Assembly (NCBI RefSeq): GCF_003634755.1
Contig: NZ_RBXA01000001.1
Span: 62,001-126,000, forward strand
Source: Flavobacterium limicola
GTDB lineage: Bacteria; Bacteroidota; Bacteroidia; Flavobacteriales; Flavobacteriaceae
DNA: 64,000 nucleotides
Direction of reading: 5' to 3'
The notes below the pieces were generated by a model that was not told where the DNA came from, did no database searches, and saw only the letters and a list, made by a program, of their open reading frames with translations. The position numbers were made by a program, and so were the translations under genes. How positions within the stretch are numbered: position 1 is the first letter of the stretch; every line of letters begins with the position of its first letter. Positions 1 through 64,000 of the stretch are shown here, piece by piece.

Positions 1-714
1 AGCAGTCATATCTCCAAACCAGAAATTTTTCTTTCCTGATTTAAGTTTGATATTCATTGCAATATTATCCTGATTGTTCTCTACTCCTTTTAGGATCGAA
101 TTTTCGTTGTAATTGCGCAACACTTGGATTTTGTCAATGGCATCAGCTGGAATATTTTTGACTCCTAACTTCGTATCACCATCAAAAAAGTCTTTTCCTT
201 CTACCATTAATTTAGTTACTCGTTTACCTTCAACTTCAATTTCACCGTCGGCGTTTACCTCAACTCCTGGTAATTTTTTCAGAATATCTTCTAGTTTTCT
301 TTCTGTGCCGGATTTAAAAGAATCCGCATTATAAACAATGGTATCTCCTTTTATCGAAACTGGCATTTCACGAACAATTTCAACTCCGTCGAGTTCAATT
401 CCCCCTTCTTCAAGCGCAATGTTTTTAATGCTATTTTCTGAAGTTGTAGTGATTTCCAACTCTTTATTCTGCATTCCCAAATAACTGATTTTGATATTAT
501 ACGCTGTATTTGGCTTTAGATTAAGAAGAAATTTTCCTTTGTCATTTGTTATGGCATAGGCATCCATTGCCTTTGTAGCTTTATTTACCGCCATTACATT
601 GGCCATTTCAAGACCTGCAGCTTTCGAATTGGTTATAAGACCTTCTAATTTAACGGATTGAGAAAAGGAAATTGAGGTAATAAAGAAAAATAAAAAAAGG
701 TATTGGTTTTTCAT
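1..714 (-). CDS. TonB-receptor-like outer membrane protein (5' part only)
   Basis: The reading frame is open from the ATG at 714 down to the window edge (238 codons), so only the N-terminus is present. Residues 1-20 form a signal peptide (hydrophobic stretch ending ITSISFSQ). A CarboxypepD_reg-like beta-sandwich follows at about residues 21-100, then a plug-like region with ILKKLPGVEV and the acidic segment KDFFDGDTK. This is the usual layout of Bacteroidota outer membrane beta-barrel proteins related to TonB-dependent receptors. The two GLPGLI proteins upstream on the same strand are typical neighbours of this class. Family placement is fairly safe; the ligand is unknown and the barrel lies outside the window. 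Confidence 0.8.
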   Translation of the reverse strand, partial: MKNQYLFLFFFITSISFSQSVKLEGLITNSKAAGLEMANVMAVNKATKAMDAYAITNDKGKFLLNLKPNTAYNIKISYLGMQNKELEITTTSENSIKNIALEEGGIELDGVEIVREMPVSIKGDTIVYNADSFKSGTERKLEDILKKLPGVEVNADGEIEVEGKRVTKLMVEGKDFFDGDTKLGVKNIPADAIDKIQVLRNYNENSILKGVENNQDNIAMNIKLKSGKKNFWFGDMTA

Positions 715-751
715 TGACTTGGTTTATGAAATGAATTGATATTGTAAATGT

Positions 752-1591
752 TTAATTAGTTGTAGTAAAAATTATATTTCCATCCTTATCCTTTAAACTA
801 TCCATTTTTGCCTTTTGAGTTTTATCAAATTCCGCTTGAGTAACTATTTTTCCCGTATTAGGAACTTTTATTTTAGTTGTCTCTTTGTTACTCAATGTAA
901 CTTTAGAACAAAGAATAATCATATTTTCTTCGTTAATCTCTAGAATTAATCCTGGTAAGCCCCAATAGTTAATGGGCCCCAGACTAACTGGTATTTCAGG
1001 AGTATACCATGCAGTAATCACTCTGTCTTTAGGTTCTTCCATGGGAAAAAGACTGCTTTTCTTTTCTTGCTTTTTCAGAAAATCTTTGTAAGCTTGCTTT
1101 TGTTTTTCCGTAACCGGGACAACAACTTTAGCTTTATAACAAGAGTAATCCCCAATTTTTTTAGTTTCATTTACTAATTTCCAATTTAGCTTTTCAAGAG
1201 GCTCAACGATTAGAAATTCTTTGCCAAAAATCTCATCTTCTACAATTTTAGATTTATCCTTAAGGTTTAAGTATTTTTTTCCAGGACCTGAAAATTTAAC
1301 ACTAAAAGAAAGTCCATTATCGCCTACTTTTGGCTTCTCCAATTCTTCAATTTCCTCGTAAAGAGACTCTTGCTTATTAAAAGTTAAGATATACTTTTTC
1401 TCGGTTGCCTTTTTCATAGCTTCTTCAACCATAACTTTAAATGCAGCATCTTCATCTGACTTAATTTCTGACTCTCCTCCTTTCTTTTTCAAAATAGTTT
1501 TCGAAAAATACTCCGCTTTACCCTGAAATTCCTGGGCGCTTGCGGCAAGTACTGCCAACAAACAAAACAAAACAATTGTAATTTTTTTCAT
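752..1591 (-). CDS. GLPGLI family protein (first copy)
   Basis: A 279-residue exported protein with a cleavable signal peptide (residues 1-19, ending ASAQ). It carries the family-defining motif GLPGLI at 211-216, preceded by the conserved segment AWYTPEIPVSLGP. A second conserved block near 146-155 (IGDYSCYKAK) is also family-typical. The biochemical function of GLPGLI proteins is not established; they occur in Bacteroidota and often adjoin TonB-receptor-like genes, as here. It lies 21 bases after the second GLPGLI gene and 37 bases before the outer membrane protein gene, so the three probably form one transcript. Its relation to the neighbour (same architecture and motifs) suggests tandem duplication. 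Confidence 0.88.
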   Translation of the reverse strand: MKKITIVLFCLLAVLAASAQEFQGKAEYFSKTILKKKGGESEIKSDEDAAFKVMVEEAMKKATEKKYILTFNKQESLYEEIEELEKPKVGDNGLSFSVKFSGPGKKYLNLKDKSKIVEDEIFGKEFLIVEPLEKLNWKLVNETKKIGDYSCYKAKVVVPVTEKQKQAYKDFLKKQEKKSSLFPMEEPKDRVITAWYTPEIPVSLGPINYWGLPGLILEINEENMIILCSKVTLSNKETTKIKVPNTGKIVTQAEFDKTQKAKMDSLKDKDGNIIFTTTN

Positions 1592-1612
1592 AATTTTTTA
1601 TTTATACGTTAA

Positions 1613-2500
1613 TTACCCTCCAATTCTCATTCTCATTCCTCCATTTCCACCTCGTCCTTGATTCATCTCTCTAAACTCTTCCATTTTTTTCAATACGATT
1701 TCGTCAAATTCTTTTTGAGATGTAACTTTTCCTTTCGATGACGCTTTTATTTCGGTTTTAACTTTTGGATTCAGAACCACTTTCGAACATAAAATAACAG
1801 TTTTACCGTCATTCACTTCTAGTATTAAACCCGGTAATCCCCAATAGTTTTCCGGCCCTTGACTCACCGGAATTTCCGGAGTATACCAAGCAGTAATTAC
1901 CGTTTCTTTCGGCATATCCAGTTCATCTAGAATACTGGTTTTCTTGGCCGCATCCGCTGGCTTTGTTGTTGCATCATCTTTTTTAGGTCTGAAATTTCTA
2001 AAATCTGTTTTACTCGCAGGGCGTACAGCAGTTGCTTTGAAACAATTGTAACCACCAATAACTCTGGTTTCTCCTTCCATTTTCCATTGTAAATTAGGCA
2101 ACGAATCTTTTACCAGAAACTCTTTGCCCATAAATTCTTTATCAACGGTATACGATTTCTCTTTTACATTTTTATAATACGTTCCACCACCCCCAGTCAT
2201 AGACATCATCATTCGCATTCCACCACCACCTTGACCTGGAGCATCGAGTTTTTCTTCTTCTTTATATATTGATGCCGATTTATCAAAATTAAGGATAAAT
2301 GTCTTTTCGAACATTTTCTTCATTCTTTCTTCGATCATTTTTTGCATGTCCGGAGTCATATCCTTATTGCCTTCCATTCTAGATTTAAAATCGGAAGTGC
2401 TGGTTCTTGATTCATACACCGCCATTCCTTGAAATTCCTGAGCTTGAAGTCCCATAAATGATAAGACTGCTAATACTAATGTGAAAATTACTTTGTACAT
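1613..2500 (-). CDS. GLPGLI family protein (second copy)
   Basis: A 295-residue exported protein with a signal peptide (residues 1-20, ending LQAQ) and GLPGLI at 221-226 after AWYTPEIPVSQGP. It resembles the downstream copy along its length. It differs in a Gly/Met-rich patch at about 90-106 (GGGGMRMMM, TGGGG) and a Gly/Arg/Met-rich C-terminus (GRGGNGGMRMRIGG), both absent from the first copy. As the first gene of the apparent minus-strand operon it probably carries the promoter in the 114-base gap shared with the divergent gene at 2615. The function is unknown; the low-complexity patches could be metal- or surface-interacting, but that is speculation. Confidence 0.88.
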   Translation of the reverse strand: MYKVIFTLVLAVLSFMGLQAQEFQGMAVYESRTSTSDFKSRMEGNKDMTPDMQKMIEERMKKMFEKTFILNFDKSASIYKEEEKLDAPGQGGGGMRMMMSMTGGGGTYYKNVKEKSYTVDKEFMGKEFLVKDSLPNLQWKMEGETRVIGGYNCFKATAVRPASKTDFRNFRPKKDDATTKPADAAKKTSILDELDMPKETVITAWYTPEIPVSQGPENYWGLPGLILEVNDGKTVILCSKVVLNPKVKTEIKASSKGKVTSQKEFDEIVLKKMEEFREMNQGRGGNGGMRMRIGG

Positions 2501-2614
2501 ACTATTGGATTTTGATAAATAAGAGTGAAAAATACTATTTTTGTTACAAGTATTCTGTTAAAATAATAATAAGACAATCAAAATTGTATAAGGTTTAATT
2601 GTAATTTCGCTTTC

Positions 2615-3406
2615 ATGAAAAAAGTAATGCTATTGCTATTTATCGGTTCATTTTCAATAATGATTTCTCAAAACCTAAAGCAAAATACTGTTTTAATGGA
2701 TTCCATACGTTTTGACGGTGATCAATTTCTGGGATATGATCCTTTTGGTTTTTATTACACCATAAAAAACAATGTCTTTTCTAAAGTTGGATCGCTGGAC
2801 ACAATAGAATACAAGAATATTTCTTTAGGTAAAATCACCAAAGTAGACTTACAAAACCCACTTAAAATCGTTTTGTTTTACGAAAACTTCAATACAGTTG
2901 TCATTCTGGATAATCAATTGAATGAAACTCAAAAAATCAATTTTTCAGAAAATGTGATTCCTATTGTTGCTTCAGCAGTTGGAATAGCTTCTCAAAATCA
3001 GCTTTGGATTTATAACAGCATGAATCAGCAACTGGGATTATATGATTATTTGAACACTATTTACAAAACTATTTCAGTTCCTTTTACGGAAAGTATTAAA
3101 AATTATTTTTCAGATTTTAATACATTTCATTGGATTGATAACAAAAACAATTGGTATGCCTGTGATATTTTTGGAAGAATTACTAACAACGGAAAAATCC
3201 CTGATTTTGAATCGATTGAAATTATAAATAAAAACCAGTTTATCTATTCTAAAAATGGGATTTTAATTTTTCAGGATTTGGAAAAAGACCAAAAAACGGA
3301 GATTAAAATTGCAGAAAAAAGCTTTAAAAAATTCTATTACAAAGACCAAATTTTATCTATTTTTACATCTGAAGGAATTACAAATTATAAAATCATAATA
3401 CCGTAA
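2615..3406 (+). CDS. exported protein of unknown function, coupled to deoxynucleoside kinase
   Basis: A 263-residue protein with a signal peptide (MKKVMLLLFIGSFSIMISQ). The mature part is made of short alternating beta-strand-like segments with repeated aromatic/Asp turns, resembling a beta-propeller-type fold, but I recognise no named family. Its TAA stop shares its last base with the ATG of the next gene (3404-3408), so the two are translationally coupled. The coupling to a cytoplasmic nucleoside kinase is probably positional rather than functional. A weak promoter-like TAATTTCG sits at 2602-2609, very close to the start codon. Confidence 0.75.
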   Translation: MKKVMLLLFIGSFSIMISQNLKQNTVLMDSIRFDGDQFLGYDPFGFYYTIKNNVFSKVGSLDTIEYKNISLGKITKVDLQNPLKIVLFYENFNTVVILDNQLNETQKINFSENVIPIVASAVGIASQNQLWIYNSMNQQLGLYDYLNTIYKTISVPFTESIKNYFSDFNTFHWIDNKNNWYACDIFGRITNNGKIPDFESIEIINKNQFIYSKNGILIFQDLEKDQKTEIKIAEKSFKKFYYKDQILSIFTSEGITNYKIIIP

Positions 3407-4020
3407 TGCACATAGCAATAGCAGGAAACATAGGCTCTGGAAAGACAACTTTGACACGATTACTAGCGAAACATTTCAAGTGGGAACCGCATTATGAAGA
3501 CGTTGTCGACAATCCGTACCTAGATGATTTTTACCATCAAATGGAACGTTGGTCTTTTAATTTACAAATATATTTCTTGAACAGTCGTTTTCGTCAAGTG
3601 ATGCAAATTCGCGAAAGCGGTAAAAAAATCATTCAGGACAGAACCATTTATGAGGATGCACACATTTTTGCGCCTAATTTATATGCAATGGGTTTGATGA
3701 CCAATCGTGATTTCCAGAATTACTCTTCACTTTTTGAATTGATGGAATCCACAGTTAAAGCACCTGATTTATTGATCTATTTAAGAAGTTCAATCCCTAA
3801 TTTAGTAGGGCAAATTCATAAGCGAGGTCGTGAATACGAAAACTCAATTTCTATTGAATATTTGAGTCGACTGAACGAAAGATACGAAGGTTGGATTCAA
3901 ACCTACGACAAAGGAAAATTATTAATCATTGACGTTGACAAAATAAATTTTGTGGACAATCCAGAAGATTTAGGAAACATTTTTAACCGTATCGACGCGG
4001 AATTGAACGGGTTATTTTAG
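3406..4020 (+). CDS. deoxynucleoside kinase
   Basis: A 204-residue cytoplasmic kinase of the dNK/dGK-dCK family, which phosphorylates deoxynucleosides in the salvage pathway to dNTPs. The P-loop GNIGSGKTT is at residues 7-15. The family signature DRTIYED at 78-84 carries the Arg/Glu pair that binds the nucleoside, and a lid-type segment HKRGREYE lies near 138-145. Length matches bacterial members of about 200-220 residues. Substrate preference cannot be read from sequence alone. The gene overlaps the preceding one by one base and ends just before a terminator region. Confidence 0.9.
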   Translation: MHIAIAGNIGSGKTTLTRLLAKHFKWEPHYEDVVDNPYLDDFYHQMERWSFNLQIYFLNSRFRQVMQIRESGKKIIQDRTIYEDAHIFAPNLYAMGLMTNRDFQNYSSLFELMESTVKAPDLLIYLRSSIPNLVGQIHKRGREYENSISIEYLSRLNERYEGWIQTYDKGKLLIIDVDKINFVDNPEDLGNIFNRIDAELNGLF

Positions 4021-4034
4021 AATTCTCTCCCCAA

Positions 4035-4053
4035 CCCTCTCCTTCGGAGAGGG
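4035..4053. repeat. GC-rich hairpin, likely a dispersed intergenic repeat
   Basis: A perfect 8-base stem (CCCTCTCC / GGAGAGGG) with a TTC loop, preceded by CTCTCCCCAA. It stands out from the AT-rich surroundings. It lies 15 bases after the kinase stop codon and may help terminate transcription or stabilise mRNA ends. Similar CCCTCTCC-loop-GGAGAGGG units are common bacterial intergenic repeats, but no second copy was seen in this window. Confidence 0.5.
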
Positions 4054-4087
4054 AGTAGAAACTGGATATAAAAACACATATAAACAT

Positions 4088-4113
4088 AAATGCCTCGCAA
4101 TTGCGAGGCATTT
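4088..4113. terminator. bidirectional terminator between kinase and hppA
   Basis: A perfect inverted repeat with 11-base arms (AAATGCCTCGC / GCGAGGCATTT) and an AATT loop, flanked by T-rich sequence on the plus side and A-rich sequence on the other. It sits between two convergent genes, so it can end both transcripts. Confidence 0.85.
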
Positions 4114-4133
4114 ATTATTTACAACACTTTTAA

Positions 4134-6593
4134 TCATTTCAAAGAATCAATCTTAGTTTGAACTTCTTCGTCAGTTCCTTCGAAATTCTGAACAGTAACT
4201 TTTCCGTTAATATTTGTTTTAATGGTCGCTTTTACTTTTCCATCAACATTCATTTTTTCGATAGAAACTTCTTTAGACATCATATGATTTGGCATTGCTG
4301 CTGCAGTCATAAATTTACACGTTTTACTGTCACATCCTTTTGCCATACACTCTTCTTTAGACATTGAGGTACACATTTCAGTTGTAGCGCAACAGGCTGC
4401 TTTATCAGAAATTGTATGACTTCCGTTTCCTAAAATTGGGGCAATTACTAAACCTATCAAACACGTCAATTTAATTAAAATATTCATGGATGGCCCAGAA
4501 GTATCTTTGAACGGATCACCAACAGTATCTCCGGTAACCGCTGCTTTGTGCGCATCAGAACCTTTAAATGTCATTTCACCATTAATCATCACTCCTGCTT
4601 CAAAAGATTTTTTAGCGTTGTCCCAAGCACCACCTGCATTATTTTGAAAAACAGCCCAAAGCACTCCAGAAACGGTAACTCCAGCCATATAACCTCCTAA
4701 CATTTCTGCAATTAATTGGTTGTTATCCGCATAAACTAATTTACCAAGTAAAACAATCGCAATTGGAAAACCAATAGTCAAAATTCCTGGTAACATCATT
4801 TCGCGCAAAGCGGCTTTGGTAGAAATATCGACACATTTTGCATATTCAGGTTTTCCGGTTCCTTCCATGATTCCTGGAATTTCCCTGAACTGGCGACGCA
4901 CTTCATACACCATATCCATCGCGGCTTTCCCGACTGAATTCATCGCTAAAGCAGAGAAAACTACCGGTATCATTCCACCCACAAATAACATGGCTAAAAC
5001 AGGCGCTTTGAAAATATTGATTCCGTCAATCCCCGTAAACGTTACATAAGCAGCGAATAAAGCCAGTGAGGTTAATGCCGCCGAAGCAATTGCAAATCCT
5101 TTCCCAGTTGCTGCAGTTGTATTCCCAACTGAATCCAAAATATCAGTTCTGGTACGCACTTCTTTTGGCAATTCGCTCATTTCAGCAATTCCACCAGCGT
5201 TATCCGATATTGGCCCGAAAGCATCGATTGCCAATTGCATTGCTGTTGTTGCCATCATTGCTGAAGCAGCCAAAGCCACACCATAAAATCCTGCTAATGC
5301 ATACGAAGTCCAAATTGCTGCTGCAAATAAAAGTACAGTTGGAAACGTAGAAATCATTCCCGTAGCTAAACCTGCAATTACATTTGTTCCTGCTCCAGTT
5401 GAAGATTTTTGTACAATTGCCATAACTGGTTTTGTACCCAATCCTGTGTAATATTCTGTAACTGATGAAATAACGGCTCCAACCACTAATCCTACAATTG
5501 TAGCATAGAAAACACGCATCGATGAAATTTCTTTAGTACCCTCACCAAAGAAATCCATTTTCATCGTTTCTGGTAGCATATAATCAACTAAAAAATAACA
5601 GGCAATAAGGGTTAATCCTATAGAAAGCCAGTTTCCCCTATTTAACGCGCTTTGTACTTGTGCTTCTTTTGCATTATCATCTGTAATTTTTACAACCATC
5701 GTTCCGATAATAGAAAATAAAATTCCAAAACCGGCTATTGCCATTGGTAATAAAATAGGTCCAATTCCGCCAAAAGCATCTTGAATATTTCCGCCCATAT
5801 CTTTGATTACATAATTCCCCAGAACCATAGCCGCCAAAACGGTTGCGACATAAGAACCAAACAAATCAGCACCCATTCCGGCAACATCTCCCACATTATC
5901 ACCTACATTATCTGCAATTGTAGCTGGATTACGAGGGTCATCTTCGGGAATTCCTGCTTCAATTTTTCCCACCAAATCAGCACCAACATCGGCCGCTTTC
6001 GTATAAATTCCACCACCAACTCTGGCAAACAAAGCGATAGATTCTGCTCCAAGAGAAAATCCGGCTAATGTTTCCAATACAATGGTCATGTCTTCTGTTG
6101 AAGTCCAAACGCCATTCATAAAAAAGTGAAAGAAAAATATAAAGAAAGTGGTCAATCCTAAAACGGCCAAACCCGCAACTCCTAATCCCATTACGGTTCC
6201 ACCACCAAAAGATACTTTAAGTGCTTGCGGCAAACTGGTCCGAGCGGCCTGCGTTGTTCTAACATTTGTTTTTGTTGCAATTTTCATTCCCATATTCCCC
6301 GCTAAAGCCGAGAAAAAAGCACCAAAAACAAAAGCAACTACTATTAATATATGTGTTGTAGGAACTAGAAATGAAATTCCTGCTAAAGCCACACTCGCTC
6401 CAATTACAAAGAAAGTCAATAACCTATATTCTGCTTTCAAAAAAGCCAAAGCTCCTTCGTAGATGTAATCCGAAATCTCTTTCATCTTACCGTCACCCGG
6501 ATCTTGTTTTAAAACCCATGCACGTTTTGTAAACATAAATGCCAGTCCAATAAATGCCATGGCTATTGGCAAATAAATCATTATTGTATTCAT
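4134..6593 (-). CDS. hppA: membrane-bound ion-translocating pyrophosphatase with Cys/Met-rich C-terminal tail
   Basis: An 819-residue integral membrane pyrophosphatase that couples PPi hydrolysis to H+ and/or Na+ export. Catalytic loops are clear: [15 protein letters not shown] at 193-207, [17 protein letters not shown] from 217, [12 protein letters not shown] and [15 protein letters not shown] near the C-terminal core. The sequence [10 protein letters not shown] has Ala rather than Lys at the position that separates K+-dependent from K+-independent enzymes, so K+ dependence is expected. H+ versus Na+ specificity is not decided here. After the last membrane helix there are about 96 extra residues (724-819) with six Cys and many Met, then a small KVKATIK/KVTVQNF beta-like segment; typical family members end near the helix. 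The gene lies next to the soluble pyrophosphatase gene. Confidence 0.95.
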
Positions 6594-6647
6594 AATTTTG
6601 GTTTGGTTTTTGGTTAATATTAATAGTGTAACAAAACGAATTTAAAC

Positions 6648-6684
6648 AAAAAAGCAATACTCTTAACAGAATATTGCTTTTTTT
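6648..6684 (-). terminator. terminator downstream of ppa
   Basis: Arms AAAAAAGCAATA and TATTGCTTTTTT around an 11-12 base loop. On the minus strand the stem ends in a T run, as expected for an intrinsic terminator just after the ppa stop codon and ahead of the hppA start. Confidence 0.75.
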
Positions 6685-6704
6685 GTAAAAATTATGATGT
6701 AAAA

Positions 6705-7235
6705 TTATTTAATACTAAATAATCCTTCTGGTTTGTTTTCAATATCATTAAAACGCTTCGTACATTCTTTGATAATGGCATAAGCTTCATTTACATCGCC
6801 CCAACCACCAACATCTACTGTTTTGTTTTCAAGATCTTTATATACTTGAAAGAAATGTTCGATTTCTTTTAGTAAATGTGGATTCATATCAGACAAATCA
6901 TTTAGAGAGTTCCAGATTGGATCTGAAACCGGCACACAAATCACTTTTTCATCCGGTCCTTTATCATCTGCCATGTGGAAAACACCGATAGGTTTTACTT
7001 CCATTACACATCCAGGAAAAGTTGGTTCGTTTACCAAAACCAAAACATCTAATGGATCTCCGTCTAATGCTAATGTTTCCGGAATAAATCCGTAATCAGC
7101 CGGGTACATCATCGAAGAGAATAACATTCTATCAAAACGCATTCTTTTTATTTCGAAATCATATTCGTATTTATTTCTACTTCCTCTTGGTATTTCGATT
7201 AAGACATCGAAAGTTGTTAATTTGTCTGCAGTCAT
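6705..7235 (-). CDS. ppa: inorganic pyrophosphatase (soluble, family I)
   Basis: A 176-residue cytoplasmic enzyme that hydrolyses PPi to two phosphates and so pulls biosynthetic reactions forward. The family I signature with the metal-binding aspartates is at 58-63 (DGDPLD), followed by VLVLVNEPTFPG. Other conserved blocks are IPRGSRNKYEYD (15-26) and YPADYGFIP (44-52). Length equals the usual bacterial form of about 175 residues. It is transcribed from its own promoter (7268-7297) and ends in its own terminator. Having it beside the membrane pyrophosphatase puts both PPi-consuming routes in one place. Confidence 0.96.
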   Translation of the reverse strand: MTADKLTTFDVLIEIPRGSRNKYEYDFEIKRMRFDRMLFSSMMYPADYGFIPETLALDGDPLDVLVLVNEPTFPGCVMEVKPIGVFHMADDKGPDEKVICVPVSDPIWNSLNDLSDMNPHLLKEIEHFFQVYKDLENKTVDVGGWGDVNEAYAIIKECTKRFNDIENKPEGLFSIK

Positions 7236-7267
7236 TTTAGTTTTTTCTTATCTATATTTAATGGTTG

Positions 7268-7297
7268 CAAAAATAAGTAAAGTATCCCTTTTTACAA
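7268..7297 (-). promoter_or_regulatory. ppa promoter, Bacteroidota type
   Basis: Read on the minus strand this is TTG, a 19-base spacer, then TATTTTTG, matching the Bacteroidota primary sigma consensus TTTG-N19-TAnnTTTG. It lies about 33 bases upstream of the ppa ATG. Confidence 0.7.
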
Positions 7298-7343
7298 TAA
7301 AAAATTCATGTTATCTCTTGATTAAATTTTAACATTGAGTACT

Positions 7344-7946
7344 TTAGTAAACCACTGTCCTATTTCGTTTCTTTAAATAATGATGCCATAAAAGATAGGT
7401 TGCGTAAGAACGATACGGACTCCATTGTTCAGCATGAATTTCCATGGCGTCTTTATCATGAATATCTAGTAATTCTTTTATGGTATTTATTACCGCAATA
7501 TCTCCTAAAGGCAATAAATCCGGGGATTCCAGACAAAACATTAAGTAAATATCGATGGTCCAGTTTCCTATTCCTTTGATTTTTATGAGCTCTTCGCGTA
7601 CTTGCTGAGCCGTTTTGGTTGGCAAACTTTCTAAATCTAACTCTTTATTTAATAGCGCTGTCGCCAAAGCTTTGATATAAGACGTTTTTTGTCGGCTTAC
7701 GCCAAGATTCCTAAATTCCTCGTCAGATATTTGAAGAAGAACTTCGGGTGCTATGGCTTTTTGACTGGCTTTTATTTTTAAGAAAGTGGCTTTCGCCGAA
7801 TCTATCGAAACTTGTTGTTCTAAAATCAACAATACCAATGTCTCAAAACCTTGTGGTCTTTTGGGAATTATTGGCATTCCGTATTGTTCAATAATTGACT
7901 TGAAAATAGTATCTTTTTCTAAAAGGTAGTCTATGGCTTCTTGCAT
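7344..7946 (-). CDS. DNA-3-methyladenine glycosylase-like protein (HhH-GPD)
   Basis: A 200-residue base-excision repair protein of the AlkA-like HhH-GPD superfamily, which removes alkylated bases from DNA. The helix-hairpin-helix segment IKGIGNWTIDIYLMF is at about 123-137. The catalytic Asp is most likely D149 in the loop PLGDIAV. The N-terminal half has the family block VLLILEQQVS. It is shorter than E. coli AlkA (282) because it lacks the N-terminal mixed alpha/beta domain, as many bacterial homologues do. The start at 7946 is only 18 bases from the dispersed hairpin element at 7964-8048. Confidence 0.88.
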   Translation of the reverse strand: MQEAIDYLLEKDTIFKSIIEQYGMPIIPKRPQGFETLVLLILEQQVSIDSAKATFLKIKASQKAIAPEVLLQISDEEFRNLGVSRQKTSYIKALATALLNKELDLESLPTKTAQQVREELIKIKGIGNWTIDIYLMFCLESPDLLPLGDIAVINTIKELLDIHDKDAMEIHAEQWSPYRSYATYLLWHHYLKKRNRTVVY

Positions 7947-7963
7947 AATCAGATATTTTTTTT

Positions 7964-8048
7964 TAGCCCAGATGGAAACGGCATCCTTTTTATAAGGCGA
8001 TTTTTTTCGCCTTATAAAAAGATATAGTGTACAGCTGGAATGGCTCCT
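7964..8048 (+). repeat. dispersed structured element, copy A
   Basis: The plus-strand reading begins TAGCCCAGATGG, continues CGGCATCC, has a 15-base perfect stem (7986-8000 with 8007-8021, loop of six T), then GATATAG and ends GGAATGGCTCCT. The same flanking blocks occur, on the other strand, at 11745-11826 with a completely different hairpin sequence. Outer pairings AGCC/GGCT and CCAG/CTGG can also form. It lies antisense between two minus-strand genes. It could be a structured RNA such as a Flavo-1-like motif, or a small non-autonomous mobile element; this is inference. Confidence 0.7.
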
Positions 8049-10539
8049 AAAAATTAAACCCGAACGATCCTTTTACAGTAAAACGATTCGTGTCCGGCGT
8101 ATTGAGATAATTGGCTCGCCATGCGAAATCGATGCGGAATACTTTGAAGATATTCCCAATTCCAGCGCTGTATTCCCAATAGCCTTTTTCAGGTGCATTG
8201 TATATTAAACCAGAAGCATTAATCGCTCTATTTTCATCAGAAATGGTTCCATAAACCCCTTTTACTGAGACAATTTCTCTCCAATTGAGTTTGCGCATGA
8301 ACGGTATTCTGGAAAAAATTCGGCCATTGAAATTGTGATTCCACTGCAAAGTAGCATATTGGTCTGACACAAACTCATAAAAATTAAGGTTGCTAAACGT
8401 GTTTTCTATAGTAAAATAGGTTTGATTTCCTGGAATAACGCTCAGTAATCCTAACGGCACTTTCCCGAAGGTTTTCCCCACTTCCATAATAATATTTGTT
8501 CTTCCTAAAGGCCCGATAATTATAGGTTGTTTATAATACAATTGTACTTTATCATATTTAAAATCACTATCCAAAAGCCCTTTGAATCCATGACTGTAAT
8601 TAATAAAGAAACGACTGAACGGACTGTCAACATTGCTTCTTTCAACTCCAAAACCTATCGTTTTTCTCTTTGGCGAATACTCAATCTGAAAGTTCGCTTC
8701 GGATTGTTTGACATCACTTTTAGTAATAGAGTTTGCTATATCCGTATAATAATCTAAACTAAAAGTTGGCGATGCGGACTCCAGCGTACGGTACGAAATA
8801 CCAGCTTGGAAAATCAAATTTTTAACAGGCTCCATTTCTATCGCCATATTGGTCAAATTGATATTAGTCAATTTCCCGTTGCTACCGGACGAAAATACGG
8901 AGGACGAAGCAAAACTTCTGCCCAAAACATCGTTCGTAGTGGTTAAACTGGCGCCTATTTGTTCAATGTCGCGCCTATTTCCTCCGGACAAAATAATGCG
9001 GTTTTTTTTATCGACCATCCATTTTCCTGAAAATCCATATTTAAATTTATCGTCATTAAACCCATACGCTGTGTAGGCTTGAATACGCCAAGGATCATTA
9101 GGTCCAAAATAGGTTCTTCCTCCCACTCGCAATCGCACTCCTTCGACTTCATTGTATCCAAATGTGGAAAAAACAGGTCCGTAATCGAAGTTTTTAAATT
9201 CTACATAACCGCTTCCTAGTATGGAAACTAAGCTGTACAATTGTTTAAATTTATTTACAGTTTGCAATGTATCCAGCATTTTATAAACGCCTAATTCATC
9301 CTTGCTTAGGTTTTCAAAACGGTTTTCATTCCAGTACTCATTGGATTTATTGTAGACTTCATCATCCATATAATTGACTTCATCTTTATAAAAAGCATCC
9401 GGCAATTCTTTATTGAATTGATGGTTTCTATAAAAACTAGTTCGTTTTCCATAAACGCCTTTGGAATTTTCTTTTTTGTTCAAAGCAAAATCGGACATTA
9501 AATAATCCTTAGTCAATAAGAAAACAGAGTCACTGACCACTTCAAATTCCTGCTCTAAGTAAATATCTTTTACCCAGTTGATATTGGCGCTTTTGGTAAC
9601 AGCCATATTAATTTTCTTGATGGCAAATGTCGAATCATTCACCCAGAAATCCCCTTTGAAAGTCAATTCGTTTTTACGTCTTGGATAAAAAACAATATTA
9701 TAACACCATTTATTGTCAATATACGCACTGTCTTTCAAGACATAATTATAAACATCAATTCCTGTTTTAGACAATGGACTGGTAAAACTTTTGTCAAAAA
9801 AAGTCAAGTAATTATTGTAAATATTATAATCTGAATACAAGTCTTTTACAAAAGATAAAATTTGTTGATTCCCATTGAAACCAGATGTTTTATTGGCTTT
9901 TATTTTCTCTTTTACTTTCTTTAATTTGTTGTCTCCATAAACATCATTGAGAGATTCATTTATAAAAATAGGCAAATAGGTTTTCCCGGTTACTCTGGAA
10001 GTATCCATTTGATCGAATATAAATTCCATGCCTTTGAAAAGCTTACTTTTCATAAAAGCACTATCAATAGAGTTCATGTCAAATTCTATTTTTTCATACT
10101 TTTCCATCTGGTATTGATCAAACTGATACAACCCATTTTTACGCTTTCTTTCCCAAATTTTTCTTAGGATGTCTAGTGCCGGATTGTTCTTTTTGGAAGT
10201 TTTTCCGGCAAAAACCACTACTTCATTTAAACTTTCGGCTTCATTCAGCTGGATTTTGAAATTATAATTTACCGGTTTATCCAAGATAATTTCTTTCTCA
10301 GAAAAACCTACCGAAGAGATAACTAAAGTAGTATGCGTTTTTTGAGATTCTAGGTAAAACTTACCGTCTTCATTAGTCACAATTCCTTCGCTGGAACCTT
10401 TGAAAACCACATTTGCAAATGGAATGGGTTGATTTTGTTTATCAACCACGACCCCACTCACTTTTGTTTGCGCAAAAACAGTACTTGCTGAGACCAATAA
10501 CAAAAGCACAAAAAACAAGAGATTCTTTTTCATAATCAT
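8047..10539 (-). CDS. DUF5686 and carboxypeptidase-like regulatory domain protein
   Basis: An 830-residue outer membrane-associated protein found in Bacteroidota; function unknown. It has a signal peptide (ending STVFAQ), a CarboxypepD_reg-like beta-sandwich at about 27-112 (VVDKQNQPIPFANVVF, VTNEDGKFYLE), then a long DUF5686 region rich in aromatic and Asn/Asp beta-strand segments. It ends in a barrel-like C-terminus with a terminal Phe (GSFGFNF), suggesting outer membrane insertion. Translation may start at 10539 or two codons later at 10533 (MKKNLLFF), which looks more like a normal signal peptide start. It stands alone after the pdhB terminator. Confidence 0.85.
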   Translation of the reverse strand: MIMKKNLLFFVLLLLVSASTVFAQTKVSGVVVDKQNQPIPFANVVFKGSSEGIVTNEDGKFYLESQKTHTTLVISSVGFSEKEIILDKPVNYNFKIQLNEAESLNEVVVFAGKTSKKNNPALDILRKIWERKRKNGLYQFDQYQMEKYEKIEFDMNSIDSAFMKSKLFKGMEFIFDQMDTSRVTGKTYLPIFINESLNDVYGDNKLKKVKEKIKANKTSGFNGNQQILSFVKDLYSDYNIYNNYLTFFDKSFTSPLSKTGIDVYNYVLKDSAYIDNKWCYNIVFYPRRKNELTFKGDFWVNDSTFAIKKINMAVTKSANINWVKDIYLEQEFEVVSDSVFLLTKDYLMSDFALNKKENSKGVYGKRTSFYRNHQFNKELPDAFYKDEVNYMDDEVYNKSNEYWNENRFENLSKDELGVYKMLDTLQTVNKFKQLYSLVSILGSGYVEFKNFDYGPVFSTFGYNEVEGVRLRVGGRTYFGPNDPWRIQAYTAYGFNDDKFKYGFSGKWMVDKKNRIILSGGNRRDIEQIGASLTTTNDVLGRSFASSSVFSSGSNGKLTNINLTNMAIEMEPVKNLIFQAGISYRTLESASPTFSLDYYTDIANSITKSDVKQSEANFQIEYSPKRKTIGFGVERSNVDSPFSRFFINYSHGFKGLLDSDFKYDKVQLYYKQPIIIGPLGRTNIIMEVGKTFGKVPLGLLSVIPGNQTYFTIENTFSNLNFYEFVSDQYATLQWNHNFNGRIFSRIPFMRKLNWREIVSVKGVYGTISDENRAINASGLIYNAPEKGYWEYSAGIGNIFKVFRIDFAWRANYLNTPDTNRFTVKGSFGFNF

Positions 10540-10541
10540 TC

Positions 10542-10579
10542 AAAAAAAAACTTCATCAAATTAAATAATTGATGAAGTT
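10542..10579 (-). terminator. pdhB terminator
   Basis: An 11-base stem (AACTTCATCAA / TTGATGAAGTT) with a 9-base loop. On the minus strand it is followed by a run of T residues, a canonical intrinsic terminator about 80 bases after the pdhB stop. Confidence 0.85.
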
Positions 10580-10657
10580 ATTAAGTTTAGACTTTTAGAT
10601 TACTAGAAATTTTAGATTAAGATTTTACAATCAAAAAAATATAATAATCTAAGTGAT

Positions 10658-11638
10658 CTATTTTTTATACAGTACTTTTTTAACCGCTTTTACTACATCA
10701 CCAGCATTTGGCAACCATTCTTTCAATAAAACTGGAGAGTAAGGTGCTGGAGTATCCGCCGTTGTGATACGTTGAATAGGTGCATCCAAGAAATCAAAAG
10801 CGCGTTCTTGAACAATATAGGTAATTTCAGAAGCGACACTTGCAAAAGGCCAAGCTTCCTCAAGAACTACTAATCTGTTTGTTTTTTTAACCGATGTTAA
10901 AATCGTCTCATAATCCATAGGACGTACCGTTCTCAAATCGATAATTTCACAAGAAATTCCTTCTTTGGCTAATTCGTCAGCAGCAATATGTGCTTCTTTG
11001 ATAATTTTACCGAAAGAAACAATCGTTACATCCGTACCTTCACGCTTGATATCCGCAACTCCTAACGGAATTACATATTCACCATCTGGAACTTCTCCTT
11101 TATCGCCATACATTTGTTCTGATTCCATGAAAATCACAGGATCGTTATCACGAATAGCCGCTTTCAACAAACCTTTAGCATCATAAACCGTAGATGGAAC
11201 TACTACTTTAAGACCTGGAGTATTCGCAAACCAGTTTTCTAATGCTTGTGAGTGTGTCGCTCCTAATTGTCCTGCCGAAGCTGTTGGACCACGAAAAACG
11301 ATTGGTACATTAAATTGTCCTCCGGTCATCTGACGCATTTTGGCAGCATTGTTTATGATTTGGTCAATCCCAACTAAACAGAAATTGAACGTCATATATT
11401 CCACAATCGGTCTACATCCATTCATTGCCGATCCTACTGCAATACCAGTAAAACCAAGCTCAGCGATAGGAGTATCAATGACTCTTTTCTCGCCAAATTC
11501 AGCAAGCATTCCTTTAGATGCTTTATAGGCACCGTTATATTCTGCAACTTCTTCACCCATTAAGTATATTGACTCATCGTGACGCATTTCTTCACTCATC
11601 GCTTCGCAAATGGCCTCTCTAAATTGTATCGTTCTCAT
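10658..11638 (-). CDS. pdhB: pyruvate dehydrogenase E1 component, beta subunit
   Basis: A 326-residue transketolase-type subunit that, with the E1 alpha subunit, decarboxylates pyruvate (or a branched-chain 2-oxoacid) using thiamine diphosphate. Family blocks are visible: the ThDP-helper segment MGEEVAEYNGAYKAS (27-41), DTPIAELGFTGIAVGSAM, and the Transket_C half with IDLRTVRPMD and VVLEEAWP. The last motif and the EYNGAYK form favour pyruvate dehydrogenase over branched-chain enzymes. The alpha subunit and E2 are not in this window, so the complex genes are split. A TATTTTTG promoter box lies at 11670-11677 on the minus strand. Confidence 0.93.
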   Translation of the reverse strand: MRTIQFREAICEAMSEEMRHDESIYLMGEEVAEYNGAYKASKGMLAEFGEKRVIDTPIAELGFTGIAVGSAMNGCRPIVEYMTFNFCLVGIDQIINNAAKMRQMTGGQFNVPIVFRGPTASAGQLGATHSQALENWFANTPGLKVVVPSTVYDAKGLLKAAIRDNDPVIFMESEQMYGDKGEVPDGEYVIPLGVADIKREGTDVTIVSFGKIIKEAHIAADELAKEGISCEIIDLRTVRPMDYETILTSVKKTNRLVVLEEAWPFASVASEITYIVQERAFDFLDAPIQRITTADTPAPYSPVLLKEWLPNAGDVVKAVKKVLYKK

Positions 11639-11669
11639 ATTATATGTTGTATGTCTAATTTTCGAAAAG

Positions 11670-11677
11670 CAAAAATA
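11670..11677 (-). promoter_or_regulatory. pdhB promoter -7 box
   Basis: TATTTTTG on the minus strand, matching TAnnTTTG, 31 bases upstream of the pdhB ATG. No convincing TTG box was seen at the expected distance, so the assignment rests on the -7 element alone. Confidence 0.5.
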
Positions 11678-11744
11678 AATATTTTAAATCACTTAAAAGC
11701 ATAAATTACCCTAAATTAATATAAGATTCACTACTATAATTTTC

Positions 11745-11826
11745 AGGAGCTGTTTCCGGCTATCCGCTGTATCTTCCTGTGGCTAAAGGAGCCACAAGAA
11801 GGATGCCGCTGCTATCCGGGCTACGA
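11745..11826 (-). repeat. dispersed structured element, copy B
   Basis: On the minus strand it reads TAGCCCGGATAG, CGGCATCCTT, a hairpin with arms CTTCTTGTGGCT and AGCCACAGGAAG, then GATACAG and GGAAACAGCTCCT. The blocks outside the hairpin align with copy A at 7964-8048, while the hairpin is unrelated in sequence yet still fully pairs with one G-U. CCGG/CCGG replaces CCAG/CTGG of copy A, a compensatory change. It lies upstream of both divergent promoters (pdhB and etfB), so neither gene need transcribe it. Confidence 0.7.
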
Positions 11827-11851
11827 AATCGAAATAGTATTAAAAAAATAT

Positions 11852-11863
11852 TATGCATGCATA
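11852..11863. promoter_or_regulatory. palindromic site upstream of etfB
   Basis: TATGCATGCATA is a perfect 12-base palindrome 23 bases before the etfB -7 box, covering the place where a -33 element or an operator would sit. No regulator is implied by the sequence. Confidence 0.3.
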
Positions 11864-11886
11864 GTATATTATTCGAATTAATATTT

Positions 11887-11894
11887 TAAATTTG
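11887..11894 (+). promoter_or_regulatory. etfB promoter -7 box
   Basis: TAAATTTG matches TAnnTTTG and lies 33 bases upstream of the etfB ATG. The -33 region is not a clear TTTG match. Confidence 0.55.
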
Positions 11895-11927
11895 TAAAAG
11901 AAATTAAGAATAATTAAATATATACTT

Positions 11928-12674
11928 ATGAAAATATTAGTTTGCATCAGTCACGTTCCTGATACTACTTCAAAAATTAACTTTGTCAACGGTGATTCTG
12001 AATTTGACACCAATGGAGTACAGTATGTAATCAATCCAAATGATGAATTTGGTTTAACACGTGCTATTTGGTTTCAAGAACAACAAGGCGCAACGGTTAC
12101 TGTTGTAAATGTTGGAGGACCAGAAACCGAACCAACTTTAAGAAAAGCATTAGCAATAGGCGCGAACGAAGCTATTCGTGTGAACGCAACTCCTACTGAT
12201 GGATTTTTCGTTGCCAAACAACTTGCTGAAGTAATTAAAAACGGAGGTTACGATGTAATCATTGCCGGAAAAGAATCTTTAGACTATAATGGCGGAATGG
12301 TTCCTGGAATGATCGCTGGAATTTTAGGATACAACTTCCTAAACTCTTGCACTAACCTTACTGTTGACGGAACAAACGTAAAAGCTGTTCGTGAAATTGA
12401 CGGAGGAAAAGAAACTGTTGCTACTACTTTACCATTAATCATTGGTGGACAAAAAGGATTAGTGGAAGAAAAAGATTTGCGTATTCCTAACATGAGAGGA
12501 ATTATGACTGCAAGAACGAAAGCATTGACAATTCTGGAGCCAGTTGACGCTACTGTAAATACAAAAGCAGTAAAATTTGAAAAACCAGCTCCTAAATCAG
12601 CCGTGAAATTAATTGCTGCTGACAATTTAGATGAATTAATCAATTTATTACACAACGAAGCGAAAGTAATTTAG
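11928..12674 (+). CDS. etfB: electron transfer flavoprotein, beta subunit
   Basis: A 248-residue subunit that, with EtfA, forms the FAD-containing heterodimer carrying electrons from acyl-CoA dehydrogenases to the respiratory chain. Characteristic segments include the N-terminus MKILVCISHVPDT, INPNDEFGLTRAI near 37-49, and GKESLDYNGGMVPG near 107-120. The alpha subunit follows after a repeat-containing gap of about 100 bases, so the two are cotranscribed. Beta-oxidation or amino acid catabolism is the likely source of electrons; no dehydrogenase lies in the window. Confidence 0.95.
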   Translation: MKILVCISHVPDTTSKINFVNGDSEFDTNGVQYVINPNDEFGLTRAIWFQEQQGATVTVVNVGGPETEPTLRKALAIGANEAIRVNATPTDGFFVAKQLAEVIKNGGYDVIIAGKESLDYNGGMVPGMIAGILGYNFLNSCTNLTVDGTNVKAVREIDGGKETVATTLPLIIGGQKGLVEEKDLRIPNMRGIMTARTKALTILEPVDATVNTKAVKFEKPAPKSAVKLIAADNLDELINLLHNEAKVI

Positions 12675-12776
12675 TAATCAGTTTTCAGTCTCAGTTTTCA
12701 GTTCCAAAACTTTAAACCTGACCCGAGAGCTTTGCTCGAACAGGCGAAGCAAACTTTAAACTTTAAACAAAAAATC
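12675..12776 (+). repeat. AT-rich spacer repeat inside the etf operon
   Basis: The gap contains CAGTTTTCAGT-type repeats, then CAAAACTTTAAACCTGA and later AAACTTTAAACTTTAAAC. The block CAAAACTTTAAA...ACCTG recurs between fbaA and accD at 23340-23392. Both copies sit between cotranscribed genes, suggesting a dispersed spacer repeat. Confidence 0.55.
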
Positions 12777-13745
12777 ATGTCAATATTAATATACGCGGAA
12801 TACGCCGAAGGAAAATTTAAAAAAGTAGCATTCGAATTGGCTTCTTACGCAAAAAAAGTAGCAGAATCTTTAGGAACAACTGTAACGGCAGTGACTGTAA
12901 ACGCAGGAGATGTTTCTGAATTATCGAAATATGGAGTAGACAAAGTTTTAAAAGTAAACAACGATCAATTATCAGGATTTACCGCAAAAGCATACGCTGA
13001 TGTCATCAAACAAGCGGCTCAAAAAGAAAACGTAAAATTAGTTTTACTTTCATCTACTACAGATAGTATTTACCTTTCCTCACTTGTTGCGGTAGCTTTA
13101 GAAGCTGGTTATGCATCAAATGTGGTTGGATTACCGGTTTCAACGTCACCTTTTCAAGTAAAAAGAAATGCTTTTTCAAACAAAGCGTTCAATATTACTG
13201 AAATCGCAACAGACGTAAAAGTGCTGGGACTTGCAAAAAACTCGTATGGGATTTTTGAAACACCTTCAACATTAACTGAAGAAGATTTTAACCCAACTAT
13301 TGGAGACAATGATTTTGGTGTAAAAGTAGAATCAGTTGAAAAAGTTTCTGGAAAAGTTTCCATAGCTGACGCTGATATTGTAGTATCGGCTGGTCGTGGA
13401 TTGAAAGGTCCTGAAAACTGGGGAATGGTAGAAGAATTGGCAACCGTTCTTGGAGCTGCAACTGCTTGTTCAAAACCAGTTTCTGATTTAGGATGGAGAC
13501 CTCACGGAGAGCACGTAGGACAAACTGGAAAACCGGTTGCTACAAACCTTTATATTGCGATTGGAATTTCTGGAGCAATACAACACATTGCGGGAATCAA
13601 CTCTTCTAAAGTAAAAGTTGTAATCAATAGTGATCCCGAAGCACCATTTTTCAAAGTCGCTGACTACGGAATTGTAGGCGATGCATTTGAAATTGTTCCA
13701 CAATTGATTGAGAAATTTAAAGCTTTCAAAGCTCAGAATTCATAA
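12777..13745 (+). CDS. etfA: electron transfer flavoprotein, alpha subunit
   Basis: A 322-residue partner of EtfB that holds the FAD. The C-terminal FAD domain is clear: SAGRGLKGPENW near 205-216, the segment RPHGEHVGQTGK, and the family signature LYIAIGISGAIQH. I chose the ATG at 12777 (MSILIYAEYAEG), which aligns with the family N-terminus. A longer frame from 12732 exists, but its first 15 residues are translated from the intergenic repeat and do not resemble EtfA. It ends before the terminator at 13767-13816. Confidence 0.95.
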   Translation: MSILIYAEYAEGKFKKVAFELASYAKKVAESLGTTVTAVTVNAGDVSELSKYGVDKVLKVNNDQLSGFTAKAYADVIKQAAQKENVKLVLLSSTTDSIYLSSLVAVALEAGYASNVVGLPVSTSPFQVKRNAFSNKAFNITEIATDVKVLGLAKNSYGIFETPSTLTEEDFNPTIGDNDFGVKVESVEKVSGKVSIADADIVVSAGRGLKGPENWGMVEELATVLGAATACSKPVSDLGWRPHGEHVGQTGKPVATNLYIAIGISGAIQHIAGINSSKVKVVINSDPEAPFFKVADYGIVGDAFEIVPQLIEKFKAFKAQNS

Positions 13746-13766
13746 ATTATAGCATACCATTAATTT

Positions 13767-13822
13767 AAATGCTACTTAAAAACAAGATTTTGTATCTTTG
13801 CTTTTAAGTAGCATTTCTTTTT
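13767..13822 (+). terminator. etf operon terminator enclosing a promoter box
   Basis: Perfect 15-base arms (AAATGCTACTTAAAA / TTTTAAGTAGCATTT) enclose a 20-base loop and are followed by a T run. The loop holds TATCTTTG at 13793-13800, the best promoter box for the next gene. Confidence 0.8.
13793..13800 (+). promoter_or_regulatory. candidate promoter -7 box inside the terminator loop
   Basis: TATCTTTG matches TAnnTTTG. A start about 6-7 bases downstream would put the right terminator arm at the 5' end of the nuclease-family mRNA. The -33 element is not evident. Confidence 0.4.
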
Positions 13823-13883
13823 TGAAGTTGCTGCTTAATTTTTTATCAAAAAAAGTACATCGTACTTTCCCATAACAACAATT

Positions 13884-14513
13884 ATGAGCTTAGTTAAATT
13901 ATCCATAAAAGGAATTTCATACAGTCAAACTCAAAACGGAGCATACGCTTTGATCTTGAATGAGGTTGACGGCGAAAGAAAATTGCCTATCGTAATCGGT
14001 GCTTTTGAAGCCCAATCCATCGCCATTGCTTTGGAAAAAGAAATAAAACCACCACGTCCTTTAACCCATGATTTATTCAAAAATTTCGCAGAACGTTTTG
14101 ACATTGTAGTAAAACAGGTCATCATTCACAAACTGGTAGATGGCGTTTTTTATTCTAGTATCATTTGCGAAAGAGATAAAATCGAAGAAATCATTGATGC
14201 AAGAACTTCAGATGCCATTGCTTTGGCGTTGCGTTTTAACGCTCCAATTTTTACTTACAAAAACATTCTGGATAAAGCAGGAATCTATTTGAAGGCAAAT
14301 CCTTTGGAAAGCAATAATGATTCTCAGGAAATAGATGATGTCCTTTCAAATCCTGACACTTTTGGTCTTGAAGAAGAGAGCAATCAATCTGGAGAAACCT
14401 ATTCTAAACACAGTCTGCAAGAATTGAATGAACTGCTCGACCAAGCAGTTTCCCATGAAGATTATGAAAAAGCAGCTAAGATCAGAGATGAAATTTCGAA
14501 GAGAGAATCGTAA
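13884..14513 (+). CDS. bifunctional nuclease family protein (DUF151) with C-terminal UVR motif
   Basis: A 209-residue protein with the bifunctional nuclease (BFN/DUF151) domain at about 1-135, including LPIVIGAFEAQSIA (34-47) and DARTSDAIALALR near 107-119. The last about 35 residues form a UvrB/UvrC-type helical hairpin (LNELLDQAVSHEDYEKAAKIRDE). The domain is linked to nuclease activity in plants and to growth in bacteria, but its role in Bacteroidota is not settled. The BFN-UVR fusion is a usual arrangement in this phylum. It is followed by thyA after 69 bases. Confidence 0.9.
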   Translation: MSLVKLSIKGISYSQTQNGAYALILNEVDGERKLPIVIGAFEAQSIAIALEKEIKPPRPLTHDLFKNFAERFDIVVKQVIIHKLVDGVFYSSIICERDKIEEIIDARTSDAIALALRFNAPIFTYKNILDKAGIYLKANPLESNNDSQEIDDVLSNPDTFGLEEESNQSGETYSKHSLQELNELLDQAVSHEDYEKAAKIRDEISKRES

Positions 14514-14525
14514 ATCGTTAATAGG

Positions 14526-14553
14526 GTTATTTGTCAATTTGATTGCAAATAAC
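14526..14553 (+). other. short hairpin between nuclease-family gene and thyA
   Basis: GTTATTTG pairs with CAAATAAC, and the inner CAAT/ATTG can extend the stem past one bulged base. No T run follows, so it is not a normal terminator; it may affect thyA expression or mean nothing. Confidence 0.3.
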
Positions 14554-14582
14554 TAATTAAAAAATCACCGAACCAACCAAAA

Positions 14583-15407
14583 ATGAAGCAATATTTAGAT
14601 TTAGTGCAACACGTGATGGAAAACGGTTGTCAAAAAGGAGATCGGACAGGAACAGGAACAAAAAGTGTCTTTGGATACCAAATGCGTTTCGACTTGAATG
14701 ACGGTTTCCCGATGGTTACCACCAAAAAACTGCACTTAAAATCTATTATTTATGAATTGCTTTGGTTTTTAAAAGGCGATACCAATATCAAATATCTTCA
14801 AGAAAACGGAGTTAAAATTTGGGATGCTTGGGCTGATGCAAATGGTGACTTAGGACCTGTTTACGGACACCAATGGCGCAACTGGAATAGTGAAGAAATT
14901 GACCAAATCTCCGAATTAATTAAAGAGTTAAAAACCAATCCTAACAGCCGCAGAATGTTGGTTTCGGCATGGAATCCTTCGGTACTTCCTGATACTACAA
15001 AATCATTTGACGAAAATGTTAGCAACAATAAAGCCGCTTTGCCTCCTTGTCACGCCTTCTTTCAGTTTTATGTTTCTGATGGTAAGTTATCGTGTCAATT
15101 GTACCAACGTAGTGCTGATATTTTCTTAGGTGTTCCTTTTAATATTGCTTCGTACGCATTACTCACGATGATGATTGCACAGGTTTGCGACTTGCAACCC
15201 GGGGAATTCATTCACACTTTTGGCGACGCACACATTTACAACAACCATTTTGAACAACTCGAATTGCAGTTGTCACGTGAGCCAAAACCATTACCTAAAA
15301 TGATTTTGAATCCTAATATAAAAGACCTCTTCGCATTCGATTTTGACGATTTTACTCTAGAAGGATATGAACCGCATGCCTTGATAAAAGGTAGTGTCGC
15401 AGTATAA
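14583..15407 (+). CDS. thyA: thymidylate synthase
   Basis: A 274-residue ThyA-type enzyme that methylates dUMP to dTMP with methylenetetrahydrofolate, producing dihydrofolate. Visible motifs are the N-terminal [14 protein letters not shown], the catalytic Cys156 in [10 protein letters not shown], the dUMP-binding [12 protein letters not shown], and [12 protein letters not shown]. Length is near the typical 264. The dihydrofolate it makes is recycled by the FolA encoded about 0.9 kb downstream on the same strand. A strong terminator ends the gene. Confidence 0.98.
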
Positions 15408-15415
15408 TGCAATAA

Positions 15416-15453
15416 AAAACGGTGTTTTAGCTATACTACTAAAACACCGTTTT
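15416..15453. terminator. bidirectional terminator overlapping the CBM48 gene end
   Basis: Perfect 15-base arms (AAAACGGTGTTTTAG / CTAAAACACCGTTTT) with an 8-base loop. The right arm is also the last codons of the convergent gene, so the coding sequence and terminator share bases. Confidence 0.85.
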
Positions 15454-15727
15454 CATTTCCTGCAAACTCATTCCATTTGAAAGAATCTGCTTCCGGTTCA
15501 TTGACAAACGTACCGTCAATTACATATTTAAATTCGTAGGCTGAATCTTTTTTTACATCGAACACCCCTTTAAAAGTACCATTTTTCAATTTGCTTAAAG
15601 CACCTTCAGCAACATTCCAATTGTTGAAATCGCCAACAACAGAAGCTTGACTTGCTTCTTTTGCCACTACCGAAAAAGTAACTTTACAAACTGGTTTTGT
15701 TTTTATAAATTGCTTCTTAATTGCCAT
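15431..15727 (-). CDS. small isoamylase early-set / CBM48-type protein
   Basis: A 98-residue single-domain protein resembling the N-terminal early-set (CBM48, AMPK-glycogen-binding-like) domain. The core motif VVGDFNNWN and the later YEFKYVIDGTFVNEP match the family's carbohydrate-facing strands. There is no catalytic domain. I start at the ATG at 15727 (MAIKKQFIKT); 19 upstream residues of the longer frame look unconstrained. Its role is unknown; glycan or glycogen sensing is possible. The stop codon lies in the loop of the shared terminator. Confidence 0.8.
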   Translation of the reverse strand: MAIKKQFIKTKPVCKVTFSVVAKEASQASVVGDFNNWNVAEGALSKLKNGTFKGVFDVKKDSAYEFKYVIDGTFVNEPEADSFKWNEFAGNENGVLVV

Positions 15728-15965
15728 AACTAATTCATTTATAGATTTATAAAACAAAGTAAACGAAACATATTGGAGTTTCAATAGCCAAAGTAAAGAT
15801 TTAATGAAATACAGTAAACAATGTTAATTTTTGGCAAATTAAATAATTTAAACCTTATAAATTTTACTATTCAAAAATCAGAAAACGTTTTCTTCCAAAA
15901 TAATACAGAGTCAAAACAGTGACTTTGCAAAATAAATTTTACCTTTATAAACTAAAATAAGATTG

Positions 15966-16301
15966 ATGGAAAAAGAATTACACGAACAATATGAATATGC
16001 AAGAAGAAGAATAAAACAAAAGAAACGACTGTATTATCATTTTGTTCTTTTCGTTCTAGGAAGTTTGCTCTTATTTGTTGCCCATAATTTCCTTGATAGC
16101 ACTGTAGTTACTGATTGGTATCTTTGGATCATTACAATCTGGCTGTTCCTATTTATTCTTCATTTTATAAAAATTTTCATCACAGACCGATTTATGAATA
16201 AAGATTGGGAAAGAGAACAAATAGACCGTCTTGTCGCTTTGCAAAAAAAGAAAGTAGATCAATTGCAAACACAAGTAGCTAATGACGAACTTAAACAATA
16301 G
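15966..16301 (+). CDS. 2TM domain protein
   Basis: A 111-residue membrane protein with charged N-terminal helix (EYARRRIKQKKRLYYH), two membrane segments (about 28-46 and 56-74), then a charged C-terminal helix with coiled-coil character (REQIDRLVALQKKKVDQLQ). This matches the 2TM domain family seen in Bacteroidota, sometimes fused to LytTR or histidine kinase modules, here alone. The start is the ATG at 15966 rather than the TTG three bases earlier. It lies 12 bases before folA and is likely cotranscribed with it. Confidence 0.82.
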   Translation: MEKELHEQYEYARRRIKQKKRLYYHFVLFVLGSLLLFVAHNFLDSTVVTDWYLWIITIWLFLFILHFIKIFITDRFMNKDWEREQIDRLVALQKKKVDQLQTQVANDELKQ

Positions 16302-16313
16302 CAAATAATAATT

Positions 16314-16796
16314 ATGATAATAATGATTGCGGCTGTTGCCGAAAATAATGCACTTGGGAAAGGCAATAAATTAGTCTGGCATTTGCCAAATGATTTCAAA
16401 AGATTCAAAGCACTGACTTCCGGGCATCATATCATAATGGGAAGAAAAACATTTGAAAGTTTCCCCAAACCATTACCTAACAGAACCCATATCATCATCA
16501 CCAGACAAAAAGAATATCAAGCTGAAGGATGTATGATTGTTGACAGCATGGAAAAAGCACTTGAAATTTGCCCCAAAGATGAAACCTCATTTATAATAGG
16601 TGGTGGAGAAATTTACAACATAGGACTTCCTTATACTGATAAAATAGAAATTACACGAGTACACCGTGACTTTGAAGCGGACGCTTATTTTCCTGAAATA
16701 GATCCTAACGAATGGAAGATAATACTATCCGAATTCAATGAAAAGGATGAAAAACATCTTTACGACTATACTTATCAGACTTTCACTAGAAAATAA
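16314..16796 (+). CDS. folA: dihydrofolate reductase
   Basis: A 160-residue enzyme reducing dihydrofolate to tetrahydrofolate with NADPH. Motifs include the N-terminal IAAVAENNALGKGNKLVWHLPND with the substrate-binding Asp, HHIIMGRKTFES, LPNRTHIIITRQ, and the GGGEIYN nucleotide loop. Length is the standard 160. It works with thyA upstream in the thymidylate cycle. Translation may start at 16314 or at the second ATG nine bases on. Confidence 0.97.
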   Translation: MIIMIAAVAENNALGKGNKLVWHLPNDFKRFKALTSGHHIIMGRKTFESFPKPLPNRTHIIITRQKEYQAEGCMIVDSMEKALEICPKDETSFIIGGGEIYNIGLPYTDKIEITRVHRDFEADAYFPEIDPNEWKIILSEFNEKDEKHLYDYTYQTFTRK

Positions 16797-16800
16797 AACA

Positions 16801-16832
16801 AAAAAACATCCTTTTTACGGGATGTTTTTTTT
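16801..16832 (+). terminator. folA terminator
   Basis: AAAAAACATCC pairs with GGATGTTTTTT around an 8-base loop, followed by more T residues, directly after the folA stop codon. Confidence 0.85.
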
Positions 16833-16854
16833 AACCATGATTAGGAGAAATGAA

Positions 16855-17172
16855 CTACTCTTGAAAGAGTATTTGATAACATAAAATAAAAATTACAAAT
16901 ACTAATAACACTCCAGAAATGGAGATTATAATATTTGATGTTTTTTGAGAATACATCTCAAAAAAGCCTTTAATACCAAATACCACGAAGGTACTAAAGA
17001 CGAAAAAAATTAAAATTTCCAAAAACAAATTTAATCCTAAGAACGTGTGTTGCGCTTTAAATACAATACAGTTTTGTAAAACAGTATTTTCAAAACAGCT
17101 AACAAGAACAAATGAGATGATTAGCACTAAAAACATCCATTTGATTTGGTTCACTGACTCTCTTTTAATCAT
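16855..17172 (-). CDS. small membrane protein of unknown function
   Basis: A 105-residue frame with three predicted membrane segments (about 12-27, 46-66 and 82-102) and a Cys after the first (LVSCFEN). It resembles no family I recognise. It lies alone on the minus strand, convergent with folA. Strong hydrophobicity with short charged loops (KTSN) argues for a real gene rather than a chance frame, but no homology supports it. Confidence 0.5.
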   Translation of the reverse strand: MIKRESVNQIKWMFLVLIISFVLVSCFENTVLQNCIVFKAQHTFLGLNLFLEILIFFVFSTFVVFGIKGFFEMYSQKTSNIIISISGVLLVFVIFILCYQILFQE

Positions 17173-17332
17173 TTAATATGGTTATTTCTTGAACACAAAT
17201 TTGTACAATAAAAACTGGCGTTGCAATACCCACTTTTAGTGATATTTCAAATAAAAGCATTTTTTATTTTTTAAAAGAAATAAAACTCGATTCAAATTTT
17301 TGAAACTCATTTTTAGTTCATCAAGTTTGTCC

Positions 17333-17340
17333 TATATTTG
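17333..17340 (+). promoter_or_regulatory. ubiE promoter -7 box
   Basis: TATATTTG, matching TAnnTTTG, 14 bases before the ubiE ATG; the transcript would have a very short leader. Confidence 0.55.
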
Positions 17341-17354
17341 TACAAATTAAAAAA

Positions 17355-18086
17355 ATGTCAGAAAAGATAACTCCCTATAAAAATTCTGCCTTAGGCAAAA
17401 AAGAACAAGTTGCGCAAATGTTCGACACTATTTCAGGAAATTATGACAATCTTAATCGTGTCATCTCTTTCGGTATAGATATAAAATGGCGTAAAAAAGT
17501 ATTGCAAATGGTTGCCAAATCCAATCCGAAAATAATTTTGGATATTGCTACAGGAACTGGTGACTTAGCTATTTTGATGGCACAAACCAATGCTGAAAAA
17601 ATTATTGGTTTAGATATTTCGGCTGGAATGCTGGATGTGGGAGAAAAAAAAATCGCTGCAAAAAATTTATCTGGCACTATTGAAATGATTTTAGGAGATT
17701 CCGAAAACATGCCTTTTGAAGACAACTACTTTGATGCAATCACAGTTGCTTTTGGTGTCCGTAATTTTGAAACATTAGAAAAAGGATTAGCTGAGATTTT
17801 AAGAGTTCTAAAGCCAAATGGCGTTTTTGTGATTTTAGAAACTTCAGTTCCGGACAAAACACCTTATAAACAAGGATACAATTTTTATTCTAAAAATATA
17901 CTTCCAATCATTGGCAAAATATTCTCAAAAGACAATGTTGCTTACGGGTATTTGTCTGAATCAGCAGCTGCATTTCCTTATGGCGAAGCATTAAACAATA
18001 TTTTGAGAAAAATTGGGTTTATAGATGTTGTAGCATTACCCCAAACTTTTGGCGTTGCTACTATTTATTCAGCTTCAAAAAAATAA
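17355..18086 (+). CDS. ubiE: demethylmenaquinone methyltransferase
   Basis: A 243-residue SAM-dependent methyltransferase that makes menaquinone from demethylmenaquinone; it is also called menG. The SAM-binding motif LDIATGTGD is at 62-70, followed by [11 protein letters not shown] and the family signature [19 protein letters not shown]. The N-terminal block [14 protein letters not shown] is characteristic of UbiE/MenG. Bacteroidota respire with menaquinone, so MenG is the relevant activity. porT follows after 17 bases, probably in the same transcript. Confidence 0.95.
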
Positions 18087-18103
18087 TACTGGAAATTTTC
18101 AGC

Positions 18104-18838
18104 ATGCATATGAAAAAAATTTTTGTCTTACTTTTACTTTCCTTAATAACAAAGGGATATCCTCAGTTTACTAAAAATATATTTAGTAAAGACCCCATTA
18201 TTAATTTAGAAAATTTCCAAAAGCAAAAATTACATTTTGGATTTTATTTAGGATTCAATTCTTACGATTTTAAGATTGATTATAAAACTGAATCACCCGA
18301 TATCCTTGTCAATAAAACTACCGGTTTTAATGTAGGACTTGTTACTGATTTAAGACTGCACGAATACATAAATCTTCGTTTTGAACCTGGATTATATTAT
18401 ACTAAAAGAGATTTAAATTATGATGAAAGCTACTTTAGCACAACAAATGTTCCCTTCACATCATCAAACAGATTAAGAGAGGTCAATAGTACGTATATTA
18501 ATTTCCCTCTTTTATTAAAATTTTCATCATTGAGAACAGGAAATATTCGTCCATTCCTTTTGGGAGGCGCATCAGCAACCTTAAATTTATCCAGTAATTC
18601 TAAATCTAAGGATGATAATTTAGAACAACGATTTAGGGTGAAATCTTGGACTACAAATTATGAGTTGGGATTTGGAATCGATCTTTTTTCAGAGTATTTC
18701 ATCTTTTCTCCTTCGGTAAGAGGTGTTTTTGGATTAAATGATGAACTAATCAGGGACAAAGATCCAAACAGCCCTTGGACTGGCAACATTGAATCTATGA
18801 AAACGAGAGCGGTATTCATAAATTTTACTTTTCATTAA
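18104..18838 (+). CDS. porT: PorT-like type IX secretion protein
   Basis: A 244-residue protein with signal peptide and beta-barrel-like mature region, matching the PorT/SprT family required for the type IX secretion system that exports adhesins and gliding proteins in Bacteroidota. Supporting features are the early KLHFGFYLGFNSYDF, the conserved LRFEPGLYYTKRDL and repeated barrel strands ending in FINFTFH. Start may be 18104 or the ATG two codons later (MKKIFVLL). Placement straight after ubiE agrees with what I recall of flavobacterial gene order, but no other type IX gene is in the window. Confidence 0.85.
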   Translation: MHMKKIFVLLLLSLITKGYPQFTKNIFSKDPIINLENFQKQKLHFGFYLGFNSYDFKIDYKTESPDILVNKTTGFNVGLVTDLRLHEYINLRFEPGLYYTKRDLNYDESYFSTTNVPFTSSNRLREVNSTYINFPLLLKFSSLRTGNIRPFLLGGASATLNLSSNSKSKDDNLEQRFRVKSWTTNYELGFGIDLFSEYFIFSPSVRGVFGLNDELIRDKDPNSPWTGNIESMKTRAVFINFTFH

Positions 18839-18872
18839 AAAGAGAAAATTTGTCCTTGATAAAGAATTTAAA

Positions 18873-19601
18873 TTAAGAATTTCTTCGAAACTCACTTAGA
18901 ATTATAGCCGTAGCAGTCGCTACATTTAAACTTTCCGTTTTTTGCAGCTCTCCAAAACGAGGAATTGTAAGTCGGTTTGAAATTAGCTCTTCCAGTCCCA
19001 TTGAAATTCCATTAGCTTCATTACCCATAACAATAACTCCTTCTGTTGGCAATGTAGATTTATATATATTCGCCCCATCCATAAAAGTTCCATACACAGG
19101 AAGTTTTGTTTGAGCCACAAACACATTCAAATCAACATAATTCACATTAACTCTAGCTATTGAACCCATTGTTGCCTGAACCACTTTTGGGTTGTAAAGA
19201 TCAACGGTTTCTTTTGTACACAAAACCTGTCTAATACCAAACCAATCACACAATCGCAATATGGTCCCTAAGTTTCCCGGATCACGGATGGAATCAAGTG
19301 CTAAAATCAAACCTTTTTGGGCGATTTGTTTTTCATCTGGCATTTTAAACACTGCCAAACAGGAGTTTGCGGTCGACAAAGCACTTATTTTTTTTAAATC
19401 GGCATCGTCAATAATTGTTTTTCTTTCATTGGAAACTTCCTCAAAATCATTTTGAGTTGAATACAAATGTTCCAACACAAAATTAGATTCCAGTAGTTCG
19501 CGAATCACTTTTACACCTTCGGCAAAAAATAATTTATTAGCGGTTCGATATTTTTTTTGCTGTAAACTCGTTATAAGCTTTATTTGGTTTTTACTAACCA
19601 T
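18873..19601 (-). CDS. SpoU/TrmH-family RNA methyltransferase
   Basis: A 242-residue RNA 2'-O-ribose methyltransferase of the SPOUT superfamily. An N-terminal substrate-binding region (KYRTANKLFFAEGVKVIREL) is followed by the knotted catalytic domain with DSIRDPGNLGTILR, VMGNEANGIS, and TIPRFGELQKTESLNVATATAI. The target (23S rRNA or tRNA) cannot be decided. I start at the ATG at 19601 (MVSKNQIKLI); a longer frame to 19796 would overlap the divergent tamL gene and has no family similarity. It is divergent from tamL with only 37 bases between starts. Confidence 0.9.
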   Translation of the reverse strand: MVSKNQIKLITSLQQKKYRTANKLFFAEGVKVIRELLESNFVLEHLYSTQNDFEEVSNERKTIIDDADLKKISALSTANSCLAVFKMPDEKQIAQKGLILALDSIRDPGNLGTILRLCDWFGIRQVLCTKETVDLYNPKVVQATMGSIARVNVNYVDLNVFVAQTKLPVYGTFMDGANIYKSTLPTEGVIVMGNEANGISMGLEELISNRLTIPRFGELQKTESLNVATATAIILSEFRRNS

Positions 19602-19610
19602 AAAATAATG

Positions 19611-19618
19611 TACTTTTG
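19611..19618 (+). promoter_or_regulatory. tamL promoter -7 box
   Basis: TACTTTTG matches TAnnTTTG and lies 20 bases before the TTG start of tamL. The upstream half of the promoter would lie inside the divergent methyltransferase gene. Confidence 0.5.
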
Positions 19619-19638
19619 AATTAAATATTATAGAACAA

Positions 19639-22206
19639 TTGAAAAAAGTTTCCACAAAAATAACAGCATTTATTCTAATTGCAATACTAATTTCCGCTTG
19701 TAACGCTGTAAAAAGAGTTCCTGATGGCAAACACCTGCTTACAAAAAACGAAATTCTAGTAAATAACAAAAAAACAAGCGAAGAAAATGTGTTCAATCAA
19801 TTGTATCAAAAACCCAATAGCAAGTTGCTTGGCTACCGCCTACGATTGAATTTATACAATTTAGCCAATCTGAATCCAGACTCTACCTATCAGGCAAAAT
19901 TCACAAATAATCCAAAAAAACATGAACAAATGTCCAAATGGTTATCGGCAAAACAAGTGGACAGATTAGGCAAATCTTTTTGGTACAAAGGCATTCATGA
20001 TTTTTTAAAAAGCACAGGAGAACCTCCGGTCATCATCGACAATGCAAAAACGGATAAATCCATATTACGCTTGAGATACTATTATTTCAATAATGGCTTT
20101 TTTAATGTAAAAGCTACATATAAAGTAGACAGTTTAAAAGCAAAAAAGGCCAAGATAAATTATGTGATTACAACGGGAGAACCTTATTTTTTAGACTCAT
20201 TAAACACTACTATTTCAACCCCAGTTTTAGACTCATTGTATGCGATTGAGAAAAACAATAGTTTTATTAAATCCGGAAAACAATACAAAACTGAAGATTT
20301 TGAGAACGAAAAAAATCGAATCACCACACATTTCAGAAACAATGGTGTTTATTTTTTTCAACCCAATTACGTGAATTTTGATATTGATACAATCAAAAAA
20401 ATAAATAAGGCAAATGTAAATTTAATCATAAACAATTATTCTTATCAAGAAAGAGATTCCAGTAAAACAGAACCTTTTAAAATGTATAGAATAAGCGATG
20501 TAAACATTTACACGGATTACTCCGCTAGTACGGCAAATGAAAAATTTACAGACAGCGCGACATACAATAACTTTAATTTATTTAGTCACAAAAAATTAAA
20601 ATACAAACCTAAGGCTATAACAAATGCAGTTTTCATCACAAAAGGCGGGTTATATGCGGATTACAAAACTGTTTTAACGACTCGATATCTAAATAATCTC
20701 AAAATTTTTAATTACCCATCGGTTCAATATGAAGTAGATAAAAGAGACTCTACCGCAAGTTCCTTGATTGCAAAGGTATATTTGACTCCAAGAAAAAAAT
20801 ACAGTTTTGGAGCCTCTTTTGACGTAACACACTCAAACATACAGGATATTGGAATTTCATTTAGCCCTTCTTTATCGATCCGAAATGTATTTAACGGTGC
20901 TGAAACCTTAGAAATTTCAGGTCGGACCAATATTGGCTCTTCAAAAGATTTAGCCAATCCTAACAATCAATTTTTTAATGTCTCCGAGTATGGACTTGAT
21001 TTCAAATTAAACATTCCACGTATTTTCATGCCCTTTAGAACTGAAAAAATCATTCCCAAAAGCATGATTCCTTCCACATTAATAGCATTAGGTTTCGCCA
21101 CACAAAAAAATATTGGATTAGACAAAGAAAATTTTACTGGTGCATTCACTTACAATTGGACACCCAAAAGATACAATACAGCCCGATTCGACCTGTTCAA
21201 CATTCAATTTGTAAGAAACCTAAATCCACAAAATTATTTCAATGTATATAGTTCTTCGTACAGGGCTTTAAATAGTTTGGGTAAAGAATACAATACAAAT
21301 CCTTCCTATTTTAATAATAGCATTGATAAAGATTTAATAATTGAAAAAGGAACCGCTGGATTTACTAATGACGTGTTATCCGGTAATGCTAACTTTTTGA
21401 AACCAATTACAGCCGAAAATTTTCAAACAATAAAAAGCATTGAAGAGCGAAGACTGAGACTTACTGAGAACGATTTTATTTTAGCTACAAGTTTTACTTT
21501 TTCAAAGACGACTAAAAAAGACTTAGCTGACAAAGGATTTTATCTTTTTAAAACTAAAATAGAATCTGCAGGAACACTTTTATCTCTATTTGCAAAAACC
21601 ACTAATCAAGATAAAAATTCAAATGGAAATTATGATATATTCAATTTAGAATATTCAGAATACATAAAAACAGAATTTGATTATATCAAACATTGGGATT
21701 TAACCAAAGAAAAAATATTTGCAATTAGAAGTTTTTTTGGAATAGCAATTCCCTTTGGAAACTCCGACAACATTCCTTTCTCAAGAAGTTATTTTTCTGG
21801 GGGATCCAATGACAACAGAGCTTGGCAACCCTACAGCTTAGGCCCCGGAAGTAGCGGAGCAACAAATGATTTCAATGAAGCCAATCTTAAAATTGCACTT
21901 AGTGCCGAATATCGATTTAAAATATTGGGCAGTCTTAAAGGAGCACTTTTTGCAGATGCAGGAAACATCTGGAATGTACTTGATAATGTTGAAGATGAAA
22001 AATCAAGTTTTACTAGTTTGAGTGATTTAAAAGAGATTGCTTTAGGTTCTGGATTTGGTTTTCGATACGACTTGAGTTTTTTTGTAATCCGTTTTGATTT
22101 CGGATTTAAAACTTACAATCCATCCAGCGAAATAGGCAAAAGATGGTTTCGAGAATACAATTTCGGAAACTCAGTTTTAAATTTCGGAATAAATTATCCG
22201 TTCTAA
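19639..22206 (+). CDS. tamL: TamL-type BamA-superfamily outer membrane lipoprotein
   Basis: An 855-residue outer membrane assembly protein of the Omp85/TamA superfamily. Translation begins at TTG (no in-frame ATG nearby). The lipoprotein signal has the lipobox LISAC with Cys21 as lipidation site. POTRA-like segments occupy roughly 30-400 (INYVITTGEPYFLD, KAKINYVI), followed by a 16-strand-type barrel with the lid-loop motif near YFSGGSNDNRAWQPYSLGPG and a C-terminal strand ending in GINYPF. A lipidated TamA homologue (TamL) working with TamB is known in Bacteroidota. Assignment to TamL is inferred from the lipobox and size. Confidence 0.85.
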   Translation: MKKVSTKITAFILIAILISACNAVKRVPDGKHLLTKNEILVNNKKTSEENVFNQLYQKPNSKLLGYRLRLNLYNLANLNPDSTYQAKFTNNPKKHEQMSKWLSAKQVDRLGKSFWYKGIHDFLKSTGEPPVIIDNAKTDKSILRLRYYYFNNGFFNVKATYKVDSLKAKKAKINYVITTGEPYFLDSLNTTISTPVLDSLYAIEKNNSFIKSGKQYKTEDFENEKNRITTHFRNNGVYFFQPNYVNFDIDTIKKINKANVNLIINNYSYQERDSSKTEPFKMYRISDVNIYTDYSASTANEKFTDSATYNNFNLFSHKKLKYKPKAITNAVFITKGGLYADYKTVLTTRYLNNLKIFNYPSVQYEVDKRDSTASSLIAKVYLTPRKKYSFGASFDVTHSNIQDIGISFSPSLSIRNVFNGAETLEISGRTNIGSSKDLANPNNQFFNVSEYGLDFKLNIPRIFMPFRTEKIIPKSMIPSTLIALGFATQKNIGLDKENFTGAFTYNWTPKRYNTARFDLFNIQFVRNLNPQNYFNVYSSSYRALNSLGKEYNTNPSYFNNSIDKDLIIEKGTAGFTNDVLSGNANFLKPITAENFQTIKSIEERRLRLTENDFILATSFTFSKTTKKDLADKGFYLFKTKIESAGTLLSLFAKTTNQDKNSNGNYDIFNLEYSEYIKTEFDYIKHWDLTKEKIFAIRSFFGIAIPFGNSDNIPFSRSYFSGGSNDNRAWQPYSLGPGSSGATNDFNEANLKIALSAEYRFKILGSLKGALFADAGNIWNVLDNVEDEKSSFTSLSDLKEIALGSGFGFRYDLSFFVIRFDFGFKTYNPSSEIGKRWFREYNFGNSVLNFGINYPF

Positions 22207-22220
22207 TGCTAATTAATTCT

Positions 22221-22228
22221 TATTTTTG
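22221..22228 (+). promoter_or_regulatory. fbaA promoter -7 box
   Basis: TATTTTTG matches TAnnTTTG, 38 bases upstream of the fbaA ATG. Confidence 0.55.
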
Positions 22229-22266
22229 CAAAACTAAAAACTAAAAAAATAACTAAAAAAAACACA

Positions 22267-23334
22267 ATGGCACATAACATAAAACCAGGCGTAGCTACAG
22301 GAGATCAGGTTCAAGAAATTTTTAATTATGCTAAAGAAAAGGGATTTGCACTTCCGGCAGTAAATGTTACAGGATCAAATACTATCAATTGCGTTCTTGA
22401 AACTGCAGCAAAGTTGAATGCTCCGGTTATTATTCAATTCTCTAATGGAGGAGCACAATTCAATGCTGGAAAAGGACTGTCTAATGTAGGTGAAAAAGCA
22501 GCTATCGCTGGTGGAATTGCTGGTGCATTACACATTCATACCTTAGCGGAAGCATACGGAGCAACGGTAATTTTACATACTGACCATTGCGCCAAAAAAT
22601 TATTGCCTTGGATTGACGGTTTGTTAGATGCTTCAGAAGCACACTTTGCAAAAACTGGAAAACCATTGTACTCTTCTCACATGATTGATTTATCTGAAGA
22701 GCCAATCGAAGAAAATATCGAAATTTGCAAAGGCTATTTAGCCCGAATGAGCAAAATGGGAATGACACTTGAAATCGAACTTGGAATTACAGGTGGTGAA
22801 GAAGACGGTGTTGACAACTCAGATGTTGACAGTTCAAAATTATACACGCAACCTGAAGAAGTTGCATACGCTTATGAGGAACTTTCTAAAGTAAGTCCTA
22901 GATTTACAATTGCTGCTGCTTTTGGAAACGTACACGGGGTTTACAAACCAGGAAATGTAAAATTGACTCCAAAAATCTTAAAAAATTCTCAAGATTTTGT
23001 TCAAAATAAATTCAATACAGGTCACAACCCAGTGGATTTCGTTTTCCACGGTGGTTCAGGTTCTACATTGGAAGAAATCAGAGAAGGAATTAGCTACGGT
23101 GTAATAAAAATGAATATCGATACTGATTTACAATTTGCTTTTACGGAAGGTATTCGTGATTATATGGTCAAAAACATCGACTATTTGAAAACTCAAATTG
23201 GAAACCCTGAAGGCGCTGATGCTCCAAACAAAAAATATTACGATCCAAGAAAATGGCTACGTGAAAGTGAAATTACTTTCAATAAAAGACTTGAACAAGC
23301 ATTTGCTGACTTAAACAACGTGAATACATTATAA
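22267..23334 (+). CDS. fbaA: class II fructose-bisphosphate aldolase
   Basis: A 355-residue zinc-dependent aldolase that interconverts fructose 1,6-bisphosphate with dihydroxyacetone phosphate and glyceraldehyde 3-phosphate in glycolysis and gluconeogenesis. The catalytic Asp and first zinc His are Asp106-His107 in VILHTDHC. Further markers are EIELGITGGEEDGVD, the zinc-ligand segment FGNVHGVY, and the phosphate-binding FHGGSGST and INMxTD-type KMNIDTDLQ. Length fits the E. coli-like class IIa enzyme. accD follows after a repeat-bearing gap. Confidence 0.97.
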   Translation: MAHNIKPGVATGDQVQEIFNYAKEKGFALPAVNVTGSNTINCVLETAAKLNAPVIIQFSNGGAQFNAGKGLSNVGEKAAIAGGIAGALHIHTLAEAYGATVILHTDHCAKKLLPWIDGLLDASEAHFAKTGKPLYSSHMIDLSEEPIEENIEICKGYLARMSKMGMTLEIELGITGGEEDGVDNSDVDSSKLYTQPEEVAYAYEELSKVSPRFTIAAAFGNVHGVYKPGNVKLTPKILKNSQDFVQNKFNTGHNPVDFVFHGGSGSTLEEIREGISYGVIKMNIDTDLQFAFTEGIRDYMVKNIDYLKTQIGNPEGADAPNKKYYDPRKWLRESEITFNKRLEQAFADLNNVNTL

Positions 23335-23402
23335 TAAAAAGTTTAAAGTTTCAGGTTTAAGATTTCAAAACTTTAAACTTTAAACCTGGAACAACAAAAA
23401 CA
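23335..23402 (+). repeat. AT-rich spacer repeat between fbaA and accD
   Basis: Contains AGTTTAAAGTTTCAGGTTTAAG then TTTCAAAACTTTAAACTTTAAACCTGGAAC. The second unit matches the spacer in the etf operon (12706-12770). The two halves are roughly inverted copies, so a weak hairpin can form. Confidence 0.5.
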
Positions 23403-23409
23403 ATGAAAT

Positions 23410-24264
23410 ATGGCTTGGTTTAAAAGAAAAGAAAAAGGGATTACTACAGCTACCGAAGACAAAATGGACATTCCAAAAGGACTTTGGTACAAATCTCCAA
23501 CTGGAAAAGTTATTGATGCCGACGAACTAGCTCGTAACTTATTTGTAAGTCCTGAAGATGGTTTCCATGTTAGAATTGGAAGTACAGAGTATTTTCAAAT
23601 TTTATTTGACAATAATGAGTTTGTTGAATTAGATAAAAACATGACTTCTAAAGATCCTTTGCATTTTGTTGACACAAAAAAATATGCAGATCGATTAAAA
23701 GATGTTATGGAGAAAACTAAACTTAAGGATGCAGTTCGTACTGGAGTTGGAAAATCCAAAGGAAAAGATATTGTGATTTGCTGTATGGATTTCGCTTTTA
23801 TCGGTGGTTCTATGGGAGCTGTTGTAGGTGAAAAAATTGCCAGAGGAATTGACCATGCGATCAAAAACAAACTACCCTTTGTAATGATTTCAAAATCTGG
23901 TGGAGCAAGAATGATGGAAGCAGCTTATTCATTAATGCAATTAGCTAAAACATCTGTAAAACTCGCTCAACTTGCTGAGGCAAAATTACCATACATTTCA
24001 TTATGTACGGACCCTACAACTGGAGGAACAACTGCTTCTTATGCTATGCTGGGCGACATCAATATATCTGAACCAGGCGCACTAATTGGATTTGCCGGGC
24101 CTAGAGTCGTTCGGGATACAACCGGTAAAGATTTACCAGAAGGTTTTCAAACTGCTGAGTTTCTTCTTGAACATGGTTTCTTAGACTTTATAACACCAAG
24201 AAAAGAATTGAAAGACAAAATCAACTTGTACATTGATTTGATTCAGAACAATAATATTAGATAA
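23410..24264 (+). CDS. accD: acetyl-CoA carboxylase carboxyltransferase beta subunit, zinc ligands missing
   Basis: A 284-residue subunit of the carboxyltransferase that transfers CO2 from biotin to acetyl-CoA, the first step of fatty acid synthesis. The crotonase-fold core is normal: [43 protein letters not shown] and the late [13 protein letters not shown]. In contrast, the N-terminal C4 zinc ribbon of E. coli AccD has no Cys here: the two CxxC positions read KSPTG and VSPED. The ATG at 23410 is chosen ([10 protein letters not shown]), which matches the family N-terminus; an out-of-frame ATG lies seven bases earlier. Confidence 0.95.
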
Positions 24265-24271
24265 ATAAAAT

Positions 24272-24296
24272 AATCCCGATAATTCGGGGTTGTTTG
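24272..24296 (+). terminator. accD terminator (first hairpin)
   Basis: AATCCCGA pairs with TCGGGGTT (one G-U) around a TAAT loop, followed by GTTTGTTTA. It is placed just after the accD stop codon. Confidence 0.65.
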
Positions 24297-24320
24297 TTTA
24301 ATCGAAATACTTGTTGATAT

Positions 24321-24368
24321 TTAAACAAAAAGGCTTCTAAATAATTATTTAGAAGCCTTTTTGTTTAA
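24321..24368. terminator. 48-base perfect palindrome, bidirectional terminator
   Basis: Arms 24321-24344 and 24345-24368 are exact inverted complements with no loop bases, flanked by T-rich and A-rich ends. It separates the convergent accD and ABC permease genes and can end both transcripts. Confidence 0.85.
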
Positions 24369-24389
24369 TTAAACTCGAGAGTCAAATTA

Positions 24390-25640
24390 TTACATCCCTG
24401 TTCTAATTGCCTCAACTGGATCCAATTTAGAAGCAGCTATTGCAGGAAGAATTCCAGAAATCAGTCCAATTAAAGCAGCCAGACCAGTCCCTAAGAGAAT
24501 ATTACCCATCCCTAAAACAAATTCAAAATCTAACGCTTTTGTTACAATAAGAGCAATAACCCAGACCAAAAGCAGTCCTATTACCCCTCCAATAACAGAT
24601 AAAATTATGGCTTCGAATAAAAACTGAAACAATATAAACCTGTTTTTTGCTCCCAATGATTTCTGAATACCAATTAAGTTGGTTCGTTCTTTTACGGAAA
24701 CAAACATAATATTAGCGATACCAAAACCACCTACAAGCAGCGAAAACCCACTTATCACCCATCCAACCAAATTCATTTGACCTAAAATTCCATCAATAAG
24801 ATCTGTAAAACCAGAAAACACATTAATAAAAAAATTATCGATTTCTCCAGCTTTTAACCCTCTGAAACTTCTTAATTTCTGAGATATTTCCCCTTTATAA
24901 GCGTCCATATCTACTCCTTCTTGAGGTTTAAAAATAATAACATTTACTAATGATGTATTGTTATCGCCATACAATTGACGAACAAAATTGACTGGAATAA
25001 AAGCAGAAGTATCATCACTATCACCAAACAGGCCTGCTCCTTGCTTTTTTAAAACACCAATAACTGTAAAACGCTTACCGTACAAACGTATATTTTTCCC
25101 AATAGGCTCTGAACCCTCAAATAATGACTTTGCAATTTCGTTTCCTAATACAACAACCGTAGTTCCTGAATTAGCCTCAGATTCATTATAGAACCTTCCT
25201 TTTTCAAATTCTAATCCCTGAATATCAATCAGTTCATGAGAAGCAGGCACTATGTTTACGTCACTAACTGTTTTAGAATCGTATTTAATAGATTCCCTTC
25301 TAGTAAATATTTGATACCCCATTTGATCTGTATTCGTCATTGCTCCTTTCATGTAAGTATACTCATCATACTTTACATTAGGAAACTGCTCTCTTTTCCA
25401 TTGCGGAATATCTGATGGTCCGAAAGAAAATTTCATCAAATAAATCGTATTTTTATCCAAACTGCTCAAGTCTTTGGTGATTTTCCTATCCAAAGAATCT
25501 ACAGCAGCAAGCACGGCTATTATTGAAAATATCCCAATAGTAACCCCTAATAAAGAAAGTAAGGTTCTTAATTTATTGTTCCGTAAAGCATTCATTGCAA
25601 AACCAAAACTCTCTTTTAACAACCGAAGATATACTAACAT
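24390..25640 (-). CDS. MacB/FtsX-type ABC transporter permease
   Basis: A 416-residue inner membrane permease of the MacB family. It has an N-terminal helix (TLLSLLGVTIGIFSIIAVLAAV), a large periplasmic MacB_PCD domain at about 45-285, and three C-terminal helices of the FtsX domain, with KERTNLIGIQKSLGAKN between the first two and SKLDPVEAIR at the end. Such proteins form mechanotransmission complexes with an ATPase and a periplasmic adaptor for export or lipoprotein handling. Neither partner gene lies here. The substrate is unknown. Confidence 0.9.
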   Translation of the reverse strand: MLVYLRLLKESFGFAMNALRNNKLRTLLSLLGVTIGIFSIIAVLAAVDSLDRKITKDLSSLDKNTIYLMKFSFGPSDIPQWKREQFPNVKYDEYTYMKGAMTNTDQMGYQIFTRRESIKYDSKTVSDVNIVPASHELIDIQGLEFEKGRFYNESEANSGTTVVVLGNEIAKSLFEGSEPIGKNIRLYGKRFTVIGVLKKQGAGLFGDSDDTSAFIPVNFVRQLYGDNNTSLVNVIIFKPQEGVDMDAYKGEISQKLRSFRGLKAGEIDNFFINVFSGFTDLIDGILGQMNLVGWVISGFSLLVGGFGIANIMFVSVKERTNLIGIQKSLGAKNRFILFQFLFEAIILSVIGGVIGLLLVWVIALIVTKALDFEFVLGMGNILLGTGLAALIGLISGILPAIAASKLDPVEAIRTGM

Positions 25641-25704
25641 AAAAACTTTTTTGCGTTAAGGTAAAATTCTATATATATTTTTCATAAACATAATAAAAAA
25701 CCAC

Positions 25705-25726
25705 CTACCAATTGGTAGTTTTTTTT
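25705..25726 (+). terminator. orphan terminator-like hairpin upstream of purH
   Basis: CTACCAATTGGTAG is a perfect 14-base palindrome followed by eight T residues. It lies between two divergently transcribed genes, upstream of the purH promoter, so no annotated plus-strand gene needs it. Confidence 0.6.
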
Positions 25727-25749
25727 AAGATAATGTTACATAAATTCAT

Positions 25750-25780
25750 TGAAATTTATAATCAAAAAAAACTATTTTTG
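25750..25780 (+). promoter_or_regulatory. purH promoter
   Basis: TTG at 25750-25752, a 20-base spacer, then TATTTTTG at 25773-25780, a good match to the Bacteroidota consensus, 23 bases upstream of the ATG. Confidence 0.65.
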
Positions 25781-25803
25781 TATTTTATAATTATAACTAC
25801 ACA

Positions 25804-27330
25804 ATGAACACAACAAAAACAATTCAATCTGCACTAATCTCGGTTTTTTCAAAAGAAGGTCTTGAGCCAATTGTAAGAAAACTACACTCTCAAAACGTAA
25901 CGTTTTATTCAACTGGGGGAACCGAAGATTTTATAAAAAATTTAGGAATCCCTGTAGTTCCTGTTGAAGATGTAACTTCCTATCCTTCAATTCTTGGCGG
26001 AAGAGTTAAAACATTACACCCAAAAGTATTTGGAGGAATTTTAAACCGTCAGGACAATGATAGTGATGTGCAACAAATGCAAGAATTCAATATCCCTCAA
26101 ATTGATTTGGTAATTGTTGATTTATATCCATTTGAAAAAACGGTTGCTTCAGGAGCAAGTGAAGAAGATATTATTGAAAAAATAGATATTGGCGGTATTT
26201 CTTTGATACGTGCAGCTGCAAAAAACTTTAAAGACACCGTAATTGTAGCTTCGGTTGACGAATATAGTTTGCTTTTGGATATGATTACGGAACAAAACGG
26301 AGCAACTACTCTTTCCGACAGAAAATTATTGGCAACAAAAGCATTTCATGTTTCATCGCATTACGATACTGCAATATTCAATTATTTCAATACGGACGAA
26401 ACAATATACAAACAAAGTATTGCTAACGGTCAAGTTTTAAGATACGGTGAAAACCCACATCAAAAAGGATTTTTCTTTGGTGATTTTGATGCTATGTTCA
26501 AAAAAGTTCACGGAAAAGAATTGTCTTACAATAATTTATTAGATGTAGATGCCGCTGTAAATTTGATTAATGAATTTAAAAATGACGGACCTACATTTGC
26601 CATATTGAAACACAATAATGCTTGTGGTTTAGCAACAAGAAAAAACATCAATGAAGCCTATTTAGCCGCATTAGCTTGTGATCCTACTTCAGCTTTTGGA
26701 GGTGTTTTAATTTCGAATACAAAAATTGATGTAGCAACTGCCACCGAAATAAATAAATTATTTTGCGAAGTTGTCATTGCTCCAGAATACGACACAGAAG
26801 CCACCGCAATTCTACAAGAGAAGAAAAACAGAATTATATTAGTTCAAAACGAAGTAGCATTACCGCAAAAACAAGTAAGAACTTGCTTAAACGGAATTTT
26901 AGTTCAAGAAAGAAATAACATAACTGACAATAAAGAAGACTTAAGAACCGTTACTACTACAGCACCAACTGAAGAAGAAATTCAGGATTTAATTTTTGCT
27001 TCTAAAATTTGCAAAAACACAAAATCAAATACGATTGTTTTTGCAAAAAACGGCACACTTATTGCGTCTGGTACAGGGCAAACATCAAGAGTTGATGCCT
27101 TATTGCAAGCCATTGAAAAAGCAAAAACTTTTGGGTTTGATTTACATGGGGCGTCTATGGCAAGCGATGCTTTCTTCCCTTTTCCAGATTGTGTAGAAAT
27201 AGCTAAAGAAGCAGGAATAACTGCTGTAATTCAGCCTGGAGGGTCCATTAAAGACGAATTAAGCATCAATTATTGTAATGAAAATAAAGTTGCAATGGTA
27301 TTTACAGGAACTCGTCATTTTAAACATTAA
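25804..27330 (+). CDS. purH: bifunctional AICAR transformylase / IMP cyclohydrolase
   Basis: A 508-residue enzyme for the last two steps of purine synthesis: formylation of AICAR with 10-formyltetrahydrofolate, then ring closure to IMP. The N-terminal MGS-like cyclohydrolase domain (about 1-190) shows FYSTGGTEDFI, GGRVKTLHPKVFGGIL and DIGGISLIRAAAKN. The transformylase domain shows RYGENPHQKGFF, LKHNNACGLA with the catalytic Lys-His pair, and SDAFFPFPD near the end. Length fits the family (about 510-530). The promoter and start are well supported. Confidence 0.97.
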   Translation: MNTTKTIQSALISVFSKEGLEPIVRKLHSQNVTFYSTGGTEDFIKNLGIPVVPVEDVTSYPSILGGRVKTLHPKVFGGILNRQDNDSDVQQMQEFNIPQIDLVIVDLYPFEKTVASGASEEDIIEKIDIGGISLIRAAAKNFKDTVIVASVDEYSLLLDMITEQNGATTLSDRKLLATKAFHVSSHYDTAIFNYFNTDETIYKQSIANGQVLRYGENPHQKGFFFGDFDAMFKKVHGKELSYNNLLDVDAAVNLINEFKNDGPTFAILKHNNACGLATRKNINEAYLAALACDPTSAFGGVLISNTKIDVATATEINKLFCEVVIAPEYDTEATAILQEKKNRIILVQNEVALPQKQVRTCLNGILVQERNNITDNKEDLRTVTTTAPTEEEIQDLIFASKICKNTKSNTIVFAKNGTLIASGTGQTSRVDALLQAIEKAKTFGFDLHGASMASDAFFPFPDCVEIAKEAGITAVIQPGGSIKDELSINYCNENKVAMVFTGTRHFKH

Positions 27331-27336
27331 TTTGTT

Positions 27337-27344
27337 TAACTTTG
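27337..27344 (+). promoter_or_regulatory. mreB promoter -7 box
   Basis: TAACTTTG matches TAnnTTTG, 40 bases upstream of the mreB ATG. It lies just after the purH stop codon, so mreB can be transcribed independently. Confidence 0.5.
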
Positions 27345-27384
27345 CGCGTCACAAATTTATAACTTTTTAACCCTTAAAAAACTT

Positions 27385-28413
27385 ATGGGATTTTTTGATT
27401 TCATGACCGAGGATATTGCGATAGACCTTGGTACCGCTAATACTTTAATCATACATAATGATAAAGTCGTAATTGACAGTCCCTCAATAGTTGCTCGTGA
27501 TAGAGTTTCTGGTAAAATCATTGCTGTTGGTAAAGAAGCCAACATGATGCAGGGAAAAACACATGAAAACATTAAGACGATAAGACCGTTGAAGGATGGT
27601 GTAATTGCTGATTTTGATGCTTCAGAAAAAATGATTAGTATGTTTATCAAAAGCATACCAGCATTGAAGAAAAGAATGTTTACACCCGCATTAAGAATGG
27701 TTGTTTGTATTCCTTCTGGAATAACCGAAGTGGAAATGAGAGCGGTTAAAGAATCATGTGAAAGAGTGAATGGTAAAGAAGTATACTTGATACACGAACC
27801 TATGGCAGCAGCAATAGGTATTGGTATCGACATCATGCAACCTAAAGGAAACATGATTGTAGACATAGGTGGTGGAACAACTGAAATTGCCGTAATTGCC
27901 TTAGGTGGAATTGTATGTGACAAATCAGTAAAAATTGCGGGTGACGTATTTACAAATGATATCGTATATTATATGCGTACCCAACACAATCTTTTTGTTG
28001 GAGAAAGTACTGCAGAGAAAATAAAAATTCAAATTGGTGCCGCAATTGAGGACTTAGAAACCGCACCAGAAGACATGTCTGTCCAAGGTAGAGATTTACT
28101 TACCGGTAAACCAAAACAAGTGGAAGTTTCCTATAGAGAAATTGCCAAAGCTTTAGACAAATCAATTCAAAGGATTGAAGATGCCGTAATGGAAACTTTA
28201 TCTCAAACCCCTCCAGAATTAGCAGCAGACATCTACAATACCGGAATCTATCTTGCAGGTGGAGGATCAATGTTGAGAGGTCTTGACAAAAGAATTTCGC
28301 AAAAAACAGATTTACCTGTTTACATTGCTGAGGATCCGTTGAGAGCTGTAGTTCGTGGCACTGGTATGGCCCTCAAAAACATTCCTAAATTTAAAAGTAT
28401 ATTGATAAAATAA
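27385..28413 (+). CDS. mreB: rod shape-determining actin homologue MreB
   Basis: A 342-residue bacterial actin that forms membrane-associated filaments and positions the cell-wall elongation machinery. Nucleotide-binding motifs are visible: phosphate-1 loop DLGTANTLI near 13-21, phosphate-2 region DIGGGTTEIAVIALGG near 161-176, and adenosine motif LAGGGSMLRG near 290-299. The short N-terminal MGFFDFMTED is the likely membrane-binding part. It heads the mreB-mreC-mreD-mrdA-rodA cluster. Confidence 0.97.
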   Translation: MGFFDFMTEDIAIDLGTANTLIIHNDKVVIDSPSIVARDRVSGKIIAVGKEANMMQGKTHENIKTIRPLKDGVIADFDASEKMISMFIKSIPALKKRMFTPALRMVVCIPSGITEVEMRAVKESCERVNGKEVYLIHEPMAAAIGIGIDIMQPKGNMIVDIGGGTTEIAVIALGGIVCDKSVKIAGDVFTNDIVYYMRTQHNLFVGESTAEKIKIQIGAAIEDLETAPEDMSVQGRDLLTGKPKQVEVSYREIAKALDKSIQRIEDAVMETLSQTPPELAADIYNTGIYLAGGGSMLRGLDKRISQKTDLPVYIAEDPLRAVVRGTGMALKNIPKFKSILIK

Positions 28414-28502
28414 TAACTTTTAACACTATTAAAGTCTTTAAAATTTAAAGGTTTTGATAAAGTATTAAGGTTAGAACTTAATTTGAAATAATAAAATAGG
28501 AA

Positions 28503-29327
28503 ATGCAGCAAATATTTAATTTCATATATAAAAACAGTAATAGATTACTGTTTTTGCTGCTTTTGGGTATTTCGTTGTCATTAACAATACAATCACATTC
28601 TTTTCATAGAAGCAAAATGATTAGTTCCGCCAATTTCTTAAGTGGTGGTGTTTATGAGAGGATCAATAACTTAAACGAATATCTTAACCTAAAAGTCCAA
28701 AATGACGCCTTAGCATCTGAAAACGCTAAACTTAGAAGCATTTTATTTAACGTTAAAGACACTTCAAGCATTGCCAAATTAGACAGTATAAAAGGCGTTA
28801 AAAATGAAAATATTTTAATTTCAAAAGTGATTCATAACTCCTATAATGTTCATGAAAATTATTTGACTTTAAATTCAGGAGAATTACAAGGTGTAAAACC
28901 AGACATGGGAGTAATCAACAGTCTAGGGATTATAGGAATTATAGACAACACTTCCCCCCATTATTCAACTGTAATTAGCATTTTGAATAAAAAATCTCAA
29001 ATCAACGCTAAAATTAAAAAATCAAATCATTTTGGATCACTTGTTTGGGATGGAAAAAGCACAGGCTTCGTTCAATTAGTTGATGTTCCAAGACTTGCAT
29101 CAATCAAAAAAGGAGACACTATTGTTACAGGCGGACAGTCCGTTATTTTTCCAGAAAACATAGGCATTGGTACAATTGCTAATATCTATACTGAAAAAGA
29201 AACAAATTATTATAAAATAAACGTTAGACTATTCAATGACATGACAAATTTAGGTCATGTCTATATCATAAAAAGTAAAGATCGTGAAGAGCTTACCAAC
29301 TTAGAAAAAAGAGAAAAAGATGAATAG
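28503..29327 (+). CDS. mreC: rod shape-determining protein MreC
   Basis: A 274-residue bitopic protein: short cytoplasmic N-terminus, one membrane helix (about 15-29), a coiled-coil segment (NLNEYLNLKVQNDALASENAK) and a periplasmic beta-rich domain with NSLGIIGII and GDTIVTGGQSVIFPENIGIG. MreC scaffolds PBP2-RodA activity in the elongasome. It overlaps mreD by eight bases, indicating translational coupling. Confidence 0.93.
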   Translation: MQQIFNFIYKNSNRLLFLLLLGISLSLTIQSHSFHRSKMISSANFLSGGVYERINNLNEYLNLKVQNDALASENAKLRSILFNVKDTSSIAKLDSIKGVKNENILISKVIHNSYNVHENYLTLNSGELQGVKPDMGVINSLGIIGIIDNTSPHYSTVISILNKKSQINAKIKKSNHFGSLVWDGKSTGFVQLVDVPRLASIKKGDTIVTGGQSVIFPENIGIGTIANIYTEKETNYYKINVRLFNDMTNLGHVYIIKSKDREELTNLEKREKDE

Positions 29328-29826
29328 CGCCTTGTTAGTCAATATTTTCCGATTCGTTCTGCTATTGGCACTTCAGATTATCATATTCAACAATATGAAT
29401 TTTTTGGGCTATATCAGTCCTTTTCCTTATATATTATTCATCATACTTTATCCTGTAAATGGCAATAAATCCGGCTTGATAATTGCCAGTTTCTTACTTG
29501 GACTTATCATGGATATGTTTAATAATTCCGGAGGAGCACATGCAACAGCCTGCTTAGTTTTATCATATTTCAGACCATCCTTGTTTAAATTTGCATTTGG
29601 TCTGAGTTATGAATATCAAACAATAAAACTAAATGATGTTTTAACTCCTGAACGATTTTCTTTTATATTATTATCAGTACTGATTCATCACCTTACCCTA
29701 TTTTTATTAGAAGCTTTCCAATTGAGTTTTATATTGGATACCCTTGTAAGAACGTTATTAAGCACAGTATTTACTATCATTATCTGCATTATCACAATAT
29801 ATCTTATTAAGCCAAACAAAAGATGA
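29320..29826 (+). CDS. mreD: rod shape-determining protein MreD
   Basis: A 168-residue integral membrane protein with about five to six helices, matching MreD by position and by the early segment YISPFPYILFIILYPV, then GLIMDMFNNSGG. Its role is structural within the elongasome. Sequence similarity in this family is low, so order in the operon is the main support. It overlaps mreC by eight bases and mrdA by four. Confidence 0.9.
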   Translation: MNSALLVNIFRFVLLLALQIIIFNNMNFLGYISPFPYILFIILYPVNGNKSGLIIASFLLGLIMDMFNNSGGAHATACLVLSYFRPSLFKFAFGLSYEYQTIKLNDVLTPERFSFILLSVLIHHLTLFLLEAFQLSFILDTLVRTLLSTVFTIIICIITIYLIKPNKR

Positions 29827-31778
29827 GAAAAGTTTTATTACCTTCCTTAATCATTCTTGCTACCTCTTTGCTTGTAATACGAATCTTTTATTTGCAGATT
29901 GTTGACGATACCTTAAAGTTAGAATCAGAAAACAATGCCATTAAGAAAAAGTACGAATATCCGGAAAGAGGATACATCTATGATAGAAAAGGAAAACTAT
30001 TAGTTGCTAACCAAGCATCGTATGATATTATGGTCATACCTAGAGAAGTAAAAAATACAGATACATTAGAATTTTGTCAATTACTGAATATTACAAAAGA
30101 AGACTTCATTAAAAAAATTGAAAAAGCTAAAATATACAGTCCACGTTTACCATCTGTTTTCTTATCGCAATTAAACAAAAGTGAATTTGCAGCTTTTCAA
30201 GAAAAAATAAGAAAATATGAAGGTTTTTATTTTCAGAAACGTTCTCTTCGCGATTACGAAGTAAATTTTGGTGCTAATATTTTTGGGTTCATCACTCAGG
30301 TAAATGAAAAACTAGTTGCCAAAAATCCCTATTACAATAGCGGTGATTTAATAGGAAGACAAGGCGTTGAAGAAAGTTACGAGGATCTTTTGCGTGGAAT
30401 AAAAGGCATAAAATACATCCAAAAAGACAAATACAACAGAGAAATCGGCTCTTACAAAGATGGAAAATACGATACAATCGCTGTTCAGGGAGAAGATATA
30501 AACCTCACCATTGATGCCGAACTCCAAAAATATGGAGAAGAATTGATGATTAATAAACGAGGTGGAATTGTTGCTATTGAACCGAGAACCGGCGAAATAT
30601 TAGCACTTGTAACGGCTCCATCTTATGACCCTGGAATATTGGTAGGAAGACAAAGGTCTAAAAATTATACTAGATTGTACCGTGATTCTATAGCAAAACC
30701 ACTTTACGATAGAGGTTTATTGGCTGAATATCCTCCCGGTTCACCTTTCAAAATCCTCACCGGGCTTGTTGGACTCCAAGAAGGTGTTGTAAATGAGAAT
30801 TCTACTTACTCGTGTTATGGTGGTTTTAGCTACGGTCGTGGTCGATTCCAAAAATGTCATTGTAAAATTTTTGGATCTGTAAAATTACATAACGGCATTT
30901 TTAGATCTTGCAATGCTTATTTTTCGAATGTCTATTTGCAAACCATTGGTAAATACGCAAAACCAGCGTATGCAGTTGATGTTTGGAGTAATCACATAAA
31001 AAGTTTTGGATTAGGACAGTTCATGGGATATGACTTACCAACTGGCAAAAAAGGGAACGTACCCAATTCTAAAACTTATAAAAAAGTATATCCCAACGGT
31101 GGCTGGCGAGGGACAACAATCATATCAAATGCCATAGGACAAGGAGAAGTTTTGATGACACCCATTCAATTAGCCAATATGATGGCCACGGTTGCAAATG
31201 AAGGCTATTATTACACGCCTCACATTATCAAAAAAATTGAAGGTCATAAAATCGATAAAAAATTCACAACTAAACACGTTACCACAATTGACAAAAAGTA
31301 TTACAAACCAATGATCAGTGGCTTATTTGATGTGTACAACCAAGGAACCGCATTTGGATTAAGAGTGGAAGGAATTGACATTTGTGGTAAAACAGGAACC
31401 GCAGAAAATTTTGCTAAAATTAACGGCATAAGAACAAAACTGGAAGACCACTCCATATTTGTGGCTTTTGCACCAAAAGACAACCCAAAAATCGCCATAG
31501 CAATATTGGTTGAAAACGGAGGCTACGGAGCCGCTATAGCAGGTCCAATAGCTAGTTTGATGATTGAAAAATATTTGCGACAAAAAATTACTAGAGTTGA
31601 CTTGGAGAAAAGAATTCTGGCTACAAGTTTACAAAGTCGATATGCAAAATTAGGTGGACTTTCAGAAGCTATTAAATTACAATTAAGAATAAGTGATTCT
31701 CTGCTACAGAAGAAAAAAATAATTCCAAGCGTGAAAGTAAAAATTGATTCTACTAAGGAGAATAAAAAAGCTATTTAA
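29823..31778 (+). CDS. mrdA: penicillin-binding protein 2 (elongasome transpeptidase)
   Basis: A 651-residue class B PBP that crosslinks peptidoglycan during lateral growth. A single N-terminal membrane helix is followed by the dimerisation/pedestal domain with RGYIYDRKGKLLV, then the transpeptidase domain. Active-site motifs are SPFK with Ser307 and Lys310, SCN at 362-364, and KTG from Lys523. The form GSPFK instead of the common GSTFK keeps both catalytic residues. A basic, Lys-rich C-terminal tail follows the catalytic domain. The gene overlaps mreD by four bases and sits five bases ahead of rodA, its glycosyltransferase partner. Confidence 0.96.
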   Translation: MRKVLLPSLIILATSLLVIRIFYLQIVDDTLKLESENNAIKKKYEYPERGYIYDRKGKLLVANQASYDIMVIPREVKNTDTLEFCQLLNITKEDFIKKIEKAKIYSPRLPSVFLSQLNKSEFAAFQEKIRKYEGFYFQKRSLRDYEVNFGANIFGFITQVNEKLVAKNPYYNSGDLIGRQGVEESYEDLLRGIKGIKYIQKDKYNREIGSYKDGKYDTIAVQGEDINLTIDAELQKYGEELMINKRGGIVAIEPRTGEILALVTAPSYDPGILVGRQRSKNYTRLYRDSIAKPLYDRGLLAEYPPGSPFKILTGLVGLQEGVVNENSTYSCYGGFSYGRGRFQKCHCKIFGSVKLHNGIFRSCNAYFSNVYLQTIGKYAKPAYAVDVWSNHIKSFGLGQFMGYDLPTGKKGNVPNSKTYKKVYPNGGWRGTTIISNAIGQGEVLMTPIQLANMMATVANEGYYYTPHIIKKIEGHKIDKKFTTKHVTTIDKKYYKPMISGLFDVYNQGTAFGLRVEGIDICGKTGTAENFAKINGIRTKLEDHSIFVAFAPKDNPKIAIAILVENGGYGAAIAGPIASLMIEKYLRQKITRVDLEKRILATSLQSRYAKLGGLSEAIKLQLRISDSLLQKKKIIPSVKVKIDSTKENKKAI

Positions 31779-31783
31779 TTCAA

Positions 31784-33019
31784 ATGAAAAACCAAAGCAT
31801 AACAAATAATATCGATTGGATTAGCATAGTCATCTATGTTGCATTAGTTATTTTGGGCTGGTTAAATATCTATTCATCCTCTATATCTTCAATGCAAGAT
31901 ACATACGAAAAACAATTAATATTTATTGTCTTAACTATTCCTTTAATATTCATCATACTTGCTGTCGATGGTAAGTTTTACGAGAAATATGCCAGTATAA
32001 TTTTCGGGATTTCCCTCCTGACACTAGCTGGATTATTTTTATTCGGAAAAACCATAGCAGGACAACGTTGCTGGTATGCCATTGGAAGTTTTACAATTCA
32101 ACCTTCAGAATTTGCCAAAGCCGCTACATCTTTGGCGTTAGCAAAATTCTTAAGCGACACTCAAATCAATTTAAAAGATACCAATAGACAAATACAGGCT
32201 CTTGCAATAATCTTTCTACCTGTTTTACTTATACTACCACAACCGGATCCAGGAAGTGCTTTAATATACAGCATATTCATCATTGTTTTATACCGAGAAG
32301 GTCTTCCGGGTTGGTATGTATTGACAGGATTTGTTACAATACTTTTATTCATATTAACACTGTTATTAGAGCCCCAGTATGTGATTCTTATCGGATTAGG
32401 AGTGCTGATCATCGTCCATTTAAAATCAAGATTAGCCGATAGAAACATCGTTTTGAGCAGTATTCTTTTAGTGTTGATTTCTGCATTCGTATTATCTGTG
32501 GATTATGTATTTGATAATTTATTCAAACAGCATCACCGAGATCGATTCAATATACTTCTAGGCAGAGCAGTTGACCTTAAAGGCATAGGATACAATACCA
32601 ATCAATCGGAAATAGCCATTGGATCAGGAGGATGGTTAGGAAAAGGATTTCTCGAAGGCACGCAAACCAAAGGTGGATTTGTACCAGAACAACATACGGA
32701 TTACATTTTTACAACAGTGGGTGAAGAATGGGGATTTGCTGGCTCATTAGTGGTAATTGCGCTTTTTACTGGCTTATTTCTTAGAATTATATATCTCGCT
32801 GAAAGACAAAAAACAAAATTCAGTAGAGTATACGGATATTGTGTTGCCGGAATATTATTTACACATTTCTTTGTAAACATCGCAATGGTTGTTGGTATTT
32901 TCCCAACAATCGGGGTACCTCTTCCTTTCTTTTCCTATGGAGGATCAGGTCTTTGGGGATTCACAATATTGCTTTTTATATTTATAAAAATGGATGCAAA
33001 TAAAGTAAATGAGTGGTAA
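31784..33019 (+). CDS. rodA: SEDS peptidoglycan glycosyltransferase RodA
   Basis: A 411-residue SEDS protein with about ten membrane helices that polymerises lipid II with PBP2. Visible family blocks include QPSEFAKAATSLALAKFL near 106-123, LPQPDPGSALIY near 150-161, the large extracellular loop with FVPEQHTDYIF, TVGEEWGFAGS, and the C-terminal GVPLPFFSYGGSGL. Length is typical. It is the last gene of the elongasome cluster. Confidence 0.96.
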   Translation: MKNQSITNNIDWISIVIYVALVILGWLNIYSSSISSMQDTYEKQLIFIVLTIPLIFIILAVDGKFYEKYASIIFGISLLTLAGLFLFGKTIAGQRCWYAIGSFTIQPSEFAKAATSLALAKFLSDTQINLKDTNRQIQALAIIFLPVLLILPQPDPGSALIYSIFIIVLYREGLPGWYVLTGFVTILLFILTLLLEPQYVILIGLGVLIIVHLKSRLADRNIVLSSILLVLISAFVLSVDYVFDNLFKQHHRDRFNILLGRAVDLKGIGYNTNQSEIAIGSGGWLGKGFLEGTQTKGGFVPEQHTDYIFTTVGEEWGFAGSLVVIALFTGLFLRIIYLAERQKTKFSRVYGYCVAGILFTHFFVNIAMVVGIFPTIGVPLPFFSYGGSGLWGFTILLFIFIKMDANKVNEW

Positions 33020-33293
33020 TTAGGAAACTTTAACCTAAAATAAATTCACAGCAACCTCACCATTGACTACTACTCTTCGATTTTAATCAATGAATGTATT
33101 CACCTTATTACCAATTAGTTGAATCCGAATATTATTGATTCTCAACCAAAATTCAAATGGTAATTTGCAATAAATCCGGTCTTTGATCGGATACATTTCG
33201 GCAAACTAAATTGTAAACAAACAGCATCAATTTACTTATCTAATTCTCCTCCAAAAAGTTACATAAACTTAAAATGATAGCAACATAAATAAA
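33020..33293. other. intergenic stretch without a recognised gene
   Basis: About 270 bases between the convergent rodA and prc genes (ahead of the shared terminator). No convincing frame, RNA gene or repeat was seen. A weak inverted repeat ATCCG...CGGAT occurs near 33175-33193. The sequence has no clear promoter boxes. Confidence 0.5.
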
Positions 33294-33329
33294 AATGCCC
33301 TATAGATTCTTTCGAATTCATAGGGCATT
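33294..33329. terminator. bidirectional terminator between rodA and prc
   Basis: AATGCCCTAT pairs with ATAGGGCATT, with additional inner pairing of ATTC/GAAT. It lies between convergent genes. Confidence 0.75.
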
Positions 33330-33366
33330 CCTATTATTATGACCTAAACCTTTTAGAAAAAACTAC

Positions 33367-35622
33367 TTAAGATTTAACTAATTTATCTTTTTTCAATTTA
33401 ACTGGAATTCCTTTTTTAGTAATGGCTTTAGATTGTAAATCATCCAATACATTTAAAGCTTCTTCAACATAAATATCTTTAGCTAAAGATTCATGCCATC
33501 TGTCTCTTTTCTCTTTTAAAACAGCATCTTTATTAAGTTCTTCAATTTCATTGGGTAGAGAATTAAATTTCAAACTATTTTTATACTCGAATATAGGTTT
33601 ATACTTTTTAGCTTTCTCTTCAATAGAATTTTGAGCAACTTTGAATTTATCAATATTTAGACTGTATGTATTTTCTTCAGATCTACTGTCAATCCATTTT
33701 GCATTATCTTCAATCAATTTAAATTGACCATTTTGAGCTATCCTCATTTTACTGTTAACAATAGCTTGATTAAATTTAGCATTATCATTCCAAGTAGTAT
33801 ATTCAGCTGCATCAATTTTATCCCATGGCATTGCATTTTCCACATCGCGTTCTCCCATTTTCAAATAGGCATATCTATCCGGCATGACCACATCACTACT
33901 TACGCCTTCAAGCTGAGTAGACCCTCCATTTATTCTATAGAATTTTTGAGTCGTAGTTTTCAACGCCCCCATATCTCCCATAGTAGTATTACGAACAAAC
34001 TGGTTCAAGTCAATTACATTTTGAACTGTTCCCTTTCCGTATGTTTGTTTACTTCCAATAATAATTCCTCGTTTGTAGTCTTGAATGGCAGCGGCTAAAA
34101 TTTCAGAGGCGGATGCAGAGAAACTATTTACCATAATTACCAACGGTCCATCCCACTCAATTTTAGGATCTCTGTCGTATAGCACTTCTTTTTTCTTACC
34201 TGCCGATTTTATCTGAACGATTGGCCCTTGTTCAATAAACAATCCTGCAATATCAACGACGGTTGAAAGAGACCCTCCACCATCATCACGAACATCTAAA
34301 ACTATTCCATCAACACCTACTGCTTTTAATCTTTCAACTTCTAAAGCAATATCTTTTCCGGCATCTCTTCCATCTTTATTTTCAAAATCAATATAAAATT
34401 TAGGCAAATAAATCACACCATATTTAAATCCATTTTTATCAACTACACTAGACTTAGCATAGGTTTCTTCAATTTCTACAATATCTCTAATAATAGAAAT
34501 TATTTTAATAGTTCCGTCTACTTTTTTCACGGTCAGACGTACTTCAGAGCCTTTAGGCCCTTTGATTTTTTTTACCACGTCATCTAAACGCATCCCAACT
34601 ACATCAACTGGCTCACCATTACCTTGCGCTACTTTCATAATTAAATCACCAGATTCCAATTGTTTTCCTCTCCAAGCTGGACCACCGGATATTAATTCTG
34701 AAATTTCTGTGTAATCATTTTTCTTTTGAAGACGCGCTCCAATACCTTCCAATTTCCCACTTATACTGACATCAAAACGCTCTTTTTCTTCTGGAGCAAA
34801 ATAATTAGTATGCGGGTCAAATCGGGAAGTAATTGAATTAATATAAACAGAAAACCAATCATTTCTGTCCAAATCATTCATAAAACCAAAATATTCATCT
34901 AAAGATTTCTCAGCATTTAACCTGGTTTCTTTTTCTAATTCTTCAAAACTTTTAGGAGTACTATTTTCTACACTTTTATCAGTTTTGTTACTATCTGATA
35001 GATTATCCAGATTAGAATCTGACTCAATCGCTGTAGTTTCATCACTACCTTTAACTTTAGTTTCCTGAATTTTCAAACGATCTGTCAATGAAGATAGAGT
35101 AGACAACTTAATTTGCTTTCTCCATCTTTCTTTTAACTCTGAAAAATTGATTGCGTACGGAGATTTATCATAATCCGTATTAAAACTTTCATCAACAGAA
35201 TAATCAAATGGTTTGGTAAGAATATCTTTATATACTTTTTTACCTTCTAACATTCTTTTCATCAAACGATCATAAGTAAGATTAAAAAAAGTTAAATCCT
35301 TACTCATTAAATGGTCATCTAATTTCGTTTCATATTTTGAAAATTCATCTATATCCGATTGTAAAAAAAATCGTTTAGATGGATCTAAAGCCTGAATGTA
35401 ATCTTTATAAACCCCCTTTGAAAAGGCATCATCAATAACAGCAGGATTATAATGTCCTTTTTCTATCACAAAAGTCAGCAATTCTAAAAGCAATTTATCT
35501 TTTTCAGGATCGTTATCTTTTTTTGTATTACTATTAAACGCAAAAAACACGACCGAAAGGCATAAGATGACAACGAGGATTTTATAATTTCTTTTCATAA
35601 AGTTAAGAATAGTATTCATCAA
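33367..35622 (-). CDS. prc: carboxy-terminal processing (tail-specific) protease
   Basis: A 751-residue periplasmic serine protease of family S41A with an uncleaved or cleaved N-terminal membrane segment (about 14-29). An N-terminal helical region is followed by a PDZ domain at about 285-375 (GIGARLQKK, GGPAWRGKQLESGD) and the S41 domain. The Ser-Lys dyad lies in SASASE (502-507) and GKGT (Lys530). A DUF3340-like C-terminal region is present. An Asp/Ser/Lys-rich linker at about 188-230 looks like a lineage insertion. Start could be 35622 or the Met eight codons on (MKRNYKIL). Substrates are unknown; envelope protein turnover is expected. Confidence 0.94.
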   Translation of the reverse strand: MMNTILNFMKRNYKILVVILCLSVVFFAFNSNTKKDNDPEKDKLLLELLTFVIEKGHYNPAVIDDAFSKGVYKDYIQALDPSKRFFLQSDIDEFSKYETKLDDHLMSKDLTFFNLTYDRLMKRMLEGKKVYKDILTKPFDYSVDESFNTDYDKSPYAINFSELKERWRKQIKLSTLSSLTDRLKIQETKVKGSDETTAIESDSNLDNLSDSNKTDKSVENSTPKSFEELEKETRLNAEKSLDEYFGFMNDLDRNDWFSVYINSITSRFDPHTNYFAPEEKERFDVSISGKLEGIGARLQKKNDYTEISELISGGPAWRGKQLESGDLIMKVAQGNGEPVDVVGMRLDDVVKKIKGPKGSEVRLTVKKVDGTIKIISIIRDIVEIEETYAKSSVVDKNGFKYGVIYLPKFYIDFENKDGRDAGKDIALEVERLKAVGVDGIVLDVRDDGGGSLSTVVDIAGLFIEQGPIVQIKSAGKKKEVLYDRDPKIEWDGPLVIMVNSFSASASEILAAAIQDYKRGIIIGSKQTYGKGTVQNVIDLNQFVRNTTMGDMGALKTTTQKFYRINGGSTQLEGVSSDVVMPDRYAYLKMGERDVENAMPWDKIDAAEYTTWNDNAKFNQAIVNSKMRIAQNGQFKLIEDNAKWIDSRSEENTYSLNIDKFKVAQNSIEEKAKKYKPIFEYKNSLKFNSLPNEIEELNKDAVLKEKRDRWHESLAKDIYVEEALNVLDDLQSKAITKKGIPVKLKKDKLVKS

Positions 35623-35777
35623 TTTTTTAATCTAAATTACGGTAAAAACTATGCCATCAATGGCAAGGCCCCTATAAATTTTTGTTAAAGATATAAAAAT
35701 GTTTTTTTGTTTTATGTTATAATCAACCTACATAACAAATTTTTATCTTTTGTTTACTAATTCCCATTATGTGTCAT

Positions 35778-35785
35778 TACATTTG
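35778..35785 (+). promoter_or_regulatory. surE promoter -7 box
   Basis: TACATTTG matches TAnnTTTG, 42 bases ahead of the surE ATG. Confidence 0.45.
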
Positions 35786-35827
35786 CCATCAAAATCATAA
35801 AACCAACCTTTTTTTGCCATATTAATA

Positions 35828-36607
35828 ATGAAAAAAAACAGACCTTTAATTTTAATAACGAATGATGATGGTATTTCCGCTCCAGGACTTAGAGCATTAA
35901 TCTCTGTAATGGCTGAATTGGGAGAAATCGTCGTGGTCGCTCCAGATACGCCACAAAGCGCCATGGGTCATGCCATTACCATCAACAGCACATTATATCT
36001 GAACAAAATTTCAAAAGATAACGATCCTTTTCTGGAATACAGTTGCTCCGGAACACCGGTTGATTGTGTAAAACTAGCCGTTAACGAAATTTTAAAACGA
36101 AAACCTGACTTGTGTGTTTCGGGTGTGAATCACGGTTCAAATTCTTCCATAAATGTGATTTATTCCGGTACAATGAGTGCCGCCGTTGAAGCAGGAATAG
36201 AAGGAATTCCCGCCATAGGTTTCTCATTATTGGATTATGATTGGAATGCCGATTTTGACACAATAAAATCTTTCATACGCAAAATATCGGTTGAAGTTTT
36301 ACAAAACGGACTTCCAGATGGTGTAGTTCTAAATGTTAATTTTCCAAAATTAAAAGAAGAAGATATCAAAGGGATTCGGATTAGCCGTCAAGCGAAAGCA
36401 ATCTGGGTGGAGAAATTCGATAAAAGAAAAACCCCGCAGGGAAGAGACTATTACTGGCTTGCGGGAGAATTTGTAAACCAAGACAAAGGAGAAGATACAG
36501 ATGAATGGGTTTTAGAAAATGGGTTTGTATCCGTAGTTCCTGTTCAATTTGACTTGACCGCACACCACGCTATACAACAACTTAACACCTGGAAATGGAA
36601 TGAATAA
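35828..36607 (+). CDS. surE: 5'/3'-nucleotidase SurE
   Basis: A 259-residue metal-dependent phosphatase acting on nucleoside monophosphates. The metal-binding TNDDGI is at 11-16, followed by VVAPDTPQSAMGHAIT, CSGTPVDCVKLA, and SGVNHGSNSSINVIYSGTMSAA. Length is typical (about 250). The stop overlaps the next gene by eight bases and lpxB follows, so it is the first gene of a small operon. Confidence 0.96.
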   Translation: MKKNRPLILITNDDGISAPGLRALISVMAELGEIVVVAPDTPQSAMGHAITINSTLYLNKISKDNDPFLEYSCSGTPVDCVKLAVNEILKRKPDLCVSGVNHGSNSSINVIYSGTMSAAVEAGIEGIPAIGFSLLDYDWNADFDTIKSFIRKISVEVLQNGLPDGVVLNVNFPKLKEEDIKGIRISRQAKAIWVEKFDKRKTPQGRDYYWLAGEFVNQDKGEDTDEWVLENGFVSVVPVQFDLTAHHAIQQLNTWKWNE

Positions 36608-36872
36608 AAAAGACGTATTGCTCGGATTTTTAATAGGGTTTGCAACTACCCTACTTGGATCGTATCTATTTATAACCTTTTTTACGGAGTTTAAATTTAT
36701 CGCCGGAATTCAAATAATGAAATCGCAAGGTAATTTAGGCAAAATTATCACATTGGGATCCATTCTGACATTGATTGCATTTGGAATTTTACTCAAAATG
36801 AATAAAGAAATTATGGCTCGTGGAGTTGTTTTGGCAGTCATTGCCTTGGCGATTCTTACTTTATTTATTTAA
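36600..36872 (+). CDS. small membrane protein between surE and lpxB
   Basis: A 90-residue protein with three membrane segments (about 7-27, 41-61 and 70-89) and very short polar loops. It overlaps the end of surE by eight bases, so it is translationally coupled. I recognise no family. Its conserved-looking position before lpxB hints at an envelope role, but function is unknown. Confidence 0.75.
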   Translation: MNKKDVLLGFLIGFATTLLGSYLFITFFTEFKFIAGIQIMKSQGNLGKIITLGSILTLIAFGILLKMNKEIMARGVVLAVIALAILTLFI

Positions 36873-36954
36873 GTTTATCTTTGCATCAGAATAAAATGAT
36901 TGCAACAAAAATGATTTTATCCGTTTGATTTTAAAAATTCCAAATCGAAAAAAC

Positions 36955-38067
36955 ATGAAATATTATATAATTGCGGGAGAAGCATCTGGTGATTTACACG
37001 GTTCTAATTTAATGAAAGAGCTTTACAAAAAAGATCCAACTGCTGATATCCGATTTTGGGGCGGTGATTTAATGAAAAATGTTGGCGGAACTTTAGTGAA
37101 ACATTATCGTGAGCTAGCATTTATGGGATTTATCGAAGTGATTTTTAATCTAAAAACCATTCTTAACAACATCAAAATCTGTAAAAAAGACATTCTTAAA
37201 TTTCAGCCTGATGCACTTATCTTCATTGATTATCCTGGTTTTAATTTGCGAATTGCAAAATGGGCGAAAGCATTGGGAATGAAAACCCACTACTACATTT
37301 CCCCGCAAATATGGGCTTGGAAAGAAAGTAGAATAACTGATATCAAGCGCGATATTGATAAAATGTACGTGATTTTACCTTTCGAAAAAAAGTTTTATGA
37401 GGAGAAACATCATTTTCCAGTAGCGTTTGTTGGTCATCCACTGATTGATGCTATTCATAACCAACCAACAGTTGATCCGGTTCTTTTCAGAAAAGAAAAC
37501 CAATTAAACGACAAACCAATTATCGCCATTTTACCGGGCAGCAGAAAACAGGAAATCACAAAAATGTTAGCCGTGATGCTAAGTGTTATCAAAAATTTTC
37601 CAGACTATCAATTTGTAATTGCGGGTGCTCCAAGTCAGGAATTTTCTTTTTATCAAAATTTTATCACTCAGGAAAACATAAAATTCATCTCTAACAAAAC
37701 CTACGATTTATTGCGAAACGCAACTGCAGCGCTAGTAACATCCGGAACTGCAACATTGGAAACGGCATTATTCAAAGTTCCCGAAGTAGTTTGTTATAAA
37801 GGCAGTTGGGCTTCCTACCAAATTGCGAAACGAATTATCACGCTCAAATACATTTCATTAGTGAATCTAATCATGGATGAAGAAGTCGTGACCGAGTTAA
37901 TTCAAGAAGAATGCAATACAAAACGCATTCAGGAAGAACTCGAAAAAATATTAAAAACAGACTATCGCAATACGCTTTTAGAAAAATATGCGTTATTAGA
38001 AGATCAATTGGGCGGAATTGGAGCTAGTGAAAAAACGGCTACATTGATTGTAAATGATTTAAAATAA
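36955..38067 (+). CDS. lpxB: lipid-A-disaccharide synthase
   Basis: A 370-residue glycosyltransferase (GT19) that joins UDP-2,3-diacylglucosamine and lipid X to form the lipid A disaccharide. Motifs include the N-terminal GEASGDLHGSNL, SPQIWAWKESR, FVGHPLID, LPGSRKQEI and the SGTATLETAL region. The ATG at 36955 is chosen because it starts with YYIIAGEASGD as in other LpxB; a TTG 30 bases earlier is less likely. Length is near the usual 380. Confidence 0.96.
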   Translation: MKYYIIAGEASGDLHGSNLMKELYKKDPTADIRFWGGDLMKNVGGTLVKHYRELAFMGFIEVIFNLKTILNNIKICKKDILKFQPDALIFIDYPGFNLRIAKWAKALGMKTHYYISPQIWAWKESRITDIKRDIDKMYVILPFEKKFYEEKHHFPVAFVGHPLIDAIHNQPTVDPVLFRKENQLNDKPIIAILPGSRKQEITKMLAVMLSVIKNFPDYQFVIAGAPSQEFSFYQNFITQENIKFISNKTYDLLRNATAALVTSGTATLETALFKVPEVVCYKGSWASYQIAKRIITLKYISLVNLIMDEEVVTELIQEECNTKRIQEELEKILKTDYRNTLLEKYALLEDQLGGIGASEKTATLIVNDLK

Positions 38068-38113
38068 TCTACAGTTTATTTCCGAACTTTAATATCAACT
38101 TAAAAAAACTCTT

Positions 38114-38632
38114 TTGAAACGTTTTGTATTCCTCTTATTCCTTGTCATCTTTTTTACGGCTTGTAAATCGACATCGCCCATTGTAACTTCGAAAAAAGGA
38201 GCACCAAAAGAGAAATTATCTCGATCCGAAAAGAGAAAAACAAACCAATTAGCAGAACAATTAATTGAGGCAGCTGCTGATAATTTGGGTGTAAAATATA
38301 AATATGCAGGAACAACTAAAGCGGGTTATGATTGTTCAGGATTAATCTACACCATCTTTAATGCAGAAAACATTACTCTTCCGCGCAACTCGTTTCAACA
38401 ATCAAAAATTGGTGTTGTTTTAAATCCAAAAAGAGATCACGCTCAAAAAGGCGATTTGATATTTTTTAAGACCAATAAAAACAGAGAAATAAATCACGTT
38501 GGAATTGTGATTGAAGCTTCCGATGAAGAAATAAAATTCATTCATTCTTCGACCTCAAAAGGAGTAATTCTTTCCTCGACCAAAGAACCTTATTATCAAA
38601 AAACCTTTGTTCAGATTAATCGTATACTTTAA
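38114..38632 (+). CDS. NlpC/P60 family lipoprotein
   Basis: A 172-residue peptidoglycan endopeptidase-like lipoprotein. Translation apparently starts at TTG (38114). The lipoprotein signal MKRFVFLLFLVIFFTAC puts the lipidated Cys at 17. A Lys/Arg-rich linker is followed by the C40 domain with catalytic Cys74 (YDCSGLI), His128 (NHVGIV) and third residue His144 (FIHSS). These enzymes cleave gamma-D-Glu-diamino acid bonds. It follows lpxB by 46 bases and precedes comEC. Confidence 0.9.
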   Translation: MKRFVFLLFLVIFFTACKSTSPIVTSKKGAPKEKLSRSEKRKTNQLAEQLIEAAADNLGVKYKYAGTTKAGYDCSGLIYTIFNAENITLPRNSFQQSKIGVVLNPKRDHAQKGDLIFFKTNKNREINHVGIVIEASDEEIKFIHSSTSKGVILSSTKEPYYQKTFVQINRIL

Positions 38633-38717
38633 ATAACAGTCTTTTAGCTAAAATTTATTTGTTTTTTTAATTAAAAAAACAAATCCGTTTCTTACTAAAA
38701 ATGTGTACTTTAGAACT

Positions 38718-40754
38718 ATGAAAGTACTACATTTCCCACTGGCAAGAATAACAATCGGGTTTATATTAGGTATACTTTTTGCTTTTTACCTGCAACCTTC
38801 TATTTCGGCTGTTTTTATTGCTCTTATCTCTTCCGTAAGTATTTTTATTTTGTTCTATTTTTTGTCAAAAAACAAAACCAAACTATCCCTATATTTTGGT
38901 GTCGCAACTTATCTCTTGTCTTTTATCATCGCTATTTCAAGCCAAATAGCTCATACCGATTATTTCCAAAATAGTAATTACATTCACAATACCGCTATTT
39001 TTGAAAAACCTCATTTCATTTCTTTAACGATTCGAGAAAAAATGAAAAGTTCTCCGTTTAGCGATCGTTATCTCGCCATTGTAAATCATATCGATCAGAA
39101 AGAACAAACCGGCAGAATCATATTGAACATACAAAATGACAGTTTACATCATATTCTACAAGTTGGAAATTCGCTACTAATAAAAGGCACATTAACAAAA
39201 AACAAACCGCCCAACAATCCCAATCAATTTGACTACAGCAAATACCTTGAAAACAAACAAATCTATGCGCAACTGTATGCTGATGTTGTAGACATAAAAA
39301 TTGGAACTGAAATAGAGAAAGACATTTGGTATTATTCATCCAAATTACGGACAAGGATTATTCGGAATTTAGAAAAAAATAACTTCAACAAAACAGAATT
39401 AAACGTTGCCATTGCTTTAATAATGGGACAACAACAAGATATTTCACCAGACATTATTCGGGATTATCAATATGCGGGAGCTGTTCATATTTTATCCGTT
39501 TCCGGATTACACATTGGATTTATATTGCTATTTGTAACCTTTATTCTAAAACCAATTCCCAACACAAAACGAGGTTCATTTATTAAGTTAATCGCTATAC
39601 TTATCTCTTTATCCATGTTCGGGATAATTGCGGGTTTAGCACCTTCAGTAGTGCGTTCCGTAACCATGTTTTCCTTTGTCGCCATTGGAAATCATCTACG
39701 CAGAAGTGTCAATATCTACCATACATTGTTAGTTTCTGTATTGTTGATTCTACTTTTCGAGCCTTCTTTCCTATTTGATGTTGGTTTTCAATTAAGCTAC
39801 ATTGCGTTATTTTTCATCATTTGGCTGCAGCCACTTTTATCCTCCATTTGGAAACCGAAATACAAAGTTTCAAAATATATTTGGGATATATTGACCGTTT
39901 CCTTTGCGGCCCAAATTGGGACTTTACCCCTCAGCATTTACTATTTCCATCAGTTTCCGGGTTTGTTTTTTATTACTAATCTGATCATTATTCCACTACT
40001 GAGCCTCATCATGATTCTGGGAGTTTTGGTGATGCTTTTGGCGGCGTTCAACATTATTCCCGTATTCTTGTCACAACTGCTGGAATGGAGCATTTATTAT
40101 TTAAATAAAATCATCAATGCAATTGCCTCTTTGGAACAATTCATTATTCAGGACATTCCACTTCATTTTTATTTGTTGTTCAGCGGTTACTTACTATTGT
40201 TTGCTTTAATCATATGGTTCAAAAAACCAAGCTTTAATAGATTGGCTGTGATTTTAATATCCATCATTATTTTACAATTATCTTATTTTAAAATACAGTA
40301 TAAAATTCTAAACGAAGAGGAATTAATAGTTTTCAACAGTACAAAAAACACCTTGATTACAGAAAGAAAAGGAGAAAATATTATTGTTTATGCCAACGAC
40401 AGCATTTTGAAAACCGCTCAAAAAAACAGTTTTTTAAAATCCTATCGCATTGGAAACTTAAGCACTTTACAACAGAAAAAACGACTTCAAAATTTCATAT
40501 TCATTAATGGGAAGAACATTTTTGTTTTAGACAGCTCGGGAATTTATCCTAAAAATATCAAGCCGGATATTATCGTATTGACACAATCTGCTAAAATAAA
40601 CGCTGATCGTTTGTTCAAAATAATGAAACCCAAATTAGTTATCGCTGATGGATCCAACTTTAAAAACATACAAAAACTATGGAAAGCCAGTTGTGAAAAA
40701 CAGAAAATCCCTTTTCACGCAACTGGTGAAAAGGGATTTTATAAATTGAATTAA
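38718..40754 (+). CDS. comEC: ComEC/Rec2-type DNA uptake channel, degenerate C-terminus
   Basis: A 678-residue inner membrane protein with an N-terminal DUF4131-like domain (OB-fold, LLIKGTLTKNKPPNNPNQFD) and the ComEC competence domain, including AGAVHILSVSGLHIGF and several membrane helices. In competent bacteria it carries single-stranded DNA inward. The C-terminal region (from about 530) shows only the ghost of a metallo-beta-lactamase fold; no HxHxDH metal motif is present. I use the ATG at 38718 (MKVLHFPLARIT) instead of the GTG five codons upstream. The last codons overlap a terminator hairpin. Confidence 0.9.
   Translation: MKVLHFPLARITIGFILGILFAFYLQPSISAVFIALISSVSIFILFYFLSKNKTKLSLYFGVATYLLSFIIAISSQIAHTDYFQNSNYIHNTAIFEKPHFISLTIREKMKSSPFSDRYLAIVNHIDQKEQTGRIILNIQNDSLHHILQVGNSLLIKGTLTKNKPPNNPNQFDYSKYLENKQIYAQLYADVVDIKIGTEIEKDIWYYSSKLRTRIIRNLEKNNFNKTELNVAIALIMGQQQDISPDIIRDYQYAGAVHILSVSGLHIGFILLFVTFILKPIPNTKRGSFIKLIAILISLSMFGIIAGLAPSVVRSVTMFSFVAIGNHLRRSVNIYHTLLVSVLLILLFEPSFLFDVGFQLSYIALFFIIWLQPLLSSIWKPKYKVSKYIWDILTVSFAAQIGTLPLSIYYFHQFPGLFFITNLIIIPLLSLIMILGVLVMLLAAFNIIPVFLSQLLEWSIYYLNKIINAIASLEQFIIQDIPLHFYLLFSGYLLLFALIIWFKKPSFNRLAVILISIIILQLSYFKIQYKILNEEELIVFNSTKNTLITERKGENIIVYANDSILKTAQKNSFLKSYRIGNLSTLQQKKRLQNFIFINGKNIFVLDSSGIYPKNIKPDIIVLTQSAKINADRLFKIMKPKLVIADGSNFKNIQKLWKASCEKQKIPFHATGEKGFYKLN
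40704..40740. terminator. bidirectional terminator inside the comEC 3' end
   Basis: AAAATCCCTTTTCAC pairs exactly with GTGAAAAGGGATTTT across a 7-base loop. The whole hairpin lies in the last 17 codons of comEC and faces the convergent thioredoxin-like gene. Confidence 0.8.
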
Positions 40755-40760
40755 GAATTT

Positions 40761-41219
40761 TTATTTTTTCAGAAAACCATTTGCTACAGCTAACCAAGCT
40801 GAAGGTCCACCGGCAACATAACCTGTACTTCCTATACCTTCAAAATTGACTTTACCTTCTTTTGTAGTAGCATTTGCCAATATGATTGTTGGAAAACCTT
40901 GAATTCCAAAAGCCATTTGCAATTCATTATTCTGTTTTTTAATTTCCTCCGTCTGTGGCGCTTTCCTTGGATAATCCAATTCTACTAAAACCACATTCTC
41001 CTTGGCCCAAGCCGCAAATTCTGGAGTTTTCAAAACTTCTTTTTGCAAACGGATACACCATCCGCACCAATCGCTTCCCGTGAAAAACAGTAATAGTGGT
41101 TTCTTGGTTTCAGTGGAAATTGCCATTGCCTTAGTGACATTGGTTTCCCAAACTAATTCTTGTGCTTCGGCGGCAAATGAGCCAGCAAACAATAACAAAG
41201 CAACTATGATTTTCTTCAT
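40761..41219 (-). CDS. exported thioredoxin-like protein
   Basis: A 152-residue periplasmic protein with a signal peptide (ending AEAQ) and a thioredoxin fold of the DsbD-gamma/thioredoxin_7 type. The redox motif is WCGWC with Cys52 and Cys55, and the cis-Pro is in QGFPTII. Likely a disulfide reductase or isomerase; partners are unknown. It lies 44 bases after the second POT transporter gene on the same strand and may be its cotranscribed neighbour. Confidence 0.88.
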   Translation of the reverse strand: MKKIIVALLLFAGSFAAEAQELVWETNVTKAMAISTETKKPLLLFFTGSDWCGWCIRLQKEVLKTPEFAAWAKENVVLVELDYPRKAPQTEEIKKQNNELQMAFGIQGFPTIILANATTKEGKVNFEGIGSTGYVAGGPSAWLAVANGFLKK

Positions 41220-41263
41220 ATTTATAATTTTATTGATTCAAAATCAAAAATGATGCCTAAAAT

Positions 41264-43069
41264 TTATCGAACACCGTGCATCAATTTTTTAATAACCGGA
41301 GTCATCGCAACAGAGAATAAAGCAACAACAATGGAAATAATTGTTAACATCCAAAAGAAGTAACTCAATCCGTGTTCATTGGCAATTTTATCAATATTTT
41401 CTCCAAACATACCTGCACCTTTCATCCCGATTGCAACCGCTAAGTACCAAACACCAAACATGAACGCAATCATACGAGCCGGAACTAATTTACTCACGTA
41501 AGACAATCCAACCGGAGAGATACACAATTCAGCCATAGTATGGAAAAGATACACTAGAATCAACCAAATCATACTTACTGAAGCGGTTTTTGCACCTGCT
41601 TCGATTCCGCTTGCGCCAAAAGCTACACAAGCCATTCCAAGCGCTAATAATCCCATTCCGATTCCGTATTTCAAGTTTGCAGAAGGATTGTATTTACTTT
41701 CCCACCATTTAGAAAATAACGGCGCTAATGAAATAATAAACAAAGAGTTTAAGGTCGAGAACCAAGTTGCAGGAACTTCTGTTAATGCCGTAGTAACTTT
41801 GTCAATTTTTAAAGCTTGTAAAGTTGAATCTGACAATGATAAATATCCAGCAGTATAATAATCTTTTGTTAACATCCAGATAGCTATTGCCCAGATAATA
41901 ATAAAACTTACGCTTAAAATAATATTTGCAAGCGCATAGAATTTAAAGGTCTGTTTGAATAATAAAATCAATACCCAAGTGATAATTACTAAAGGCAAAA
42001 TAGTAATCAATGAATTCATCACTAAAAACACCACACTCCAATTACCGGTTAAAACACGATCCGTATAATCACTGGCAAAAATGGTTAAACTGTTTGGCGA
42101 TTGTTCAAAAATTGCCCAAAAGAAAATAGTCAAAAATGCGAAAAATGTAACCGCAATTAATTTCTCCTTGGTGATTTTTGAATATTGAGTAAATCTGTAA
42201 ACCAATAAGATAATGAATACAACTAATGCAGAAACAATAGCTATAGAGTTCCCATTAGGTCCTAAGAATGAAAAAATATTCACTTTACCTCCTGAAATTT
42301 TAGAAGCTGGATCGTTCAATAACCACAATAATGCTAAAATTGAAGAGAAACCTATTGCTGCTAATTGTATTGGAGAAAAAGGATTTCTTTTATCGGTATC
42401 CAAAGCTTCAGCTTTTGCTTTGCTTTCTTTATTTGGCTTCAAACCAATATCTCCAAAGATATTTTGAGACAACCAAAACTGTAACATTCCAAAGAACATG
42501 AAGATTCCGGCTAAACCAAATCCGTATGTCCAACCTACTTTTTCACCTAAATAACCACAAAGCAAAATCCCGAAGAATGCGCCGGCATTTACACCCATGT
42601 AAAACAAAGTATACGCACCATCTTTCTTTTCAGGACGGTCTTTATACATTTCAGATACGATTGAAGTCATGTTTGGTTTAAAGAAACCATTTCCAAAAAC
42701 CAACAATACTAATCCTAAATAAATAGAAAATTCTGTTTCGACAGCCATAGAAGCGTGTCCTAAAGTCATTAAAGTGGCTCCAACAACGACAGCCCATCTA
42801 AAACCAATTACTTTATCAGCGAAATAACCACCCAACATAGTCGATAAATAAACCAAACCTACATAGGATCCAAATAATGCAGAAGCATTTTCACGAGTCC
42901 ATTCCCAACCACCATCTGTAAATGAAGCGGTTAAAAATAATATCAATAAAGAACGCATTCCGTAGAATGAGAAACGCTCCCACATCTCTGTGAAAAACAA
43001 AACGAATAATCCCGCAGGGTGCCCTAAAACGGTACTTTTAAAAAATTGATCTGTAGTATTTTGACTCAT
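41264..43069 (-). CDS. POT family peptide transporter (longer paralogue)
   Basis: A 601-residue proton-dependent oligopeptide transporter (PTR2/POT). The family's FYGMRSLLILFL motif lies at about 35-46 after TEMWERFS; also ADKVIGFRWAVVVG and the second signature FYMGVNAGAFFGILLCGYLGE. Fourteen or so membrane helices are expected. It imports di- and tripeptides with protons. It is longer than its neighbour by about 87 residues, partly through longer loops in the C-terminal half. It starts four bases after the second POT gene and shares its organisation. Confidence 0.93.
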   Translation of the reverse strand: MSQNTTDQFFKSTVLGHPAGLFVLFFTEMWERFSFYGMRSLLILFLTASFTDGGWEWTRENASALFGSYVGLVYLSTMLGGYFADKVIGFRWAVVVGATLMTLGHASMAVETEFSIYLGLVLLVFGNGFFKPNMTSIVSEMYKDRPEKKDGAYTLFYMGVNAGAFFGILLCGYLGEKVGWTYGFGLAGIFMFFGMLQFWLSQNIFGDIGLKPNKESKAKAEALDTDKRNPFSPIQLAAIGFSSILALLWLLNDPASKISGGKVNIFSFLGPNGNSIAIVSALVVFIILLVYRFTQYSKITKEKLIAVTFFAFLTIFFWAIFEQSPNSLTIFASDYTDRVLTGNWSVVFLVMNSLITILPLVIITWVLILLFKQTFKFYALANIILSVSFIIIWAIAIWMLTKDYYTAGYLSLSDSTLQALKIDKVTTALTEVPATWFSTLNSLFIISLAPLFSKWWESKYNPSANLKYGIGMGLLALGMACVAFGASGIEAGAKTASVSMIWLILVYLFHTMAELCISPVGLSYVSKLVPARMIAFMFGVWYLAVAIGMKGAGMFGENIDKIANEHGLSYFFWMLTIISIVVALFSVAMTPVIKKLMHGVR

Positions 43070-43073
43070 ATTA

Positions 43074-44618
43074 TTAATTGTTTAATTCTTTATCTACTCC
43101 GTGCATTAATTTTTTTATTATTGGCGAAAGTACTAATAGTAGTAATCCAAAACCAAGTCCTGTGTAAAATAAATATTCAAAAAGCACTAAATAACTTTGT
43201 TTTGCTAAATTCAAATCAGGCGCTGTACCATTTGAAGTATCTACAGAAGCGATATTCGCTAAAATAGACGCTATAAATTCGGAGCTGGCTGTTGCCAAAA
43301 ACCAAACGCCCATCATGAAACCAACTATTTTTGCCGGTGATAATTTAGTTACCGCAGAAAGTCCTACCGGCGACAAACTCAATTCCCCACAAGTGTGTAA
43401 AAAATAAGCTAATATCAACCAAATCGCTGCTACTTTTCCTGCGCCAGAAAGATTGATACCCATAACTAATGCTCCAAAACCTAAACCAACGAAAGCTAAT
43501 GCAAAAGCAAATTTCACGGCTGTATTCGGATTGTATTTCCCTAATTTTGGCCATATCCAAGCAAAAACGGGTGCTAACAATATTATAAATAAGGCATTAA
43601 AACTTAAGAATTGACCAGCAGAGACTTCATAACCAAATATAGTTCGGTCTAAAATCCGGTCAGCAAATAAATTCATGGAGGTATACGCTTGCTCAAACAA
43701 TGCCCAGAAGACAATCGTAAATACAATCAGAATAGTCAAAGCGATCAATTGGTGACGAGCTTTACCATCGAGTTGCGTTGCTGCGTAATAAACGATATAG
43801 ATAAAAGAAATTCCACCTGCAATTTTCAAAGCCCATGAAACTGCATCGTGATTTTGGACCATTTGCCAAAACAATAAAGTTGACAAAACACTTCCAATAT
43901 AAATCAACCACTCATTTTTAAGTCCAAATGATTTGTTTTCCAGGAAAGATGGGTTGTTTGACTCTCCTTTTCCCATCAATAATTTTCTTCCGGAAATAAA
44001 GGTCAATAATCCAAAAAACATTCCGACTCCAGCCGCACCAAAACCATAGCTCCAACCGTATTTTTCGCCTAGCCAAACACAAATTAGTGTAGCCATAAAA
44101 GAACCTAAATTAATTCCCATGTAAAACAAGGTAAATCCAGAATCTCTCCTTTTGTCACCTTTTTCATATAGTTCTCCCACTAATGACGAGATATTGGCTT
44201 TTAGAAAACCAACACCAACAATAATTAATGATAATGAAAAGTAAAATATTTGCAATGCGGTTTCATCCCGCGTAATTTCACCAGTTATGGATTGCGTTGC
44301 GGCATTTCCTTCATACGCCATTCCTATATGACCTAACACTAACATAATCCCACCAAAAACGATGGCTTTTCTAAATCCCAAATACTTATCGGCTATAAAA
44401 CCACCTAAAACTGGAACGGCGTATACCAAAGCAGCATAACTTCCGATCAGTAAATTCCCAGAAGAATCCGAAAACAAATGGTACTTTGTTAAATAAAAAA
44501 TCAACAAAGCTTTCATTCCATAAAAGGAGAAGCGTTCCCACATTTCGGTAAAAAACAATATAAAAAGCGCCTTTGGATGTCCAAAAAATTCTTCCTTATT
44601 CAATGCGTCGTTTGTCAT
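43074..44618 (-). CDS. POT family peptide transporter (shorter paralogue)
   Basis: A 514-residue POT transporter with the same motifs: TEMWERFSFYGMKALLIFYLT near 24-44, ADKYLGFRKAIVFG, and FYMGINLGSFMATLICVWLGE. It sits 9 bases after the DPP-IV-type peptidase gene. The two transporters are clearly paralogous and consecutive, so they arose by tandem duplication and may now differ in substrate or affinity. Confidence 0.93.
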   Translation of the reverse strand: MTNDALNKEEFFGHPKALFILFFTEMWERFSFYGMKALLIFYLTKYHLFSDSSGNLLIGSYAALVYAVPVLGGFIADKYLGFRKAIVFGGIMLVLGHIGMAYEGNAATQSITGEITRDETALQIFYFSLSLIIVGVGFLKANISSLVGELYEKGDKRRDSGFTLFYMGINLGSFMATLICVWLGEKYGWSYGFGAAGVGMFFGLLTFISGRKLLMGKGESNNPSFLENKSFGLKNEWLIYIGSVLSTLLFWQMVQNHDAVSWALKIAGGISFIYIVYYAATQLDGKARHQLIALTILIVFTIVFWALFEQAYTSMNLFADRILDRTIFGYEVSAGQFLSFNALFIILLAPVFAWIWPKLGKYNPNTAVKFAFALAFVGLGFGALVMGINLSGAGKVAAIWLILAYFLHTCGELSLSPVGLSAVTKLSPAKIVGFMMGVWFLATASSEFIASILANIASVDTSNGTAPDLNLAKQSYLVLFEYLFYTGLGFGLLLLVLSPIIKKLMHGVDKELNN

Positions 44619-44627
44619 AAAGCGCTG

Positions 44628-46799
44628 TTATAAATTTTCTTTAATAAAATTAGTCATTTTTGTGTACAACTGAACTCTGGTTTTTCCACCGTAAATCCCG
44701 TGATTATTGTCTGGATAAATTTGGGAATCAAATTGTTTGTTAGCTTGAATTAAAGCTTCCATCATTTGCATGGAGTTTTGAACATGCACATTATCATCTC
44801 CCGAACCGTGAATCAAAAGAAATTTTCCTTTCAATTTATCCACATGGTTTATTGGTGAATTATCATCGTATCCACTCGCATTCTCTTGCGGTGTCGTCAT
44901 GTAACGCTCCGTATACACACTATCATAAAAACGCCAATTCGTCACCGGAGCTACAGCAATTGCCATTTTGAAAACATCATTCCCTTTCATAATACAATTA
45001 GAAGCCATAAAACCACCATAAGACCAGCCAAATATACCAATTCTAGCTTTATCAACAAATGCGTAATTTCCTATTACTTTGGCAGCATCTATTTGGTCTT
45101 CCACTTCGTATTTTCCTAATTGCAATTGAGTCACTTTTTTGAAATCAGCACCTTTAAAACCAGTTCCGCGTCCGTCAACACAAGCCACAATATAACCTTG
45201 TTGTGACAACATCATAAACCAATAATCATCAGTACTATTCCACTCATTGTTTACTTGTTGGGAACCCGGACCAGAATATTGGTACATGAAAACAGGATAT
45301 TTTTTAGCCGGATCAAAATCTTTCGGTTTAATCATCCAAGCATTTAGTTCATTCCCTTTTGCTGTTTTCAAAACAAAAAACTCTTTTGCCGGTAAATCAT
45401 AGCTTTTTAACTTTGCAGCCAAAGATTCATTATTTTCTATAACCTGAACTTGTTTGCCAAATTTAGCATCGTTCAACGTGTAAGTTGTAGGTTGAGCCGC
45501 GCTAGAAAACGTATTAATGTAGTATTGAAAATTTGGGCTGAAAGTCGCCGCATTCGTTCCTGTAAATTGAGACAAACGAACTTTATTTTTTCCATCAAGA
45601 CTTATTTTGTAAACGTCTCTGTTGATGGATCCATTCTCCACCGACTGATAGAAAACCGTGTTTGTCTTCTCGTCTAAACCATAATAATTAGTCACTTCCC
45701 ATTTTCCTTTGGTCACTTGATTTTTCAATTTTCCGTTTTTGTCATATAAATAAATATGATTGAAACCGTCTTTTTCGCTGGTCCAAATAAAACTGTTGTC
45801 TTTCAAAAAAGTCAAATTGTCTGTCACATCAACATACGCTTTATCTTTTTCGTTCAAAACTACTTTTGCAGCTCCTGAATTTCCATCGATAAATAACAAA
45901 TCTAAATTGTTTTGGTGGCGATTCAATACCTGCGCAGATAATATATTGGCGTCATTTGTCCATTTCATTCTGGCAATATAAAAATCGTTATAATTACCAA
46001 GATTTATATTTTTTACCGCATTCGAATTAACATCATAAATATGTAAAGAAACCAACGCATTTTTCTCACCGGCTTTTGGATATTTAAAGGTTTGCATCGT
46101 TGGATACAAGTCTTTTCCAAACATGGACATCGAAAATTCCGGCACCTGACTTTCGTCAAAGCGGATGTAGGCAACTTTTTTGCTGTCAGCACTCCAATCG
46201 AAAGCTTTCACAAAAGCAAATTCTTCTTCGTAAACCCAATCCGTAATACCGTTGATAATGCTGTTTTTTTGTCCGTCTGTAGTAATTGGAGTCGATTTAT
46301 CAGTAGCTAAATCATATACATACAGATTATTTTCTTTGGCATAAGCAATCCTATTTCCATCAGGTGAAAAAGTAGGCTCTTGGACCTGAAAATCAAATAA
46401 CTTTTTTATTTTTTTACCAGCAATATCGTATAAATAATAATCAGCAGTAAACGAGTGGCGGAAGATTTGATTGGTATTGCAAGCCAATAGAATCATTTTT
46501 TCTGAAGCGTCAAAAGTATAACTATCAATCCCGCCAGACAATTCTCTGTGCGCTTTTGTATCTATTAATGTAGACACTTTCTTCAAAGTTGCAAAATCAT
46601 ATAAATCAATCTGCATGCTTCTGGACTGTCTGTCCGCATTCAAAACCGTGTACTGGTTTGTGTTTTTCAACGACTGCAATTCATCCATTCCCTGAGCACG
46701 AAATGTACCGTTATAAAGTTCATCAATTGTGATTTTTTGTTGACCAACAACCGTAAAACACAAGAATAAAAATAACGCTATAATTTTTTTCGAATACAT
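44628..46799 (-). CDS. dipeptidyl peptidase IV (S9B serine peptidase)
   Basis: A 723-residue exported peptidase removing N-terminal X-Pro or X-Ala dipeptides. A signal peptide (ending FTVVGQ) is followed by an eight-bladed propeller domain and the alpha/beta-hydrolase domain. The catalytic triad is Ser593 in GWSYGG, Asp669 in GDDNVH, and His700 in NNHGIY. The N-terminus-binding double Glu is in WVYEEEFAFV. It heads a run with two peptide transporters, so extracellular or periplasmic digestion and uptake are coupled. Function in peptide nutrition is strongly suggested by context. Confidence 0.94.
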   Translation of the reverse strand: MYSKKIIALFLFLCFTVVGQQKITIDELYNGTFRAQGMDELQSLKNTNQYTVLNADRQSRSMQIDLYDFATLKKVSTLIDTKAHRELSGGIDSYTFDASEKMILLACNTNQIFRHSFTADYYLYDIAGKKIKKLFDFQVQEPTFSPDGNRIAYAKENNLYVYDLATDKSTPITTDGQKNSIINGITDWVYEEEFAFVKAFDWSADSKKVAYIRFDESQVPEFSMSMFGKDLYPTMQTFKYPKAGEKNALVSLHIYDVNSNAVKNINLGNYNDFYIARMKWTNDANILSAQVLNRHQNNLDLLFIDGNSGAAKVVLNEKDKAYVDVTDNLTFLKDNSFIWTSEKDGFNHIYLYDKNGKLKNQVTKGKWEVTNYYGLDEKTNTVFYQSVENGSINRDVYKISLDGKNKVRLSQFTGTNAATFSPNFQYYINTFSSAAQPTTYTLNDAKFGKQVQVIENNESLAAKLKSYDLPAKEFFVLKTAKGNELNAWMIKPKDFDPAKKYPVFMYQYSGPGSQQVNNEWNSTDDYWFMMLSQQGYIVACVDGRGTGFKGADFKKVTQLQLGKYEVEDQIDAAKVIGNYAFVDKARIGIFGWSYGGFMASNCIMKGNDVFKMAIAVAPVTNWRFYDSVYTERYMTTPQENASGYDDNSPINHVDKLKGKFLLIHGSGDDNVHVQNSMQMMEALIQANKQFDSQIYPDNNHGIYGGKTRVQLYTKMTNFIKENL

Positions 46800-46918
46800 A
46801 GTATTTATTTAAAGATAAAAACCGTCAATTTTAGTGAAAAAATTACAATTATCGGTCATTTTATATGTTAAATGTAAAAAGCAATATAAAAAATAACCGT
46901 TCACTGAATATAATTTGA

Positions 46919-46950
46919 TTGTAAATAAAACGGCTAAAACCGTATATTTG
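46919..46950 (+). promoter_or_regulatory. HMG-CoA reductase gene promoter
   Basis: TTG at 46919-46921, a 21-base spacer, then TATATTTG at 46943-46950, 28 bases upstream of the ATG at 46979. Confidence 0.6.
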
Positions 46951-46978
46951 CAACTAATTACACCATAATCAATTGAGA

Positions 46979-48295
46979 ATGAACAAGGCTATTAGCGGAT
47001 TTTCTAAATTATCCAAAGAAGAAAAAATTAAATGGATTGCCAATCAATATTTTTCAACACCTACAGAAGCCATCGCCTTGTTGAAAAACTATTGGAATTC
47101 TGATGAAAAAATACAGAAATTACACGATGAATTCATCGAAAATACGATAACCAATTTCTACATTCCACTGGGAGTTGCCCCTAATTTCCTGATTAATGGA
47201 AAATACAGCACCATTCCGATGGCTATTGAAGAAAGCTCTGTGGTTGCCGCTGCCGCAAAAGCCGCTAAATTTTGGTCCACGCGAGGCGGATTTAAAGCAA
47301 CCGTAATCAATACCGAAAAAATTGGTCAGGTTCATTTTATCTATAAAGGTGATGTTTCAAAATTGAACTTGTTTTTTGCCCAAAACAAAAGCAAATTCTT
47401 TTCAGAAACCGAGTCGATTACCACAAATATGCAAAAACGCGGTGGAGGAATTTTAGACATTGTTCTAAAAGACAAAACCGATTTATTACCAAATTATTTT
47501 CAGCTTCATGCCACTTTTGAAACTAAAGATAGCATGGGAGCAAATTTCATCAATTCGTGTTTGGAACAATTTTCCAAAACATTAAAAGAAGAAGCGCATA
47601 ATTATGCTTTATTTACAGAAACGGAGAAAGAGATTGAAGTCGTAATGAGCATTCTTTCGAATTATGTTCCAAATTGCATCGTAAGAGCCGAAGTTTCTTG
47701 TCCAATTGAAGAATTAGAAGAGAAACACATTCTAAACCCTAAAGAATTTGCCGAGAAATTTGTGCAAGCCGTTCAAATCGCCGAAGTCGAGCCGTATCGT
47801 GCCGTAACACACAATAAAGGAATCATGAACGGAGTGGATGCTGTAGTTTTGGCAACAGGAAATGATTTCCGCGCCGTTGAAGCCGGAATTCACGCCTACG
47901 CTTCCCGAAACGGAAAGTATTCCAGTCTTTCCCATGCTAAAATCGAAAATGGTATTTTTACTTTTTGGTTGGAAATTCCTTTAGCACTAGGAACTGTTGG
48001 AGGTTTGACTTCCTTACATCCGTTAGTAAAATTGTCCTTGGAAATGTTAGAAAAACCATCAGCCAAGGAATTAATGCAGTTTGTAGCCGTAGCGGGTTTA
48101 GCACAAAACTTTGCCGCTTTACGTTCCTTGACTACAACCGGAATTCAAGAAGGACACATGAAAATGCATTTGAATAACATCATCAACCAGTTTGAAGCCA
48201 CCGATGACGAACGTATTTTAATCCAGAAATATTTCAAAAAAAATACCGTATCGCATAGCGCTGTGGTTACATATATTGAAAGTTTAAGAAAATAA
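46979..48295 (+). CDS. hydroxymethylglutaryl-CoA reductase, class II
   Basis: A 438-residue class II HMG-CoA reductase converting HMG-CoA to mevalonate (or the reverse). Motifs are ENTITNFYIPLGVAPNFLINGK, the catalytic Glu region PMAIEESSVVAAA, THNKGIMNGVDAVVLATGND, and the C-terminal catalytic His in EGHMKMHL. Class II enzymes were first known as degradative, but many bacteria use them for isoprenoid biosynthesis. Pairing with a GHMP kinase downstream favours synthesis here. The ATG at 46979 is preferred over the TTG six bases earlier. Confidence 0.93.
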   Translation: MNKAISGFSKLSKEEKIKWIANQYFSTPTEAIALLKNYWNSDEKIQKLHDEFIENTITNFYIPLGVAPNFLINGKYSTIPMAIEESSVVAAAAKAAKFWSTRGGFKATVINTEKIGQVHFIYKGDVSKLNLFFAQNKSKFFSETESITTNMQKRGGGILDIVLKDKTDLLPNYFQLHATFETKDSMGANFINSCLEQFSKTLKEEAHNYALFTETEKEIEVVMSILSNYVPNCIVRAEVSCPIEELEEKHILNPKEFAEKFVQAVQIAEVEPYRAVTHNKGIMNGVDAVVLATGNDFRAVEAGIHAYASRNGKYSSLSHAKIENGIFTFWLEIPLALGTVGGLTSLHPLVKLSLEMLEKPSAKELMQFVAVAGLAQNFAALRSLTTTGIQEGHMKMHLNNIINQFEATDDERILIQKYFKKNTVSHSAVVTYIESLRK

Positions 48296-48311
48296 TATAG
48301 ATTTCCGACAG

Positions 48312-48340
48312 CCCTATCAGGGTTTTGAACCCTGATAGGG
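48312..48340. repeat. 13-base-stem hairpin between the two mevalonate genes
   Basis: CCCTATCAGGGTT pairs perfectly with AACCCTGATAGGG across a TTG loop. It is rich in G/C relative to its surroundings and lies inside an apparent operon, without a T tract, so it may act as a processing or stability element, or be a dispersed repeat. Confidence 0.6.
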
Positions 48341-48354
48341 ATTAAAATAAGACA

Positions 48355-49272
48355 ATGAAAAAAACATTCTACAGTAACGGAAAACTTTTAATCACAGGAG
48401 AATATCTAGTTCTTGATGGTGCCAAAGCCTTTGCATTACCCACAAAAATGGGACAAAATCTTATTATTGAAGAAGGAAGTAATAAAGAAATCATCTGGAA
48501 GAGTTATGATGCGGATGGAAGCATTTGGTTTGAAGACACTCTTTTATTCTCTGATATTTCTAAAAAGGTTAATCCTGAAAACGAATCGGTCAAGGCTACA
48601 CTTATGACCATTTTACACGAAGCTTTTAAACTAAATCCTGACTTTATTTTAAATTCAAATGGATACACAATTACAACAGAATTAGGATTTCCAAAAAGCT
48701 GGGGTCTGGGAACTTCATCGACTTTGATAAACAACATTGCCCAATGGTTGCAAATTGATGCTTTCACATTGCTTAAAAACAGTTTTGGAGGTAGTGGTTA
48801 TGATATTGCATGCGCGCAAAACGACAATCCAATTGTATATAAATTGGAACAAGGAAATCCTACAGTTGAAAAAGTATCTTTTAGTCCGGATTTTACTAAA
48901 AACCTTTACTTTGTATATCTGAATAAAAAGCAAAGCAGTAAAAGCGCAATAGCTGCTTACAACATGAATAAAAAGAATAATCTGCCGAGAACAATCGCTT
49001 TAAATGACGTGATAACTTCTGAAGTTTTGAATACTACTACAATTCAATCTTTTGCTTCAGCAATACAAAAACACGAGGTGCAAATGAGCATTATTCTGGA
49101 AACACAAACGATAAAAGAATCTTTGTTTCCTGATTTTAATGGTGTGATAAAAAGTCTGGGAGCTTGGGGAGGTGATTTTGTTATGGCAATTGCAACTGAA
49201 AATCCGAGCCATTATTTTATCTCAAAAGGATATCAAACTATAATTCCTTATGACGAAATGATTTTATCTTAG
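48355..49272 (+). CDS. GHMP kinase, mevalonate-pathway type
   Basis: A 305-residue GHMP-superfamily kinase. The N-terminus has GKLLITGEYLVLDGAKAFALP (8-28), typical of mevalonate and phosphomevalonate kinases, the ATP-binding GLGTSSTL is at 117-124, and GSGYDIACAQ carries the conserved Asp. Together with the HMG-CoA reductase it points to the mevalonate route to isoprenoids. Whether it acts on mevalonate or phosphomevalonate is not decided by these motifs. Confidence 0.85.
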   Translation: MKKTFYSNGKLLITGEYLVLDGAKAFALPTKMGQNLIIEEGSNKEIIWKSYDADGSIWFEDTLLFSDISKKVNPENESVKATLMTILHEAFKLNPDFILNSNGYTITTELGFPKSWGLGTSSTLINNIAQWLQIDAFTLLKNSFGGSGYDIACAQNDNPIVYKLEQGNPTVEKVSFSPDFTKNLYFVYLNKKQSSKSAIAAYNMNKKNNLPRTIALNDVITSEVLNTTTIQSFASAIQKHEVQMSIILETQTIKESLFPDFNGVIKSLGAWGGDFVMAIATENPSHYFISKGYQTIIPYDEMILS

Positions 49273-49313
49273 TTTTTATAATTACATCCATTCAATAAAA
49301 ACCTATTAAAAGC

Positions 49314-49348
49314 AAAATCCCGATACATTCAGCATGTATCGGGATTTT
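49314..49348. terminator. bidirectional terminator between GHMP kinase and ppiD-like gene
   Basis: Perfect 15-base arms (AAAATCCCGATACAT / ATGTATCGGGATTTT) around TCAGC, between convergent genes. Confidence 0.85.
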
Positions 49349-49371
49349 TATTTTGATTAATTACTTTTTAA

Positions 49372-51468
49372 CTAGTAATTAAAATCTTGTCTGTTATCTT
49401 CAATTTTAGCATTAGCTTTCAATGCAGGAAGTACTCTATTTGCATCTGAAGCGCTTTGTGCTTTCAATTTAGTGACATAAGCAGCGTGGCTTTTTAAAAC
49501 TGGTGCTTTAACTGTACTTATGTTTTTCACTACATAAACTCCAGTATTTCCTTCAATTGGAGCAGACATTTTATTTGCTGTTAAAGCAAATGCATTACCC
49601 ACTACTTTTGGCTCTGGACCAACATTTGGCAACATTGCATTTTCCATAGTAAGACCAGTTGCTTGTTGCACCGTTCCACCTACTGCTTTCGCAATTGCTT
49701 CAAGTGAAGAACCATTCATTTTAGCTTTGATCAGTTCTGCTTTTTTCTTGTTTTTTAGTATTTGTTCTACATAAGGTCTCGCTACTGAAACGGCAACTAA
49801 ACCTGATTTATCAATACTTTTCAACTTTGCAATAACGTGTCCAACATTAGCCACTTCAAATCTTTTTACAGATCCTTCTTTAACTCCGTCTTCAAATGCC
49901 CATCTCACGATAGTTCTCTGATTTCCTAGTGTTCCAAAGTTCTCATCCATTCCTTTTACAGAAACAGCTGGAGCAACTTTAAGTCCCATTTCTTTTGCAA
50001 CTTTATTAAAATCTTTATCAGCAGCATCCATTTCAAATTTGGTTGCTTGTGTAAATATTCTATCAGAAGTAACTTCTGAAGCTTCTATCTTTTGAGCTAC
50101 AGTAGCTAAACGAATTCCGTCTTGTTTGTCGGTAATTTTAATAATATGAAAACCAAAATCAGTTTGAACTAAACCAACTTTACCAATACCGTTATTAAAA
50201 ACAAAATCATTGAAAGGTTTCACCATTTGGTTTGGACCAAAATAACCTAAATCACCCCCTTGTTGTGCTGATGAATCATCAGAATTAGTGAATGCCAACA
50301 TCAAGAAACTATCTGGACTAGCATTTACTTGCGCCAAAATACTTTCTGCTTTTGCTTTCGCTTGTTCTTTTGTTCTTTTTTCTTTTTGGTTAGGAACTTG
50401 TGATCCTTCGTAACCAATTAAAATATGACTTGCTTTTGCATTAACTCCTGATTTCATTCCCATAGATTTTGAAATACAGTAATAGTTACCAAACATGTAT
50501 GGACCATAAACTGCACCTGGGGCAAGATTAAATAATTTATCAGCATCTATAGCCGGTAAATCTTTTTTAGCAATGTAAGTTGAATCGTAAGGAACATCTG
50601 AATTTGAATTTACAAACTCAATTGTATTGGTCGTTGTTCTAAATCCAGGTAGAGTATCATTCTTTCCAGTCGCTTGGTTGTACACCACACTTCCGGTCAA
50701 CAATGAATTTATTTTTGATTTCACTTCAGCTTCATCCGCAGGAGATGCTTTGTCTTCAATCAAAACATATTCGACTTCACGAGATTCGTCCGCTTTGTAT
50801 TTTTTCTCATTTTTCTTCATGAAATCAACAATCTCCGAATCAGAGATTTTTACTTCACTGTCTTTAATTGTAGAATATAAACCGGCAACATAAGCAAAGT
50901 TTACTTTATTAGCTTCCATTTCATATTTCAACTTCCCTTCGCTTTCAGTTGTAAAAACTGCCGCTTTAATCATTGTATTGTACATTTGATATTTAGCGTT
51001 TAAGTCAGCGTCTTTTTCTCTGTCTTTCAAAAACTGAGCTTGTGCAGGATTAGCTTTGAAATACTCTTTGAATTTAGCAACATCAAAAACACCGGCAGCA
51101 TTTAAAAACAATGGATTTCCACCAATATTTTGATCCGCTTTCAACACTTCCAATAAATGCTTTTCACCAACTCTCAATCCTAATTTTTCAAATTCAGAAG
51201 TTAGCAAAGCAACAGAAACTTCTTGCTCCCAAACTCTGTTAGCTGCTTCAGTTGAAGTTATGCCTTGACCACTTTTTTCAACATTACTAACTTTAACTCT
51301 AAAATCTTCGAATGAAATATCTTTTCCATCGATGCTTCCTACATCTTTTGATGTACTGTTGAAACCACCACTGTTGAATATATCACCTATGATAAATGCT
51401 AATAAACAAAACCCGATAACGAGTATCAGAAGAAGTGAACGTTGTCTAATTTTTTGTAAAACTGCCAT
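49372..51468 (-). CDS. PpiD-like peptidyl-prolyl isomerase
   Basis: A 698-residue membrane-anchored periplasmic chaperone. N-terminal membrane helix (RSLLLILVIGFCLLAFIIG), a SurA_N-like helical region with ANRVWEQEV, a parvulin-type rotamase domain in the middle (KASHILIGYEG, GGDLGYFGPNQMVKPF, TDFGFHIIKI), and a second helical region with coiled-coil character at the C-terminus. It resembles PpiD/SurA folding factors for outer membrane proteins. The chosen ATG at 51468 (MAVLQKIRQRS) matches the typical N-terminus; 14 extra residues upstream look unconserved. It is the last gene of the coaX-lptC operon. Confidence 0.9.
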   Translation of the reverse strand: MAVLQKIRQRSLLLILVIGFCLLAFIIGDIFNSGGFNSTSKDVGSIDGKDISFEDFRVKVSNVEKSGQGITSTEAANRVWEQEVSVALLTSEFEKLGLRVGEKHLLEVLKADQNIGGNPLFLNAAGVFDVAKFKEYFKANPAQAQFLKDREKDADLNAKYQMYNTMIKAAVFTTESEGKLKYEMEANKVNFAYVAGLYSTIKDSEVKISDSEIVDFMKKNEKKYKADESREVEYVLIEDKASPADEAEVKSKINSLLTGSVVYNQATGKNDTLPGFRTTTNTIEFVNSNSDVPYDSTYIAKKDLPAIDADKLFNLAPGAVYGPYMFGNYYCISKSMGMKSGVNAKASHILIGYEGSQVPNQKEKRTKEQAKAKAESILAQVNASPDSFLMLAFTNSDDSSAQQGGDLGYFGPNQMVKPFNDFVFNNGIGKVGLVQTDFGFHIIKITDKQDGIRLATVAQKIEASEVTSDRIFTQATKFEMDAADKDFNKVAKEMGLKVAPAVSVKGMDENFGTLGNQRTIVRWAFEDGVKEGSVKRFEVANVGHVIAKLKSIDKSGLVAVSVARPYVEQILKNKKKAELIKAKMNGSSLEAIAKAVGGTVQQATGLTMENAMLPNVGPEPKVVGNAFALTANKMSAPIEGNTGVYVVKNISTVKAPVLKSHAAYVTKLKAQSASDANRVLPALKANAKIEDNRQDFNY

Positions 51469-51576
51469 TTTATTGTTGTTAATTTTTATATTCAGTTTGC
51501 GAAAATACAATTATCTAATTAATAATTATACTAGTAGCGTTTTATTTTGCAAGAATTTTTATTTTCATAATAAAAA

Positions 51577-52836
51577 TCACTCTTGCACGGTCATTTTTAC
51601 TAATTCTATTTTCTTATTTGTAGCTTCTTCAACAACAAAACGATAGATTCCAATGGTGATTATCTCCCCTTTTTGCGGAATTTCTTTCGTAAAATCAACA
51701 ATAAAACCGCCAAGTGTTCCGTAAGAATCACTCTCTGGAATTTGAAGCTTATAGGTTTGATTTAAATATTCCACATCAAAGCGAGCTGAGAATACAAAAA
51801 CACCTTCGCCCAACTCTTTTTCTATCAATTCCTCATCTGAATCGTGCTCATCCTCAATCTCTCCAAAAAGCTCTTCCACAATGTCCTCAATAGTAATAAT
51901 ACCTGACGTTCCACCATATTCATCTAATACAACGGCAACACTTTTTCGCTTTTTGGTAAGCAAACTCATAGCGTCTTTTATGAACATTGTTTCGGGGACA
52001 AACTCTACCAAAATAACAATTTCATTAATACTATTTGGTTTTTTAAACAAATCAAATGAATGAACGTATCCAATAATATCGTCGAGTGAATTTTGGTATA
52101 CTACTATTTTAGAATAACCCGTTTTTATAAATAATTCTTTCAGTTCCACGATTGAATCAAACAAATCAACGGCTATTATTTCAGTGCGGGGCGTCATCAC
52201 ATCTCTGGCCTTAACACCTGAAAATTCCAATGCATTTTGAAACATTAATATTTCAGAATCTACTGTTTCGTTATCTTCCACGCTACTCATTTGTTCCGTA
52301 ATATAATTCCCAAGTTCGATTTTACTAAAATAAAGCTGTACATTATCTCCTTCTGTTTTGAAGAATTTTTTCAAAATAAGATCGGAAACCCAAATAAAAA
52401 ATGTAGAGATAAAATAGAAAAAAGTGTAAAAGAAATAGGCTGGAATCGCAAAGAATTTAAACAGCGAATTGGCGTAAATTTGAAAAAAAACTTTAGGGAA
52501 AAACTCGGCAGTAATCAATACTATTATCGTAGAGATGAGTGTTTGTAATATCAAATTCAACAAATCAGAAAATTGATATCCCAAAGCAAGAAACCATCTC
52601 ATCACTAGTTCGCCCATAAAAAAACCATAAACCACCATCACTATATTGTTTCCAATGAGCATGGCAACAATAAATTTAGAGGGTTTTGCAGTGAGTTTAG
52701 TGAGAATTTTTGAAAGAAAATTATCTTGTTTTTTTTCAATCTCAAGATATATCTTATTAGAAGAGACAAAGGCTATCTCCATTCCTGAAAAAAAAGCACT
52801 TAGTATTAGACAGAATATGATAATACTAACTTCCAT
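51577..52836 (-). CDS. CNNM/CBS-domain (hemolysin/CorC-type) membrane protein
   Basis: A 419-residue protein with an N-terminal CNNM (DUF21) domain of three to four membrane helices (FFSGMEIAFVSSNKIYLE), two CBS domains at about 195-320 (DVMTPRTEIIAVD, VLDEYGGTSGIITIEDIVEELFG), and a C-terminal CorC_HlyC domain. Such proteins are implicated in Mg2+ or Co2+ homeostasis; the hemolysin label is historic. It is not the gliding protein GldE as far as I can tell, because neighbours differ. It lies in the envelope operon. Confidence 0.88.
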   Translation of the reverse strand: MEVSIIIFCLILSAFFSGMEIAFVSSNKIYLEIEKKQDNFLSKILTKLTAKPSKFIVAMLIGNNIVMVVYGFFMGELVMRWFLALGYQFSDLLNLILQTLISTIIVLITAEFFPKVFFQIYANSLFKFFAIPAYFFYTFFYFISTFFIWVSDLILKKFFKTEGDNVQLYFSKIELGNYITEQMSSVEDNETVDSEILMFQNALEFSGVKARDVMTPRTEIIAVDLFDSIVELKELFIKTGYSKIVVYQNSLDDIIGYVHSFDLFKKPNSINEIVILVEFVPETMFIKDAMSLLTKKRKSVAVVLDEYGGTSGIITIEDIVEELFGEIEDEHDSDEELIEKELGEGVFVFSARFDVEYLNQTYKLQIPESDSYGTLGGFIVDFTKEIPQKGEIITIGIYRFVVEEATNKKIELVKMTVQE

Positions 52837-52839
52837 AAA

Positions 52840-53034
52840 TTAGGATTTTTTATTTCGTTCTTCGGCTTTTTTAGCAAATTTTCTTCTGAAGAAAAACATA
52901 AAAATCGCCAATCCTGCAACCATAAAACTCAACCAAGGTGTGCCAGTAGGATCATTTAGTTTAGTAAAGCCATCATAAATAAAAAATGCTCCAAAAATAA
53001 GATAAACGTATTGTGTGTATTTTAAATAATTCAT
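52840..53034 (-). CDS. small membrane protein in the lptC operon
   Basis: A 64-residue protein with two membrane segments (about 8-24 and 34-49) and a basic C-terminus (RRKFAKKAEERNKK). It lies 10 bases after lptC and three bases before the CNNM/CBS gene. No recognised family; the tight spacing supports expression. Confidence 0.75.
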   Translation of the reverse strand: MNYLKYTQYVYLIFGAFFIYDGFTKLNDPTGTPWLSFMVAGLAIFMFFFRRKFAKKAEERNKKS

Positions 53035-53044
53035 AATTATTATA

Positions 53045-53599
53045 TTATTCGGCGGTTTCTACTTCGCCTGTTATTTTTTGCGAATTAATCACTTTAAAAT
53101 CTTTACTAAAATCGATTCCTTGACCGTTCGAAACGCCTTTGGGATCTGAAAATTTAAATTTTCTTTCCGTAAAAAACCATTCATTTTTTTGATCAAAATA
53201 CAACTGCTCTGTTTCAAGAGTTTGACCCTCTTGCGTAAAAATTTTTACTTTTCCCTGCAAATCAATAATGCTGGTGCCTTTGTAAGAAATAGCATAATTT
53301 GACTTAATAAATGTTTTCTTCGCTTTTTTATCAAATAAAGTAACATCTATCCCTTTTGGAAACTCCGTGAAAGGAAAATCAATATTCGAATAATCCAACA
53401 TTTTCGAACTTATCAAAATAGCTGTAATACGACCTGAATCCGTGTATTTCAGATTAACAACATCCGCATCACTTGTAGGTATAAATTCTGAAAAATTTAT
53501 CTTTTGTATTTCTTTAAAATTACTTTCGCACCCAAAAAACAGTGTCACAGCAAAAACTGTGACAACTGATTTAATATAATATTTTTGGACTAAAGTCAT
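53045..53599 (-). CDS. lptC: LPS export protein LptC-like
   Basis: A 184-residue lipoprotein or membrane-anchored protein of the LptC family, which bridges LptB2FG to the periplasmic LPS transport filament. The lipobox TLFFGC gives Cys24 as a lipidation candidate. The OstA-like beta strands follow, with YKGTSIIDLQGKVKIFTQEGQ and LYFDQKNEWFFTERKFKF. A lipoprotein form of LptC is usual in Bacteroidota. It sits in a run of envelope genes. Confidence 0.85.
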   Translation of the reverse strand: MTLVQKYYIKSVVTVFAVTLFFGCESNFKEIQKINFSEFIPTSDADVVNLKYTDSGRITAILISSKMLDYSNIDFPFTEFPKGIDVTLFDKKAKKTFIKSNYAISYKGTSIIDLQGKVKIFTQEGQTLETEQLYFDQKNEWFFTERKFKFSDPKGVSNGQGIDFSKDFKVINSQKITGEVETAE

Positions 53600-53648
53600 A
53601 TGCTATAATCGACAAAGAAGTTTGGCAATACTTACCCAATTCTTGTTT

Positions 53649-54899
53649 TTAATTAAATTTTCGTTTTACGAACCATGTATCATTAAGTGAAAAACTGACA
53701 CTCAAATTAGCATAATTTTCTTGCACCAGATTAGACTCTGTCGTCCCTTTTTTCCCTAATTCGAAACCAATATTTACATTCGAAAATGTTCCATTCAACG
53801 GCAATCCAAGTCCAAGAGTCAATCCCATATCATTAATAGATTGTGAATTCACCATTAACCCTGTTTTTTCATATCTCAAACCACCTCTGTAAACAATTCT
53901 TTTTGCGTAACTAGTAAATGAATTGTAATTTGGAATATAATAACCTCCCAAACTTACACTCCCATACCTACCGTAACCAACATTGTCTGCTATATTATAA
54001 TAATTTTGTTGTCCTGAATTTTTTTGATACGCTATTTTTCCTCCAAAAACCCATTTTTTAGATTCTCCAATACCTGCAGAAACAGACAACCTGCTTGGCA
54101 ACTTTACGTCTGTTTGATTTGTTTGTTCTCCAAGTGGATCTACAATTTGCAAATTAAAACTGGAATCATAAATCACCGTGGAAATATTTCTGGTGTTTTG
54201 AGATTTCAAATTACCTTGCAAAGTATAATTCACACTACTAAAGACGCTTAATTTTTTATTGATTTTAGTCTGATACATCATCCCAATATTAAAATTTACC
54301 CCAGACAAATCTGCTGAATTAAATTCACTGGTCCCTGCGGATACATTAGGAATAAATTCCAAACTATTCGTTTCAATTTTTCCAAAATTATAATTAACAT
54401 CCGCACCAATGCTAAAGTTTGTTGCAATCTTATATCCAACTCCTAAAAAAGCTTTATTAAGACCCCCAGTACCATTAAATCTTCTACTATTGTCAGTATT
54501 GTCTCCAGATATAGATTCAATTTTATACCCAACAGATGAATATGGAATCAATCCAAAGCCCACTCCAAATTTACCTAAAGGCAAACCAACTGCTAAATAA
54601 TCCAAGGTAGTTCTTGTTGCCTTTGCAGACTCAGAATCTGTTTTTAGATTTGTAGAATTATAAGTTCCTCCAATAGTGAATGACGTTAACTTTAAATTAG
54701 AATAGCTTGCCGGATTCTCTAAATTAATATGAATACTATCTTGCTCAACGGCTACTCCACCCATAGAACGACTCTCAACGGTTCCTCTGAACCTTATATC
54801 ACCTATTCCATAAAAGGAGTACGGGGATGCAGTTCCTTCTTGAGCAAAAGATACTAATGACAAAAACAGACATGCAACTATTATAATTTTTTTAATCAT
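53649..54899 (-). CDS. outer membrane protein of unknown function, upstream of lptC
   Basis: A 416-residue protein with a signal peptide (ending SFAQ) and a barrel-like mature region made of amphipathic strands. The early PYSFYGIGDIRFRGTVESRSMGG and IHINLENPASYSNL resemble FadL-like outer membrane proteins of Bacteroidota. It ends with LNDTWFVKRKFN. The start overlaps the end of coaX by eight bases. Function unknown; lipid or hydrophobic compound transport is a possible guess. Confidence 0.8.
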   Translation of the reverse strand: MIKKIIIVACLFLSLVSFAQEGTASPYSFYGIGDIRFRGTVESRSMGGVAVEQDSIHINLENPASYSNLKLTSFTIGGTYNSTNLKTDSESAKATRTTLDYLAVGLPLGKFGVGFGLIPYSSVGYKIESISGDNTDNSRRFNGTGGLNKAFLGVGYKIATNFSIGADVNYNFGKIETNSLEFIPNVSAGTSEFNSADLSGVNFNIGMMYQTKINKKLSVFSSVNYTLQGNLKSQNTRNISTVIYDSSFNLQIVDPLGEQTNQTDVKLPSRLSVSAGIGESKKWVFGGKIAYQKNSGQQNYYNIADNVGYGRYGSVSLGGYYIPNYNSFTSYAKRIVYRGGLRYEKTGLMVNSQSINDMGLTLGLGLPLNGTFSNVNIGFELGKKGTTESNLVQENYANLSVSFSLNDTWFVKRKFN

Positions 54900-55626
54900 T
54901 TTTAATTTTATATTGAAATGTTTGGTTCAAACTCTCTAAAAGAAAATTTGAATTGGCAAATATGGTATTTTTTAATCGTTTAGCCAAAAAATCTGTGTCC
55001 CCACCCGTTAAAATTATTATAAAATTTAAATACCGAGCCCTATATTCATTTATGAAACCATCAATTTCATAGACTAATCCATTTACTACACCGGAATGAA
55101 TGGAATCTGAAGTTGAATTTCCAATTAAATTTTCTGGGTTTTCCAATGCTAACAAAGGCAATTTCGCAGTGTAATTGTGTAAGGATTCGTACCGTAATCG
55201 TAATCCTGGCGCTATTGCTCCGCCAAGATAATTATTATCTTGATCTATAAAATCGAATGTCACACAAGTTCCTGCATCAATAACCAGTCTGTTTTGATTC
55301 GGAAACTGCAATGTCGCTCCGGCAGCAAGTACCATTCTGTCAATTCCCAAAGTTTGTGGTGTGGCATATTTATTCTGGAACGGAAAAGGATCCGTATTCG
55401 AAATAAAATGAACATTTAAGATGTTCTCAAATGCTAGAAAAGATAGTTTTTCGACATCACCCACTGATGAAACCACTAAATCTGATACTTTTTTAAACTT
55501 TTTTAAAATAATTTCAATATTTTTTTGAAGTTCAATTTTGGTAAAAACAAAAATTTCCAAAAGTATAGCACCCTCAAATACAGCGCCTTTAATTCTGGTA
55601 TTTCCCACATCGATAACTAAAATCAT
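54892..55626 (-). CDS. coaX: type III pantothenate kinase
   Basis: A 244-residue CoaX enzyme phosphorylating pantothenate, the first step in CoA synthesis. The family's N-terminal DVGNTRIKGA (6-15) forms the phosphate loop, followed by TLGIDRMVLAAGA, DAGTCVTFD and GGAIAPGLRLRYESLHNYTAKLP. Length is typical (about 250). It heads the operon that continues through lptC to the PpiD-like gene. Confidence 0.95.
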   Translation of the reverse strand: MILVIDVGNTRIKGAVFEGAILLEIFVFTKIELQKNIEIILKKFKKVSDLVVSSVGDVEKLSFLAFENILNVHFISNTDPFPFQNKYATPQTLGIDRMVLAAGATLQFPNQNRLVIDAGTCVTFDFIDQDNNYLGGAIAPGLRLRYESLHNYTAKLPLLALENPENLIGNSTSDSIHSGVVNGLVYEIDGFINEYRARYLNFIIILTGGDTDFLAKRLKNTIFANSNFLLESLNQTFQYKIKND

Positions 55627-55678
55627 AATTTGTTTTTTGATGTTGCGAAGGTACGAATTGATTTTTTTTAAAAAATGT

Positions 55679-55709
55679 TTTGGATAAACTAAAAATCATC
55701 CTATATTTG
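55679..55709 (+). promoter_or_regulatory. tRNA-Phe promoter
   Basis: TTTG at 55679-55682, exactly 19 bases, then TATATTTG at 55702-55709: the clearest Bacteroidota promoter in the window, 16 bases before the tRNA. Confidence 0.85.
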
Positions 55710-55724
55710 CACCCGCAATAGCGA

Positions 55725-55797
55725 GGTACCTTAGCTCAGATGGTAGAGCAATGGACTGAAAATCCATGTGTCCCTGGTTCGATCCCTGGAGGTACCA
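55725..55797 (+). tRNA. tRNA-Phe (anticodon GAA)
   Basis: A 73-base cloverleaf: acceptor GGTACCT/AGGTACC, D arm GCTC/GAGC, anticodon stem ATGGA/TCCAT with GAA at 55758-55760, variable GTGTC, T arm CCTGG-TTCGATC-CCTGG, discriminator A. The CCA end is not encoded. The T stem has a central T-T mismatch, with the other four pairs intact. It has its own strong promoter and terminator. Confidence 0.95.
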
Positions 55798-55798
55798 C

Positions 55799-55828
55799 AA
55801 AACCCGAATAGAAATATTCGGGTTTTTT
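55799..55828 (+). terminator. tRNA-Phe terminator
   Basis: AAAACCCGAATA pairs with TATTCGGGTTTT around GAAA and is followed by T residues, directly after the tRNA. Confidence 0.9.
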
Positions 55829-56163
55829 GTTTTTATACCTTTCTCTAAAATATCCTTCATCTTCTTAAATAAAAATTCACACCAATACGAAAGAATGTTT
55901 CTATTTTTAAACGACTATTAAATTCCCACACTCGTTTAGCGAAATCAAAAAAATACAGCTTAACTCTCCATATATGTTGAAAATTATTCCATCAGACAAC
56001 GATTGGTTTTAAAAATCAAACTCTTTCACAAAGCAATTTAATTTACTAAAAATGCACCAATAATTCAACAAAAATAAAGGGTTCGTATTTTTTTTCTAAT
56101 TTTTTTGCGAAATTCAAATAACAATAGTTGCTAATTTATTATATTTATGCAAAATTTATATAT
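55829..56163. other. intergenic stretch without a recognised gene
   Basis: About 335 AT-rich bases between the tRNA terminator and the InsA-like gene. No convincing reading frame, RNA gene, repeat or terminal inverted repeat was seen. The last 60 bases must hold the promoter of the InsA-like gene, but no full TAnnTTTG match was found. Confidence 0.5.
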
Positions 56164-56583
56164 ATGGAGATTTTAACCTGCCCGAAATGCCAAGGTAACC
56201 AAATCACAAAAAGCGGCATAATCAACAGTAAACAAAGGTACTTATGTAAAAAATGTAATTATTTTTTTACAGTCAATAAAATCGGGAAAAAGATAGATGA
56301 TTATTATGTTACCAAGGCATTACAGCTCTACCTTGAAGGCTTAAGCTTTCGTGAAATAGAGCGAATTATAGGTGTTTCCCATGTCACTGTAAGCAACTGG
56401 GTCAAAGCCTTTAATATAAAAAAACCATCGCATGCCAATTACCATCCTACTTATAAGATTTTAAGCCATTTAGAACTTATTGAATACCTCAAAAACAAAG
56501 AACTTCTTTCCGGAGCAGGAATGATTATAACAGAGCTTGGAGACAAATTTATGCTCATAAAATGGGAAAGATTCAAAGATTAG
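56164..56583 (+). CDS. InsA-like zinc-finger/HTH protein, probably a domesticated regulator
   Basis: A 139-residue protein. An N-terminal zinc finger has Cys6-x2-Cys9 and Cys28-x2-Cys31, as in the IS1 InsA protein and IS1595-type N-terminal domains. An InsA-type helix-turn-helix follows at about 61-80 (SFREIERIIGVSHVTVSNWV). The last about 50 residues (from HPTYKILSHLEL) are not InsA-like as far as I can tell. No InsB catalytic frame and no terminal inverted repeats were seen nearby. It precedes a transporter locus on the same strand. DNA binding is a firm inference; a role as regulator of that locus is a guess. The ATG at 56164 is chosen over an upstream alternative start 12 codons earlier. 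Confidence 0.8.
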   Translation: MEILTCPKCQGNQITKSGIINSKQRYLCKKCNYFFTVNKIGKKIDDYYVTKALQLYLEGLSFREIERIIGVSHVTVSNWVKAFNIKKPSHANYHPTYKILSHLELIEYLKNKELLSGAGMIITELGDKFMLIKWERFKD

Positions 56584-56684
56584 CTATATACTTTACACAT
56601 AAATATATCTAAATTTTTTTTTAGAATAAAATAATAGAATTTGGCACTTTATTAACCAACCATTTAATAACCAAAATTTTATTT

Positions 56685-58064
56685 ATGAAAAAAATATTTT
56701 TTATAGCGGCAGTACTCTTACTATCACTAAAAAGTTTTTCACAAGGCTCCACTGATTACGGCAGCGGAATGAAATTCAATTTGAACGAAGATGGTTCAAA
56801 ATACATGCGATTTATTGCATGGAACCAAATATGGTTTCGTTCCAGCCAAATGAACCCTGGAACAATGATTGGAAATGAAGCGGCAACAACCGGAACCGAC
56901 ATTGGAAACAGACGTTTGCGTTTTCTGACCTACTCTCAATTATCTAAAAGATACATGATTGTAACGCACTTTGGAATCAACAATCAAACCTTTACTAATG
57001 GTGGTGCAGCGGGAACTTCTGGAACTGGCGGATACGGTGCCGGAAAAAAACCAGGTTTGTTTTTTCACGATGCTTGGAACGAATACGCATTAGTTTTACC
57101 TGAAAAAGACAAAAAATTCAGCCTATCGCTTGGTGGAGGACTGCATTATTACATGGGATTATCGAGAGCAACAATGGCTTCTACACTGAACTTTTTAACA
57201 ATTGACGCTCCTATCTTCAACTGGCCTTTAATAGAAAATTCAGATCAGTTTGCCAGACAAATGGGTCTATTTGCTAAAGGAAAATATGGTAAATTAGAAT
57301 ACCGTTTGAGTTACAACAAACCTTACGCCACAAACTTAGTTCCCACTGACGCAACTGTAGCAGATAACGCAGTAGCAGTTGACAACAGCGGAAATACGAA
57401 ATGGTCAAAAGCCGGTTATTTCGAATATCAATTTTTAGATCAGGAAGCTAATTTATTGCCTTACAAAGTAGGAAGCTATTTAGGAACTAAAAAAGTATTC
57501 AATATTGGCGCTGGTTTTTATACGGCACCTGACGCAACCAAATCTTCGGTTAACAGTACTATCAGCAAACACAACATCAATCTTTTTGCAGCAGATGTTT
57601 TTCTTGATTTACCTATTGGAAAAAAAGAAAACAAAATGGCTGTAACCGGATACAGTGTTTTCTACGATTATGATTTCGGTCCAAATTATTTGCGTAACGT
57701 AGCCATTATGAATATTGGATCCGTTGACCCAAACTTTACAGGAAGCAGAGCTTTGGCGGGACCTGGAAATGCACAAGCTACTATTGGATCAGGAAATATC
57801 TGGTACACACAAGCGGGAATTTTATTACCAAGCAAAGTAGACAAACCTAAAGTACGCGTACAGCCTTTTGGAGCTTTTACTTACAAAAGCTTTGACGCTT
57901 TAGATAAGTCAAGTACTCAATTTGATCTTGGAACCAACTTTTTCTTGGATGGACAACATGCTAAAATAACCGCGCAATATTCAACAAGACCCGTTTACAC
58001 GACTCCATCTAACATCTCAGGATCAAAAGGGGAATTCGTAGTACAACTTCAAATCTATCTATAA
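56685..58064 (+). CDS. outer membrane porin
   Basis: A 459-residue protein with a signal peptide (ending SFSQG) and a barrel-like mature region, related to porins of the phosphate-selective OprO/P-like type in Bacteroidota. Features are FIAWNQIWFRSSQM, NRRLRFLTYSQLSKRYMIVTHFGINNQTF and the C-terminal strand GEFVVQLQIYL. It is followed 23 bases later by the MHS transporter gene, so outer and inner membrane steps of uptake are probably cotranscribed. The solute is unknown. Confidence 0.85.
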   Translation: MKKIFFIAAVLLLSLKSFSQGSTDYGSGMKFNLNEDGSKYMRFIAWNQIWFRSSQMNPGTMIGNEAATTGTDIGNRRLRFLTYSQLSKRYMIVTHFGINNQTFTNGGAAGTSGTGGYGAGKKPGLFFHDAWNEYALVLPEKDKKFSLSLGGGLHYYMGLSRATMASTLNFLTIDAPIFNWPLIENSDQFARQMGLFAKGKYGKLEYRLSYNKPYATNLVPTDATVADNAVAVDNSGNTKWSKAGYFEYQFLDQEANLLPYKVGSYLGTKKVFNIGAGFYTAPDATKSSVNSTISKHNINLFAADVFLDLPIGKKENKMAVTGYSVFYDYDFGPNYLRNVAIMNIGSVDPNFTGSRALAGPGNAQATIGSGNIWYTQAGILLPSKVDKPKVRVQPFGAFTYKSFDALDKSSTQFDLGTNFFLDGQHAKITAQYSTRPVYTTPSNISGSKGEFVVQLQIYL

Positions 58065-58087
58065 TCTAATTTTAAAAAATATAATTT

Positions 58088-59623
58088 ATGAGTACTAAAT
58101 CAACAAAAGGAATTTGGAAAGTCATTTCCGCATCCTCAATGGGTACAATGATCGAATGGTATGATTTCTATATCTTTGGAAGTTTAGCCGTTGTAATTTC
58201 AACAAAATTTTTTCCTTCAGATAATCCTACAGCAGCCTTCTTGTCGACTTTGGCAACATTCGCAGCCGGATTCGTAGTTCGTCCTTTCGGAGCCCTTTTC
58301 TTTGGAAGATTAGGCGATTTAATTGGAAGAAAATACACGTTCATGGTGACGTTGTTATTAATGGGTGGTGCAACCTTCCTGATTGGATGTATCCCGAGTT
58401 ATGAAACTATTGGATTCATGGCGCCTTTATTAGTATTAATTCTTCGTTTACTTCAAGGTCTTGCTTTGGGTGGCGAATATGGCGGAGCTGCAACGTATGT
58501 GGCAGAGCACGCTCCCGTCGGACAAAGAGGATATTGGACTTCTTGGATTCAAACTACTGCAACGGTGGGTTTATTCATCTCTTTGATGGTAATTTTAGCC
58601 ACGAGAAACATCCTTACACCAGAGCAATTTGACGAATGGGGATGGAGAGTTCCGTTCTGGGTTTCTATCGTAATGGTAGGGGTTTCGTATTTGATTCGTA
58701 AAAACATGGATGAATCTCCTGTTTTTGCTAAAGCAAAAAGCGAAGGAAAAACAAGTACCAATCCTTTAAAGGAAAGTTTTGGAAACCGTTACAACTTGAA
58801 ATTTGTATTATTGGCTTTATTTGGAGCAACCATGGGACAAGGAGTTGTATGGTATACCGGTCAATTTTACGCGATGAGTTTCTTAAAAACGGTAATGTCT
58901 ATCGACTCCTCTCAAGTAGACACACTACTAGGAATTGCATTAATTCTTGGAACACCATTCTTCATCTTTTTTGGTTGGTTGAGTGATAAAGTAGGTAGAA
59001 AATACATTATGATGGGTGGAATGTTATTGGCTATTTTATTATACAGACCAATTTACAAACAAATGTACGAAACCACATCGGTGAAAAACAAAACCGAAAT
59101 GGTCGAAAAAACTACGGTACTTGCTGAATTGAAAGAAAATAAAAAGCAAACCATGGATTCTATCTATACGACCAACAAAGAGTATGTGGATGGAACTACT
59201 TTTCAAGAAATAAAAACCGTACATTTAGAAAACGGAGCAGTAATAGTGGTGGATGGTAAACCAAAAGTGGACACCAAAACCACTATTAAAATTAACTCTA
59301 GTGACAATTGGGCTTTGATATTTCTAGTATTTGTACAAGTGATATTTGTAACGATGGTTTACGGACCTATCGCAGCGTTCTTAGTTGAAATGTTCCCGGT
59401 AAAAATTAGATATACCTCGATGTCATTGCCATACCACGTAGGAAATGGAATTTTTGGAGGGCTACTTCCAGCTATTTCAACCTATTTTGTAACCAATGCA
59501 AAAGACTTAGGCCATCCGGAATTTTACCTTGAAGGACTTTGGTATCCAATTGTTATTGCTGCAGTCAGTTTTGTAGTTGGAATGGTTTACATTAAAAATA
59601 AAGATAAAAACGCTCACGTATAA
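58088..59623 (+). CDS. MHS-type MFS transporter with an extra loop
   Basis: A 511-residue transporter of the metabolite:H+ symporter type within the major facilitator superfamily. MFS signatures are GRLGDLIGRKYTF at about 73-85 and GWLSDKVGRKY at 296-306; also GTMIEWYDFYIFGSL typical of MHS proteins. Twelve helices are expected. Between helices 9 and 10 lies an 80-residue hydrophilic insert (about 326-407), which should face the periplasm. Related transporters carry proline, citrate, alpha-ketoglutarate or other carboxylates; context favours a carboxylate. Confidence 0.92.
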   Translation: MSTKSTKGIWKVISASSMGTMIEWYDFYIFGSLAVVISTKFFPSDNPTAAFLSTLATFAAGFVVRPFGALFFGRLGDLIGRKYTFMVTLLLMGGATFLIGCIPSYETIGFMAPLLVLILRLLQGLALGGEYGGAATYVAEHAPVGQRGYWTSWIQTTATVGLFISLMVILATRNILTPEQFDEWGWRVPFWVSIVMVGVSYLIRKNMDESPVFAKAKSEGKTSTNPLKESFGNRYNLKFVLLALFGATMGQGVVWYTGQFYAMSFLKTVMSIDSSQVDTLLGIALILGTPFFIFFGWLSDKVGRKYIMMGGMLLAILLYRPIYKQMYETTSVKNKTEMVEKTTVLAELKENKKQTMDSIYTTNKEYVDGTTFQEIKTVHLENGAVIVVDGKPKVDTKTTIKINSSDNWALIFLVFVQVIFVTMVYGPIAAFLVEMFPVKIRYTSMSLPYHVGNGIFGGLLPAISTYFVTNAKDLGHPEFYLEGLWYPIVIAAVSFVVGMVYIKNKDKNAHV

Positions 59624-59634
59624 AAAACACAGCT

Positions 59635-59859
59635 ATGAATCAGATAAAAAGAGTTTTAGGATTAGTTTGGATTGCTTGTGCTGCTGCTGCAGCGTATTTC
59701 TGCATCTTCACTTTTGGATTACCAAAATTTATGTCAGGAAAACAAGAGGATCTAGTATTCGGGATTATCATCCTTTTCATACTTACACCATTAATCGTTT
59801 TAGGATTAGGAACTTTTGGTTACTATGCCTTAATGGGAGATTATGACGAAAAAAAATAA
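59635..59859 (+). CDS. small membrane protein (DUF6814-like)
   Basis: A 74-residue protein with two membrane segments (about 5-25 and 40-64) and an acidic C-terminus (GDYDEKK). It lies 11 bases after the MHS transporter gene. Its size and topology match the small DUF6814-type companions of MHS transporters in Bacteroidota, from memory. It may stabilise the transporter. Confidence 0.78.
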   Translation: MNQIKRVLGLVWIACAAAAAYFCIFTFGLPKFMSGKQEDLVFGIIILFILTPLIVLGLGTFGYYALMGDYDEKK

Positions 59860-59875
59860 TTAAATTTCCAATAGA

Positions 59876-59910
59876 CAGTCTCTGCATGAACTTGCAGAGA
59901 TTGTTTATTT
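59876..59910 (+). terminator. terminator after the porin-MHS operon
   Basis: CAGTCTCTGCA pairs with TGCAGAGATTG (one G-T) around TGAACT, followed by T-rich sequence. It separates the transport genes from the sensor genes. Confidence 0.8.
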
Positions 59911-59991
59911 TTACTTTAAAAGCACAGGTTTGAATACCGAATCTTTAAAAAACAAAAGCACATTCCGCTGCAAAGCAAACTGCATCTTCTT

Positions 59992-60186
59992 ATGAAAAAG
60001 AGACATGAACAAAAGTTGGTTATTCTTTCAATGCTAATGCTATTAGCTTTGAACGTGCCACTCTTGTTGTTATTTGACAGTTCGCAACCACTTTTTGGAT
60101 TCCCAATTATCTACATTTATATCTTCTCGGCATGGCTGTTTTCAATTGCCATATCGTACCTAATCATAAAAAGATATTATGAATAG
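59992..60186 (+). CDS. small membrane subunit preceding the symporter-kinase
   Basis: A 64-residue protein with two membrane helices (about 9-27 and 36-58) separated by LFDSSQPLFGFP, ending in a basic tail (KRYYE). Position and size recall the small subunits (DUF485, DUF4212 or DUF3311 types) that precede sodium/solute symporters such as ActP. It overlaps the symporter-kinase gene by eight bases, so the two are translationally coupled. Family membership is inferred. Confidence 0.75.
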   Translation: MKKRHEQKLVILSMLMLLALNVPLLLLFDSSQPLFGFPIIYIYIFSAWLFSIAISYLIIKRYYE

Positions 60187-62884
60187 CATTGGACTCTTGT
60201 TAATATTAGTGCTTTATTTGTCGATTCTTTTTTACATTGCCTATTGGTCCGAAAAAAGAAGCCATTCTAAATGGACAAATAATCCCTATATCTATTCCTT
60301 TTCACTAGCCGTATATTGTACCGCCTGGACCTATTACGGAAGTATTGGTGTTGCTGCAGAATCCGGTTTGAGTTATTTACCCATTTATTTAGGACCCATA
60401 TTAATTATCCCAACGTGGATGATTATTCTCAAGAAAATTATCCGAATTTCGAGAGTAAATAAAATTTCCAGTATTGCAGATTTTATTTCTTTACGATACG
60501 GAAACAGTAGATTTCTGGGAGCTTTAGTAACTACGATTTGCATTGTTGGTATTTTACCCTATATATCTTTACAATTAAAATCAATTTCAGACACTTTTCA
60601 TATTGTCACCAAAACGCAGGCAAGTTCTAATATTTTCACTGACACCACAACCTATGTTTGCATAGCGTTGGCTTTATTTGCTTCCTATTATGGTACCAAA
60701 TATGTAGATGCTTCCGAGAAAAGACGCGGAATCGTAACCGCAGTGGCCATGGAATCTATCCTGAAGTTAGTTTTCTTTTTGATTGTGGGGATTTATGTTA
60801 CCTATTTTGTTTTTGACGGTTTTGATGATATTTATCAAAAAGCGGCTGTCCTTAAAGATTTCGACAAAAAAAATACAATTGGTGGTATCACAAACGGAAT
60901 CAACTGGTTCTTCCTTTGTATTCTATCGATGTTTGCTATTTTCCTTTTACCAAGACAATTTCAAACTGCGATTGTAGAGAACAATAAAGAAACTCACATT
61001 AGAACAGCGATTTGGCTTTTCCCGTTGTACCTGCTACTTTTCAACCTTTTTGTTTTTCCAATTGCTTGGGGCGGCAATATTCTTTTTGAAGGAAAAGGGC
61101 ATAATTCAGATACGTATTCCTTATTGATCCCACAGTTTTTTGACAATAATGTATTGACAGTAATGGTTTTTCTGGGCGGATTTTCGGCAGCGATTTCAAT
61201 GATTATTGTATCTTCAATTGCACTCGCCACGATGCTGAGCAACAACTTACTGATTCCGTATGGCTTCATTGGCTCACTAGAAAATTCTTCACAGAAAAAA
61301 AACAGTAAACGGATTGTAAACAGCCGAAAAATAGGAATTTTTTCGCTTATCATTTTGGCGTATGCCATCTATAGAATATTCATTTTGGACTATTCTTTGG
61401 TTTCCATCGGGTTGGTTTCCTTTGTCGTTATAGCACAACTGGCTCCTTCCTTTTTTGGTGCATTATTCTGGAAAAGAGGTTCTAAATATGGTGCGGTTAC
61501 CGGAATTATTCTTGGGTTTTTAACCTGTTTTTATACGCTGCTAATTCCGTACGCTATTGGAATCACAAAATCAACCAGTCTATTTATTCAGGAAGGACCT
61601 TGGGGAATTGAATTGCTAAAGCCTTTTCAACTATTTGGATTGGATTATTTAGAACCCATTCCACATGCTGTTTTTTGGAGCTTATTAATTAATATTCTGA
61701 GTTATGCTGCGGTTTCTGTAAGTTTCAAAGGCAATTACAGAGAACGCAATTATGCCGAAATGTTTGTGGATATTGACAAATACATCACCAATCACGAAAA
61801 CGCTTTTGTATGGAAAGGAACTGCGTATATTTCTGATATTCAAAAAGTGTTGCAACGATTTCTTGGCGAAGAAAGAACCAAGCGCGCTTTGACTATTTTT
61901 AATTTAAAATATAATATTGACAAAGACATTACCACTGCCGATGCCCGATTTATAAAATTTGCCGAGAATTTATTGACGGGACATATTGGTACGGCTTCCG
62001 CCAAAATATTAATATCGAGTGTGGTCAAAGAAGACAAAATTAGTTTACCCGAAGTATTGCGAATTTTGGAAGAATCCAAAGAAAACATCATCATCAACAA
62101 GAAGTTGACGGATACTTCAAATGAATTAAAAAAAATATCAGAACAACTCAAAAATGCGAATCAGGAATTAGTCAACAAAGACATTCAAAAAGATGAATTT
62201 CTAGACACCGTTACCCATGAATTGAGAACTCCGATAACCGCAATTCGTGCCGCAAGCGAAATCCTTCATGATGATGACGACATTCCCGAAGAGCTGAGAA
62301 AACAGTTTTTGCAAAACATCATTTCCGAGTCGGACCGATTGAATCGTCTGATTGATAAAATTCTGGATTTAGAAAAATTTGAAACTGGCAAACAAAAGAT
62401 TTATTTGTCTAAAAACAACATCACAAGAACGATAAAAAACACGTTGGATTCCCTCCAACAATTAGTAAAAAATAAAAAAATAACTATTGAATTTAAGGAT
62501 GCATCCAAAGAAATAAAAGCTTTTTATGATGAAGAAAGAATCGTTCAGGTCATCCATAATTTAGTTTCAAATGCCATAAAATTCTGTTCGGAAACAGACG
62601 GAAAAATAGTGATTTCCATTGCTGAAAATAAAGACAATATCGAAGTCAAAATACACAACAACGGCAAGGGAATTAAAAAAGAAGATTTTGAAGCCATTTT
62701 TGATAAATTCTATCAATCTCGAAACCAAAACGTAAAAAAACCCATAGGAAGTGGACTGGGTTTAGCCATTTGTAAACAAATAATAGAACATCATAAAGGT
62801 AAAATTTGGGCCGAAGATAATGTGGTTGAAGGAGCCACTCTCATCTTCACATTACCCAATTATAATACAGCAGAAAATAGTTAA
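60179..62884 (+). CDS. sodium/solute symporter-histidine kinase fusion (CrbS-like)
   Basis: A 901-residue protein. An N-terminal sodium/solute symporter module of about 13 helices occupies roughly 1-530, with family blocks TAWTYYGSIGVAAESG, ISSIADFISLRYG, ILPYISLQLKSIS and LGGFSAAISMIIVSSIALATM. After a linker and a coiled coil (about 640-660) comes HisKA with phospho-acceptor His680 in THELRTP, and a HATPase_c domain with NLVSNAIKFC, GKGIKKEDFEAIFDKFYQ and GSGLGLAICKQIIEHH. This architecture matches CrbS and MxtR, which sense or transport acetate-like solutes and control acs genes. The receiver protein follows 3 bases after the stop. Confidence 0.94.
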   Translation: MNSIGLLLILVLYLSILFYIAYWSEKRSHSKWTNNPYIYSFSLAVYCTAWTYYGSIGVAAESGLSYLPIYLGPILIIPTWMIILKKIIRISRVNKISSIADFISLRYGNSRFLGALVTTICIVGILPYISLQLKSISDTFHIVTKTQASSNIFTDTTTYVCIALALFASYYGTKYVDASEKRRGIVTAVAMESILKLVFFLIVGIYVTYFVFDGFDDIYQKAAVLKDFDKKNTIGGITNGINWFFLCILSMFAIFLLPRQFQTAIVENNKETHIRTAIWLFPLYLLLFNLFVFPIAWGGNILFEGKGHNSDTYSLLIPQFFDNNVLTVMVFLGGFSAAISMIIVSSIALATMLSNNLLIPYGFIGSLENSSQKKNSKRIVNSRKIGIFSLIILAYAIYRIFILDYSLVSIGLVSFVVIAQLAPSFFGALFWKRGSKYGAVTGIILGFLTCFYTLLIPYAIGITKSTSLFIQEGPWGIELLKPFQLFGLDYLEPIPHAVFWSLLINILSYAAVSVSFKGNYRERNYAEMFVDIDKYITNHENAFVWKGTAYISDIQKVLQRFLGEERTKRALTIFNLKYNIDKDITTADARFIKFAENLLTGHIGTASAKILISSVVKEDKISLPEVLRILEESKENIIINKKLTDTSNELKKISEQLKNANQELVNKDIQKDEFLDTVTHELRTPITAIRAASEILHDDDDIPEELRKQFLQNIISESDRLNRLIDKILDLEKFETGKQKIYLSKNNITRTIKNTLDSLQQLVKNKKITIEFKDASKEIKAFYDEERIVQVIHNLVSNAIKFCSETDGKIVISIAENKDNIEVKIHNNGKGIKKEDFEAIFDKFYQSRNQNVKKPIGSGLGLAICKQIIEHHKGKIWAEDNVVEGATLIFTLPNYNTAENS

Positions 62885-62887
62885 AAA

Positions 62888-63250
62888 ATGAAAAAGATTT
62901 TAATTGTAGATGACGAACCAAACATTGTAATGTCACTGGAATATACTTTCAAAAAGAACAATTTTGAAGTTTTCATAGCGCGCGACGGCCAGGAAGCACT
63001 GGATATTTTACAAAAACAACTTCCGGATGTCATAATTCTGGATGTCATGATGCCTATGGTGGATGGTTTTGCCACATTGGAACAAATAAAAAAAGACGAA
63101 CGACTGCGGCATTGCAAGGTCATTTTCCTTTCAGCAAAAAACAAGGAAAAAGATATTGAAAAAGGACTTTCATTAGGTGCTAATTTATATGTTGTGAAGC
63201 CCTTTTCAGTTAAAAAATTAGTCGATCAAGTTCATGAATTAATTCAATAA
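62888..63250 (+). CDS. single-domain response regulator (receiver only)
   Basis: A 120-residue protein made of one receiver domain. The acidic pocket is Asp8-Asp9, the phospho-acceptor is Asp52 in VIILDVMMP, and Lys104 is in VVKPFS. No DNA-binding or enzymatic output domain is present, unlike CrbR, which carries a LuxR-type HTH. It is in a tight run after the symporter-kinase gene and before the acyl-CoA synthetase. How it alters gene expression is unclear: it may act through another protein. Confidence 0.95.
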   Translation: MKKILIVDDEPNIVMSLEYTFKKNNFEVFIARDGQEALDILQKQLPDVIILDVMMPMVDGFATLEQIKKDERLRHCKVIFLSAKNKEKDIEKGLSLGANLYVVKPFSVKKLVDQVHELIQ

Positions 63251-63266
63251 GAAACAAATTCAACAC

Positions 63267-64000
63267 AATGGAATACAAGGAAATTTATGAGGACAGCATT
63301 GCGCATCCAGAAAAATTCTGGGCAGAACAAGCTGATGCAATTGAGTGGTACAATAAACCGGAGACAATTTTATCGAAAGATGAAAATGGATATCCGCTTT
63401 GGTACAAAGATGGAGAATTGAACATTTGTTATCTGGCGTTAGACAAGCACATTCAGGATGGCTGTGGAGATCAGGTCGCTTTTATTTATGATTCGCCGGT
63501 GACACAAACCGTAAAAAAATACACTTTTTCGGAAGTAAAAACCGAAGTCGCAAAACTCGCGGGAGGCATGCAATCATTGGGATTAAAAAAAGGCGACACC
63601 GCCATAATTTACATGCCCATGATTCCTCAAACTGCTTTCGCGATGTTGGCTTGCGCGAGAATTGGCGTGATCCACTCGGTTGTTTTTGGGGGTTTTGCAC
63701 CACATGAATTGGCTATCAGAATCGACGATTGCAAACCCAGAGCGATTATAACGGCATCATCCGGAATAGAGATTGACCGATTAATTGCTTACAAACCTTT
63801 GGTGGATGAAGCCATTGCACTTGCTTCACACCGACCGAAAAAAGTAATCGTTTTCAATAGAAAATTAGGCGCCAGAATTCCGTTTAAGAAATATGATGTA
63901 GATTACGATGCGTTGGTTTACGGCTCCGAAGAAACGTCTTGTGTTCCTGTTAATTCGAATCATCCGCTGTATATTTTGTACACATCCGGAACTACGGGAA
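63267..64000 (+). CDS. PrpE-like short-chain acyl-CoA synthetase (5' part)
   Basis: The frame starts with MEYKEIYEDSIAHPEKFWAEQ and runs off the window (244 complete codons). It is an ANL-superfamily ligase forming acyl-CoA from a short-chain acid, ATP and CoA. ACAS_N is at the N-terminus; then VIYMPMIPQ-like AIIYMPMIPQ, ACARIGVIHSVVFGGFAPHELAIRIDD and the beginning of the P-loop YTSGTTG. The block RIDDCKPRAIITASSGIE and YKPLVDEAI look more like propionate-CoA ligase (PrpE/ACSS3) than E. coli Acs. Its place after the sensor pair suggests the substrate that is sensed. Confidence 0.9.

Follow-up and report, generated by a model that had tools for sequence, protein, structure and literature searches.

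Flavo-1 elements of Flavobacterium retain their backbone while their terminal hairpins are replaced at fixed sites

The two structured elements discussed here, which lie in the window (the whole 64,000-nucleotide stretch of Flavobacterium limicola DNA that was analysed), are certainly copies of Flavo-1, a motif described in 2010 by Weinberg et al. (PMC2864571) and without an assigned function since. What is kept at a Flavo-1 site is the backbone and the ability of the hairpin to pair, not the sequence of the hairpin: whole arms are swapped at fixed sites, an unusual mode of sequence evolution. Copy number, covariation, hairpin replacement that preserves the site, lineage pools of arms, occupied and empty sites, decayed copies and a strand asymmetry in pairing were all observed directly. 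On balance, we consider it rather probable that Flavo-1 is a non-autonomous, REP-like DNA hairpin of the Flavobacteriales, read as folded single-stranded DNA and carrying an exchangeable module at its tip, and not a family of small RNA genes.

Copies A and B share the backbone and structure of Rfam Flavo-1 (RF01705) and score far above its gathering threshold of 42 bits over the full model. The preliminary description had offered a Flavo-1-like RNA motif as one candidate, and the element is Flavo-1 proper. The blocks which that description named (TAGCCC, CGGCATCC, GATA and GCTCCT) are all in place, the two arms of copy A pair perfectly around six T (15 pairs with the flanking C/G counted), as it had claimed, and it was correct that CCAG/CTGG in copy A corresponds to CCGG/CCGG in copy B. 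The features of the two sites are:

7344-7946, minus strand: HhH-GPD DNA-repair gene flanking copy A (open reading frames, Pfam HhH-GPD)
7961-8045, plus strand: Flavo-1 copy A (RF01705, 73.0 bits, E 3.9e-14)
7964-7986, plus strand: 5' backbone of copy A, TAGCCC-A-GATGGAAACGGCATCC, with the invariant TAG, the covarying N of CCNG, N of GATN and RY, and the bulged C
7964-7969, plus strand: TAGCCC block of copy A
ending at 7986, plus strand: block CGGCATCC of copy A
7987-8020, plus strand: exchangeable terminal hairpin of copy A (arms 7987-8000 and 8007-8020, loop 8001-8006)
8021-8048, plus strand: 3' backbone of copy A, GATATAGTGTACAGCTGGA, then tail ATGGCTCCT
8021-8024 and 8043-8048, plus strand: GATA and GCTCCT of copy A
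8047-10539, minus strand: DUF5686 gene flanking copy A (open reading frames, Pfam DUF5686)
10658-11638, minus strand: transketolase-type E1 beta subunit gene flanking copy B (open reading frames, Pfam)
11749-11826, minus strand: Flavo-1 copy B (RF01705, 70.9 bits, E 1.5e-13)
11774-11800, minus strand: copy B terminal hairpin, which reads TTCTTGTGGCTCCTTTAGCCACAGGAA along the element strand
11928-12674, plus strand: ETF subunit gene flanking copy B (open reading frames, Pfam)

Copy A takes up almost the whole gap between the HhH-GPD and DUF5686 genes, and its final bases run into the stop codon of the latter. Copy B sits between the divergent E1 beta and ETF subunit genes. Folding z-scores on the Flavo-1 strand range from -3.0 to -4.8; with the copy number and the structure scores given below, they show that the element is no product of chance. 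Directly before copy B (about 11820-11835; upstream of the E1 beta gene in L040-L107) lies a conserved TATATCGATTTCGTA-like stretch, which is also present in many species that have no element at site B. The same intergenic region contains a conserved palindrome, ACTATGCATGCATA (about 11850-11865, and in the orthologous loci too), which is probably the operator of a regulator.

The genome to which the window belongs (3.3 Mb in 12 contigs) contains 89 Flavo-1 copies at a threshold of E below 1e-3; F. ranwuense has 90 and F. succinicans 123. The further genomic copies on which the preliminary description had staked its reading thus exist. Among 24 Flavobacterium congeners the count varies from 0 to 88, with two genomes at zero, and most Flavobacterium genomes searched carry dozens of copies. 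As a control, 14 genomes outside the group were searched, and none contained Flavo-1. Comparing the genomes that carry about 100 copies with those that carry none could help to trace the factor involved. The genome G010 is a single contig; in this genome, which has about 59 copies in 3.45 Mb, 420 kb (C1 1.574-1.993 Mb) are free of Flavo-1, and a hand count of orientation relative to the replication fork gave 36 versus 23 copies (p 0.12).

The lower backbone is made up of TAG, CCNG/CNGG, GATN/NA, RY/RY, A-G mismatches and one bulged C, with the terminal hairpin on top. TAGCCC, GAT, several single bases and the bulged C are invariant across 28 aligned copies, and the N-N' pair of CCNG/CNGG occurs in all four Watson-Crick forms. 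Two-sided changes are found at 14 of 20 pairs in these 28 copies and at 18 of 20 in an alignment of 89, with structure scores of 0.695 (0.21 in shuffles, at most 0.13 with slid partners) and 0.661 (0.20 in shuffles), respectively. Covariation of the kind that the preliminary description predicted for many copies is therefore present, and its claim of selection on structure holds for the backbone pairs. The bulged C and the A-G mismatches persist despite this turnover of pairs, and since these appositions and the bulge are kept, simple palindrome repair fails to explain the backbone.

The arms behave differently. That description had also read the unlike arms of copies A and B as compensatory change, but ordinary compensatory substitution in an RNA is not the best reading here, because the whole arm has been replaced at 13 of 31 orthologous sites between species that are 86% identical. 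These sites come from a comparison with F. ranwuense (86.5% identity to the window's genome over 19 kb in common), which has an orthologous copy for about 50 of 87 loci; at 31 of them the element could be parsed on both sides, and an arm was scored as replaced when its identity was under 70%. Over the 31 sites the backbone is 89% identical and the arms 74%; at the 13, the terminal hairpin has been swapped for an unrelated near-perfect palindrome on a backbone that is still 86% identical. Alignments place the boundaries of replacement inside the element (e.g. L242/L326 and L004/L306), and the new arm in the pair L003/L328, TGTCATTGCGAGGAACGAAGCAATC, resembles a different palindromic repeat.

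Sites A and B were also compared over 80 orthologous loci around the E1 beta gene. Several species carry Flavo-1 at both sites, unchanged in orientation but with different arms. Site A holds a recognisable Flavo-1 with mostly different arms in more than 10 species, is decayed in L055, and is empty in L068, L085, L089 and L094, where 1 or 3 bases separate the genes; a decayed copy remains at site B in F. hiemivividum (L044). F. succinicans has one and the same arm at sites A and B, on different backbones. The pools of arms are lineage-specific: 63% of the arms of F. succinicans have a near-identical partner within their own genome versus 10-30% in others, and for G010 the corresponding values are 47% and 3-23%. 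Between the window's genome and F. ranwuense no clean empty site was found, the candidate regions being rearranged or containing decayed copies, and neither a target duplication nor a very recent insertion was caught. As many sites are common to species at 86% identity, transposition is not frequent now.

The lack of a recent insertion, the sites shared at 86% identity and the failure to find a mobilising gene all count against reading Flavo-1 as a DNA repeat, and strong conservation of pairing is equally expected of a functional RNA. Flavo-1 could be a genuine structured RNA, either an sRNA or a cis-element in transcripts, whose arms vary as the stem alone matters and whose dispersal is secondary. 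Rfam types it as an sRNA, Weinberg et al. grade it 'probably' an RNA (PMC2864571), and the strong covariation would fit. The base pairs themselves bear on both sides of the question. Were the two strands equivalent, strand-symmetric mutation would make G-U and A-C appositions about equally frequent; on the Flavo-1 strand of 194 copies they number 81 and 21 (p 1.7e-9), so this strand is probably the one that folds, an excess that an RNA would also produce. However, G-U accounts for only 2.6% of Flavo-1 arm pairs, whereas its share in tRNA stems (12 tRNAs of these same loci) is 9.3%. The copies were collected with a covariance model and a pattern, a procedure that favours pairing and, somewhat, G-U, and this sampling could partly account for both the low G-U share and the excess over A-C. 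Under DNA energies, the Flavo-1 strand is more stable than its complement in 95% of 179 copies, with 6.0 pairs in the outer stem versus 2.2 on the complement, while under RNA energies the lower stem forms on both strands.

Genomic context argues against the RNA interpretation. Nearly all copies in four genomes are intergenic (one overlaps a 74-codon frame), and the flanking genes, taken from simple ORF calls, form 42 divergent, 30 convergent and 128 tandem pairs. A UTR or cis-acting RNA would share the orientation of the flanking transcripts, but in the tandem pairs the Flavo-1 strand is antisense in 83 cases and sense in 45 (58 and 35 with the sister genome left out, p 0.02). The promoter motif TANNTTTG is found upstream of the element strand in 9 of 87 stretches versus 7.2 in shuffles, and near matches to it in 53 versus 53.7; a promoter feeding an sRNA was rejected on this lack of enrichment. 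In the F. psychrophilum transcriptome, several copies lie within transcribed 5' regions, but matches occur 'indistinctly' in sense or antisense and many are outside transcribed regions (PMC9723704). The replacement of arms as blocks and the existence of genomes with zero copies also speak against a structured RNA, and we regard this explanation as unlikely. The sRNA label is not supported by the tests made here. Rfam catalogues Flavo-1 as an sRNA gene; its behaviour in these genomes is that of a dispersed DNA repeat whose arms are replaced as blocks. Of the two candidates originally put forward, an RNA motif and a mobile hairpin element, the latter does better on gene context, strand bias and the missing promoter, and falls short in that no mobilising gene was found. 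If Flavo-1 is a DNA repeat, it has been misannotated as an sRNA gene, and it shows that covariation by itself does not prove an RNA.

The known systems most like Flavo-1 are the REPs and REPINs with their RAYTs: these too are short, intergenic, imperfect palindromes in tens to hundreds of copies, with lineage-specific families, one folding strand and probable non-autonomy (PMC3116915, PMC2817692, PMC3733652). REPs are tagged with GTAG or CGTC, occur chiefly where the flanking genes are tandem or convergent, and frequently contain G-T pairs (PMC3733652). Flavo-1 could itself be a classical REP/REPIN whose single strand is folded and cut by a RAYT (Y1 transposase), and it shares with them the intergenic, imperfect palindrome in about 100 copies, one strand of which folds; its 5' foot also carries an unpaired TAG that does not vary. 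Unlike REPs, it has the TAG only (invariant in 28 copies, with G as the preceding base in 1 of 62, and no GTAG or CGTC), no convergent bias and few G-U pairs; its arms are exchanged freely, and no RAYT follows it across genomes.

The last point comes from searching one set of 40 relatives for Y1 (PF01797), Y2 (PF04986) and reverse transcriptase (PF00078), with 12 further genomes added for Y1. Several high-copy genomes have RAYT-like Y1 genes as single copies, but Y1 has no match in the genomes with 88 and 44 Flavo-1 copies and none intact in the window's genome, and the sole Y1 of F. succinicans (123 copies) is IS200-type. Flavo-1 is also not concentrated beside Y1 genes, and no RAYT gene flanked by it was found, so that Y1/RAYT was rejected as the mobiliser. 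That Flavo-1 is a classical REP therefore seems to us quite improbable; as it fails the tests of tag and RAYT, we describe it as working like a REP and do not file it as one. Y2 is present only in the window's own genome, and reverse transcriptase, which would have pointed to mobilisation by a group II intron or a retron, is absent from genomes that carry 73, 59, 37 and 79 copies. None of the three tracks copy number, each being absent from genomes with dozens of copies, and no gene travels with Flavo-1: only common protein families recur beside its copies. Either the mobiliser lies outside the families tested, or recombination alone now alters the copies. Two gene remnants were noted in passing. 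A congener with zero Flavo-1 has only a broken Y1/RAYT-like gene (G018 C17:354885), a suggestive pattern which other genomes break, and the window's genome contains a Y1 transposase-like fragment (G000:C1:574984-575169) about 3 kb from a Flavo-1 copy.

If Flavo-1 were a transcription terminator, or a protector of mRNA 3' ends, that had spread by copying, its strong hairpins would fit, and so would the tandem pairs in which the element often begins less than 50 bases past the upstream stop codon (median 43 in the window's genome). But copies between divergent genes (42) are no rarer than those between convergent ones (30), on which ground an intrinsic terminator was rejected, the 28-copy alignment has no T-run after the hairpin on the Flavo-1 strand, and the conserved mismatches and bulge would be needless, making this explanation very improbable indeed.

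If Flavo-1 is a DNA repeat, as we favour, the unit would be one DNA strand folded as an imperfect stem, whose conserved lower backbone bears the terminal hairpin, and the relevant form would be single-stranded. The partners in an exchange of hairpins may be other copies or palindromic repeats of another kind, perhaps through annealing at short homologies or a switch of template while replication unwinds the strand. Some factor would read the folded backbone and spread or maintain the copies, a role like the one proposed for RAYT transposases with REPs. A more specific proposal, which we offer as possible but doubtful, is that an enzyme, or single-strand annealing at replication forks, recognises the folded backbone by its A-G mismatches, bulged C and 5' TAG and swaps the terminal palindrome for that of a different copy or repeat, the hairpins then being a moving, lineage-specific pool on fixed sites. 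The attC sites of integrons are recognised as a folded single strand with extrahelical bases, and their terminal structure varies freely. Recognition of Flavo-1 would likewise depend on a folded single strand, but we noticed no attC box consensus, no arrays and no cassettes. In the part of the literature that was searchable, a description was found neither of arm exchange in Flavo-1 nor of the subfamily presented below; on hairpin-arm exchange in bacterial palindromes the REPIN paper alone surfaced.

The outer part is of another kind, with the layout GCGTGA-GGGATNG...ANAGCC-CGACC-[second hairpin]-TCACGC, in about 20 copies of the window's genome (L244, L255, L256, L257, L266, L275, L283 and others) and in 31 when all loci are counted. 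In 30 of the 31 it closes by a stem of 5-6 base pairs of the GCGTGA/TCACGC kind. The closing stem exists in seven versions (GCGTGA, GCGTAA, GCGTTA, GCATGA, GCACA, GTGTG and GCGCAA), each of which has its own complement 7-58 bases past the core. As predicted from these sequences, the subfamily forms a three-way junction, in which two arms are variable and the closing stem covaries. It reaches beyond the Rfam model, outside which the second variable hairpin, following CGACC, falls.

Flavo-1 resembles composite palindromic repeats such as BIMEs and BOX elements in that other small palindromes sit inside its loops, as seen in L393 compared with L026 and at site A of L043, and differs in that these inserts extend or replace the hairpin arms and the composite still folds. 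The small palindromic repeats TGTCATTGCGAGGAACGAAGCAATC, ACGAGCGAAGCGAACTGACGAAGT and TTCAGTGAACTTCGTTTGAAG were observed within Flavo-1 loops or in place of an arm in L328 (near 1540), L393 (15080-15410) and site A of L043.

Follow-up and report, generated by a model that had tools for sequence, protein, structure and literature searches.

An IS1 InsA-like protein as a probable transcription factor of an acetate uptake and activation locus in the class Bacteroidia

Introduction

Why should a gene resembling the DNA-binding part of an insertion sequence transposase stand alone at the head of a set of carboxylate transport and sensing genes? The question is raised by the window analysed here, the whole stretch of 64,000 nucleotides of Flavobacterium limicola DNA (contig NZ_RBXA01000001.1, positions 62,001 to 126,000). 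A preliminary description of this sequence had proposed that the gene encodes a domesticated regulator. That proposal is now strongly supported: the adjacency and the upstream motif that it predicted were found, and neither of the two observations it named against itself was made. Since the InsA-like protein is encoded by a single, vertically inherited copy at the head of an acetate operon in many Bacteroidia and has conserved sites of its own there, it has very probably been captured as a gene switch and no longer acts as a jumping gene.

The InsA-like gene is the sole DNA-binding gene of a co-oriented locus

As initially described, the gene heads a carboxylate transport and sensing locus on one strand. 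It is followed in the same orientation by genes for a porin, an MHS transporter, a DUF6814 protein, a small membrane ORF, an SLC5-type sensor histidine kinase (HK), a receiver-only response regulator (RR) and an acyl-CoA synthetase, which we take to be prpE-like (Table 1). Beyond the window, 14 bp after the synthetase gene, lies acsA (G000:C1, about 127181).

When HK was scanned against Pfam, the HisKA and HATPase domains scored over their cut-offs, and the SSF domain, although most of it is covered, scored 17.7 bits, under its cut-off of 22.8. The protein can therefore be called an SLC5 symporter fused to a histidine kinase with respect to its kinase part, its symporter part being sub-threshold. 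This general Pfam scan returned no match to a STAC linker domain. RR consists of a receiver domain alone, without a LuxR-type HTH, and within the window the locus has no DNA-binding gene besides the InsA-like one. A tRNA-Phe gene is located at window positions 55725-55798, about 330 bp upstream of the left operator described below, and is found there in many, not all, relatives.

Table 1. Features of the locus, in window coordinates unless residues are given.
Feature	Position	Strand	Remarks
Left operator, two tandem units (56129-56144 and 56148-56163)	56129..56163	+	period 19 bp, ends at start codon
InsA-like gene	56164..56583	+	139 aa ORF
InsA-like protein domains	residues ~6-36, ~46-82, ~93-136		zinc ribbon, HTH, C-terminal beta-alpha-beta-beta tail
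Right operator, inverted degenerate copy	56585..56607	-	directly after stop codon, upstream of porin
Conserved TAGAATTTG, putative porin promoter	56635..56643	+	50 bp after right-operator TATA
Outer-membrane porin	56685..58064	+	459 aa
MHS-type metabolite:H+ symporter (MFS)	58088..59623	+	ActP-like or SatP-like in its place in relatives
DUF6814 small protein	59635..59859	+	
Small membrane ORF beside HK	59992..60186	+	conserved, without Pfam match
SLC5/SSF-type sensor histidine kinase (CrbS-like)	60179..62884	+	901 aa
Receiver-only response regulator	62888..63250	+	120 aa
Acyl-CoA synthetase	63268..64000	+	runs past window end

The protein is homologous to the DNA-binding portion of IS1 transposases

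The 139-residue protein combines a CxxC...CxxC zinc ribbon with an HTH. It matches the NCBIfam IS1/IS1595 zinc domain (NF050000) with 35.9 bits against a cut-off of 28, whereas the full IS1 transposase model (NF033558), aligned over residues 6-113, reaches 77.5 bits against a cut-off of 100, and Pfam Zn_ribbon_InsA (PF03811) reaches 19.7 bits, below its gathering cut-off of 26.1. Thus, the solitary ORF does keep the zinc finger and HTH reported for it. The absence of an InsB transposase is likewise borne out: the InsA-like ORF contains no InsB or catalytic DDE domain, its frame stops at residue 139, and the next gene is the porin. By comparison, the frames of the IS1 relatives in Bacteroidota that we read mostly extend over about 190-246 residues. 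The aspartate of the IS1 VDEM segment aligns with L103 of the InsA-like protein, in a region where the alignment is weak.

The protein had also been credited with its own C-terminus of roughly 50 residues. An own tail does exist, but similarity to IS1 transposases reaches to about residue 113-115, so that only the last 25 residues or so are clearly its own. Among orthologs, the tail sequence GAGxIITELGDKFMLIKWERF is nearly invariant. An AlphaFold2 model of moderate confidence (mean pLDDT 78.3, pTM 0.44) comprises the ribbon, three HTH helices and the beta-alpha-beta-beta tail. By fold search, the HTH resembles the DNA-binding domains of GcrA, resolvase, IstA and Tc3 (Z 5.8-6.9 over 40-48 residues), and the tail gave no convincing match; Foldseek returned nothing at E<=0.001.

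In its own 3.3 Mb genome the gene is present once, unlike an IS1 family transposase in multiple copies, the sole other matches having E values of 0.16 and 0.46; the many scattered copies with flanking repeats that would mark a mobile element are thus not seen. Its median dN/dS is 0.03 (n=26), with dS near saturation (median 1.65), and as judged from these sequences the gene is under purifying selection. Pairwise distances between InsA-like proteins correlate with those between the kinases (r 0.72, n=73). Among the 56 orthologs of the genus, 55 can be aligned with almost the whole protein, at 66-100% identity, and the 56th (G145) aligns in two pieces; this split match (G145:C53) contains a stop and reflects apparent decay or an assembly error.

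Solitary genes of related type were also encountered. In G813 the IS1 model matches 11 ORFs that are 130-161 residues long. The only one of them that was read (L266) is solitary and InsA-like but differs at its C-terminus; L269 (G919) represents another such type. At L238 (G537:C3:367300-369000), a regulator that we assume to be LacI-type carries an N-terminal IS1-type zinc ribbon, possibly a further case in which such a ribbon has been taken over by a transcription factor.

The gene co-occurs with the sensor kinase and keeps its neighbourhood

Orthologs of the InsA-like protein and of HK (first 660 residues, E<=1e-60) were counted in samples of 150 genomes from the genus, including the own genome, 249 from the family and 395 from the phylum. 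Seven genus and two family genomes with only weak IS1-type matches were left out of the ortholog counts, and G537, G567 and G578 were set aside from that of the phylum sample. In the genus, 56 genomes have a strong InsA-like ortholog and 57 have HK: both are present in 56, neither in 93, and HK only in one (G031), where the match is partial and the draft assembly comprises about 590 contigs. The family sample yielded 24 strong InsA-like matches, including the own genome and a 42%-identical homolog in G213, and HK in 23 genomes; both occur in 23, and G213 has the InsA-like gene alone. The phylum sample yielded 29 apparent orthologs and 40 genomes with HK. Here both occur in 27 genomes, HK only in 13, all outside the class, and the InsA-like gene only in two (G553 and G672).

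Where both genes occur, they are 0.9-4.5 kb apart. They share contig and strand in 55/56 genus genomes (the exception is due to split contigs), in 22/22 family genomes, own genome excluded, and in 23/23 new genomes of the phylum sample. Adjacency to porin/MHS or CrbS-like genes, the first check that had been suggested, therefore held across all three samples. More specifically, a porin, an MHS transporter or HK follows the InsA-like gene in 80/80 named loci, mostly Flavobacterium; HK is present in 76 of these, the remaining four being contigs of 3.6-5.1 kb. Among the 198 genomes of a class sample, 13 ortholog loci were read: 12 have an adjoining porin, one of them (L267) with a divergent acsA besides, and the G553 locus (L271) has an MHS transporter, identified by tblastn, instead. 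Upstream flanks are variable among the named loci. The transporter itself is exchanged across relatives while the InsA-like gene stays: in the window the slot is taken by MHS, in L065 by an SSF/ActP-like symporter and in L122 by a GPR1/FUN34/YaaH (SatP-like) protein.

The genomic context is thus anything but random, the gene occupying the same place across the sampled Bacteroidia. This bears on the idea of a recent IS remnant or non-autonomous element that came to lie near the operon by chance, which would account for the clear homology to IS1 transposases and for an imperfect inverted pair around the gene (see below). Single copy number, the same place across the class, purifying selection and the correlation with kinase distances rule out a recent copy or chance neighbour, an origin to which we attach next to no probability.

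The HK match of G147:C18 is split and has several stops, from apparent decay or an assembly error. In L178, a 144-aa ORF, presumably related to IS200-type transposases, lies between HK and RR. In L245 and L248, from HK genomes without the InsA-like gene, a small HTH gene, which we take to be ArsR-like, lies just upstream of the HK region.

A tandem site abuts the start of the gene

Upstreams of InsA-like orthologs have in common a tandem unit of about TGCTAAATTAGTATAT with a 19-bp period, abutting the start codon in Flavobacterium and located farther upstream in distant families. The unit (at least 11/16 positions) is present in 129/131 distinct ortholog upstreams, with the 19-bp spacing in 125; the two upstreams without it belong to the distant G213 homolog (L055) and to an IS1 ORF (L165). 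The unit consensus, and likewise the regular expressions and -7 patterns used below, were composed after the sequences had been seen. Aligned to the window without gaps, the upstreams average 0.91 identity in -36..0, compared to 0.38-0.50 further upstream (n=78).

In its own genome the tandem pair is unique, even allowing 3 mismatches. With at most 1 mismatch, counted by reading the match list, it is found in 56/56 gene-bearing and 0/94 other genomes of the genus, an agreement that is partly trivial because the pair adjoins the gene. Allowing up to 3 mismatches gives 81/150 genus genomes, background included, with 10 for the reversed control. At L069, a second operator-like tandem lies about 4.2 kb upstream of the InsA-like gene; it precedes a second porin, from which no InsA-like ORF separates it, and is possibly a relic of duplication; G110 also has a second operator-like tandem.

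Related sites precede the porin gene and some acsA genes

Contrary to the initial statement that no inverted repeats are visible, an imperfect 23-nt inverted pair (56140-56162 and 56585-56607), 78% complementary and kept in relatives, brackets the InsA-like gene, and it seems to be regulatory. The right member was missed by the position-weight matrix and was found by an inverted-repeat scan and post hoc regular expressions. TATANNNNTTTA occurs within 60 nt in 77/139 distinct downstreams, 69 times at one offset, compared to 1.6% of shuffles. Further on, TAGAATTTG resembles the flavobacterial -7 box TAnnTTTG with one extra base, and the right operator is 50-52 bp ahead of this -7-like box in 60/61 named loci having both.

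Matrix sites of at least 15 bits were found before 15/66 acsA genes, all on the minus strand, at a chance rate of 0.33% per search window. A looser cut gives 18/66. Measured from the start of the site to a TAnnTTTAC-like box, the spacing is exactly 47 bp in 16 of the 18, although the acsA start may be anywhere from 77 to 119 away. Many siteless acsA genes closely follow an upstream synthetase gene. In L158, a divergent acsA is preceded by the left operator, which is minus-oriented relative to acsA.

Conserved sites are therefore found at several promoters: those of the InsA-like gene itself, of the porin and of some acsA genes. A motif shared upstream of 56164, 56685 and 59992 had been predicted; it is present before the first two, at 56129-56163 and 56585-56607, and was not found before HK. 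The matrix search found no site before HK, RR, MHS, ActP or SatP starts. Across 16 gene-bearing genomes, the 23-bp pattern has 33 other whole-genome sites (reversed control, 1), among them one located 158 bp upstream of sdhC (G012) and three, identical to each other, where an AcrB-like coding sequence begins. A wider regulon was rejected, these other matches being mostly single and unconvincing.

Could another factor bind these sites, or could they be promoter elements, the InsA-like protein having a different role? The assignment of the sites to this protein is made from sequence, the site is AT-rich, and TATATTTA inside the left operator resembles a -7 box. We nevertheless judge this unlikely, since the tandem pair is missing from the gene-less genomes of the genus and occurs nowhere else in its own genome, the site recurs at acsA with fixed geometry, and IS1 InsA, according to passages of PMC12428005, binds its own ends and represses its own promoter.

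A predicted regulatory circuit

Taken together, these observations indicate that the InsA-like protein is probably a fixed, vertically inherited, single-copy transcription factor that arose from the DNA-binding portion of a transposase of the IS1 type and serves a locus for the uptake and activation of acetate (short-chain carboxylates) in the class Bacteroidia. The protein would bind TGCTAAATTAGTATAT-type sites. Because the left site overlaps the start of its own gene, the plus-oriented tandem copies there suggest autorepression, as by InsA at the IS1 promoter. Activation of porin and acsA is suggested by sites lying upstream in fixed phase, minus-oriented copies being placed about 47-52 bp upstream of -7-like boxes. 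If positioned by the F. psychrophilum -7 consensus (TAnnTTTG at -12 to -5 in the relevant passage of PMC9723704), the acsA site would lie near -59 to -44. The predicted logic resembles that of the parent element, in which InsA represses the promoter overlapping IRL and binds both IS1 ends, as stated in part of PMC12428005.

We also considered that a whole IS1-like module, the repressor together with its two terminal sites, was captured: the ends would have become operators of the operon, the left end over the repressor's own promoter and the inverted right end before the porin promoter; a site would have spread to acsA, and the receiver-only system would signal through the transposon repressor, which would stand in for a DNA-binding response regulator of the classical type. 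When the operator matrix, which derives solely from Bacteroidia, was applied to E. coli IS1, its best match was the left end (P 0.0045 relative to column-permuted matrices). Significance was not reached at the right end (0.33), nor was a clear operator-like end pair seen in ten IS1-like loci of Bacteroidia. This module origin is rather doubtful, and beyond it the operators were not accepted as IS ends, as the E. coli right end and the ten loci do not fit.

As for the signal, the SLC5 kinase may sense the substrate and phosphorylate the receiver-only RR, which would act through the InsA-like protein, a step of which we are less sure. That RR signals to this protein is plausible, with roughly even chances. 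The protein as DNA-binding partner of the receiver is consistent with its being the sole DNA-binding gene and with the near-constant co-occurrence with HK and RR. Counting against a partnership, 13 more distant genomes keep HK without the InsA-like gene. The idea that RR became receiver-only as a consequence of gaining the InsA-like gene found no support, because the five HK loci read in genomes without this gene (L188-L191 and L195) all have a receiver-only RR.

Somewhat less probably, the InsA-like protein alone, autoregulated, controls the acetate operon, its C-terminal tail perhaps being a ligand sensor, and HK and the receiver have other targets or work alongside it. The three genomes in which no HK was found weaken the kinase link, since the InsA-like gene persists there beside ActP and acsA (G213), MHS and acsA (G553) or porin and ActP (G672), and 13/40 HK genomes of the phylum sample do without it. 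Sole control is harder to reconcile with the near-perfect co-occurrence and adjacency with HK and RR in the genus and family samples, and the window locus offers a receiver-only RR no further gene for DNA binding.

Relation to known systems and significance

Like IS1 InsA, the InsA-like protein has a zinc ribbon and HTH, homologous to about residue 113, and its start-overlapping and inverted downstream sites have a counterpart in the binding of InsA to IRL, over the IS1 promoter, and to IRR (passages of PMC12428005). Unlike IS1 InsA, it lacks an InsB or catalytic domain, is single-copy and fixed by acetate genes, and has its own C-terminal tail. The CrbS/CrbR acetate system of Vibrio and Pseudomonas similarly associates an SLC5-type kinase with acetate activation and transport genes. 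CrbR is, however, a LuxR-family activator (as stated in part of PMC5715377), whereas the RR here is receiver-only and DNA binding is encoded solely by a separate InsA-like gene.

Domestication of mobile-element regulators is already known, and reuse of a mobile-element DNA-binding protein for host regulation is the theme of a review (PMC8987985), whose passages on co-opted examples name Xre and RHH factors, IS1 InsA and acetate being absent there. Our literature search, covering listings, abstract starts and some passages, found no description of the InsA-like protein. As far as these searches go, an acetate-gene regulator derived from IS1 InsA, with its own operator set, is undescribed.

If this interpretation is true, it would add a class-wide family of transcription factors, members of which automatic annotation likely files as transposase fragments, the best NCBIfam match of the protein studied here being the IS1 transposase model. 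It would also put a name to a DNA site by which the acetate regulons of Bacteroidia can be mapped, and would provide a concrete test case of how receiver-only response regulators reach DNA.
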